From Deltaproteobacteria bacterium (GTDB lineage: Bacteria > Desulfobacterota > Desulfuromonadia > Desulfuromonadales > Geopsychrobacteraceae), in NCBI GenBank assembly GCA_024276935.1, contig JAJRWH010000064.1, positions 1 to 40,312 on the forward strand: a stretch of 40,312 nucleotides of DNA, written 5' to 3'. The notes beneath the pieces are model-generated. The model worked only from the letters and a program-made list of their open reading frames with translations, had not been told where the DNA came from and ran no database searches. The position numbers and the translations under genes were made by a program. Shown here piece after piece: positions 1 through 40,312 of this stretch (the first letter of the stretch is position 1; the number at the start of each line of letters is the position of its first letter).

Positions 1-180
1 CCTCACCAGACTCAGATCAAATTCTGACCTTGTCTTACCCATGACACCATTCAAACTGGGCAGACCTTCAAGCTGGTCCCCATAGGTTCTGTCCTGCTCA
101 AGCCTGATGAGATTGACTACTCTGCCGGAGTTGAGTTCAATTTCATGGCATTGATACATGTAGGCACTGATTTGTTTCAT
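1..180 (-). CDS. Hypothetical protein, 5' part only
   Basis: This minus-strand reading frame starts with ATG at 180 and stays open for 60 codons to the left edge of the window, so its C-terminus is missing. A near-perfect Shine-Dalgarno (GGAGGTGAC on the minus strand, just right of 180) directly precedes the ATG and fixes the start. The visible residues (MKQISAYMYQCHEIELNSGR...) are polar, with no signal peptide or membrane segment and no motif I recognise. Its upstream side faces a 455-bp non-coding stretch. The coding assignment rests on the ribosome binding site and the open frame; the function is unknown. Confidence 0.6.
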   Translation of the reverse strand, partial: MKQISAYMYQCHEIELNSGRVVNLIRLEQDRTYGDQLEGLPSLNGVMGKTRSEFDLSLVR

Positions 181-305
181 TGTCACCTCCGTTACGGTTT
201 TTTTCTCGATCCTGAACCTGCTCGATGCAATATGAAATATCAGACTGTAGTGCCGGAAAAAGTCACACTTCTCGATCTGTAGGCATGCAAAGTTGCAAAG
301 TTGGA

Positions 306-423
306 CAAGGGCGATAGGCGATAGGTTTCAGGCTCTTGACCTTCCCAGCGCCGAGAGCCCAACGCCAAGAACCTGCCCCTGACCAGAGCCCAACGCCCAG
401 TGCCAAGAGCCTTGCCCTTGACC
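306..423. repeat. Degenerate GC-rich tandem repeat block
   Basis: GGCGATA is repeated in tandem (GGGCGATAGGCGATAGG), followed by several imperfect copies of a unit like AGAGCCCAACGCC and CCAAGAGCC. These alternate with CTTGACC, CCTGACC and CTTGACC. The copies are not exact and no reading frame runs through them. It looks like intergenic degenerate repeat DNA; no function is claimed. Confidence 0.55.
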
Positions 424-518
424 GTAAAGATACCGCTTCAGTTTCTGCGCAGGGTACAAACTTGCTGCCGTTTTCCGACAGGTAGATTTATCAGCGAAAT
501 TTCAAACTCATGCAGCAA

Positions 519-561
519 GAAATACCAGAAACTTGCACAATTCGGTAGTTTCTGGCATTTC
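519..561. repeat. Imperfect 15-bp inverted repeat
   Basis: The arm GAAATaCCAGAAACT (519-533) pairs with AGTTTCTGGcATTTC (547-561) with one mismatch and a 13-nt loop. No run of T follows on either strand, so it is not a typical intrinsic terminator. It could be an operator or an RNA hairpin upstream of the gene at 636. Confidence 0.5.
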
Positions 562-635
562 TCCTGCTGTCCCTCTGCAATCGATTCGGGGTAGAATGAA
601 CAGGTGAGGGTGGTCACGGATGAAAGGGGGTCGAC

Positions 636-806
636 ATGATGCGGATGGAACTGAACGATGTTGAAGAGAAGGTTTTGGCGGATACTCTGAAAGCGAGTCT
701 TGGTCGGTTGCATGATGAAATCGCGCATACCGATTCACATGACTATCGTGAGTTTCTTAAAGAGCGGAAGGAAATTCTGCTCAGGCTGACTAGTAAACTG
801 CATTGA
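636..806 (+). CDS. Small helical protein, 56 residues, unknown function
   Basis: The frame ATG ATG CGG ATG GAA runs 57 codons including the stop, preceded by a G-rich ribosome binding site (AAAGGGGG). The product is short, charged and probably all-helical, with a heptad-like pattern (ELNDVEEKVLADTLKASLGR, then HDYREFLKERKEILLRL). It resembles the many short bacterial proteins that pair a helix ending in DSxDYREFLK with a second charged helix; this resemblance is from memory of the pattern. No cysteines, signal peptide or catalytic motif are visible. It lies 52 bp ahead of the DUF423 gene and may be read with it. The start could also be the second ATG at 639. Confidence 0.65.
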   Translation: MMRMELNDVEEKVLADTLKASLGRLHDEIAHTDSHDYREFLKERKEILLRLTSKLH

Positions 807-858
807 CACTGTACATGGGTGACAATGTGAAACCCGCTTTTAGGGAGTGATTAACCAG

Positions 859-1233
859 GTGAAAACTTTTGTGCTTCTTGGCAGTTTGAATGCGTTTTTG
901 GGTGTTGCTCTGGGGGCCTTCGGTGCTCATGGTCTTAAATCGAAAGTCTCGTCTGAGATGCTGGCTGTCTGGCAGACGGCAGTCCAGTATCATCTGGTTC
1001 ATGCGCTGGGGCTGGTGCTGATCGGTATTCTTTGTCAGTTGCTTCCCGAGGCGTCGCTGGTGCGGACTGCTGGGTGGTTGTTGCTGGCCGGAACTCTGCT
1101 GTTTTCCGGTTCTTTGTATGCGTTGGTTCTTACCAACACCCGCCTGCTGGGGATGATTACTCCGCTGGGTGGTGTTGCTTTTCTGTTTGGCTGGCTCCTG
1201 CTGGCTTTGGCTGTGTGGCGGCAGTCCGCTTGA
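859..1233 (+). CDS. DUF423 family membrane protein
   Basis: The product is a small hydrophobic protein of about 124 residues with four likely membrane segments. It carries the family hallmark near the N-terminus, LLGSLNAFLGVALGAFGAHGLK, followed by WQTAVQYHLVHALGL, as in YwdK/YgdD-type DUF423 proteins of the inner membrane, whose role is unknown. I chose the GTG at 859 because AGGGAG lies 11 bp upstream and family members begin a few residues before the LLG motif; a GTG at 847 would add four residues but overlaps that site. It is followed at 1270 by the DUF364 gene. No odd features are seen. Confidence 0.85.
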   Translation: MKTFVLLGSLNAFLGVALGAFGAHGLKSKVSSEMLAVWQTAVQYHLVHALGLVLIGILCQLLPEASLVRTAGWLLLAGTLLFSGSLYALVLTNTRLLGMITPLGGVAFLFGWLLLALAVWRQSA

Positions 1234-1269
1234 GATAATCCATCAATTTTAAAGTTCTGAGGTGTTGTG

Positions 1270-2091
1270 ATGAGCATTATGACCGAAATGCGTGATATGG
1301 CGTTGGGCCTGGCAGCAAAGTATGCGATTCCGCCTGTCAGCGATATTGTTTTTCCGCCGTTTCATGAGGGGGGACAACCCCGTGATTGTGAATTTATGGC
1401 CCTGGCTCTGGAGGGTGGCGCTGCCGGTCTCAGTTACGTACTTTTGCCGGACAGCAGTGCAGACGCCTATCGGGCTTTGCAGCCGCAGAGCTTTATTGGT
1501 TCAGATCCCCAGGAATACGCTGCCGCATTTGGTGGCAGTGACCCGGTGCAGAACATGCTGGGGCTGGCGGCGATCAATGCCATTTGTCAGCAGGTGATGC
1601 GTGTTACCGATTATGCGCCTGATATGGCATCCGATTCACTGGGGTTGCTGAATGTCGAAGCGGGCGATCGGGTGGGGATGGTCGGTTTTTTTCCGCCCTT
1701 GCTGAAGTATATGCACAACAGCAATGCTGAGTTGGTGATTGTCGAAAAGAATCCCCTGCTGATTGAACGTTATCCAAAACTGAATGTAACCCTTGATGTG
1801 ACAGCCCTGAATGCCTGTAACAAGGTTCTTTGCACCAGCACCACAGTTTTAAATGGCACTCTGGATGAGGTGCTGGCACAGTGCCGTAAGGCTGAACATA
1901 TTACCGTGCTGGGGCCAACAGCGGGATTTTTCCCGGATCCTTTGTTTGCCCGTGGTGTCCATGTGGTGGGGGGACGGATGGTCAAGGATGGCAAGTTGTT
2001 GTTGAAATTGATTGCAGCCGGTCAGCGGTGGGGAGACGCGACACAGAAGCTCTGTTTTCAGGCCAGTGACTATGGAAAACTTGATATCTGA
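1270..2091 (+). CDS. DUF364 (putative heavy-metal chelation) protein
   Basis: About 273 residues. The N-terminal third resembles the DUF4213 domain and the C-terminal part the DUF364 domain, with a Rossmann-like stretch (GDRVGMVGFFPPLLKYM, then LVIVEKNP) and LGPTAGFFPDPLFARGVHVVGGRMV near the end. Such proteins are usually soluble and are proposed, without firm proof, to chelate metals or act near molybdenum or cobalt systems. The start ATG at 1270 follows GAGGTG with 5-bp spacing; GTG at 1267 is in frame but less likely. The gene ends 26 bp before the old-yellow-enzyme gene and could form an operon with it. No metal transport gene is adjacent, so the substrate cannot be read from context. 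Confidence 0.8.
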   Translation: MSIMTEMRDMALGLAAKYAIPPVSDIVFPPFHEGGQPRDCEFMALALEGGAAGLSYVLLPDSSADAYRALQPQSFIGSDPQEYAAAFGGSDPVQNMLGLAAINAICQQVMRVTDYAPDMASDSLGLLNVEAGDRVGMVGFFPPLLKYMHNSNAELVIVEKNPLLIERYPKLNVTLDVTALNACNKVLCTSTTVLNGTLDEVLAQCRKAEHITVLGPTAGFFPDPLFARGVHVVGGRMVKDGKLLLKLIAAGQRWGDATQKLCFQASDYGKLDI

Positions 2092-2117
2092 AAAATTGTT
2101 TGGAGTGGAAAGAAAAG

Positions 2118-3218
2118 ATGAATCACATTGAAACCGACCTGTTTACCCCACACTGCTTACGCAACCTGAAAGTACCTAACCGGATTGTTCGTTCTGCGAC
2201 TCTGGAAGGGCTGTGCAGCACTGATGGTCAGCCTTCTGAAGCCTTGCTCGATCTTTACCGGCAGCTGGCAGCCGGTGGTTGCGGACTGCTGATCAGTGGG
2301 ATTGCCTATGTTGCCGAAGAGGGAAAGCTGATCCCGACCGGTTTGGGGGCCGCTGATGACAGGCACCTTGAGGGATTGAAAAAGCTGGCAGAGGCCGTTC
2401 ATCAGAGTGGGGGACTCTTCTGTTTGCAGTTGGGCCACAGTGGTGGTCAGGGCCACGCCAGGGTCTGTGGAAGACAGCCACTGGCACCTTCGGCGTTTGA
2501 ACTGCCGCAATACCCGGCTCAACCTGAAGAAATGTCACAGGATGAGATTGATCGGCTGATCAACGCTTTTGCTGCGGCTGCCGGTCGTGCCAAACAGGCC
2601 GGTTGTGATGCGATTCAGCTTCATGCGGCTCATGGTTACCTGATCAATCAGTTTCTTTCACCGTTAACCAATCGTCGCCAGGATGGTTATGGCAAAAACC
2701 TGGAGGGTCGCAGCCGGTTTTTACTTGAGGTTGTGATCATGATTCAGCAGGCGGTCGGGGCTGATTTTCCGCTGTTGGTTAAATTGAACGGCAGTGACAA
2801 TCTGGCCGCGGGACTGGGCATTGAAGAGTCGATGGCCGTTGCCCGCTTGCTGGATGCCACCGGGGTTGCGGCGATTGAGGTCAGTTCAGGAACCCCGGCA
2901 TCGGGTGATCAGACCCCGATCAGGCTGCGGCATGAATCGGGGCATGAGGTGGCTTACAACGCGGTTTTGGCGCGGCGGATCAAACAGCAGGTCAAGTGCC
3001 CGGTCATAACGGTGGGTGGCATCCGCAGCCTGCAGATTGCACAGGGTTTGTTGCGTACCGGTCAGAGCGATTTTATTTCTCTTTGCCGTCCGTTGATTCG
3101 CGAGCCGGATCTGCCGAATAAATTACACGCGGGCACCAGCGATAAATCGACCTGTATTTCATGCAACGGTTGTCTCAAAACCATGCTCAAAGGTAACTTT
3201 CGCTGCGTTGTCCCTTGA
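2118..3218 (+). CDS. NADH:flavin oxidoreductase (old yellow enzyme) with Cys-rich tail
   Basis: The 366-residue product is a TIM-barrel FMN enzyme of the OYE family. Visible signatures are LFTPHCLRNLKVPNRIVRSAT at the N-terminus, LQLGHSGGQG, QLHAAHGYLINQFLSP (substrate-binding histidines), NRRQDGYGKNLEGRSRF, and a C-terminal VGGIRS phosphate-binding loop. The chain ends with STCISCNGCLKTMLKGNFRC, a CxxCNxC-x10-C pattern like the [4Fe-4S] ligands of 2,4-dienoyl-CoA/enoate reductases. The FAD/NAD(P)H half that follows in those enzymes is missing, which makes this a short OYE that may still carry a cluster. It probably reduces activated alkenes; the substrate is unknown. It converges on the lipoprotein gene with an 18-bp gap. 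Confidence 0.88.
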   Translation: MNHIETDLFTPHCLRNLKVPNRIVRSATLEGLCSTDGQPSEALLDLYRQLAAGGCGLLISGIAYVAEEGKLIPTGLGAADDRHLEGLKKLAEAVHQSGGLFCLQLGHSGGQGHARVCGRQPLAPSAFELPQYPAQPEEMSQDEIDRLINAFAAAAGRAKQAGCDAIQLHAAHGYLINQFLSPLTNRRQDGYGKNLEGRSRFLLEVVIMIQQAVGADFPLLVKLNGSDNLAAGLGIEESMAVARLLDATGVAAIEVSSGTPASGDQTPIRLRHESGHEVAYNAVLARRIKQQVKCPVITVGGIRSLQIAQGLLRTGQSDFISLCRPLIREPDLPNKLHAGTSDKSTCISCNGCLKTMLKGNFRCVVP

Positions 3219-3236
3219 GAACAAGCTGAAGCAGGT

Positions 3237-4202
3237 CTATAAATCCCAGCCCCAGTAGCGCAGAAAACGCGCATAATCCCGCACATCTGAAGCATTGCGG
3301 GCCCAGGGTTTCAAGCTGGTATAAAAGATGGGACCGTCATTTTTATTCTGTCCCAGATATTTGTCCTGACCGATCTTCCACGCCAGGGCCCACCAGCTCA
3401 TCAGCAGACGTTCGTAATTTTTATAACTTCCCTTGACATAACCTTTGCGGTTGCCTGATTGCTCATAAAATGATGTTGTTTGTCCCTCTTTCAAGGGCAG
3501 TTGCTGCAAACTGCTTAATGGGCGCAGCGGGATTAAGGCCGAGGGTTGGGGCTGGGAATCCGCCGCTGCCAGCCACAGGTCCATCACCCGGTGGGTTTCT
3601 GGCCTGAGTCTGATTTGCAGGCGTTTTGTCCGGGGGGCGTTGTCGGCATAGTCGAGAAATGTCGGCAGGCTTTCTCCATAGATTTCCTGGCGATCAGACT
3701 TCCAGCCTTTGGGGAGATTCTGTGGGGGTAAAAATGAGGTGGGTAAAAAGGCCAGATAGCAACCACAGGTGTGCATTGTGGTAAAGAGCAGAGGCTGCTG
3801 ATTTTTGTTAAGGGTGACAATAAGCAGCAGACCGACGTTTTTCCCTGCGCCAAGGTAGAATGGTGAAAGACCAGAGGGGATTTTCTGAAAATGAACGCGA
3901 TAGATCAGGTTTGTATACTCACCTTTGCTGGTTGAAAAGGAACGTTGCTCTGCGTAGAGAATGGGAGAATCCGGGTCAATCCAGATCTTTTGGGGCGTCT
4001 TTGCTTTAACCTCACCAATCCGATTATAGTCAACCTGATACTTTTCAACCCAGAAGACCGGGGCGTACTTTGCTAGAAGACTGACACCTGGTTCTGGCAG
4101 GTAGTGGAGGGCCGATTCTACCGGTGCCGGTTTGGGAACGCTGGCGCAGGCGGATAATCCCAGCAAGAAAATAAGGATGACAAAACGCCCGTAACGACCC
4201 AT
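3237..4202 (-). CDS. Hypothetical lipoprotein
   Basis: The 321-residue product begins MGRYGRFVILIFLLGLSACAS: a charged start, a hydrophobic core and a lipobox LSAC, so Cys19 should be lipidated and the protein anchored in a membrane facing the periplasm. The mature part has no repeat or catalytic motif I recognise. It contains a HTCGCYLAF segment and is rich in aromatic residues and proline. A G-rich ribosome binding site (GGGGG) lies upstream of the ATG. It is divergent from the threonine aldolase gene and shares a 136-bp promoter region with it. No function can be given. Confidence 0.75.
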   Translation of the reverse strand: MGRYGRFVILIFLLGLSACASVPKPAPVESALHYLPEPGVSLLAKYAPVFWVEKYQVDYNRIGEVKAKTPQKIWIDPDSPILYAEQRSFSTSKGEYTNLIYRVHFQKIPSGLSPFYLGAGKNVGLLLIVTLNKNQQPLLFTTMHTCGCYLAFLPTSFLPPQNLPKGWKSDRQEIYGESLPTFLDYADNAPRTKRLQIRLRPETHRVMDLWLAAADSQPQPSALIPLRPLSSLQQLPLKEGQTTSFYEQSGNRKGYVKGSYKNYERLLMSWWALAWKIGQDKYLGQNKNDGPIFYTSLKPWARNASDVRDYARFLRYWGWDL

Positions 4203-4301
4203 AGTGGCCCCCTGATCTGATGAGACAGGTCTGCAACCTCCTGTTGGTTGAGCTTGCAGTGAAATTTAGCTGACTGTTCTAATAATACTTGAAATTCGGT
4301 T

Positions 4302-4307
4302 TATAAT
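4302..4307 (+). promoter_or_regulatory. Candidate -10 box of the threonine aldolase gene
   Basis: A perfect TATAAT lies 31 bp upstream of the ATG at 4339. No good -35 box is found at 16-19 bp upstream. The call rests on the -10 hexamer and its position alone. Confidence 0.4.
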
Positions 4308-4338
4308 CGCGTTTTCTGTCAAATAAAGGATATTGACG

Positions 4339-5358
4339 ATGAAAGTGATTGATCTGCGCAGCGATACTGTAACCAGACCCACCCGTCAGATGCGTGATGT
4401 CATGGCCGCCGCCGAGGTTGGTGATGATGTTTATGGTGAAGATCCGACGGTCAATCATTTGCAGCAGTTTACTGCCAACCTGACTGGCAAAGAAGCGGGG
4501 TTGTTCGTCCCCAGTGGCACCATGAGCAATCTGATTGCCCTGCTCAGTCACTGCCAGCGGGGTGAAGAGTATATTGTCGGTCAACAAGCCCATACCTATA
4601 AGTATGAAGGGGGTGGAGCGGCGGTACTGGGGAGTATTCAACCCCAGCCTCTTGATTTGGCTGCCGATGGCACCCTGGATCTTTTGCAGGTCAAGGCGGC
4701 GATCAAGCCGGATGATTGTCACTTTGCCAGGACTCGGCTGCTCTGTCTTGAAAATACTCAGGGTGGCAAGGTTTTACCGCTCGACTATCAGGCTGAAGCG
4801 GCCCGATTTGCTCGCGATAACGGGTTGAGCCTGCACCTGGATGGGGCTCGGGTTTGTAATGCCGCAGTCGCCCAGCAGGTGCCCTTGCTCCAGATATGTC
4901 AGTATTACGAAACGGTATCGATCTGTTTGTCCAAAGGGCTGGGTGCACCGGTCGGGTCGGTTCTGGTTGGATCGCACGAATTTATCTCCCGGGCTCGCCG
5001 TTGGCGCAAGATGTGCGGTGGTGGTATGCGTCAGGCGGGGATCCTGGCTGCAGCAGGGTTGCTGGCATTGCAAAATCAGTTTGAGCGTTTGGCCGAGGAT
5101 CATGCCCGTGCCCGTCAGCTGGCGGAAGGTCTGCAACAGATTGATGCGTTGAGTATTGATCTGCAACAGGTGCAGAGTAATATGATCTTTATCGATTGTG
5201 CTCTGGAAATTCAGCAGCCTCTGATAGAGTCCCTGCGCCAGCAAGGGATTTTGATCGGTGGTTATGGTCAGTTGCGGTTGGTGACTCATCTGGATATTGA
5301 TGATGCGGCCATCCCCAGGGTTGTCAGTGTCTTCAAGGATTTTTTCATCCGCTGCTAG
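4339..5358 (+). CDS. ltaE: Low-specificity L-threonine aldolase
   Basis: The 339-residue fold-type I PLP enzyme splits L-threonine or L-allo-threonine into glycine and acetaldehyde in the cytoplasm. It opens with the family signature [19 protein letters not shown] and [14 protein letters not shown]. The PLP-binding lysine is Lys199 in [14 protein letters not shown], and [11 protein letters not shown] carries the aspartate that contacts the PLP nitrogen. The length fits the family. ATG 4339 follows AAAGGA by 8 bp; a TTG at 4333 is less likely. It is followed after 92 bp by the SseB-like gene, which may be separately expressed. It supplies glycine independently of serine hydroxymethyltransferase. 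Confidence 0.92.
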
Positions 5359-5450
5359 ACGGGTTGACAATCTTGGTTCTCTGTTTTTTTCAGGTTGGCG
5401 CATCCTGCGCGGTTTCATTCCACGAATCACTTAACCAAAGGTAAGTTCAT

Positions 5451-5873
5451 ATGTCTGACCTCGATAAGGCCCTTTCTGCCTTACGTAAAGATCCTGAAGA
5501 TCGCAGTGCGCAATCCGGTTTTTATGATCTGTTTCTCAACTCACTCTTTTTTGTTCCGACCACCAATGAAATGTTCAGCCCCGATGGTGATAGCGATGAA
5601 GAGGAAGTTGAAGTTCCACTGATTATTGAAAATGAAGGCACCGATTATCTGGTCTTTTTCGATCAGCAGTTACGTCTGAATGACTGGGCCGAACAGGAGG
5701 CCCCTTTTGTTAAACTGCCTGGTCATGTGCTGGCCGAAATGACGACCGATAAACTGCACTGGGTCATGAATATCGGGACCGATCATTTCAAAGAGTTTGT
5801 CCCGGACGAGATTGCCTGGCTCAAGGATGTGGTTGAACGGTGCAAGGCCGAAGGCGAGAAGACCTCTTGTTAA
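5451..5873 (+). CDS. SseB-like domain protein
   Basis: The 140-residue acidic protein matches the pattern of the SseB N-terminal domain. It has an ALRKDPEDRSAQSGFYDLFLNSLFFVP opening, a central IIENEGTDYLVFFDQQLRLNDWA strand pair, and a close with MNIGTDHFKEFVPDEIAWL. In E. coli the name SseB refers to enhanced serine sensitivity; the molecular role is not settled. There is no signal peptide, and the stretch EMFSPDGDSDEEEVEV is strongly acidic. AAAGGTAAG upstream supports the ATG. The assignment is by recalled pattern and is moderately sure. Confidence 0.65.
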   Translation: MSDLDKALSALRKDPEDRSAQSGFYDLFLNSLFFVPTTNEMFSPDGDSDEEEVEVPLIIENEGTDYLVFFDQQLRLNDWAEQEAPFVKLPGHVLAEMTTDKLHWVMNIGTDHFKEFVPDEIAWLKDVVERCKAEGEKTSC

Positions 5874-5994
5874 AAAAAAGGGGGTTGAATCAGGCGGAGT
5901 CGTTGACGACCTTTGAAAAGGGTACGATCTGACAGGACACGATTTGGGTAGATTCAGTTGTAGACCGCAACCCTTTGTTGGCAGGAGGATGAAT

Positions 5995-7383
5995 ATGGCC
6001 GAAAATCATGACGTATCCCATCTACAGCCCTACATTGACCGTGGCCAGCAGATGGCCGAGAGCGAGGCGGCACAGCGTCAGCTGATGCGGCGTAAAAGGT
6101 TTGATACCATTGCTGTTCATGGAATTTATGGCCTTGAAGCTGTCATGGCCAATCAGGGCAGTATCAACGAACCGGCTTATCTGACCCCGGCCCAGCACTT
6201 TGAAAACAGTGACCACATGGAGACGGCACTGGCCTACCTGATGCCCGCCTGGGCTTATTCGCGCATTGCCAACCCGACCCTGCACTATCTTGAGGAAACC
6301 CTGGCATTACTTGAGGGTTACGGCTTTGCTGGTGAAGTCAGTTGTTGTACGGCCAGTTCGGGAATGGCGGCTATTTTTCTGGCAACCAACCCCTTTCTGG
6401 TTGAAGAGCAGCGGGGTGAATCGATCAATATTGTTGTCAGTAGTCGCTGCTATGGCGGTACCTTTATGCTTTTCAGCGAACGCTATGCCAAAGAACGCGG
6501 GATTGATGTCCGCTGGGTTAAAGACCCGCTTGATCTGAGCGAATGGCAGAGCCTGGTTGATTCACAGACTCGTTTTCTGTTTGGTGAGATGCCAAGTAAC
6601 CCCGGCCTGGCAGTTTTTGATATTGAGCAGGTTGCTGATCTGGCTCACCAGGCGGGCGTGCCGCTGATTGTTGATTCAACGGTTGCAACCCCGGCCCTGT
6701 TGCGCCCCTTGTGCTTTGGAGCCGATATCGTCGTTCAGTCGGTCAGTAAAAGCATGAACACTGGCGGGCTGGCAATTGCCGGAGCGGTGATTGCCAGGCA
6801 TCAGATACCGAGCCAGGTCGGGCCGGATGAACTGAAAGACAATTATGCGCTTTATCTTAAACTTTTACCCGGACGAGATTTCGGCCCGTCTTTGAGTCCG
6901 TTCAGTGCACTGATGATTCTCAACGATCTGCGCACCCTGCGCAGCAAACTTGATCGGTTGAGCCGTAATGCGATGCAGGTGGCCTCTTTTCTTGATCAGC
7001 ACGCCGGGGTTACGGCGGTTTCTTATCCCGGTCTGAAGAATGACCCTGGTTATCCTGTGGCCTCGCGCCTGATGACGCTGGTTGATGCTGAGGAGGAATC
7101 AGGCCAAACGGTTAATCGTTATGGCCATCTGCTCAGTTTCAGAGTTGCAGGTGGTGTTGCCAGCACGCGGCGCTTTTTTGATCGTTTGCAGATGATTATG
7201 CGTGCGACAGATCTGGGCCGGATTAAAAGCATTGCTACAATTCCGGCGATTTCGACGCATCAGCAGCAAGGTGACGAAGGGCGCAGTCTGGCTGATATCC
7301 CCCCGGATCTGGTGCGGCTCAATGTGGGGGGAGAACACCCGCTCGATATTATTGACGATCTTGAGCAGGCGTTGCAGCGTTAA
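5995..7383 (+). CDS. Cys/Met metabolism PLP-dependent enzyme (MetY/MetB-like)
   Basis: About 462 residues of a gamma-family, fold-type I PLP enzyme. The PLP lysine is Lys252 in VQSVSKSMNTGG; other signatures are FENSDHMETALAYLMPAWAYSRIANPTLHYLEE near the N-terminus, CTASSGMAAIF, and IVDSTVATPALLRPL. Relatives use O-acyl-homoserine or cystathionine in sulfur amino-acid metabolism; the exact substrate cannot be read here. The chain is longer than classical MetB (about 390), mainly through an N-terminal extension and inserts. GGAGG touches the ATG at 5989, so the ATG at 5995 is the better start. The TAA stop is immediately followed by a MITE-like repeat, whose TA-flanked end may have reshaped the 3'-end. 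Confidence 0.85.
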   Translation: MAENHDVSHLQPYIDRGQQMAESEAAQRQLMRRKRFDTIAVHGIYGLEAVMANQGSINEPAYLTPAQHFENSDHMETALAYLMPAWAYSRIANPTLHYLEETLALLEGYGFAGEVSCCTASSGMAAIFLATNPFLVEEQRGESINIVVSSRCYGGTFMLFSERYAKERGIDVRWVKDPLDLSEWQSLVDSQTRFLFGEMPSNPGLAVFDIEQVADLAHQAGVPLIVDSTVATPALLRPLCFGADIVVQSVSKSMNTGGLAIAGAVIARHQIPSQVGPDELKDNYALYLKLLPGRDFGPSLSPFSALMILNDLRTLRSKLDRLSRNAMQVASFLDQHAGVTAVSYPGLKNDPGYPVASRLMTLVDAEEESGQTVNRYGHLLSFRVAGGVASTRRFFDRLQMIMRATDLGRIKSIATIPAISTHQQQGDEGRSLADIPPDLVRLNVGGEHPLDIIDDLEQALQR

Positions 7384-7523
7384 CAGGCTGTTGAAAAACT
7401 ATCTGCGTTGCGATTGCGGTGTTAAAAATCGTCTCGAAATGCTCATTTACTGGATGTAAACTGCGCTTTTTCGACAATTTTTGCCTTGCACTCGCGGTCT
7501 CGAAAACGTTTTTCAGCACCCTG
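7384..7523. mobile_element. MITE-like 140-bp element, copy 1
   Basis: A 140-bp non-coding unit begins CAGGCTGTTGAAAAAC and ends GTTTTTCAGCACCCTG, so its ends form imperfect terminal inverted repeats of 16 bp. A second copy of exactly the same length lies at 13408-13547 and differs at 6 of 140 positions by my hand count. Both copies are flanked by TA one base outside each end, which would fit a TA target duplication as made by IS630/Tc1-type transposases. This copy abuts the stop codon of the PLP enzyme gene. No transposase is encoded. Confidence 0.75.
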
Positions 7524-7603
7524 CTATAACCGGATAGAAGATCCACTGCCAGCGCAAAAAGCATTGCCAGGGCAGCAGTTTCAGTGATATAGATTCGCGG
7601 CAC

Positions 7604-7636
7604 AAAAAACCACAGGGATGGGTCCTGTGGTTTTTT
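7604..7636. terminator. Bidirectional intrinsic terminator
   Basis: AAAAAACCACAGG (7604-7616) pairs perfectly with CCTGTGGTTTTTT (7624-7636) around a 7-nt loop, giving a GC stem with a T-run on both strands. It lies 80 bp after the MITE copy and 35 bp before the ABC-F gene, so it should end transcription of the PLP enzyme gene. It also leaves little room for an ABC-F promoter downstream of it. Confidence 0.85.
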
Positions 7637-7671
7637 GTTGCTTTATCCTGTCATCAGAAAGAATCCGCATC

Positions 7672-9306
7672 ATGATCAGTGCTTCGAATATCTGTCTGGC
7701 CTATGGTCGTCGTACCATCTTTAAAAACGTCACTATCAAATTTACTCCCGGCAACTGTTACGGCCTGATTGGGGCCAATGGCGCAGGCAAGTCAACGTTT
7801 CTCAAAATCCTGGCGGGCGATTCAGAACCGGACAAGGGAGAGGTCAGTATCGGTAAGGGGCTGCGCCTGGCGGTATTGCGCCAGGATCAGTTTGCCTTTG
7901 ACGAGGAGCTGGTCCTGAACACGGTCATCATGGGTCATAAACGCCTCTATGAGGTGATGACCGAACGTGAGGCAATCTATACCAAAGAAGAATTCAGTGA
8001 AGAGGATGGGGTGCGTTCGGGCGAGCTGGAGGCGGAATTTGCCGAACTGAACGGCTACGACGCCGAAGCAGAAGCTGCGGTGCTGCTCAATGGCCTGGGG
8101 ATAGGTGAAGAACTGCGCCATAAAAAGATGAAAGAGCTCGAAGGGGGTGAGAAGGTGCGGGTCCTGCTGGCTCAGGCTCTCTTTGGTAATCCTGATATCC
8201 TGTTGCTTGATGAGCCGACCAACCACCTTGATCTCAAATCGATTCAATGGCTGGAGGAGTTTCTGGGCCGTTTTCAGAATACGGTGATTGTTGTTTCGCA
8301 CGATCGGCACTTTCTCAATCAGGCCTGCACCCATATTGCCGATATCGATTTCGGGACGATTCGGACCTATGTCGGCAACTATGATTTCTGGTATGAAGCC
8401 AGCCAGCTGGTTCTCAAGCAAAAGCAGGATGCCAACAAAAAAGCCAGTGACAAGGCTGCTGAACTGAAGGATTTTATTGCCCGCTTCAGTTCCAATGCGT
8501 CCAAGGCGAAGCAGGCGACATCACGCAAGAAACTGCTCGACAAGCTGGAGATCGAAGAATTGCCGGTCTCTTCACGTAAATACCCTTTTGTGGTTTTTAA
8601 ACCGGAGCGACCCTGCGGTGACATTATCCTTGAAGTAAAGGGGTTGAGTAAAAAGATTGAGGGGGTCGAGGTTCTCAATCAGCTGGATCTGATTGTCAAC
8701 AAGGGCGATAAGATTGCCTTTGTTGGGGGCAACAGCTTGGCCAAGACGACCCTGTTACAGATATTGGCCGGTGAACTGGAGCCGGATGCGGGAAGTGTTC
8801 GTTGGGGGGTGACGATTACCAGCGCCTATTTCCCCAAAGAAAACAGCCGTTATTTTGCCAAAGATCTAACTCTCATCGATTGGCTGTGTCAGTATCCGCC
8901 TCACGAAGGGGAGAGTTTTGCCCGTGGTTTTCTGGGACGAATGCTCTTTTCCGGCGATGAGGCAACCAAGATGACCAGTGTTTTAAGTGGTGGCGAGAAG
9001 GTGCGTTGCATGCTGGCGAAGATGATGCTGACCAATGCCAATGTGCTGCTGTTCGATGAGCCGACCAGCCATCTCGATCTGGAATCAATTACCGCATTGA
9101 ACAACAGCTTGATCAGTTTTTCCGAGGTGGTTCTCTTTACCTCGCACGACCATAAATTTGTTTCGACTTTGGCCAACCGCATTGTTGAGTTGACCCCGGG
9201 TGGGGTGATTGATCGGGTGATGACTTTTGATGACTACCTTGAAAATGCCGAAGTCAACGCTTTGCGTGAGCAGCTGTGCCGGGGCGAGGCGGACCTGAAG
9301 CTTTAA
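7672..9306 (+). CDS. ybiT: ABC-F ATPase, YbiT type
   Basis: The 544-residue soluble protein has two ATP-binding cassettes and no membrane segment. Cassette 1 has Walker A GANGAGKST (Lys40), the Q-loop region RQDQFAFDEE, and LLLDEPTNHLDL. A linker (KASDKAAELKDFIARFSSNASKAKQATSRKK) matches YbiT and is thought to reach the ribosomal tRNA sites. Cassette 2 has SGGEKVR and LLFDEPTSHLDLES, but its Walker A reads GGNSLAKTT (352-360): the lysine and threonines stay while two of the usual glycines are replaced. ABC-F proteins act in translation on the ribosome. The stop codon overlaps, tail to tail, that of the response regulator on the other strand (shared TTAA). The ATG at 7672 has no strong Shine-Dalgarno. 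Confidence 0.9.
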   Translation: MISASNICLAYGRRTIFKNVTIKFTPGNCYGLIGANGAGKSTFLKILAGDSEPDKGEVSIGKGLRLAVLRQDQFAFDEELVLNTVIMGHKRLYEVMTEREAIYTKEEFSEEDGVRSGELEAEFAELNGYDAEAEAAVLLNGLGIGEELRHKKMKELEGGEKVRVLLAQALFGNPDILLLDEPTNHLDLKSIQWLEEFLGRFQNTVIVVSHDRHFLNQACTHIADIDFGTIRTYVGNYDFWYEASQLVLKQKQDANKKASDKAAELKDFIARFSSNASKAKQATSRKKLLDKLEIEELPVSSRKYPFVVFKPERPCGDIILEVKGLSKKIEGVEVLNQLDLIVNKGDKIAFVGGNSLAKTTLLQILAGELEPDAGSVRWGVTITSAYFPKENSRYFAKDLTLIDWLCQYPPHEGESFARGFLGRMLFSGDEATKMTSVLSGGEKVRCMLAKMMLTNANVLLFDEPTSHLDLESITALNNSLISFSEVVLFTSHDHKFVSTLANRIVELTPGGVIDRVMTFDDYLENAEVNALREQLCRGEADLKL

Positions 9307-9710
9307 CCGCAGGCGCGCAGTTGTTGTTCTCCCTGGTCGAGCCAGAGGGAAAACTCCTTTAAACTGAATGGTTTGGGAAAGGTCTGGTAGCCCAGGCTGT
9401 GGGCCAGTTCGATTTCTGAATTCAGCCAGCTGCCGGAAAAGATCGCTTTATTGAAGGCACTGATTTTACAGCCCCGCCTGGCCTGTAACTGGATAAACTC
9501 GATGCCACTCATCCCTGGCATCTGATTGTCGGTAATCAGAAAATCAACACAGGGTCTGGTTTTGTTGCATTGACACTGGATATCTTCATAGAGGGGGCAA
9601 AGCAGCGGTGAGGCATAACCGTAGACCCGGTGGCCACGCTCAGTGAGAATCAGCTCAAGAAGAGATCGGGTATTGGTGTCGTCTTCCAGCAGCAGGGTAC
9701 GTATCTCCAT
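9303..9710 (-). CDS. Single-domain response regulator (CheY-like)
   Basis: The 135-residue product is a receiver domain without an output domain. The acidic pocket is EDD (residues 9-11), the phospho-acceptor is Asp61 in FLITDNQMPGMSG, the switch serine is in AIFSGSW, and the conserved lysine is in FPKPF. An unusual insert between alpha1 and beta3 carries four cysteines (C-x7-C-x-C-x5-C, residues 38-54), which could bind a metal or form disulfides. A G-rich ribosome binding site precedes the ATG. No histidine kinase is nearby, so the partner is unknown. It converges on the ABC-F gene with overlapping stop codons. Confidence 0.85.
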   Translation of the reverse strand: MEIRTLLLEDDTNTRSLLELILTERGHRVYGYASPLLCPLYEDIQCQCNKTRPCVDFLITDNQMPGMSGIEFIQLQARRGCKISAFNKAIFSGSWLNSEIELAHSLGYQTFPKPFSLKEFSLWLDQGEQQLRACG

Positions 9711-9941
9711 CTTAACCCCCTTTCATGCTTTATCCCACTAAATCAAAAAAAGCTAACCACATCAGTCATGTTTTTAGTTTAGCAAACTTTTTCAGAATAT
9801 CTGGATTGATGAAGTATTTATGCTGTGTGATGAATATTTTTTGTGAACAATCATCCGGCTCGTCAGATGGTGCCGAATCGTGTAGGCTGTGATTTCGCGA
9901 TAGAAAAGATTGTTACTGCAGGGGTTCATTGGGAGACTGGT

Positions 9942-10115
9942 ATGGAGTATCTGTTACTCTGGTTAGTGTTTGGTGCTGCGGCAGCATCAATGGCAAAAAG
10001 CAAAGGGCGGAGTGTGGCGCTATGGACCCTTGTCGGCCTGCTGATTGGCCCTTTTGCGGTGCTGGTTGTTGCTGTTATGAAACCTGTTTCAGGGGCTGAA
10101 CAGAAGTATCTTTGA
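9942..10115 (+). CDS. Small membrane protein, 57 residues
   Basis: The frame has two hydrophobic segments, LLLWLVFGAAAASMA and ALWTLVGLLIGPFAVLVVAVM, separated by a basic loop (KSKGRS). This is a typical small inner-membrane protein of the WTLxGLLxGPFA pattern. I chose ATG 9942, with GGGAGA 5-10 bp upstream, over a GTG at 9843 that would add 33 polar residues without a ribosome binding site. Its stop codon lies 1 bp before the ATG of the next small membrane gene, which suggests translational coupling. The function is unknown. Confidence 0.65.
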   Translation: MEYLLLWLVFGAAAASMAKSKGRSVALWTLVGLLIGPFAVLVVAVMKPVSGAEQKYL

Positions 10116-10116
10116 G

Positions 10117-10340
10117 ATGAAGAAGCGGCGAAAAGAAATAATACGGAGCAAACTGGCCAGCCGGGTCGGCTGGGTGGTTATCCTGGTTTTGTCACTGGTT
10201 TCTGTGGCTCATCTGCTTCGCTTGTTGAGCGGGACCGAGATCGTCATTGGGGGCAGGTGCTCCCTCTGTGGACCAGTTTGCCCGGTTTTGCAGGCCCCGC
10301 TATTTTGGCTCTGTTGTTCTGGTGGTCACACAAGAAATAA
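10117..10340 (+). pseudogene. Small membrane protein broken by a frameshift
   Basis: The frame from ATG 10117 encodes a basic start, a membrane segment (VGWVVILVLSLVSVAHLLRLL) and SGTEIVIGG. It then turns into an unlikely cysteine-rich tail that runs to 10362. Adding one G to the run of five at 10249-10253 joins it to another frame reading QVLPLWTSLPGFAGPAILALLFWWSHKK and stopping at 10340. The joined version is a coherent two-helix membrane protein of about 74 residues. I therefore read this as a one-base deletion, or a sequencing or assembly error in the homopolymer. The first half starts 1 bp after the stop of the preceding membrane protein gene. The function is unknown. Confidence 0.65.
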
Positions 10341-10403
10341 CTCACATCTCTTTTGGTGCTGATTTTTTGCCTCTATTGCGTAGCTGGATCCAGGGATAGA
10401 TAA

Positions 10404-10601
10404 ATGAAACCTGAAAAACAACCCCGCCAAAGTGTTTTTGCCGAGGCCTGGCAGAATATGTCTGGTGATATGGAAAGATTGCTGCCCCGTAAATTACAGG
10501 GTCGTCGCGGCAAATTTATTTTCAGTCTGGGGCTGGCCCTTGTCGAATTGATTCTGCTGGGAGTTGTCGGCAAGTTTTTATATCAATGGTGGCAGCAGTA
10601 G
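10404..10601 (+). CDS. Small membrane-anchored protein, 65 residues
   Basis: The product has a polar, basic N-terminal half (MKPEKQPRQSVFAEAWQNMSGDMERLLPRKLQGRRGK) and one membrane helix (FIFSLGLALVELILLGVVGKFLY) ending in WWQQ. A weak GGGA precedes the ATG. The layout suggests a single-pass inner-membrane protein with a cytoplasmic N-terminus. I know no family function for it. It sits between the frameshifted membrane gene and the ADP-ribosylglycohydrolase gene. Confidence 0.6.
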   Translation: MKPEKQPRQSVFAEAWQNMSGDMERLLPRKLQGRRGKFIFSLGLALVELILLGVVGKFLYQWWQQ

Positions 10602-10645
10602 TTTTGTCGACGGACAGGAACGATCGTTTTTGAGGAATTCAGACG

Positions 10646-11428
10646 ATGCTCGGAGCGATTATTGGCGATATTGTTGGCTCACGGTTTGAGTTCAATCCTG
10701 TCAAAACCTGTGATTTCGAACTGTTCGAACCAACCAGCCATTTTACCGATGACAGCGTTTTGACTCTGGCGACAGCGGCAGCGCTGCTTGAGCAACAATC
10801 TTTTGCCACCTGTTATCGTGCCTACTATCGTCGCTATCCAAATGCCGGTTATGGCAAGCGTTTTGCCGAGTGGGCGCAATCAGATTCAGATCAGCCCTAT
10901 AACTCTTATGGCAATGGTGCGGCAATGAGGGTCGCTCCGGTGGCCTGGGTTGCTGACAGCCTGGATGCTGCTCTGGCTCTGGCTGCAAAATCCGCAGCGG
11001 TGACCCATAATCATCCCGCAGGGATTAAAGGGGCGCAGGCGGTTGCCGGGGCCATTTATCTGGCACGAACCGGAATAGCAAAAGAGGAGATTCGGCGCTG
11101 GATCGAAGAGCGGTTCGACTATTCTCTCCATCGTTCACTGGCGCAGATTCGCCCTGACTATGGCTTTGACGTCAGTTGCCAGGGGTCGGTTCCTGAAGCA
11201 TTGATCTGTTTTTTTGAGAGTACAGATTTTCTCTCGGCAATCCGGCTTGCCGTATCTCTGGGAGGGGACGCTGATACTCAGGCTGCCATTGCCGGGAGCA
11301 TCGCTGAAGCCTTTTATGCAGCCATACCATCTTCGCTGGCAACCCCGGCTCTGGACCGGCTTGATCCCTTTTTACGTCAGACATATCAGCGTTTTGCTCA
11401 GAGGTGGTTGAACGATCCTTGTTCCTGA
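10646..11428 (+). CDS. ADP-ribosylglycohydrolase family protein (DraG-like)
   Basis: The 260-residue product shows the family's binuclear-metal motifs: GAIIGDIVGSRFEF at the N-terminus, HFTDDSVLTLATAAAL (the TDDS metal ligands), VTHNHPAGIKGAQAVAGAIYLAR, and SLGGDADTQAAIAGSIAEAFY near the C-terminus. Such enzymes remove ADP-ribose from proteins or small molecules; DraG itself reactivates nitrogenase reductase. No nif or draT gene is in the window, so nitrogenase need not be the target here. GAGG lies 10 bp before ATG 10646. It is soluble, cytoplasmic and of usual length. Confidence 0.88.
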   Translation: MLGAIIGDIVGSRFEFNPVKTCDFELFEPTSHFTDDSVLTLATAAALLEQQSFATCYRAYYRRYPNAGYGKRFAEWAQSDSDQPYNSYGNGAAMRVAPVAWVADSLDAALALAAKSAAVTHNHPAGIKGAQAVAGAIYLARTGIAKEEIRRWIEERFDYSLHRSLAQIRPDYGFDVSCQGSVPEALICFFESTDFLSAIRLAVSLGGDADTQAAIAGSIAEAFYAAIPSSLATPALDRLDPFLRQTYQRFAQRWLNDPCS

Positions 11429-11591
11429 CGCGCCCCTCTGTTTTAGCTGTTGGCCGTATCTGGTTGTTTCTGTTAGTATCCCTCTGGTTGTTTTGAACCT
11501 GAATCAGTGTGCCTCTTGTCCTCTCCATCCACCAGGAACCCACGGTATTCAGGTTGAACTTTATTCTTCAACATGGATTTTTCGGGGTCTC

Positions 11592-12173
11592 ATGGCAAAT
11601 CGTTATTATCTTTACTTGCAGATTCTCACAGCGTCACGGGTGTTTATTGCGGCGATTCTGGCGGCGGTTTTTGTCAGTTACGGGGTCAGTGCCTGGACCA
11701 TTCTGGCGGCGGCCGTTCTGGGGGGAATGGCAGAGTTGACTGACCTCTTTGATGGCATGATGGCCCGCAAGTATGATCTGACCAGTGATTTTGGTAAATT
11801 TTTTGATCCCTATACCGATTCAATCGCCCGCCTGATCATGTTTTTTGCCCTGGCTCAGGTGGGGCTGGTGCCCTTGTGGTTGCCTGCCTTTATGGCCCTG
11901 CGAGATGTTTCGGTCAGCTATATCCGGTTGTTTGCCATGAAATCCAACGTTGTCATGAGTTCGCGCATGTCTGGCAAGGTCAAGGCCTGGGCTCAGGCGG
12001 TGGGTTTCTTTTTGCTGCTCTTTATCGGTCTGCTTGGCCGGTTTGAGCTTGATGTGGCTTTTTTGGTGCCCTATGTTGCTCTGATCATTCTGCTGATAAC
12101 GCTCTGGTCGTTGATTGACTACGCCGTATACCTGTTTGCTTTGGTGAAAAAGAGTGATGAGCATCTGTCATAA
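11592..12173 (+). CDS. pgsA: CDP-alcohol phosphatidyltransferase (PgsA-like)
   Basis: The 193-residue membrane protein has the full family signature DG-x2-AR-x8-G-x3-D-x3-D in DLFDGMMARKYDLTSDFGKF followed by FDPYTD, plus about five or six membrane helices. PgsA joins CDP-diacylglycerol to glycerol-3-phosphate, giving phosphatidylglycerophosphate. I chose ATG 11592 because NRYYLYLQILTASRVF is the usual start of the first helix; an in-frame ATG at 11493 adds 33 residues with no membrane or family pattern. The next gene encodes a HAD protein of the type that can remove the phosphate from the product, which strengthens the PgsA assignment. The specific alcohol acceptor is inferred. Confidence 0.83.
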   Translation: MANRYYLYLQILTASRVFIAAILAAVFVSYGVSAWTILAAAVLGGMAELTDLFDGMMARKYDLTSDFGKFFDPYTDSIARLIMFFALAQVGLVPLWLPAFMALRDVSVSYIRLFAMKSNVVMSSRMSGKVKAWAQAVGFFLLLFIGLLGRFELDVAFLVPYVALIILLITLWSLIDYAVYLFALVKKSDEHLS

Positions 12174-12239
12174 CCTGGCTTTTCTGAGTGTGATCAAAAC
12201 CTGTTTCGAACCCTGAATTGATAAACGGGAAGGTCCGGC

Positions 12240-12812
12240 ATGCATCATGTTCTCTATGGTTTGGTGGAAGGGCATCGCAAGCGTCGTGAATTAGGGCGAG
12301 TTTTGACCGCAGCGCCTGCTGACCTTGCAACCGTTGATGTTGATCTTGCCCGCTTGTATGAAGAGGGAACTCGCGCTCTGGTTTTTGATTTTGATGGTGT
12401 CCTGGCACCGCATGCCGCCTTGCACCCCCTGGAAGAAACCGGAGTCACGCTGAAAAATGCTCTACAGGTCTTCGGCGCCAAAAACGTTTATATTCTCAGC
12501 AATAAGCCTTCGTCAGAACGGCTCGAATATTTTCGCGAACATTTTTCTGACATCATTTTTGTCAGTGACGTCCGTAAAAAGCCTTATCCGGATGGTTTGG
12601 AGAAGGTTATCTCCCTTGGTGGATATGAGCCTCAGCAGGTAACATTACTTGATGATCGGTTGATGACCGGTGGCCTTGCATGTCTCGCCGCTGGGGCTAA
12701 ATTTACATATATATCGAAACCTTACACAGATTTCTCTCGACATCCCTTTAAAGAATCTTTCTTCTCTTTTTTGCGTTTTTTTGAAATGACACTCGCTCGT
12801 TTCGCTGCCTGA
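12240..12812 (+). CDS. HAD-IIIA phosphatase, YqeG/Gep4-like; likely PGP phosphatase
   Basis: The 190-residue product has HAD motif I FDFDGVLAPH (Asp50 and Asp52), motif II SNKPSS, the motif III lysine in KKPYPDG, and motif IV DDRLMTGG. This arrangement is that of the YqeG/Gep4 branch, whose yeast and plant members are phosphatidylglycerophosphate phosphatases. Directly upstream, 66 bp away, is pgsA, which makes the substrate of that reaction. GGGAAGG precedes the ATG. The soluble phosphatase would act at the inner face of the membrane. Family and context agree; the activity itself is inferred. Confidence 0.8.
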   Translation: MHHVLYGLVEGHRKRRELGRVLTAAPADLATVDVDLARLYEEGTRALVFDFDGVLAPHAALHPLEETGVTLKNALQVFGAKNVYILSNKPSSERLEYFREHFSDIIFVSDVRKKPYPDGLEKVISLGGYEPQQVTLLDDRLMTGGLACLAAGAKFTYISKPYTDFSRHPFKESFFSFLRFFEMTLARFAA

Positions 12813-12874
12813 TATTTGATCTTTATAATTATTAAAGTTTTTCTTGTCAGTGTGGAATTTGCCCCATATGATGT

Positions 12875-12901
12875 ACATCGTCGAATTTGCGATGTTTTTT
12901 T
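12875..12901 (+). terminator. Probable intrinsic terminator after the HAD phosphatase gene
   Basis: ACATCG (12875-12880) pairs with CGATGT (12890-12895) around a 9-nt loop and runs into seven T residues. The stem is short, so the call is moderate. Confidence 0.5.
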
Positions 12902-12979
12902 ATTGACCTATGAATAATTTGCTGGTGGTTGTTGTCTTTTATGTGAGGGGTTGACGGATCAAAGACTGGAGGGCAGGTC

Positions 12980-13369
12980 GTGGTTCTCTGCAACAGGGAA
13001 GAATTTCAGCAGTTTGTCGAGAAGTTTCCCAACCTTTGCGCCAGTGGCATGGTGACGCCCGAGTATTGTCGTCTTTTCAAAGTCGATTTTCCTTCCAGCC
13101 GACGACAACTGATCGAAGCTTATGACGATTTCGCAGCCTGCTGTCACTGGTTGTCTGGTTGTCGTTACGATGATTATGCGACACATTTCTCACCCGGAAC
13201 GGATCGTTTGCTCACCAAGGTCAGTGCAGCACTGGGGCGCAATATCCTGCACGGTTCTTTGGTTGCAGCTGTTCTCTATCTGGAACTTCCCCATATGATC
13301 CCCGGGAATTCTCCCGGCCTTTCGGTAGGTGTTTCACGATTCTGTCCCCGTTTGCATGCCTCGGCCTGA
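12980..13369 (+). CDS. Hypothetical protein, 129 residues
   Basis: A frame opening with GTG and preceded by GGAGGG. The product is soluble and holds seven cysteines (for example NLCASG, EYCRLF, AACCHWLSGCRYDDYATHF), with no CxxC pair in a recognisable pattern. I know no family with this pattern. The C-terminal 30 residues (HMIPGNSPGLSVGVSRFCPRLH) look unordered. A MITE-like element begins 38 bp after the stop. The coding call rests on the ribosome binding site and codon use. Confidence 0.5.
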   Translation: MVLCNREEFQQFVEKFPNLCASGMVTPEYCRLFKVDFPSSRRQLIEAYDDFAACCHWLSGCRYDDYATHFSPGTDRLLTKVSAALGRNILHGSLVAAVLYLELPHMIPGNSPGLSVGVSRFCPRLHASA

Positions 13370-13407
13370 TATCCCGCCTGTTTTGTCAATTCATTGCTGA
13401 GTTCTAT

Positions 13408-13547
13408 CAGGCTGTTGAAAAACTATCTGCGTTGCGATTGCGGTGTTAAAAATTGCCTCAAAATGCTCATTTACTGGGTGTAAACTGCTCTTTTTCGACA
13501 ATTTTTGCCTTGCACTCGCGGTCTCGAAAACGTTTTTCAACACCCTG
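13408..13547. mobile_element. MITE-like 140-bp element, copy 2
   Basis: This is the same unit as at 7384-7523, in the same orientation and with the same length: ends CAGGCTGTTGAAAAAC and GTTTTTCAACACCCTG. CTAT flanks it on both sides, so either a 4-bp or a TA target duplication is possible; copy 1 shares only the TA on the left. It lies between the hypothetical gene at 12980 and the Lrp-type regulator and encodes nothing recognisable. Confidence 0.75.
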
Positions 13548-13625
13548 CTATTGTTGTGGACAAGGCTCGCACCACCGCGACTGCGCCTGCGTTGCCAATC
13601 TCCTGTGTCTGATATCTTGCTCGAC

Positions 13626-13660
13626 TTGACTTTGCCTGCCTTGACAGAATAATATTCTGT
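13626..13660 (+). promoter_or_regulatory. Promoter and palindromic operator of the Lrp-type gene
   Basis: A -35 like TTGACT (13626-13631) and a -10 like TAATAT (13650-13655) are 18 bp apart. ACAGAATAATATTCTGT (13644-13660), a perfect 8-bp inverted repeat around one central base, covers the -10. Lrp/AsnC proteins commonly bind such palindromes and repress their own genes, so this is a plausible autoregulatory site. A second TTGACA at 13641 overlaps the palindrome. Confidence 0.5.
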
Positions 13661-13664
13661 TACT

Positions 13665-14126
13665 ATGCCTATTCAGAGAATGTTTGACGATATTGATCTG
13701 AGAATTCTGGAGATCCTTCAGGAGAAAGCCCGAATTCCCAATGCTGAGGTTGCCCGTCAGGTCGGAATGGCTCCCTCTGCAGTTCTGGAGCGGATTCGCA
13801 AGCTGGAACAGCAGGGGGTTATTCAGGGCTACGAGGTGCGGATTAATCCGGCCCACTTTGGTCAGGGATTGATCGCTTTTGTTCAGCTTCAGGTAACGGG
13901 CGGTGCCGATGTCGGGGCTCAGCTTACCGATATCCCCGGGGCCCAGGAAGTTTTTCAAACCAGTGGTGATTGCAACTATCTGGTTAAATTACGTGTGACC
14001 TCTTTGCCGGAACTGGGGCGCTGTTTACGTGAGGATTTTGCCGCTTTGGAAGCGGTGACCCAGGTCAGTGCGCGAATTGTTCTGGATGTTCTTAAAGAAA
14101 CCCGAAAAATCAGCCTGGATCAGTAA
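13665..14126 (+). CDS. Lrp/AsnC family transcriptional regulator
   Basis: The 153-residue product has an N-terminal winged helix-turn-helix (DLRILEILQEKARIPNAEVARQVGMAPSAVLERIRKLEQQGVIQGY) and a C-terminal RAM ligand-binding domain (residues about 70-150, including VFQTSGDCNYLVKL). Such proteins form octamers and answer to amino acids. The lysA gene begins 12 bp downstream, so lysine or diaminopimelate is a likely effector; this is inference. The start ATG 13665 lacks a clear ribosome binding site, and ATG 13680 is possible. A palindrome sits over its promoter. Confidence 0.88.
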   Translation: MPIQRMFDDIDLRILEILQEKARIPNAEVARQVGMAPSAVLERIRKLEQQGVIQGYEVRINPAHFGQGLIAFVQLQVTGGADVGAQLTDIPGAQEVFQTSGDCNYLVKLRVTSLPELGRCLREDFAALEAVTQVSARIVLDVLKETRKISLDQ

Positions 14127-14138
14127 GGAGCCAGAAAT

Positions 14139-15413
14139 ATGCCGATGTCTGAAGATTTTAAAGCCCGGTTGCTGCCCGTTGTTGAAGAGGTTGCCGCGCA
14201 TTACGGAACCCCTTTTCATATTTATGATGAAGCAGGAATACGCCAAACCGGTGAGGCTCTCAAGTCTGCTTTTGCCGGTATCGAAGGTTTTCAGGAGTAT
14301 TATGCGGTCAAGGCTCTGCCAAACCCGCGAATTCTGCAGATCATGCAGGATCTTGGTTTTGGTTTTGATTGCAGTTCGATTCCGGAACTGATTCTCAGCC
14401 GCAAAGTAGGTGCCACAGGTGAACAGATCATGTTCACCTCGAACAATACAACCCTTGAAGAGTTTGAGTTTGCCGCGCAGGATGGGGGATGTATTTTAAA
14501 TCTGGATGATATTTCCCTGATCGACAAGGTGCCACAATTTCCGGAACTGATCTGCTTTCGTTACAACCCCGGTCCGCGCCGCACCGGTAATCTGATTATT
14601 GGTAATCCGGTTGAAGCGAAATATGGTGTAACCCATGAGCAGGTGGTTGATGCCTACCGATTGGCACGGGACAAGGGGGCCAAACGTTTTGGTCTGCATA
14701 CGATGGTTGCTTCCAACGAGCTGGATCACAGCTATATGGTGGAAACTGCACGTATGCTGTTGCAAGTTGCCGAGATGGTTGAGACCGAGCTGGGAATTCG
14801 CTTCGAATTTGTCAATATCGGTGGCGGGTTCGGTATCCCTTACCATCCTGATCAGCAAGCTCTCAATCTGACCCGGATGGCGAGTGAAATTACCGCCCTG
14901 TTTGATCAATTCAAAGCCCAACATGGTTATGTTCCCAAAATGGTCATGGAGAGTGGGCGTTACATGACAGGTCCGCATGGAGCGCTGGTGACACAGGCGA
15001 TCAACCATAAAGAAACCTATCGTCGTTATATCGGTGTCGACAGCTGTATGTCGGCATTGATGCGTCCGGCTCTTTATGAGGCCTATCATCATATTGATGT
15101 GGTTGGTAAAACGTCGCTTCCGCAGGATCAGGTTTATGATGTGGTCGGATCGCTGTGTGAAAATAATGACAAATTTGCCGTGCAACGCGCGTTGCCGCAA
15201 ATTGAAGAGGGCGACCTGTTGCTCATTCATGATACCGGGGCTCATGGTCATGCTATGGGTTTTCAATACAATGGGCGTTTGCGGCCTCAGGAGTTGCTGC
15301 TCTGTTGCGATGGCAGTATCGAACTGATTCGCCGGGCTGAAACTCTGGAGGATTACTTTGCAACACAAAACTTTTCAGCCGATCTGTTTCGCCCTTCAAC
15401 CACGAGTTGTTGA
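14139..15413 (+). CDS. lysA: Diaminopimelate decarboxylase
   Basis: The 424-residue product is an alanine-racemase-fold PLP decarboxylase. The PLP lysine is Lys58 in YYAVKALPNP. Further motifs are GFDCSSIPEL, GLHTMVASNE, the phosphate-binding GGGFGIPY, ESGRYMTGPHG, and GSLCENNDKF with the catalytic cysteine. It makes L-lysine from meso-diaminopimelate in the cytoplasm. AGGAG lies 8 bp before the ATG. It follows the Lrp-type gene closely and overlaps the rlmD start by one base (TGATG), so the three form an operon. A related carboxynorspermidine-type decarboxylase is less likely. Confidence 0.85.
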   Translation: MPMSEDFKARLLPVVEEVAAHYGTPFHIYDEAGIRQTGEALKSAFAGIEGFQEYYAVKALPNPRILQIMQDLGFGFDCSSIPELILSRKVGATGEQIMFTSNNTTLEEFEFAAQDGGCILNLDDISLIDKVPQFPELICFRYNPGPRRTGNLIIGNPVEAKYGVTHEQVVDAYRLARDKGAKRFGLHTMVASNELDHSYMVETARMLLQVAEMVETELGIRFEFVNIGGGFGIPYHPDQQALNLTRMASEITALFDQFKAQHGYVPKMVMESGRYMTGPHGALVTQAINHKETYRRYIGVDSCMSALMRPALYEAYHHIDVVGKTSLPQDQVYDVVGSLCENNDKFAVQRALPQIEEGDLLLIHDTGAHGHAMGFQYNGRLRPQELLLCCDGSIELIRRAETLEDYFATQNFSADLFRPSTTSC

Positions 15414-16717
15414 TGAGTGACGGGCTGATCGGTCCTCTTGAGATCCGCTCTCTGGCTTTTGGGGGCAATGGTGTTGCTCGTCATGCCGGAAGGGTTGTTT
15501 TTGTGCATGGCGCGGTTCCGGGGGATCATGTTCGGGTGCGCCTGGTTCGAGAAAAAAAGCGCTATGCCGAGGCTGAGGCGGTAGATTTTGCGGCCTACGC
15601 AGAGCAGCGGCGCAGCCCGTACTGCCCGTATTTCGGCGACTGTGGTGGTTGCCAGTGGCAGATGCTGCCTTATGCCGAGCAACTGAAGCACAAAGAGCAG
15701 ATCTTTCAGGATATTCTTCGCCGTCACTCTCAGGTTGATGAGGTGCTGATTTCCCCGATTCTCGAATCTCCAACAGAATGGCATTACCGGAGTCGGGTGC
15801 AGTTCAAGTGTCAGCAGCGGAAAAATGGCGAACTGGCAATAGGCTTCTATCGACATGGCAGCCACTCGGTTGTCGACGTTGCGTCCTGTCCCATTGCGGC
15901 AACCGAGTTTAACGACCTGCTCCCCATCTTGCGTGACCTTTTACGCAGCTGCTCCTGTTCTGCGGCGATTTCACAGCTGGATATGGAGATCGGTGATGAT
16001 CATCAGTTGCGACTGGTTGTCCATTACGCGGGCTCAAGCCCGCAAAAACTGGCCGATTGTCTCTGGCCGCTTCAGCAGGCACGGGCGTTCGCCCTGTTTC
16101 TCAATTCAGGCTCCAAAAAGGCGCTGCACCATCTGGGAGGTCCGGAAGAGATTTCTCTGCAGGTTGATACGCCGCCGATTCAGTTGGCTTATGCTGCGGG
16201 AGGTTTTGCCCAAATCAACCTGGCTCAGAATCGCCAGATGGTCAAGACCGCACTGGCAATGAGTGCGCCACACCCGGATTGGCGTGTTCTTGATCTTTAC
16301 AGTGGTATGGGCAACTTCAGCCTGCCATTTGCCCGACGGGTTGATCAGCTGGTCGCGGTTGAAAGTTACCAGGCTTCTGTCGCGCAGGGTAAGGTCAATG
16401 CAGAACGCAACGGGATCGAAAATATTCATTTCGGTCTTTCCCCTGCATCTGGTACCTGTCGCAAATATAGGACTGACAGAGGGTTTGACCTGGTGATCCT
16501 TGATCCACCCCGTGCGGGAGCCAAAGAGGTTGTGGCCTAACTGGCGCAACAGGCGGTCAAACGTATTCTTTATGTGTCCTGTGATCCGATGACCCTGGCG
16601 CGGGATATGAAAACGCTGCTTGCTGCGGGTTATCGATTGGTGGAAAGTCGGCCTGTTGATATGTTTCCACAGACCAGTCATCTGGAAAGTCTTTCGTTTT
16701 TTATGCGGGATGAGTAA
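15413..16717 (+). pseudogene. rlmD: 23S rRNA m5U methyltransferase (RlmD/RumA) with an internal stop
   Basis: The first 375 codons encode a TrmA/RumA-type methyltransferase: a TRAM-like N-terminal domain, [4Fe-4S] ligands Cys71, Cys77, Cys80 (CPYFGDCGGC) and Cys159, a SAM-binding stretch VLDLYSGMGNFSLPFA, and LDPPRAG. A TAA at 16538-16540 then stops the frame. The same frame continues for 58 more codons to 16717 and encodes the missing C-terminus, including YVSCDP with the catalytic Cys390 and the closing [13 protein letters not shown] single base change, such as CAA to TAA, explains it. As written, the product lacks its nucleophile and should be inactive. The ATG at 15413 overlaps the lysA stop. 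Confidence 0.88.
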
Positions 16718-16723
16718 TCGGCG

Positions 16724-17068
16724 TCAGGTTTTGAGATCGAGCAGGGTTCCTGTCATTTCATCAGCAACCTGAAGCGCTTTAAGATTGGCAGAGTAGGCGG
16801 TTTGGGTTGGAACCATGCTGGTCAATTCTGTTGCCATGTCGACGTTGGATGTCTGGTGGGTTGACCCATCGGCTTCGTTCAGGGTGATCCCCGGGGTGGT
16901 GTTTTTGCTGATCCTGAGTTCGGGATTATTGGCCTGGTCGGTAACAAGTACAGTGGTGCTGGCCTGAAAGTTATCTGAATCGGCGTTGGCCAGATTATTG
17001 GCCGTGACAGCCTGGCGATCTGCCAGGGCATTCAGCGCGGCGATGTTTGAATCGGCACCTTTAATCAT
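16724..17068 (-). CDS. Lone flagellar rod-like protein (FlgB/FlgC-like)
   Basis: The 114-residue product has the N-terminal rod helix ADRQAVTANNLANADSDNFQ (compare LANANTPGF of flagellar rod and hook proteins) and the C-terminal VDMATELTSMVPTQTAYSANLKALQVADEMTGTLLDL helix. The middle domain is very short, so the chain is a rod protein reduced to its two coiled-coil ends. GGAGA precedes the ATG with 6-bp spacing. No other flagellar gene is within the window, so it may be a solitary paralog or serve another export system. It is divergent from the thioredoxin-fold gene and converges on rlmD. Confidence 0.8.
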   Translation of the reverse strand: MIKGADSNIAALNALADRQAVTANNLANADSDNFQASTTVLVTDQANNPELRISKNTTPGITLNEADGSTHQTSNVDMATELTSMVPTQTAYSANLKALQVADEMTGTLLDLKT

Positions 17069-17214
17069 GATGAGTCTCCAGCGTAAATTCAGCCTAATTT
17101 CTCACAGTCTTAAAAATTTGTCAAACTTAATAAAGTGGAAATAATTTTTTGTGCCCGACCCAAAGTTCTGTGAGGTGAGTATGATTTATTAAGACCTTGA
17201 AAAGGAGGGCGCAA

Positions 17215-17766
17215 ATGACATTGCTGGAGTCTTTCGATATTCCTCCTGGCAGCAGTATGCCACCCTTTACGTTGCCAGATTCTTCGGGGAAATCTTTCAA
17301 CAGTTGGGATTGTTTTGGCACCAATGGATTGCTGGTGGTGTTTATCTGCAATCACTGCCCTTATGCGATTGCCCAGTGGGTGCGTTTTATCAATCTTGCC
17401 CAGGAAGCCAGGCAGCTTGGGATCAATATGCTGGCGATTAATCCGAATATCCATCCCGATTACCCGCAGGATGCTCCAGAGCAAATGCGCATCCTGGTAG
17501 AGGAAATGGCGATCCCTTTTCCCTATCTGGTCGATGGAACCCAGCAGGTTGCTCGCCAATTCAAGGCCCAATGTACGCCGGATCCATATCTGTTCAATCG
17601 CGATGCCGAGCTGGTCTATCACGGTCGTCTGGACGATAACTGGCAGAATGAATCAGGGGTTACCAGCCAGGATCTTCTTGAGGCGGTCAGGGCTCTGGCT
17701 GAGGATCGCGAGATCGATTTGCCCTGGCATCCGGCGATGGGTTGTTCGATCAAATGGCGTCGTTGA
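17215..17766 (+). CDS. Thioredoxin-fold (AhpC/TSA-like) protein
   Basis: The 183-residue product has a thioredoxin fold with a CNHCPYA active site (Cys45 and Cys48), the cis-proline region QCTPDPYLF, and HGRLDDNW. These match a family of thioredoxin-like proteins with CxHCPY sites. There is no signal peptide, so it should work in the cytoplasm as a thiol reductase or peroxidase. AAGGAGGG lies just upstream of ATG 17215; the in-frame ATG at 17197 has no such site. It is divergent from the flagellar-like gene. The substrate is unknown. Confidence 0.83.
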   Translation: MTLLESFDIPPGSSMPPFTLPDSSGKSFNSWDCFGTNGLLVVFICNHCPYAIAQWVRFINLAQEARQLGINMLAINPNIHPDYPQDAPEQMRILVEEMAIPFPYLVDGTQQVARQFKAQCTPDPYLFNRDAELVYHGRLDDNWQNESGVTSQDLLEAVRALAEDREIDLPWHPAMGCSIKWRR

Positions 17767-17939
17767 GGACAGAGGCTGAAGCGAAATCAGAAGTTTGAGA
17801 TCGGTTAATAAGAGGGGAGAATTAACCATCGATGCCACGGGTTTTTCTTGCAGTTGTTGCGCAGGATGTTTATCATGGCGCGGCTTGGCCGTGAAATATT
17901 TTGTTGGCTGGTTTTGATGGGTGAATGCAGGAGAGATTG

Positions 17940-18470
17940 ATGCTACAGCTGGATTGTGCAGTTGAATCACAGGGGTTGCTCGAAGTTGCCCGGCAGATGT
18001 GTCTGGCAGCCCGTACGGCCCCCAAGGGTCGTGGTAAAGATTTACTGACGACGGCCATTGTCTCCGGAGATGAAAAAGATCAGATCAGTATCCGGATGCG
18101 TGAAATTGGTCAACGTTGTGAGTTGCCTTTCTTTTTTCGCGATGCTGAGAATATCGATGCTGTTGAGCTGCTGGTTCTCATCGGCACCCGTAAAGAACCT
18201 CTGGGCCTGCCGCACTGTGGCTTTTGCGGTTTTGCAGATTGTAAGGCCATGCTGGATGCCGGTGGCTGTTGCAGTTTCAATGTCGGTGATCTTGGTATCG
18301 CCCTGGGCTCTGCGGTCAGTCGTGCGGCTGATATGCGGGTCGACAATCGGATTATGTACAGTGTCGGCAAGGCAGTTTTAGAGCTTGAGTTGCTCGGTCC
18401 GCAGGTTCGCCTGGTTTACGGAGTTCCACTTTCCGCGACCGGAAAAAGTCCTTTTTTTGATCGAGGCTAG
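17940..18470 (+). CDS. DUF2148 ferredoxin-like protein
   Basis: The 176-residue product carries a cysteine cluster HCGFCGFADCKAMLDAGGCCSFN at residues about 90-115, together with ARTAPKGRGKD near the N-terminus, both typical of DUF2148 proteins. These occur mostly in anaerobes and are thought to bind an Fe-S cluster. ATG 17940 follows AGGAGAG with good spacing; ATG 17925 is upstream of that site and less likely. It stands alone between the thioredoxin-fold gene and the glnB region, with 173 and 277 bp on either side. No partner enzyme is evident. Confidence 0.82.
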   Translation: MLQLDCAVESQGLLEVARQMCLAARTAPKGRGKDLLTTAIVSGDEKDQISIRMREIGQRCELPFFFRDAENIDAVELLVLIGTRKEPLGLPHCGFCGFADCKAMLDAGGCCSFNVGDLGIALGSAVSRAADMRVDNRIMYSVGKAVLELELLGPQVRLVYGVPLSATGKSPFFDRG

Positions 18471-18720
18471 AAATGCCTGCCTAATCTCTGGGCAGAGTCG
18501 GACAGAATTGCTTATTTCTTGTGCAGGTTGTTTCTGGTATCTGATAAGCTAGTAGTCTTTCGTCATTTTCAAACGCTAAAAATATACGCAAAATCAGTTG
18601 GTTGAATCAATCGTAGACAAGATTCAATCTATGGGCACAAATATTGCGGATGCTGCGCCAGAGGTTTCGGAACTGTGGCAGTTGTCCCATCCGGAATAAA
18701 AATGAACCCAGGAATTCTGA

Positions 18721-19086
<366 letters not shown>

Positions 19087-19145
19087 ACTTTGCGGATTTA
19101 TTGACCACAGGTGACAAGATTCAATTACACAAGGAGATTTAAGCA

Positions 19146-20555
19146 ATGACAGCGAAAGAAGCAGTACAGTTTGCCGAAGATAACGGCTGCAAAATGGTCG
19201 ATTACAAATTTCTCGATTTTGTCGGTGTCTGGCAGCACTTTTCGACCCCGACCACTGAATTCAGTGAAGAGATTTTCGAAGAGGGGATCGGTTTCGACGG
19301 TTCTTCGATTCGTGGTTGGCAGCCGATTCATCAGTCGGACATGCTGCTGATTCCCCAGCCTGAAACGGCCAAGGTTGATCCCTTTATTGAGGTGCCGACC
19401 TTAAGTCTGATCTGCAATATTGTTGATCCGATTACTCGTGAGGGTTACAGCCGTGACCCACGTTTCATTGCCCAGAAGGCTGAAGCCTATCTGAAATCAT
19501 CCGGTATCGGTGACACGGTTTACGTTGGCCCTGAGCCGGAGTTCTTCATTTTTGACGATGTTCGCTATGCTTCAGGTCCCAACGAGTCTTTCTACAGTGT
19601 TGATTCGGTCGAAGGTATCTGGAACAGCGGTCGTGAGGAGTTCCCGAACCTGGGCTACAAACCGCGCCACAAAGAAGGTTATTTCCCTTGCGCTCCGACC
19701 GACAGCATGGTCGATCTGCGGAACGAGATGGTTGAGGTTCTGCAGAGTGTCGGCATGAATATCGAGGCGGTCCATCACGAGGTTGCCTCGGGTGGCCAAA
19801 GCGAAATCGACATGCGTTTCGATTCGTTGCTCGCGATGGGTGATACCCTGCAGTGGTTCAAGTACATTGTCAAGAATGTCGCTTTCCTCAATGGCAAATC
19901 AGTGACCTTTATGCCGAAGCCGGTTTTTGGTGACAATGGCTCGGGTATGCACTGCCATATGTCAATCTGGAAAGAGGGCAAAAACCTTTTCGCAGGTGAC
20001 GGCTATGGTGGCCTGTCCAAAGCGGCACTCTACTTCATTGGTGGAATTATCAAACACGCCAAGGCGTTGAATGCTTTTACCAACCCCACCACCAACAGCT
20101 ACAAGCGTCTGGTGCCTGGTTATGAGGCTCCGGTCAATCTGGCGTACTCGAACCGCAACCGCTCTGCCGCACTGCGGATTCCCAATACCAATAACGACAA
20201 AGCACGTCGTGTTGAGTGCCGTTTCCCTGATCCTTCGGCCAACGGTTATCTCTGCTTCTCGGCCCTGATGATGGCCGGGCTTGACGGAATCGACAACAAA
20301 ATCGATCCCGGCCAGCCGATTGACAAAGATCTTTACGGTTTGTCACCTGAAGAGTTGCAGGACATCCCGCATGTTGCCGGAACCCTGGCTGAAGCACTCG
20401 ACAGCCTTGAGGCTGATCATGACTTTCTGCTCAAAGGTGATGTTTTCACCAAGGATGTCATTGATATGTGGATCAGTTACAAACGTGAGAATGAAGTTGA
20501 TCCGGTGCGGATGCGTCCTTGCCCGGAAGAGTTCTCTCTTTACTACGATTGCTGA
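19146..20555 (+). CDS. glnA: Glutamine synthetase, type I
   Basis: The 469-residue product joins ammonia and glutamate to glutamine at the cost of ATP, as a dodecamer in the cytoplasm. Signatures include [57 protein letters not shown] and [16 protein letters not shown]. The adenylylation-site tyrosine is at residue 397 ([11 protein letters not shown]), so control by a GlnE-type enzyme is expected, though glnE is not in the window. AAGGAG lies upstream of the ATG. A strong terminator follows 24 bp after the stop. The cotranscribed PII gene is 59 bp upstream. Confidence 0.97.
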
Positions 20556-20578
20556 TCCTGCGGGATTTTTTGCATTCG

Positions 20579-20614
20579 AAAAAAGCCCTCGACACCTGTG
20601 TCGGGGGCTTTTTT
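20579..20614 (+). terminator. Intrinsic terminator after glnA
   Basis: An A-run followed by GCCCTCGACAC pairs with GTGTCGGGGGC, then six T residues; the stem is about 11 bp with a CT loop. It should end the glnB-glnA transcript. Confidence 0.88.
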
Positions 20615-20740
20615 GATACAGGTCAAAGATCGAGCTTCGGCTAAAGGGTAGGATCCGGCAGAATAAATTCTTTTTATGGGTTATACGCTTGACTCAACCT
20701 GAACGAAAGATGAGTTTGTGTGCGCCATTGGAAGGGTGTT

Positions 20741-20809
20741 TGTCGCCCGGATGGCGACAGTCAAGCCCCAGGATGGGTTCATGCGTCTCTGGAAGTGACG
20801 TGTGTGAAC
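20741..20809 (+). promoter_or_regulatory. Two strong hairpins in a 250-nt leader
   Basis: Hairpin 1 is TGTCGCC (20741-20747) with GGCGACA (20753-20759), a perfect 7-bp stem with a 5-nt loop. Hairpin 2 runs 20777-20809: GTTCATGCGTC pairs with GACGTGTGTGAAC, 11 pairs with a 2-nt bulge, around the loop TCTGGAAGT. Neither is followed by a T-run. They sit between the glnA terminator and the ferredoxin gene and may form a structured leader RNA. I could not match them to a known riboswitch class. Confidence 0.4.
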
Positions 20810-20864
20810 GCATCGTGGCTCCAGGTGGAGCGAAATGGATAGATTCTTTTTTTTGGAGGATAAA

Positions 20865-21581
20865 ATGGCAGTTCGTGAAATGGTCAAGATTGATGAAGAA
20901 AAATGTGACGGCTGTGGCCTGTGTGTTCCCTCCTGCGCGGAAGGAGCGATCCAGATTATCGATGGCAAGGCAAAGCTGGTTTCGGATAATCTTTGTGATG
21001 GTCTTGGCGCTTGTCTGGGGGACTGCCCGCAGGGGGCGATTACAATCGAAAAACGTGATGCCGATGAATATGACGAAGCGGCAGTTGAAAAACGTCTGCA
21101 AGAGATCGGGCGGGCTCCCGTTGCCCATTCTGCTCCTGTGACCGGTGGTTGTCCCTCTGCCCAGGTCAAGACCCTTCAACCGGAGAGTTCTGCCGAAAAT
21201 GTCGCAGGTCGCAGACCCACCGAGTTGCGTCAGTGGCCGGTTCAGTTGCACCTGGTGCCACCGACAGCACCCTTTTTGCAAGGTGCTGATCTGTTGATGG
21301 CGGCTGATTGTGTGCCTTTTGCCTACGCTGATTTTCATAAAGATTTTTTACAGGGCAAGGCCCTGTTGATTGCGTGCCCCAAGCTGGATGACGGCCAGGC
21401 TTATATCGAAAAGCTGACCCAGATGTTTGCTCAGGGTGGTATTAAGTCCCTGACAGTCGCAATCATGGAAGTGCCCTGTTGTTCCGGTCTGGTAGCGATT
21501 ATCCGTTCTGCCCTGGCCAACAGTGGTGCTGATATTCCGCTTGAAATTGTCACGGTTGGTATTGGTGGTGAAATCAAATAG
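20865..21581 (+). CDS. 4Fe-4S ferredoxin-domain protein
   Basis: The 238-residue product starts with a two-cluster ferredoxin domain. The first motif is complete (CDGCGLCVPSC); the second, CDGLGACLGDC, has Leu where the second cysteine would be, so it may hold a 3Fe cluster or none. The remainder is a second domain with CPSAQ, WPVQLHLVPPTAPFLQGADLLMAADCVPFAYADFHKDFL, ACPKLDD and MEVPCCSGL, as in ferredoxin-like proteins of many anaerobes. The role is presumably electron transfer or Fe-S handling in the cytoplasm; the partner is unknown. ATG 20865 follows GGAGG by 6 bp. It lies behind a structured leader and is followed by its own terminator. Confidence 0.87.
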   Translation: MAVREMVKIDEEKCDGCGLCVPSCAEGAIQIIDGKAKLVSDNLCDGLGACLGDCPQGAITIEKRDADEYDEAAVEKRLQEIGRAPVAHSAPVTGGCPSAQVKTLQPESSAENVAGRRPTELRQWPVQLHLVPPTAPFLQGADLLMAADCVPFAYADFHKDFLQGKALLIACPKLDDGQAYIEKLTQMFAQGGIKSLTVAIMEVPCCSGLVAIIRSALANSGADIPLEIVTVGIGGEIK

Positions 21582-21615
21582 GAATCGGGTTTTTTCAGGT
21601 TGAGAACAAGATCAG

Positions 21616-21653
21616 ATACCCGTCAGTCTGTTTCAGGCTGGCGGGTATTTCGT
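21616..21653 (+). terminator. Probable intrinsic terminator after the ferredoxin gene
   Basis: ATACCCGTCAGTCT pairs with AGGCTGGCGGGTAT, with two G-U pairs and a short loop, followed by TTTCGTTTCTTTG. The T-run is interrupted, so efficiency is uncertain. Confidence 0.65.
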
Positions 21654-21705
21654 TTCTTTGATTTATGTCATACCGAGATAGATTGATCTGTGGTTTAATT
21701 CTGTC

Positions 21706-22824
21706 ATGAATAAATTACTTTTCTGGTTACTGGCCTTTTTGTTGACGGGTTGTGCTCCTGCGGTGGTTCCTTTGCCGATTCCGCAAACGGGTGATCTCAC
21801 CAGTCTGTCTCTGGCGACGATCAAGTCGACCGGTCCTGTGGCAGTGGCTGCCAATGGTTCGTTGCTTGCCTGGTCCGACTCGGCTTTGACTCTGTATGAT
21901 CTTGCAACCGGGCAGCAAAAGGTGTTGTTTAAAAAAGCGGTAGATGCCCTGTGTTGGTCACCTGATGGTCGTTATCTGGCTGCCGTCAGTACGCATGAAA
22001 ATCAGAGTCGGTTGCAGGTTTATGATTCTCGCGGGCAGCGGGTTTTTGAGGCCGGTTTTGCCGGGCGGGTTGTTCGTTTGATCTGGCCACAGCAGAACCA
22101 GTTGCTTGCCGGTGCTCTGACATATAAAAGCTATCGATTCGGGACGCATATCAAGGGCCGCTTGATCGAATGGGACCAGCAGTGGCGTCAGTCAGAGGTG
22201 CCACTGTTTGAAACCACAATCAAACCGTCGACAGCAAAACGTTTGGCGGGCCAACTCTATAAGACTTTTGATTTCGATTTGTCACCCCTGGCGGATGAAG
22301 TTCTTTACACCCGTCTTTATGCACCGCCCGCCTTTGAAGCCAGACGTTATCTGATTTTGCATAATTTGCAGACGAAAGAAGAAAAGCGAATCGGAGTCTT
22401 GCCCCTGCTGCGCGGAAAAGGACGATTGACCAGAGAGGGGGAATCTGTCTTTGTCAGTGATGGGCTGCAGCGGATAAAACGTCTGAATTTGTGGAGTTTG
22501 AAGGTTCAGCACCAATGGGCGGGAAACACCTTTGCCTATGATGCCGGTTCAGATCTGCTGGCGACAGAAACCGGACTCTATCGAGGTCAACAATTATTGA
22601 GCCCGTTACCTGCAGGCAGCCTGACTGAATTCTCTACCGGGGGCAAATATCTCTCGGTCATCTGGAACCGCCACCTTTACCTTGTCAGTGGTTATCCGGT
22701 ACCTGTCGAACCTGCCATCACAGGGGTCAAACGAGAGAAACTGCAGAAATTACGGCGCCTGCGAAGTCGAAAACTGATCGAACCCGAAGAATATCTGCAA
22801 GCCCGAAAGAGGTTGTTGCAATGA
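21706..22824 (+). CDS. Lipoprotein with WD40/TolB-like beta-propeller and SHOCT-like tail
   Basis: The 372-residue product begins MNKLLFWLLAFLLTGCAP, a signal peptide with lipobox LTGC (Cys16). The body has repeats like ALCWSPDGRYLAAVS and SRLQVYDSRGQRVFEAGF, typical of beta-propellers of the WD40/TolB type. The last 30 residues (KLQKLRRLRSRKLIEPEEYLQARKRLLQ) match the SHOCT pattern. The stop codon overlaps the ATG of the cytochrome gene (ATGA), so the two are coupled, and the neighbouring cytochrome ends in a similar SHOCT-like tail. It is probably a periplasmic scaffold that binds or positions the cytochrome; this is inference. No clear promoter was found upstream. Confidence 0.78.
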   Translation: MNKLLFWLLAFLLTGCAPAVVPLPIPQTGDLTSLSLATIKSTGPVAVAANGSLLAWSDSALTLYDLATGQQKVLFKKAVDALCWSPDGRYLAAVSTHENQSRLQVYDSRGQRVFEAGFAGRVVRLIWPQQNQLLAGALTYKSYRFGTHIKGRLIEWDQQWRQSEVPLFETTIKPSTAKRLAGQLYKTFDFDLSPLADEVLYTRLYAPPAFEARRYLILHNLQTKEEKRIGVLPLLRGKGRLTREGESVFVSDGLQRIKRLNLWSLKVQHQWAGNTFAYDAGSDLLATETGLYRGQQLLSPLPAGSLTEFSTGGKYLSVIWNRHLYLVSGYPVPVEPAITGVKREKLQKLRRLRSRKLIEPEEYLQARKRLLQ

Positions 22825-24086
22825 AATGGTCGTTGATTTTTCTTTTGTTGTTGCTTGCGGCCCCGGGATTGGCCGCAGAACGAAATGGTAAATGCCTTGA
22901 TTGCCACCAGCAAAGTGCTGCTGAACGTCAGGTGCAGAACAGTGCTCATGCCGGTGAGTTGAGCTGTGTCGATTGCCATGGATCAGATCATGACGCCATA
23001 GATCGCGGAGAAGCCTTTGTCGGTGTCGAGGTCTGTGGCCGTTGTCATCAGCAGCAGCTCGATGAACATCGGAGCAGCCGTCATGGAATGGGGCTGCACG
23101 CCGGGTGGGGTTGTACCCGCAACTTTTCGGGTCGGGACAGAAAGGATTGTCGTTTTTGTCATCGCGAAGGGGATACCCAGCCGATTTCTACCGTTCAATG
23201 CGCCCGTTTTATCAAGCAAAGTCAGGAGATGGGTCAGATCGGGTGCAACCGTTGTCATATGATAGAGAATTCCTGTGCCAGTTGTCACACGAATCATCGG
23301 ACTGATGCCCGAATCGTCAAGACGCCACAGGTCTGTGCCAAGTGTCATATGGGCCCTGATCATCCGCAATGGGAGGCCTGGCAAACATCACAACATGGGA
23401 CACTTTATTCTGCGCTGGGCTCTCCGGCCGCTCCAGATTGTCAGCGTTGCCATATGCCTGAAGGGACCCACAATATTTCAGGTGGATTAACTGCACCGCC
23501 AAGTGGAAAACCCTTTGCGCCTCAGGAGGCTGCTGACCAGCGGCAGGTCATGCTGAAACGTTGTCAGGAATGTCATGCCCGCAGTTTTGCTGAATCCGAG
23601 TTGCGCAAGGCGGACGCGGTTCGGCTGCAGACACGCAAACTTGTCGATGAGGCCCGAGAGATTATTCGTGATCTGGATGACCGAGGCTTGCTCGATCCTC
23701 AACCTTCTGCCAGGTTGGAGCATCCCCAGCGTGGCAAAGAACTGGTGCTGGATGGTGCCATGCTTTACGAAGATATCTCGCACATCGAAAGTTTGTTTTT
23801 TCGGATGAACAAGTATGCTGCGGCCAAAACGTTCAAAGGGGCTTACCATCAGAACCCGGACTATACCCATTGGTACGGAAATGCCGAAGTCAAGTTATTG
23901 CTCAACGATATCAAGGCCGAGGCCAGTCGTTTGCGCGAACGAGGCGGGCAAGCCGGAAATCCCGTCACCGGAGCCATGGATGAAAAGGCGCTTGAAATAC
24001 TACAACGCCGTCATCAGCGCGGCGAATTGGACGATGCCGAGTATGCAGAAAAAAAACGTTTGATTCTCGAACAGATCCTGCAATAA
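22821..24086 (+). CDS. Nine-haem cytochrome c, HAO-like
   Basis: The 421-residue product has a signal peptide (MKWSLIFLLLLLAAPGLAA, cleaved after residue 18 or 19) and nine CXXCH haem-binding motifs, at residues 25, 49, 72, 110, 142, 152, 172, 207 and 248. Two further cysteines, 98 and 127, are not in motifs. The order of motifs, HGMGLHAGWGC, CHMPEGTHN and the late FKGAYHQNPDYTHWYGNAEV resemble the hydroxylamine oxidoreductase/octahaem (Multi-haem_cyto) family, so it may act on nitrite, hydroxylamine or NO in the periplasm. The C-terminal LQRRHQRGELDDAEYAEKKRLIL is SHOCT-like and unusual for a cytochrome. It overlaps the propeller gene, and a YgbA-type gene follows 3 bp later. The exact enzyme is not determinable. 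Confidence 0.85.
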   Translation: MKWSLIFLLLLLAAPGLAAERNGKCLDCHQQSAAERQVQNSAHAGELSCVDCHGSDHDAIDRGEAFVGVEVCGRCHQQQLDEHRSSRHGMGLHAGWGCTRNFSGRDRKDCRFCHREGDTQPISTVQCARFIKQSQEMGQIGCNRCHMIENSCASCHTNHRTDARIVKTPQVCAKCHMGPDHPQWEAWQTSQHGTLYSALGSPAAPDCQRCHMPEGTHNISGGLTAPPSGKPFAPQEAADQRQVMLKRCQECHARSFAESELRKADAVRLQTRKLVDEAREIIRDLDDRGLLDPQPSARLEHPQRGKELVLDGAMLYEDISHIESLFFRMNKYAAAKTFKGAYHQNPDYTHWYGNAEVKLLLNDIKAEASRLRERGGQAGNPVTGAMDEKALEILQRRHQRGELDDAEYAEKKRLILEQILQ

Positions 24087-24089
24087 CCG

Positions 24090-24422
24090 ATGGATAAAGA
24101 AACCAAAGATCTGCGGGTGCTGGCGCTATTTACCAATACTTATTGTGCCGATCATCACGCAGATCGTGAACGAAACCCTCATGACCTGGACCTGCCGCGA
24201 ACGGATGCTTATCGCTATTGTGCCGAATGCGCCGATTTTCTGGCCTATGCGATTGAACGCCGACGCCGTTGTCCTCTTGATCCTCGTCCCAGTTGCAAGC
24301 ATTGTGAGGTCCATTGTTATCGGGCGGGACATCGTGACAAGGTGCGTGAAATCATGCGTTATTCAGGTATGGCATTGATCAAACGCGGTCGTGTCGATCT
24401 GCTCTGGCATTATTTCTTTTAG
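24090..24422 (+). CDS. ygbA: YgbA-like protein (NO/nitrous-oxide response family)
   Basis: The 110-residue product carries the YgbA (Nitrous oxide-stimulated promoter) pattern: RVLALFTNTYCADHH, CAECADFLAYAIERRRRCPLDPRPSCKHCEVHCY, and REIMRYSGMALI. Its paired cysteines and histidines suggest metal or Fe-S binding. E. coli YgbA belongs to the NsrR regulon and helps recovery from nitric oxide. Here the gene starts 3 bp after the HAO-like cytochrome gene, so both are probably on one transcript. It converges with the minus-strand CDF transporter gene. The family link is by recalled pattern; the NO role of the operon is inference. Confidence 0.8.
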   Translation: MDKETKDLRVLALFTNTYCADHHADRERNPHDLDLPRTDAYRYCAECADFLAYAIERRRRCPLDPRPSCKHCEVHCYRAGHRDKVREIMRYSGMALIKRGRVDLLWHYFF

Positions 24423-24442
24423 GGGGATGGGGTCAGATCGGG

Positions 24443-25372
24443 TCAACTGCTGTGGACGATGCGTGATTTGTCTTGTGAGCAGGCCATTCTGCCGGGGCAT
24501 TGACCTTCATTGCAGGGCTCAATATGAATGGTGACATCGGCTCCGATGATGGCATTTTCGATCCCTTTTTCGAGCTGATCGGCAATGTCATGCGCTTCTT
24601 CGACGCTCATATGGCGACAAACTTCCAGATGGAAATCCATGATTTTTCGTGAGCCTGCGCGACGGGTACGCAGGTTGTGATAGCCGGACAAGGGCAGATC
24701 CTGGGCCTGGATCACATCCCGAACCTGCTGTTTGATTTCGTCAGGCAGTTCATGGTCGAGCATATCCCGCAAGGCGTGGCGCACCAGTTTAAACGCTTCA
24801 GAAAGAATGTAGGCTGCAACCAGGATCGACAGGGTCGGGTCCAGCCAGGGAAGCTTGAACCAGTGGATGATCAGCATGCCGAGCAGAAGACCGAGATTGC
24901 TGAAAATATCCATCCGAAAATGGAGTGCATCGGCCGCAAGAGCCGAAGAATCGGTTTTTTTGGCGGCACGCTTCAGGTAGCTGGAAATCCCCCAGGCCGC
25001 CAGGGTACTGAAGGTCAGAATACCGATCCCCTGATTGACATCAAGCTCCTGCTGGCCTGAATAAAGCCGGTTTCCCGCCTCAAAAACAATCCAGCCCCCG
25101 GTTGCAAGAATCACCAGAGCCTGAAAAAGGGTCGCCAGGGTTTCAAATTTACCATGTCCGAAAGGATGACATTCATCGGCAGGTTGTTCGGCGTGGCGGA
25201 TTGCCACAAGGTTGACTCCGGACATGACGATATCAAGCAGTGAGTCGACAGCCGAGGCCAGAACAGCCATTGAGCCACTGGTTATTGCAACCACAACCTT
25301 GATAACAGCCAGCAGAATAGCTGCTGAAATCGACAGGGTTGCTGCGCGAATTTTGGGATTGCTGAGAAACAT
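24443..25372 (-). CDS. Cation diffusion facilitator (FieF/YiiP-like)
   Basis: The 309-residue protein has six membrane helices and a C-terminal cytoplasmic domain. The metal site has Asp43 and Asp47 on TM2 (SAVDSLLDIV) and His151 and Asp155 on TM5 (HFRMD), the DD-HD pattern of FieF-type Zn/Fe/Mn exporters; HPFGHGKFETLA is the family's cytoplasmic loop. It exports divalent metal in exchange for protons. The extended tail CNEGQCPGRMAC holds three cysteines and could bind metal. It begins 2 bp after the stop of the upstream hypothetical gene, so the two are cotranscribed. The ion cannot be fixed from sequence. Confidence 0.9.
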   Translation of the reverse strand: MFLSNPKIRAATLSISAAILLAVIKVVVAITSGSMAVLASAVDSLLDIVMSGVNLVAIRHAEQPADECHPFGHGKFETLATLFQALVILATGGWIVFEAGNRLYSGQQELDVNQGIGILTFSTLAAWGISSYLKRAAKKTDSSALAADALHFRMDIFSNLGLLLGMLIIHWFKLPWLDPTLSILVAAYILSEAFKLVRHALRDMLDHELPDEIKQQVRDVIQAQDLPLSGYHNLRTRRAGSRKIMDFHLEVCRHMSVEEAHDIADQLEKGIENAIIGADVTIHIEPCNEGQCPGRMACSQDKSRIVHSS

Positions 25373-25374
25373 GT

Positions 25375-25932
25375 TTACCTCACCGGGCAGCTCAGATCCC
25401 AGTCTCTGTAGCCGTTGTCGACAAGTTGATGAAAGCTTTCAATCCGTTGCCTGTAAAAATCAAGGGCCTCTGTTTCTGCGGTAAATAAAGTGGCCGCCTG
25501 CGCAGTATAGACTCCCTGTTCAGTGAGATACTGATAGAACAGGGCCGTTCCTTTCAACATCGGTTCCAGTTCAACAATATTCGGTTCAAGGTTGTTGACA
25601 ATATACCAGTTGCCACCAAACTGGCGCAGTTGCTCGGCAGTGGCCGAGAAGATGTTCAGCCTGCGTGCCCCGATGAGAAATTCGCGCAGAAAATAATCGG
25701 CCCCTGCAGCCCATTGCCCTGCATCGAGAGCCTGCTCCTGGCGAACTTCATTCAGCCAATGGTGGAACTGTTTGAGCAGTTGTGAGCAGTGCTGATCTGC
25801 CCTGATTTCCTCATCGAGCGAGCTGCAGTCGTAGTTTTGCGGATCAATCAGTCTGGCAAAAGGGATTTCTTCAGGTTTTGCTAACATTTCTCTGGGGTCT
25901 CCACCGTTGGAAGTCATCTGCTGGCGCATCAT
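25375..25932 (-). CDS. Hypothetical protein, about 185 residues
   Basis: The product is soluble and helix-rich (DEEIRADQHCSQLLKQFHHWL, then ALDAGQWAAGADYFLREFLIGARRLNIF), with no signal peptide and no motif I recognise. The ATG at 25932 is preferred over the TTG at 25938; the ATGs at 25929 and 25917 are alternatives. It is the first gene of a two-gene unit with the CDF metal exporter, 2 bp apart, so a role linked to metal handling is possible but unproven. It is divergent from mutS. Confidence 0.65.
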   Translation of the reverse strand: MMRQQMTSNGGDPREMLAKPEEIPFARLIDPQNYDCSSLDEEIRADQHCSQLLKQFHHWLNEVRQEQALDAGQWAAGADYFLREFLIGARRLNIFSATAEQLRQFGGNWYIVNNLEPNIVELEPMLKGTALFYQYLTEQGVYTAQAATLFTAETEALDFYRQRIESFHQLVDNGYRDWDLSCPVR

Positions 25933-26030
25933 AAACAACCGCTTCTCTGCGGGTCAAGCCGTGAGCCCGGAGACTTTTGAATCACTCTTTGCGCAGTCAG
26001 TCAAAGGGTTGCTTCAGGTTGAGATGATGT

Positions 26031-26059
26031 TTGCCTGACGAGACAGTTTCTGTTAGCAT
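26031..26059 (+). promoter_or_regulatory. Candidate sigma-70 promoter of the mutS operon
   Basis: TTGCCT (26031-26036) and TAGCAT (26054-26059) are 17 bp apart, each four of six bases from consensus. They lie 63 bp before the mutS ATG. This is the best pair in the divergent gap. Confidence 0.4.
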
Positions 26060-26121
26060 AGCCACCCTGTATGAACTATTCGATATCATTAGATAACCCA
26101 TTGAAAAAACAGGCTTAATTC

Positions 26122-28737
26122 ATGTCGGCATCGACCCCTTTGATGCGCCAGTATCTCGAAATAAAGTCGCAGTACGAAGATGCGATCCTCTTTTTTCGTC
26201 TTGGCGATTTTTATGAAATGTTTCTGGATGATGCTGTCACCGCCTCACGGGTTCTTGGAATTACCCTGACCTCACGCAACAAGGGAGACAAAGATGCGAT
26301 TCCCTTGTGTGGAATTCCCTACCACAGTAGCCAGTCCTACATCGCCAAGCTGGTTGCCAACGACTACAAGGTTGCAATCTGCGAGCAGGTCGAAGACCCC
26401 AAGACGGCCAAAGGAATCGTCAAACGTGAGGTGGTCAAGGTTGTTACTCCCGGTCTGGTGACAGATACCGAAACCCTCGATCCCAAAGAAAACAATTATT
26501 TGCTGGCATTGTGCGGTTCCTCCACTCAGGGGTATGGCCTGGCACACATCGATATTACAACCGGTGAGTTTCGTGTTACCCAGCTGGAAAATCCCGAAAA
26601 AGTCATTAGCGAGCTTTCGTCACTCCAACCCCGCGAGATTCTCCTGCCCGAAGAGACAGAAGGGGATCAGTTGCATCAGGAGTTCTTACGCAGTTTCGAC
26701 AGGGTCATGGTCAATCGGTTGGGAGACTGGGAGTTCGAGTCCGATCGTGCTGTCGAGACCCTGTGCAGTTTTTTTGATTGCACCAGCCTTCAGGCTTTTG
26801 GCTGTCAGGATTTACCGCAGGCGATTCGGTCTGCCGGTGGTCTGCTTTCATATCTGCAGCGCACCCAAATGGATGATCTGCGTCATATCCGTAATCTGGC
26901 GACCTATCATACCCGTGACCATATGGTGCTGGATGAAGCAACCCGGCGCAATCTCGAATTGACCGCAACCTTGCAGGGGGGACGTAAAAAGGGTTCGCTC
27001 CTGGGGGTTCTGGATCGAACGGTAACGGCCATGGGCGGGCGCCTGTTGCGCCAGTGGATTCATTATCCCCTGATCGACAAGGAACAGATTGTCAGACGGC
27101 AAAAGGCACTGCAGGAGTTGCTTGACGATTCACTGGGGCGTATCGATCTGAGTGAAACCCTGGACGGTGTTTATGACCTTGAGCGGTTGAATGGCAAGAT
27201 TTCGATGGCCAGCGCCAATGCCAAGGATATCGTCGCCCTGCGTGATTCGTTGCGCCGTCTGCCGCAGATAGATGACCTGCTGCGTGACCGGCAGAGCGAG
27301 TTGCTGCAAACGTTGCGTGAGGGGATCGATCTGTTGCCCGAGCTGGTTGAAGAAATCAGTCGCGCCCTGGTTGATGATCCGCCCTTTGTGCTGCGTGATG
27401 GCGGGATTATTCGTGATGGTTACAATGCTGAACTTGATGAGTTACGCCAGATAAGTCGTGAAGGCAAGGGCTGGATCGCCCGTCTGGAACAGCAGGAAAA
27501 AGAACGAACCGGAATCAGTGCTCTGAAGGTTAAATACAATAAGGTCTTCGGCTATTTTCTTGAAGTTCCACGACGTTTTTCCGAGCAGGTTCCTGAGGAT
27601 TACCAACGCAAACAGACTCTGGCCAATGCCGAACGGTTCATTACGCCGACCCTGAAAGAATATGAGTCAAAGGTACTTGGGGCCGAAGAGCGGCTGGTTG
27701 ATCTTGAGTATGAGTTGTTTCAACAGGTCAGAAAGGCAACCGCTGAGCAGGGCGCACGAATTCAGCAAACGGCTGATGCCCTGGCCCAGCTTGACAGCCT
27801 GTTATCTCTGGCTGATCTGGCACATGATCGTCAGTATGTCTGTCCCCGGATCGATGAAAGTGATCTGCTGATTATCGAAGGGGGAAGACATCCGGTTGTC
27901 GAGCAGATGAATCTGCAAGAACCTTTTGTGCCGAATGATGTTCAACTCGATTTGCAGGAAAATCAGGTCCTGATCATCACCGGACCGAACATGGCCGGTA
28001 AATCGACCTTTATGCGTCAGGTCGCTCTGATTACCCTGATGGCCCAGATGGGTGGTTTTGTCCCCGCCGACAAGGCCCGAATCGGCGTTGTTGACCGGAT
28101 CTTTACCCGGGTTGGTGCCAGTGATAATCTGGCCAGAGGTGAATCGACCTTCATGGTTGAAATGAATGAGACGGCAAATATTCTGCGCCATGCAACAAAC
28201 AAAAGCCTGATTATTCTGGATGAAATAGGGCGGGGAACATCCACTTTTGACGGGGTGAGTATTGCCTGGTCTGTTGCCGAGTATTTACACGACAATAGTG
28301 AGGTGGCTGCCAAAACCTTGTTTGCCACCCATTATCATGAACTGACTGATCTCAGTTTGACGCGTAAACGGATTCAAAACTTCAACATCGCGGTCAAAGA
28401 GTGGAATGATCAGATTATTTTCTTACGCAAGATTGTCGCCGGTGGGGCCAGCAGGTCCTACGGTATTCAGGTTGGTCGGCTGGCGGGGCTGCCACAACCG
28501 GTCATCGAGCGTGCCAAGGAAATACTTCATAATCTGGAAGCGGGTGAGTTCGGCGATGGGAATGAACCACGCATCGGGCGTGGCAAGGGCCAGCCTGTTG
28601 CCAAGGCTGATCCGCAGATGGCTTTGTTTTCAACGGTCGATGATCCCCTGCGGGACCGGCTGAAATCTGTCGATGTCAGTCGAACCACGCCTCTTGAGGC
28701 GTTGGGTCTGCTGGACGAATTAAAGAAACTGCTTTGA
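26122..28737 (+). CDS. mutS: DNA mismatch repair protein MutS
   Basis: The 871-residue product recognises mismatches and starts repair with MutL. The mismatch-reading F-x-E is Phe30-Tyr31-Glu32 (LGDFYEMF). The ATPase at the C-terminal third has Walker [10 protein letters not shown] near residue 620, Walker [17 protein letters not shown], and FATHYHEL. The length fits classical MutS rather than MutS2. The ATG at 26122 lacks a strong ribosome binding site. The stop overlaps the start of the amidase gene (TTGA), so it heads a run of at least nine closely packed genes. mutL is not in the window. Confidence 0.97.
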
Positions 28738-30437
28738 AATATTGTCAAAAAATAACTCTGGGTATCCTTATTCTGCTTCTGGCCTTTCCTTCGGTTCTGG
28801 CTGCGGCGACTGTTGAGCAGGACTACAAGAAGATTCGTGAAGAATATATTGCCTTGCTGGGCTCCTCTCAGGCCCAGCGTCAGCGACACAACTGGCTGAA
28901 GGTGATTGCCCGGCTCGAAAAATTTGCCGCATCGAATCGTTCCGGCCAGCGCAAGGATGATGCTCAGTTTCTGGCCGGTCGGGCCTGGCATGGGCTGTCG
29001 CGGGCTTCTGGCCGCAGTGAGGACGCACGCAAGGCCCTGACAGCCTATGAAAATCTGGCCAGGGAATTTCCTGACAGTAACCTGTCGGATGATGCGCTGA
29101 TTTATGCGGCTGAAATTGCCCTGGAAACCTTTTCTGACTCAGCTGCGGCCTACAATTACTATTTGCAGGTGACAACCGATTTACCACCGGGCGATATGCT
29201 TGCCGAGGCTCAATCTCGCCTGAAACGGCTGGCGACTCTTGCCCCGGCACCCGCCATTGAAGTTTCTGCTCAACCGGCAAAAAAAGCCGCCAAAAGTGGC
29301 CAGCTGACAAATATCAGAGTCTGGAGCAGCCCTGAGTACACCCGGATTGTTCTGGATCTGAGCAGCAAGATTGAATTTGAACCTCATCAGTTAGGTGGTG
29401 CGGAGCCGCGAATCTATGTTGATCTGTTGCAGGCTGAACTCGCCAGCGATATTCAGGACAGGCAACGGGTCAAGGACGGAATCGTCTCGCAGATTCGGAG
29501 CAGTAATCTTGACAACTCTCGCACCCGTGTCGTTCTTGATCTGACAACAGCAGGGGAGTACCAGGTTTTTCGGCTTGAAAACCCTGACCGGGTTGTCATT
29601 GATGTCCGCAAACCTGCTACCGGTACAACGGCAAGCTCTGGTACATCCAAAGCGGCAGCCGCCGGAAAAGATTCGATTGCGGGCATTCTCAATGAGGTTC
29701 CACTGAGCAAACCTCCGGCTCTGCATGTTCCGCAACATAATAAAAAGTCAGGGATCAATCTGATTGTGGTTGATGCGGGACATGGGGGAAAAGATCCGGG
29801 TGCTGTCGGACGCAACAAGACCAGAGAAAAGGATGTCACCCTGCAAATGGCCAAAAAACTCGCGGTCGCCCTGCGCAAGGGATTGAACTGCAAGGTTTTG
29901 CTCACGCGGAGTGATGATCGTTTCTTGCCGCTCCATTCCCGGACTGCCTATGCCAACAAGGTGGGCGCCGACCTGTTTATTTCACTTCACGCCAACGCCA
30001 GCACCAACCGCAAAGCCTACGGGCTGGAAACCTACTACCTGAACCTGTCAAAAAACAAACAGGCCGCCGAGGTTGCAGCGCGTGAGAATGGCACCTCCCT
30101 TGAAGAGGTGAGTAATCTCGAAGCGATCCTTTTCGATCTGATGGCCAATGCTAAAATCAACGAATCGAGTCGTCTGGCGGCAGAGATTCAGCAGGCTATG
30201 GTGCGTTATCTGAAACCCAAGTTTTCGCGGATCAAGGACCTGGGGGTTCGCCAGGGCCCGTTTCATGTATTGCTTGGCGCGACCATGCCTTCGGTTTTGG
30301 TTGAAACGGCATTTATCAGTAACCGACGTGAAGAAAAACGTTTAAAAACAAAGGTCTATCAGGAAAAGGTCGCTCAGGCCATTGTTCGAGGAATCAAAGA
30401 GTACACGGCAACGGTTGACAGGGTGGCCCGCAAATGA
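28734..30437 (+). CDS. N-acetylmuramoyl-L-alanine amidase (AmiC-like)
   Basis: The 567-residue exported protein starts on TTG, overlapping the mutS stop, with a signal peptide ([25 protein letters not shown]). A TPR-like helical part covers residues about 30-165. An AMIN domain begins near 190 ([15 protein letters not shown]) and targets the division site, and an Amidase_3 domain begins near 340 ([11 protein letters not shown]). Zinc ligands His350 and His419 (SLHANA) are visible, with catalytic Glu in VLVETAF. It cuts the amide bond between muramic acid and the stem peptide during cell separation. Its stop overlaps the glnD start (ATGA). Confidence 0.9.
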
Positions 30438-33130
30438 GTGAAGCATTTGAACTTTCCTGCGCTGATTTCAAGCCGCTCGACCTGGTTCAGGCAGCAGGCA
30501 GCTTTGAAGACGCGCGTGATTCATTGCTTGAACAGAGTCGTGAATATCTTGATACGCAGATGGCCGCGGTCCGTCATTATCACCGCCAGGGAGCTGGTGG
30601 CCGTGATGTTACCAGGGCTCTCACCCGGATTTTTGACCATCTGAATCAACAGCTTTTTGCTGCGGCCTCGTGGAAACTCGACCCGGCCTCTGTCGACTGT
30701 TGTGCTCTGCTTGCTCTTGGCGGTTATGGCCGCTGTGAAATGAATCCGCGCTCAGACCTTGACCTGATGTTCTATTATACGGATCAGGGCCGTGCTGCTG
30801 CGGAAAAGATTTCGGACCGGATTCTCTATCTGCTTTGGGATCTAAGTCTCGATGTCGGTTACTCGGTGCGTTCGGCCAGCGATTGCCTTGAACAGGCCGG
30901 GCAGGATATTACCGTTCGCACTGCCATGCTGGATGCGCGGTTTCTGTGTGGCAATACAGACGTCCAGGATGAGTTTTTCAAGCGCGTCTTTACCTATGTT
31001 CTGAATCATTCGACCCAGAATTTTATTAAAGCCAAGCTGCAGGAGAACCAGGAACGTCGCCACAAGTATGGCTCGTCGGTCTATCTGCTTGAGCCGAACA
31101 TCAAGGAAGGCGAGGGCGGTCTGCGCGATCTGCATGCAGCGCTCTGGGTGGCACGAATCAAGTTTAAAGCAGCATCACTGCGTGATCTGGTGGTGCGGGG
31201 AGTGCTGAACGAAGAAGAGGCCAATGATCTCGAAGAGGCCTATGACTATCTGTGGAACATCCGCAACGAACTTCATTTTCTGTCCACTCGCAAAACTGAT
31301 CAGATTCTCTTTGAACAACAGAGTAAAATCGCTGAATTTCTGGGTTACAAAGATAACAAACGTGCTCCGGCGGTTGAGCAGTTCATGCAGGATTATTATA
31401 CCCATGCGGCCTATGTTGAGCACCTGGCCAGTGCCCTGATTGTCAAGGCAACCCGGCGCGACGAAGTGAAAAAAAGGGTGCTTGGCTTTTTTGTCCGGCG
31501 CAATCTTGACGATGGTTTTACGATTCTGCGCGGTGAAATACGTGGTGGCTCCGATGAGCAGTTTCGTGAAAATCCGGCCCTGATTATGAAAGCGTTCGAG
31601 CTGGCCCAGGCTCACAATGCCGAATTGAGTGTTCCGCTCAAACTGTATATTCGCCAGAACCTTGAGCTGATAAATGATCGGGTTCGCCGCTCGAAAGAGA
31701 TGAATGAAACCTTTTTGCGGATACTTCGTCACCCTAAAGCGGTCGGTAAAACCTTGCGGCAGATGCATCATCTGCATGTTCTGAATCATTTTATCCCTGA
31801 ATTCAGACGGATATTCTGCAAGGTTCAGTTTGATCTCTATCATATCTATACGGTTGATATTCACAGTCTGTTTGCGGTTGAAGAGATCTGTCGTCTCTGG
31901 GACGGCGAGTATGATGAGGAATATCCTCTTCTGGCCCGTCTGGCCAAAGATGTTGAGAAACGCGAACTTCTGCTTCTGGCCATCCTCTTTCATGACATTG
32001 GAAAGGGAGAAGGAAAAGATCACAGCACCAAGGGAGCCTCGATGATCCCGACGATCGCGCGGCGCATGGGGCTGAACCGTGAAGACAGTAAACGCTTGCA
32101 GTTTCTGGTGCAGAATCATTTGAGTATGGTGCACATCTCGCAACGACGGGATCTGCACGACAACCGGACAATAACGGATTTTGCCGCCCAGATGGGGATG
32201 AGTGAAAATCTCAAAATGCTCTATCTTCTGACCTTTGCCGATGTCCGCTCGGTGGGCCCTGATGTCTGGAGTGAGTGGAAAGGGCAGCTGCTTCAGGAAC
32301 TGTATGAAAAAACTTATGATCTTCTGGAGAAGGGTGATTTTTATCAGGAAAAACGTTCCGAGAAGGTCCGTAATCGTAAACGTAAGGTGCGTACTGCGCT
32401 GATGGAAGATTTCCCCGAGTCTCGTGTGAATCGTTGTCTGGCCAATCTCAGCACTCGCTACCTGCTCAGTTATCACGCCTGGGAAATCATCAAGCATCTT
32501 CGTTTATCTTTGGGGCGTGGTAAGGCATCGCTGGCTTTGCAGGTTGATCAGCATCCCGAACAGGATTATACCGAGTTGACCTTGGCAACACTTGATTCTC
32601 CCGGGCTTTTTTCTCAGATTGCCGGGGTTATGGCGGCCCATGCGATCAATATTCTCGGGGCGCAGATTCATACGCGTAAAAACGGTCTGGTGCTGGATGT
32701 TCTCCAGGTGAAAAGTATGACCGGTGAAGCGGTTGAAAGTGATGCCAAGTGGCAACGTGTTGAAAAAGATCTGACCGGAGTGATTGAGGGAAGGGTTTTT
32801 GTTGAGGATTTACTCTCACGCCAGAAAGCACCCGATTTCATGGTGACGCGTGAAAAACCACTTAGCCCGAATCATGTTGATATTTCGAACGATGTCTCTG
32901 ACCAATACACGGTTATCGATATTTATGCCCATGATCGAATCGGCCTTTTGTATGATATCACCCGGACCTTGACCGAACTGGGCCTGTATATTGCCGTCTC
33001 CAAGATCTCGACCAAAGTCGATCAGGTTGCAGACGTTTTCTATGTCAGCGACATTTTCGGCCAGAAAATTGGTCCGGAAGAAAAAATTACCAGAGTTAAG
33101 GAAACCTTGTTGTCCTGTTTGGCCGAGTGA
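30434..33130 (+). CDS. glnD: Bifunctional uridylyltransferase/uridylyl-removing enzyme GlnD
   Basis: The 898-residue product senses glutamine and adds or removes UMP on PII. The nucleotidyltransferase site is GGYGRCEMNPRSDLDL at residues 96-111. The HD hydrolase site FHDIGKGEGKDHS lies near residue 518. Two C-terminal ACT domains begin near 714 (TLDSPGLFSQIAGVMAAHA) and 825 (DRIGLLYDITRTL). The length fits the family. The target, GlnB with Tyr51, is encoded at 18748. The start overlaps the amidase stop by ATGA, and xerC/D follows after 37 bp. The position inside a mutS-amidase-xer operon is unusual for glnD in enterics but seems workable here. Confidence 0.96.
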   Translation: MSEAFELSCADFKPLDLVQAAGSFEDARDSLLEQSREYLDTQMAAVRHYHRQGAGGRDVTRALTRIFDHLNQQLFAAASWKLDPASVDCCALLALGGYGRCEMNPRSDLDLMFYYTDQGRAAAEKISDRILYLLWDLSLDVGYSVRSASDCLEQAGQDITVRTAMLDARFLCGNTDVQDEFFKRVFTYVLNHSTQNFIKAKLQENQERRHKYGSSVYLLEPNIKEGEGGLRDLHAALWVARIKFKAASLRDLVVRGVLNEEEANDLEEAYDYLWNIRNELHFLSTRKTDQILFEQQSKIAEFLGYKDNKRAPAVEQFMQDYYTHAAYVEHLASALIVKATRRDEVKKRVLGFFVRRNLDDGFTILRGEIRGGSDEQFRENPALIMKAFELAQAHNAELSVPLKLYIRQNLELINDRVRRSKEMNETFLRILRHPKAVGKTLRQMHHLHVLNHFIPEFRRIFCKVQFDLYHIYTVDIHSLFAVEEICRLWDGEYDEEYPLLARLAKDVEKRELLLLAILFHDIGKGEGKDHSTKGASMIPTIARRMGLNREDSKRLQFLVQNHLSMVHISQRRDLHDNRTITDFAAQMGMSENLKMLYLLTFADVRSVGPDVWSEWKGQLLQELYEKTYDLLEKGDFYQEKRSEKVRNRKRKVRTALMEDFPESRVNRCLANLSTRYLLSYHAWEIIKHLRLSLGRGKASLALQVDQHPEQDYTELTLATLDSPGLFSQIAGVMAAHAINILGAQIHTRKNGLVLDVLQVKSMTGEAVESDAKWQRVEKDLTGVIEGRVFVEDLLSRQKAPDFMVTREKPLSPNHVDISNDVSDQYTVIDIYAHDRIGLLYDITRTLTELGLYIAVSKISTKVDQVADVFYVSDIFGQKIGPEEKITRVKETLLSCLAE

Positions 33131-33167
33131 TTTTACATGGTCAATTTCCGTTTGAGGTTGAATAGTT

Positions 33168-34055
33168 ATGGAACACATCCTTGATACCTTCCTTAACTAT
33201 TTAGTGATTGAAAAAGGGCTTGCTGCCAACAGTATTGAGTCCTATGGTCGCGACTTGCGCACCTATCTGGACTGGTTGAAAAAATCGGGGGTCGACAAGG
33301 TTGAGGCGATAAGTCAGGCACAGGTGCTGGCCTATCTGACCTGGTTGAAAAAATCAGGTCTGGCATCAGGAAGTCGTGCCAGATCCTTGAGTGCGCTGCG
33401 GAATTTTCACAAGTTTTTACTGGCAGAAGGTTTTTCTCCCCGTGATCCAACCCTGTTGCTGGAATCACCACGGACCCTCAGGTCGTTGCCCCGTCTCTTG
33501 TCCCAGCAGGAGGTGGAAGCCCTTTTGGCGGCTCCAACCGGCGATGATCCGTTGGCCCGGCGTGATCGGGCCATGCTGGAGGTTCTTTACGCCACCGGTT
33601 TACGCGTCTCTGAACTGGTCGGTTTGAAGTTGGGTGACATCAACCGTGAAATGGGTTGTTTGAGCACTCTGGGCAAAGGGAAAAAACAACGATTGATCCC
33701 CCTTGGTGAGCTTGCAATGTCTGCGCTGGCAGAGTATCTTGCCGACGGACGAAATGGCTTGAAACCGCAGGCGGGATGTCATTATCTTTTTTTGAATCGA
33801 CGGGGCCGTGGTCTGAGTCGGCAGGGCTTCTGGAAAATCCTGCGCCGCAACGCCACAAAAGCAGGTATCGGGACAGAAATTTATCCGCATATGCTGCGTC
33901 ATTCATTTGCGACACATTTACTTGAGCATGGAGCCGATCTTCGTGCTGTCCAGGTTATGTTGGGACATGCCGATATCTCGACGACTCAGATTTACACGCA
34001 CGTTCTTCAGGCTCGACTTAAACAGGTTCACCAGCAATATCACCCACGCGGGTGA
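33168..34055 (+). CDS. xerD: Tyrosine recombinase XerC/XerD
   Basis: The 295-residue product has an N-terminal SAM-like core-binding domain (residues 1-100) and the catalytic domain with Arg146 (TGLRVSEL), Lys170 or Lys172, His241 and Arg244 (HMLRHSFATHLLEHG), His267 (LGHADISTTQIYTHV) and Tyr276. All are in place. It resolves chromosome dimers at dif. Whether it is the XerC or XerD partner cannot be settled from sequence alone; the label xerD is tentative. GAGG lies before ATG 33168. No integron or phage feature is near, so a housekeeping role is likely. Confidence 0.9.
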   Translation: MEHILDTFLNYLVIEKGLAANSIESYGRDLRTYLDWLKKSGVDKVEAISQAQVLAYLTWLKKSGLASGSRARSLSALRNFHKFLLAEGFSPRDPTLLLESPRTLRSLPRLLSQQEVEALLAAPTGDDPLARRDRAMLEVLYATGLRVSELVGLKLGDINREMGCLSTLGKGKKQRLIPLGELAMSALAEYLADGRNGLKPQAGCHYLFLNRRGRGLSRQGFWKILRRNATKAGIGTEIYPHMLRHSFATHLLEHGADLRAVQVMLGHADISTTQIYTHVLQARLKQVHQQYHPRG

Positions 34056-34094
34056 TACGGGCTTAATACCTGTCAAACCAACGGATTATTGACG

Positions 34095-35291
34095 ATGAAA
34101 TATCTGATTCTTTTGGGTGATGGAATGGCCGATGAGCCAATCAGCGTTTTGCAGGACAAGACCCCCTTGCAGGCCGCCAAAACGCCATATATGGACCGTC
34201 TGGCCAACAGCGGGGCCCTCGGGCTGGCTCGTACCGTTCCTGATGGTTTTCATCCTGGCAGTGATGTGGCCAATCTGTCTGTTTTTGGCTACGATCCGGC
34301 AGAGTCCTATTCGGGGCGAGCCCCCCTGGAAGCTGCGAGTATGGGGGTTGAGCTTGGTCCGGATGATGTGGCTTTTCGCTTGAATCTGGTCTGGCTGGAA
34401 GCTCATTACGGCAAACTGTATATGGGCGATTTTTCGGCGGGTCATATTGGTACTGACGATGCTGCTGAGTTGATTCGTTGTCTTCAGGCGGAACTGGGCG
34501 ACGATCAATTTACTTTTTATCCCGGTATTTCTTACCGCCACCTGCTGGTCTGGCGCGGGGGTAAAGACAAAATACGCTGTGTGCCACCTCACGATATCAG
34601 CAGCCAGAGCATTGAAGATTCCTTGCCTGAAGGTGAGGGGAGTGGCGAACTGCTCGATCTGATGAACTCGGCCCAGATGCTTTTTGCCAATCACCCCATC
34701 AATGAAGCCCGGACCGAACGTGGCGAGCTTCCTGCCAATTCAATCTGGCTCTGGGGACAAGGGAAGCGCCCGCACATGGCGACCTATCAAGAGCTTTACG
34801 GCTTGCAGGGTGGCGTTATTTCAGCGGTTGATTTGATTCGTGGACTGGGTGTCTGTGCCGGTCTGAAAATTATCAAGGTACCGGGAGCGACCGGTTATCT
34901 GGATACCGATTATCAGGGCAAAGCTCAGGCTGCACTGACCCAGTTGAAAGAAGCCGATTTTGTCTATTTGCATGTCGAGGCTCCTGATGAAGCGGCGCAT
35001 GGTGGTTTGCTGGATGAAAAAATAACCGCCATTGAAAACTTTGATCGCCTGGTGGTGGGGACGATTGTTGAGGCCCTGGATCAGATCGGTGATTGCCGGA
35101 TTCTGGTTTTGCCTGATCATCCGACACCGGTTGAGTTGCGGACCCATACCTCAAGTGCGGTTCCCTATCTGCTGTTTGACAGTCGTACTCCCCAGACCCG
35201 GCGGGATTCAGGCTATTCTGAAGCCAGTGCCGCAGCGACCGGTCTGGTTGTTGATGGTCATCAGTTGATGACAGAATTACTGGATCGCTAA
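34095..35291 (+). CDS. apgM: Cofactor-independent phosphoglycerate mutase, archaeal type
   Basis: The 398-residue product interconverts 3- and 2-phosphoglycerate in glycolysis. It belongs to the alkaline-phosphatase-like superfamily in the ApgM branch: LILLGDGMADEP at the N-terminus (Asp9), GSDVANLSVFGYDP with Asp57 and the catalytic Ser62, HVEAPDEAAHGG and LVLPDHPTPVELRTHT near the end. The length fits ApgM, not the 510-residue GpmI. ATG 34095 is chosen over a TTG at 34089. It is 39 bp after xerD and 19 bp before holC. ApgM is common in deltaproteobacteria. Confidence 0.92.
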   Translation: MKYLILLGDGMADEPISVLQDKTPLQAAKTPYMDRLANSGALGLARTVPDGFHPGSDVANLSVFGYDPAESYSGRAPLEAASMGVELGPDDVAFRLNLVWLEAHYGKLYMGDFSAGHIGTDDAAELIRCLQAELGDDQFTFYPGISYRHLLVWRGGKDKIRCVPPHDISSQSIEDSLPEGEGSGELLDLMNSAQMLFANHPINEARTERGELPANSIWLWGQGKRPHMATYQELYGLQGGVISAVDLIRGLGVCAGLKIIKVPGATGYLDTDYQGKAQAALTQLKEADFVYLHVEAPDEAAHGGLLDEKITAIENFDRLVVGTIVEALDQIGDCRILVLPDHPTPVELRTHTSSAVPYLLFDSRTPQTRRDSGYSEASAAATGLVVDGHQLMTELLDR

Positions 35292-35310
35292 CCCGCTGAG
35301 TGACTTTGGC

Positions 35311-35727
35311 ATGGCAAACGTTCGTTTTATAAAACTGGAACGCCAGGAAAAAGCTCTCCACCTCTGCCGCCTGGCTGAAGAGCATTTTCTTGCCGGAGCG
35401 CGGGTTCTGATTGTGGTCGATGATCAGAACCGGGCCGTGACTCTTGATCGCTTTATGTGGGTTTGGGACAAAGGATCCTTTTTGCCTCACTCTCTGGCGA
35501 ATGGCAGTGTTGATTGTCTGGATGAGCCGGTTGTTATCAGCACTGTTGAGCAAAACCCGAATCGCGCTACGATTTTGATTATGGGAACTCCCTGCGCCCT
35601 CGATTTTGTGGCTCAGTTTGAACTTGTATACGACTTTGCCGAAATCTACGACCCGCAATTGGCCGAAGCTTCCCGCAACCGCTTCCGTGATTACCGAGCT
35701 CATGGATTCAATCCTGCAATCTGTTAA
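35311..35727 (+). CDS. holC: DNA polymerase III subunit chi
   Basis: The 138-residue product matches HolC: VRFIKLERQEKALHLCRLAEEHFLAGARVLIVVDDQNRAVTLDRFMWVWDKGSFLPHSL, then NPNRATILIMG. It is a small subunit of the clamp-loader that contacts SSB and PolIII. The reading frame overlaps the next gene (rsmE) by 26 bases. The ATG is at 35311, 19 bp after the apgM stop. No fusion or odd feature is seen. Confidence 0.85.
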   Translation: MANVRFIKLERQEKALHLCRLAEEHFLAGARVLIVVDDQNRAVTLDRFMWVWDKGSFLPHSLANGSVDCLDEPVVISTVEQNPNRATILIMGTPCALDFVAQFELVYDFAEIYDPQLAEASRNRFRDYRAHGFNPAIC

Positions 35728-36457
35728 TCAGGCTGGCCGCGCCAGTTTGTTGCGATTAAGTCAGCCACCTCAACTTGAGGTTTCCTGCTTTCTCGACAGG
35801 GCAGCCACCGCTCTGGACTGCTGGAAGGCAAGGCCCGGTGAGATCCTGACCGCGATCTGCCCGCAGCAACGCAGTTATCGGGTTCGTTTACTTGAAATGA
35901 ATGACCACCAGGTTCGGGTTGTCCCTTTTGCCGAGGTGCCTGATCCCGAACCTGAGATTGAATTGACCCTGTTTCAGGCACTGCCCGCCAAAGAACGGTT
36001 TGAACTGGTTTTGCAAAAAGCTGTTGAGCTGGGCGCTTTTGCCATTGTTCCTTTTGTCAGTCACCATTCAATCAGTTTGGCAGAACGGGATGCCGGACAA
36101 CCCAAGTCTCATCGGTGGCCTGAGGTGATTCTTCGTGCCGCCAGACAATGCCGAAGGCGCATGATTCCCGAATTGTCTCCGGTTCTCGATTGGCGGCAGA
36201 TGCTCTATCTGTTTACCCGTTTTGATCAGGTGCTGGTCTGCCATCCGGCAGCGAAGGCCGAGTCCCTGCTGGAATGTCTGCAAAACTTCGCCGGGCAACG
36301 TCTGGCCCTGGTTGTTGGCCCGGAAGGTGGGTTCAGTGCTGAAGAGATCAGCGAGGTGCAACATCTCGGGGCAACCCTGACCTCTCTCGGGCCACGCATA
36401 CTCAGAACTGAAACCGCGGCGATTTATGCACTCTCACTGGCCTCTGCCTGTCAGTGA
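35702..36457 (+). CDS. rsmE: 16S rRNA m3U1498 methyltransferase RsmE
   Basis: The 251-residue product is a SPOUT methyltransferase with a PUA-like N-terminal domain and the trefoil-knot motifs VVGPEGGFSAEEISEVQ (near residue 204) and LGPRILRTETAA. ELTLFQALPAKERFELVLQKAVELG is the usual link between the two domains. The start is set at ATG 35702, 26 bases inside holC; longer versions are improbable because they run through holC out of frame. The N-terminus lacks the RRFF opening found in most RsmE proteins, so the PUA domain looks divergent or slightly shortened. It methylates the decoding region of the small ribosomal subunit. Confidence 0.9.
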   Translation: MDSILQSVNQAGRASLLRLSQPPQLEVSCFLDRAATALDCWKARPGEILTAICPQQRSYRVRLLEMNDHQVRVVPFAEVPDPEPEIELTLFQALPAKERFELVLQKAVELGAFAIVPFVSHHSISLAERDAGQPKSHRWPEVILRAARQCRRRMIPELSPVLDWRQMLYLFTRFDQVLVCHPAAKAESLLECLQNFAGQRLALVVGPEGGFSAEEISEVQHLGATLTSLGPRILRTETAAIYALSLASACQ

Positions 36458-36484
36458 TGCATGGTTTTAACCACAGGAAAAACA

Positions 36485-37240
36485 ATGAACAGTCTTTTTA
36501 ATCTGCACAATGTCTGTGTTGTGCTGGTCGAGCCCCAGGGACCGCGCAACATCGGTTCTGTGTGCCGGGCGATGAAAAACTTTGGTTTGCAGGATCTGCG
36601 CCTGGTGAATCCCCAGACAAATCATCTGGTTCACGAAGCGCGGCAGATGGCGGTCAAGGCAACCGATTTGCTTGAAAAGGCCCGGGTGTTTACCAGCCTG
36701 GTTGATGCCCTGGCCGATTGTGTTACCGCTTTTGGTACCACCCGTCGCTTCGGGAAATACCGCGAAGATCTTCTCCATCCCGATGAGGCGGCAGAGCAGA
36801 TTCTGCCACTCAGTCTGACTGATCCCATCGCCCTGGTTTTCGGGCGGGAAGACAAGGGGCTGCATACCGCAGAGCTTGATCTTTGTCAGCGGTTTATCAC
36901 GATTCCGACTGATGAAGCTCTGCCTTCAATGAATCTGGCTCAGGCGGTTGCTCTTTGTCTCTACGAACTGAAAAAGGGACAAGGACGGTTGCAGCAGGTC
37001 ACAACCGGGCGAAAACGACTTGCCGGAGTCAAAAATATGGAGAAGATGTACGAACATATGGAAACCTCTTTGACCGAATGCGGGTTTTTAAATCCGCAAA
37101 ATCCGGATCATATTATGCGGGCGTTTCGCCGTATTTTTGGACGTGCCGGGCTCAATGACCGTGAAGTCCGTATTTTACGCGGTTTGTGGAGTCAGATTGA
37201 ATCATTACATCAGCAGCAGGGGACAGGCGATGAAAAATAA
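36485..37240 (+). CDS. trmJ: tRNA (cytidine/uridine-2'-O-)-methyltransferase TrmJ
   Basis: The 251-residue SPOUT methyltransferase has VLVEPQGPRNIGSVCRAMKNFG at the N-terminus, VFGREDKGLHTAEL, and the knot motif PSMNLAQAVALCLYELKKG. A C-terminal helical extension (residues about 165-251) is typical of TrmJ. It modifies position 32 of several tRNAs using SAM. The ATG at 36485 follows CAGGAAAAA; the ATG at 36461 would add eight residues. It ends 11 bases inside the next small gene. It lies directly after rsmE, another SPOUT enzyme, so two RNA methylases are cotranscribed. Confidence 0.93.
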   Translation: MNSLFNLHNVCVVLVEPQGPRNIGSVCRAMKNFGLQDLRLVNPQTNHLVHEARQMAVKATDLLEKARVFTSLVDALADCVTAFGTTRRFGKYREDLLHPDEAAEQILPLSLTDPIALVFGREDKGLHTAELDLCQRFITIPTDEALPSMNLAQAVALCLYELKKGQGRLQQVTTGRKRLAGVKNMEKMYEHMETSLTECGFLNPQNPDHIMRAFRRIFGRAGLNDREVRILRGLWSQIESLHQQQGTGDEK

Positions 37241-37562
37241 ACCGGTTCACGAAATTGTTTTTAAAAACAACCTTAAACTCCAATTCACCGATGAAAGCAA
37301 TCGCTATTTTGGTGATTTTCACCGACTTCTGATTGAGGTTGATGCTTTTATCGAGACCGGCGACAAATCGATACGTTTGCGTTATCAACGTCCACTCAAA
37401 AAAATGGGTGTTGCGACAGAGGATCTGGCCAATGAGAGGTCTCTGTTGATCGAGCAGTTTCTTGCCACGGTTGAGCCCTATATGCAGCGCGATGACTTTG
37501 TCCCCAAGCTGTTGGAGACAGTCGAAAAATCAGATCAGGAAATCTGGAAACACTTGCCATGA
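37230..37562 (+). CDS. Hypothetical protein, 110 residues
   Basis: The frame starts 11 bases before the end of trmJ, so it is probably translated by coupling. The product is soluble, charged and mostly helical (RLLIEVDAFIETGDKSIRLRYQRPLKKM, then ERSLLIEQFLATVEPYMQRDDFVPKLLE). No motif or membrane segment is visible, and I do not recognise a family. It is the last gene of the mutS run and is followed by a 168-bp gap with the htpG promoter. The role is unknown. Confidence 0.65.
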   Translation: MKNKPVHEIVFKNNLKLQFTDESNRYFGDFHRLLIEVDAFIETGDKSIRLRYQRPLKKMGVATEDLANERSLLIEQFLATVEPYMQRDDFVPKLLETVEKSDQEIWKHLP

Positions 37563-37600
37563 CGTCTGCAGGTTGACCTCATTTTTTTAATTTTCACCGG

Positions 37601-37629
37601 TTGACAAAGCAGATTGACATCCTTATTTT
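37601..37629 (+). promoter_or_regulatory. Candidate sigma-70 promoter of htpG
   Basis: TTGACA (37601-37606) and TATTTT (37624-37629) are 17 bp apart, about 100 bp before the htpG ATG. The -35 is perfect and the -10 matches at four of six. A heat-shock sigma-32 promoter was not convincingly found. An inverted repeat, CCATGAA (37648) with TTCATGG (37684), lies in the leader and may form an RNA hairpin. Confidence 0.5.
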
Positions 37630-37730
37630 ATTTGACCGTATTTAACCATGAACCCATGGGGATTCTACGTATCCTGCGCTGAATTCATGGGCCAGGATAT
37701 TTTTGCAAAAAGGTAGAAGGAGGAGTAAGA

Positions 37731-39581
37731 ATGGTCGCAAAAGCAAAGACAAAAGCTGAAACCGGTGAAATATCAATTCATACCGAAAACATTTTTCCGA
37801 TTATTAAAAAATGGCTCTACAGTGAAAAAGAAATTTTTCTGCGTGAGTTGGTGGCCAATGCGGTTGATGCCATCAGCAAACTCAAGAATATTAATCTGGT
37901 CGAAGGCCTGAAACTGAGTGACGAATATGCCGTCGATATCACAATCGACGAAAAGAAGGGCACGCTCAGCATCAGTGATAATGGTCTGGGAATGACCGCC
38001 GACGAGGTGCGCAAATATATCAATCAGATTGCGTTCAGTTCGGCTGAAGATTTTATCGAAAAGTTCAAGGGGCTTGAGGATAAAAACGAAATTATCGGTC
38101 ATTTCGGGCTGGGCTTTTATTCATCGTTCATGGTGGCAGATCAGGTCGAAATCAGAACCCTTTCCTGGCAAAAAGATGCCGAAGCGGTGGATTGGGTCTG
38201 CGACGGGACCACTGAATACAGCCTGTCTGCCGGTAAGCGTAAAGAACGTGGCACCGAGGTTGTGCTGCATCTGGCGGATGATGAGAAAGAATTTTTACAA
38301 AAGGACCGGGTGCGTGAAATTCTGGTCAAGTTCTGCAACTTTCTGCCGGTAACCATCCGCCTTGAAGGTGAACAGATCAACGACAGCAAACCTCTCTGGA
38401 CCCAGACCGCCAGTGAACTCAAAGATGAGGATTATCGTGAGTTTTATCGTAAACTCTATCCGATGTCAGGAGAGCCGCTCTTCTGGATTCATCTGAACAT
38501 CGATTATCCTTTTAATCTGAAAGGGGTTCTCTATTTCCCCCGTCTGAACAATGAGTTCGATGTCACGAAAAGTCACATCAAACTCTTTTGCAATCAGGTC
38601 TTCGTTTCGGACAACTGTCCTGAGCTGATCCCTGAGTTTCTGACTCCGTTGCAAGGTTGTCTGGACGCTCCCGACCTGCCGCTCAATGTTTCACGCAGCT
38701 ACCTGCAAAACGAGCCTCAGGTAAGAAAGATTCGCGAGGTCATCAGTTCGCGGATTGCGGCCAAGGTGGTTGAACTGGCCAAAAAAGGTGCCGATGAATT
38801 TGCGCCGATCTGGGAGGATATTCATACCTTCGTCAAGTACGGGATGATGCGTGAAGACAAGTTCTACAACAAGGTCAAGGACCATGTGATCTATCGCAGC
38901 ACCGGTGAGCAGAAATACACCACCCTGCCTGACTATCTGGAGCGGGCCAAGGACAAACACGAAGGCAAGATTTACTACGCCAATGACGAGGGAACCCAGT
39001 CAACCTATCTGAAACTGTTTGAATCCCAGGGAATCGAGGTGCTGATCCTTGATGCGATGATTGACAATCATTTCATCCAGTTTCTCGAATCGAAAGAAGA
39101 TAAAAACAGTTTTGAACGGGTCGATTCAGATATTACGGAAAATCTGATCGAGCAGGATGACAGCCAGAAGATTGTTGATGGCGATAACAAGACGCGCAGC
39201 GAAAAGATCGAAGAGATTTTCAAAGAGGGTCTCGACATCAAGGGGTTGACCATCCGGATCGAGAGCCTCAAGGATGATTCGGTTCCGGGAATGATCCTGC
39301 TGAATGAGCAGTCGCGGCGCTTCAAGGAAATGATGCGCAATATGGGGCAGGGCGGCGATACGCCGGAGCTGGACATGTTTGCCGAGCACACCCTGATGGT
39401 CAACAGTGCAAGCCCCGTGGTGGCCAAGGTTCTGGAGCTCAAAGAGGCCGGTGATGAAGAAAAATCTGGCTTACTGATCGAGCAGGTTTATGACCTGGCG
39501 ATGCTTTCACACATGGCCCTGACCAAAGAGCGGATGGCTGCTTTTCTGGAGCGAAGCAGCAAGTTGATGGGACTTGTCTGA
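37731..39581 (+). CDS. htpG: Heat-shock chaperone HtpG (Hsp90)
   Basis: The 616-residue product has an N-terminal GHKL ATPase domain (YSEKEIFLRELVANAVDAI, DNGLGMTADEV, GHFGLGFYSSFMVAD), a middle domain and a C-terminal dimerisation domain. Key ATP-site residues are present (Glu in LRELVANA, Asp in ISDNGLGM). GGAGGAG precedes the ATG. The length is typical for bacterial HtpG. It folds client proteins under stress in the cytoplasm. It has its own promoter, and a strong terminator lies about 30 bp after the stop. Confidence 0.97.
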   Translation: MVAKAKTKAETGEISIHTENIFPIIKKWLYSEKEIFLRELVANAVDAISKLKNINLVEGLKLSDEYAVDITIDEKKGTLSISDNGLGMTADEVRKYINQIAFSSAEDFIEKFKGLEDKNEIIGHFGLGFYSSFMVADQVEIRTLSWQKDAEAVDWVCDGTTEYSLSAGKRKERGTEVVLHLADDEKEFLQKDRVREILVKFCNFLPVTIRLEGEQINDSKPLWTQTASELKDEDYREFYRKLYPMSGEPLFWIHLNIDYPFNLKGVLYFPRLNNEFDVTKSHIKLFCNQVFVSDNCPELIPEFLTPLQGCLDAPDLPLNVSRSYLQNEPQVRKIREVISSRIAAKVVELAKKGADEFAPIWEDIHTFVKYGMMREDKFYNKVKDHVIYRSTGEQKYTTLPDYLERAKDKHEGKIYYANDEGTQSTYLKLFESQGIEVLILDAMIDNHFIQFLESKEDKNSFERVDSDITENLIEQDDSQKIVDGDNKTRSEKIEEIFKEGLDIKGLTIRIESLKDDSVPGMILLNEQSRRFKEMMRNMGQGGDTPELDMFAEHTLMVNSASPVVAKVLELKEAGDEEKSGLLIEQVYDLAMLSHMALTKERMAAFLERSSKLMGLV

Positions 39582-39612
39582 GCCCTGAAAGCTGGAACAG
39601 GCTAAAAAAGAA

Positions 39613-39665
39613 GCGGGAGGCGGGAACAAGCGGTCAAGTTTGTTCCCGCCTCCCGTTTTTGTTTG
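39613..39665 (+). terminator. Strong terminator after htpG
   Basis: CGGGAGGCGGGAACAA pairs perfectly over 16 bp with TTGTTCCCGCCTCCCG, followed by TTTTTGTTTG. An A-run before the stem may also let it act on the minus strand at the end of trmL. Confidence 0.92.
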
Positions 39666-39671
39666 TTCAGT

Positions 39672-40148
39672 TTATTCCTGTTCCAATGCTCCCGTTTGCC
39701 GCAATGCTTCGTAGAGAATAATCGCCGCCGAGTTGGCCAGGTTCAGGCTGCGAACTGCGGGTGAGAAAATCGGGATTCGCAGGGCCATATCTCCTGCTTT
39801 GTCCAGCAGTTCCTCAGGAAGCCCTTTGGTCTCTTTACCGAAAACCAGAAAATCTCCTGCTGCAAAAGAAACCTGTGTGTAATTTTGGGTGGCTTTTTTT
39901 GACAGGTACCAGTAGCGCCCATCAGGAAAAGCTGTTTGCAGTTCGTGCAGAGAATCCCAGCGCTGCAGGTTGACCTCGGGCCAGTAATCAAGCCCGGCAC
40001 GTTTGAGGTGCTTGTCATCCAGCGAAAAACCGAGCTGGCCAACCAGATGCAGAACAGCTCCGGTGGCTGCACAGAGTCGACCGATATTGCCGGTATTGGG
40101 CGGAATTTCGGGTTCAATCAGAACGATATTGAATAGGGTATTTGTCAT
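39672..40148 (-). CDS. trmL: tRNA (cytidine(34)-2'-O)-methyltransferase TrmL
   Basis: The 158-residue SPOUT protein matches TrmL: NIVLIEPEIPPNTGNIGRLCAATGAVLHLV, FSLDDKHLKRAGLDYW, FGKETKGLPEELL and RSLNLANSAAIILYEALRQ. It methylates the wobble base of tRNA-Leu. The length is that of E. coli TrmL (157). The ribosome binding site upstream of ATG 40148 is weak. Its 3'-end faces htpG with the strong hairpin between them. Upstream, a minus-strand terminator at 40166 leaves very little room for a promoter. Confidence 0.95.
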   Translation of the reverse strand: MTNTLFNIVLIEPEIPPNTGNIGRLCAATGAVLHLVGQLGFSLDDKHLKRAGLDYWPEVNLQRWDSLHELQTAFPDGRYWYLSKKATQNYTQVSFAAGDFLVFGKETKGLPEELLDKAGDMALRIPIFSPAVRSLNLANSAAIILYEALRQTGALEQE

Positions 40149-40165
40149 GGGCAGGGACTATACAC

Positions 40166-40203
40166 AAAAAAATCGGCGACGGAAAGAGTTCCGTCGCCGA
40201 TTT
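40166..40203 (-). terminator. Terminator on the minus strand ahead of trmL
   Basis: Reading the minus strand, AAATCGGCGACGGAA pairs perfectly with TTCCGTCGCCGATTT around a 4-nt loop and runs into seven T. It would end a transcript coming from the right side of the window. It lies only 18 bp before the trmL start, so trmL would need a promoter within or beside the hairpin, or read-through. Confidence 0.8.
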
Positions 40204-40218
40204 GGCTGTTAATACTTA

Positions 40219-40312
40219 GGGTTTGCTGAATAAATACCTTCTCAGCCTAAAGCGTTGCATAGGGTGCTTGGCTACGCCAACAAAACAAGCGACCAGGCGA
40301 TGTAAAATGGCC
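40219..40312. mobile_element. Possible end of an IS903-type (IS5 family) element
   Basis: GGGTTTGCTGAATAAAT, starting at 40219, resembles the terminal inverted repeat of IS903 (GGCTTTGTTGAATAAATC) with two mismatches in the first 17 bases. The remaining 77 bases to the window edge hold no clear gene. The element would continue to the right. The match is from memory and needs a check. Confidence 0.4.

Follow-up and report, generated by a model that had tools for sequence, protein, structure and literature searches.

A nine-haem relative of hydroxylamine oxidoreductase paired with a propeller lipoprotein at a locus with HcpR-type sites in Desulfuromonadia

The lipoprotein-cytochrome locus

The window analysed here is a stretch of 40,312 nucleotides from a member of the Geopsychrobacteraceae (contig JAJRWH010000064.1). 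On its forward strand, a gene for a propeller lipoprotein of 372 residues (21706..22824) is followed by one for a nine-haem cytochrome of the hydroxylamine oxidoreductase (HAO) family (22821..24086; 421 residues) and by a YgbA family gene (24090..24422; 110 residues). The cytochrome ATG lies within the lipoprotein stop codon, giving an ATGA overlap, and the intergenic gap between the cytochrome and YgbA genes is 3 bp, which agrees with the initial annotation of the locus as a compact three-gene unit. Ahead of these genes, on the same strand, stands a ferredoxin-like gene (FER; 20835..21581) with two [4Fe-4S] motifs of the Pfam Fer4 families and a conserved C-terminal domain; its true start is probably the ATG at 20865, since orthologues begin at that methionine. 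An intrinsic-terminator-like hairpin, also on the forward strand (21614..21650; a 17-pair stem, then a T-rich tail), lies between the ferredoxin and lipoprotein genes and sets them apart. Two HcpR-type palindromes complete the locus: TTGATACAGGTCAA (20613..20626), 5' of the ferredoxin gene, has no mismatches to the motif TTGAYNNNNRTCAW, and TTGATTTATGTCAT (21658..21671, forward strand), 5' of the lipoprotein gene, is a relaxed match whose centre lies 41.5 bp ahead of the ATG. The ferredoxin gene, the palindromes and the tails described below were absent from the initial annotation.

The lipoprotein carries a lipobox, MNKLLFWLLAFLLTGC, with LTGC at residues 13-16, and the cysteine predicted to be processed, Cys16, is aligned in 39 of 39 lipoproteins. 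The residue at +2 is not Asp; in E. coli, the lack of Asp at this position favours the outer membrane. Structure prediction (pLDDT 93.5) gave 28 strands arranged as a seven-bladed propeller, as had been proposed from the sequence, followed by a helical hairpin (residues 340-371), and the nearest structures were of the WD40 type (Z about 22). Outside the genus, lipoprotein identity falls to about 23-32%.

The cytochrome has exactly nine CXXCH motifs (C25, C49, C72, C110, C142, C152, C172, C207 and C248), the number first annotated and the number found in all orthologues examined, so we class it as a nine-haem relative rather than as an octahaem HAO. Its likeness to HAO also held up, with HAO structures matched at E 7e-29 by sequence and 1e-49 as a profile, and the homology covers the haem core and the C-terminal helices. 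The fold model, a monomer without haems, is of moderate confidence overall (pLDDT 75) and of low confidence near the ninth haem. HAO is matched at Z 16 by the C-terminal half of the model, whose nearest structural relatives are HAO-family enzymes. The extra haem, C110, comes after haem 3 and before that of the active site. When the cytochrome is aligned instead with eight-haem relatives, C110 falls opposite their haem 4; we preferred the alignment to HAO structures because the spacing and context around C142 and C152 match. The ninth haem is flanked by two invariant non-haem cysteines, C98 and C127, for which a disulfide or ligand role is possible.

Both proteins end in a predicted C-terminal helical hairpin. 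The cytochrome tail (residues 390-416) scored 27.1 bits against SHOCT (PF09851; cut-off 27), and SHOCT was found at E<=0.01 in 33 of 41 cytochromes. The lipoprotein tail scored 16.7 bits, below the same cut-off, but proved homologous to the cytochrome tail when the two families of tails were compared profile to profile (probability 94%, E 9e-8), hence our term SHOCT-like. Homologous tails on adjacent, co-inherited exported proteins suggest docking, which would fit the lipoprotein scaffold proposed in the initial annotation. The sole SHOCT experiment that we found asked whether a single domain oligomerises with itself, and its outcome was negative (PMC3581485).

A conserved pair and its association with YgbA and ferredoxin

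Among the matches listed, a cytochrome orthologue (identity about 52-84%) was present in 56 of the 277 genomes of the class, and the named genomes that have one are Geopsychrobacter MAGs. Outside the class, with at most four candidates scored per genome, none of the other sampled Desulfobacterota genomes (395 in all) had a cytochrome match at E<=1e-60. In each of the 40 orthologous loci examined with flanks, the cytochrome gene comes directly after that of the lipoprotein, in most of them with the 4-bp overlap kept, ruling out chance gene order. Since this adjacency holds despite the divergence of the lipoprotein, the pair is the true unit. YgbA directly follows the cytochrome in 17 of 41 loci, the window included, and an obligate three-gene unit is thereby ruled out: of the compact unit first described, and of the three-gene set when searched for across the class, the lipoprotein-cytochrome part stood and the attachment of YgbA proved looser.

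The YgbA assignment itself was borne out, with 66.8 bits against Pfam PF11756 (YgbA_NO; cut-off 25) and 112 against NCBIfam NF007714 (cut-off 88). Seven cysteines are invariant (C19, C44, C47, C61, C69, C72 and C76), no signal peptide was seen in the sequence, and the protein looks cytoplasmic. YgbA occurs in 228 of the 277 genomes of the class, mostly without the cytochrome alongside, and the ferredoxin in 219. Where YgbA and then ferredoxin occur without the cytochrome the two genes are close neighbours, and in other lineages the ferredoxin gene lies directly 3' of ygbA. YgbA and the two-[4Fe-4S] ferredoxin are thus a separate, class-wide pair, and the order in the window, with ferredoxin ahead of lipoprotein-cytochrome-YgbA, is a genus-level variant of lipoprotein-cytochrome-YgbA-ferredoxin. 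The best account of these arrangements is that the lipoprotein-cytochrome pair merged with a ygbA-ferredoxin response in one lineage.

It could be argued that YgbA is a downstream passenger without a functional link to the cytochrome, as its wide occurrence away from the cytochrome would allow. We think this unlikely, though worth keeping in mind, because the linkage has been kept across deep divergence and is accompanied by a shared site 5' of the first gene, and because the gap in the window is so short; it would in any case be compatible with the tethered reductase proposed below. The linkage has changed only about three times on the tree, which amounts to 2-3 independent contrasts. Geobacter-like genomes carry the pair with neither YgbA linkage nor an HcpR-type site, so the evidence for a nitrogen role does not extend to the whole family.

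Enterobacterial YgbA, a member of the NsrR regulon, shares with the YgbA of the window the family PF11756 and a nitric oxide (NO)-response context (PMC2884951, PMC5320621), but the latter differs in being paired with a ferredoxin and in having an HcpR-type palindrome ahead. A second YgbA-family group, at L095-L110, has 25-48% identity to the YgbA of the window and neither a ferredoxin neighbour nor an HcpR-type site. We considered whether FER might be FrdX, the ferredoxin partner of Hcp, and found no support for this by hcp linkage, a FER homologue lying within about 1.5 kb of hcp at one of 30 hcp loci.

HcpR-type sites and the putative regulator

For delta-proteobacterial HcpR, the predicted site given in the main account of the regulon is wyTTGACnnnnGTCAArw (PMC1274295). 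Fourteen of 16 YgbA-linked loci have the strict palindrome TTGACNNNNGTCAA, at <=1 mismatch, 5' of the lipoprotein gene and within 150 bp of its start, against 0.08 expected from random sequence of the same dinucleotide make-up; among unlinked loci it is present in one of 24. As YgbA linkage is clustered on the tree (three changes), the 14 sites do not represent 14 independent events. HcpR-type sites at this position nonetheless persist over long branches. L040 is without an HcpR-type site before its lipoprotein gene. The site in the window has two mismatches to the strict consensus and fits the relaxed motif only, a motif that was chosen after relatives had been seen and for which about one match is expected by chance in a 40-kb window, so its support comes from position and conservation rather than from the match as such. 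A further relaxed match, at 31830, falls within an ORF (30434-33130) and was rejected as a regulatory site.

A site centre at -40.5 to -42.5 is common to eight relatives (L039, L041, L044, L054, L056, L057, L060 and L071). In the window, the lipoprotein gene has TTTAAT at -12 and no Shine-Dalgarno sequence. If transcription starts at the ATG, a centre at 41.5 bp is the spacing of a class II activator, and the transcript of the lipoprotein operon is accordingly predicted to be leaderless. All of the eight relatives except L044 have a -10-like hexamer just before the lipoprotein ATG and no Shine-Dalgarno sequence, and a leaderless transcript is predicted for these loci too; many YgbA-unlinked relatives have a clear Shine-Dalgarno sequence before the lipoprotein gene.

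The site before the ferredoxin gene has an identical copy 5' of the orthologue in L039 and L040, and seven other loci have sites of their own. The motif also precedes YgbA-ferredoxin pairs that lack the cytochrome elsewhere, and it precedes hcp within one mismatch in 18 of 24 cases (three of these rows being the same gene of the genome under study). In that genome, one strict HcpR-type site lies before hcp and another before a cytochrome c-narG cluster; the remaining two of its four strict palindromes (C56 and C116) fall inside other ORFs and were taken as chance. The narG cluster (L093, 2930-6001) begins with a small cytochrome c and has a perfect HcpR-type site ahead of it.

In 11 loci a CRP/FNR-family gene lies just 5' of the operon, and its recognition-helix signature, SE...R, fits published delta-proteobacterial HcpR. 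The genome under study encodes an HcpR-like protein that is 61% identical to this neighbouring regulator, the identification as HcpR being based on the helix signature and the site rather than on a curated model. HcpR proteins of other bacteria sense NO through haem (PMC12750200, PMC5701242). Palindrome and regulator type are as in the HcpR regulon outlined by Rodionov (2005; main account, PMC1274295), whose predicted members in Desulfuromonas and Geobacter include hcp, frdX, nar and cytochrome-c-like genes; its main description does not name the lipoprotein-nine-haem pair, the SHOCT tails or ygbA. By its site and by the regulator present in the genome the operon is predicted to belong to the HcpR regulon, with the putative site itself a relaxed match only.

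Active site and proposed function

In the profile alignment, the active-site haem of the cytochrome (C142/C145/H146) corresponds to the P460 haem of Nitrosomonas europaea HAO (C229/C232/H233), and Asp180-His181 to Asp267-His268 of that enzyme. C142/C145/H146, D180 and H181 are invariant in 41 of 41 cytochromes, as are a dozen histidines outside the motifs. This conservation, together with the nearness of HAO-family enzymes in structure, argues against the cytochrome being a periplasmic or surface electron-transfer protein of metal or electrode respiration, with a vestigial HAO-type active site, that was captured by a nitrogen regulon in some lineages as an electron carrier. The host class is rich in multihaem electron-transfer cytochromes, and both the site and YgbA are missing from over half of the loci examined, so such a role keeps some weight; we nevertheless regard it as distinctly unlikely.

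The residue at the HAO cross-link position bears on the direction of the reaction. Tyr467 of N. europaea HAO is aligned to the invariant His350, or, if a gap is disallowed, to Trp351, which is also invariant. Reductive HAOs have His or Trp at this position (PMC12758564, PMC8940962), and the reductive epsilon-Hao has Trp there with Met eight residues before it (PMC8940962); in our cytochrome, W351 is invariant and position 343 is His rather than Met. Because most alignments place His or Trp opposite the cross-link tyrosine, a reductase seems the better guess. Tyr348 (40 of 41 cytochromes) and Tyr352 (37 of 41) adjoin the cross-link position, however, and leave an oxidative option open, in which hydroxylamine arising from nitrite reduction would be converted to NO, with electrons passed to the haem chain and with the active-site haem bearing a cross-link to Tyr352 or Tyr348 of an adjacent subunit. 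An alignment to Kuenenia HAO does set Tyr352 opposite a Tyr, yet this residue is Ile or Leu in four of 41 cytochromes, eight-haem relatives with NPDYxxWYG are similar to the reductive group for which Trp is described at this point, and production of NO would be odd for an NO-defence regulon. Taken with the placement of Tyr467 opposite His350, these points make oxidation improbable. Less probable still is reduction of an oxyanion of sulfur or of another element (sulfite, tetrathionate or selenite) instead of a nitrogen compound: other octahaem cytochromes perform such chemistry and the YgbA-unlinked loci offer no nitrogen context, but the linked lineage has an hcp-like regulatory context, and the matches in sequence and fold are to nitrogen enzymes.

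From the computed gene order, haem count, active-site residues, tails, sites and presence of the regulator, hcp and narG, we infer the induction, tethering, reductive direction and substrate of what we consider the leading reading, with a probability of roughly 0.55: a periplasmic enzyme, tethered by a lipoprotein and induced by NO or nitrite, that reduces a reactive nitrogen species. An HcpR-type CRP/FNR regulator would bind the palindrome 5' of the lipoprotein gene and activate the promoter, so that transcription would start at the lipoprotein ATG or close to it. The lipoprotein would be anchored to a periplasm-facing membrane and present its seven-bladed propeller, and the exported cytochrome would dock to it, most simply through the homologous C-terminal SHOCT hairpins. 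Electrons may then run along the haem chain to the active-site haem, where nitrite, NO or hydroxylamine would be reduced, while YgbA and the ferredoxin would form the cytoplasmic arm of the same response. The periplasmic reactive-nitrogen system of the initial annotation gains from the HcpR-type sites and from a genome that also holds hcp, narG and an HcpR-like regulator, but YgbA looks cytoplasmic and belongs to the pair with ferredoxin.

More tentatively, and at somewhat less than an even chance, the nine-haem HAO relative held to the propeller lipoprotein by paired SHOCT hairpins may constitute a new membrane-tethered reactive-nitrogen reductase, in which SHOCT would for the first time have a clear task, that of a docking tag joining two neighbouring gene products. 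Capture at a point between the promoter site of ygbA and ygbA itself would have brought this reductase into the HcpR response to NO. If true, this would give the HAO family a tethered, NO-inducible branch among anaerobic metal reducers, with a host genome that has the nitrate reductase gene narG and in which no NrfA was found above the cut-off, and it would offer handles on two long-standing puzzles, the functions of YgbA and of the SHOCT domain.

Among known systems, the epsilonproteobacterial-type Hao, a reductive octahaem enzyme of the reverse-HURM nitrite-to-hydroxylamine pathway, has the HAO-type haem core in common with the cytochrome. The Kuenenia reductive HAO-like protein Kustc0457/0458 (6h5l) matches its fold at Z 15.5 over 199 residues, with 30% identity there. 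Reductive HAOs are described as without the Tyr cross-link; Kustc0457/0458 and HAOr differ in being anammox proteins with eight haems. We know of no SHOCT tail or propeller lipoprotein partner for either. N. europaea HAO (1fgj, 4n4n; Z 16) shares the active-site haem and the Asp-His pair, but is oxidative, has the Tyr467 cross-link and eight haems, and has no additional CXXCH in the stretch from haem 3 to the active-site haem. Ten eight-haem relatives, putatively of the epsilon-Hao type, align over nearly the full length at 27-30% identity and share CHMGxDHPQWE and the C-terminal NPDYxxWYG; unlike the cytochrome, they have eight haems, no SHOCT tail and no propeller lipoprotein neighbour. At L173, hcp has a stretch similar to the cytochrome (27% identity) no more than about 1.5 kb away, perhaps an eight-haem HAO-like gene.
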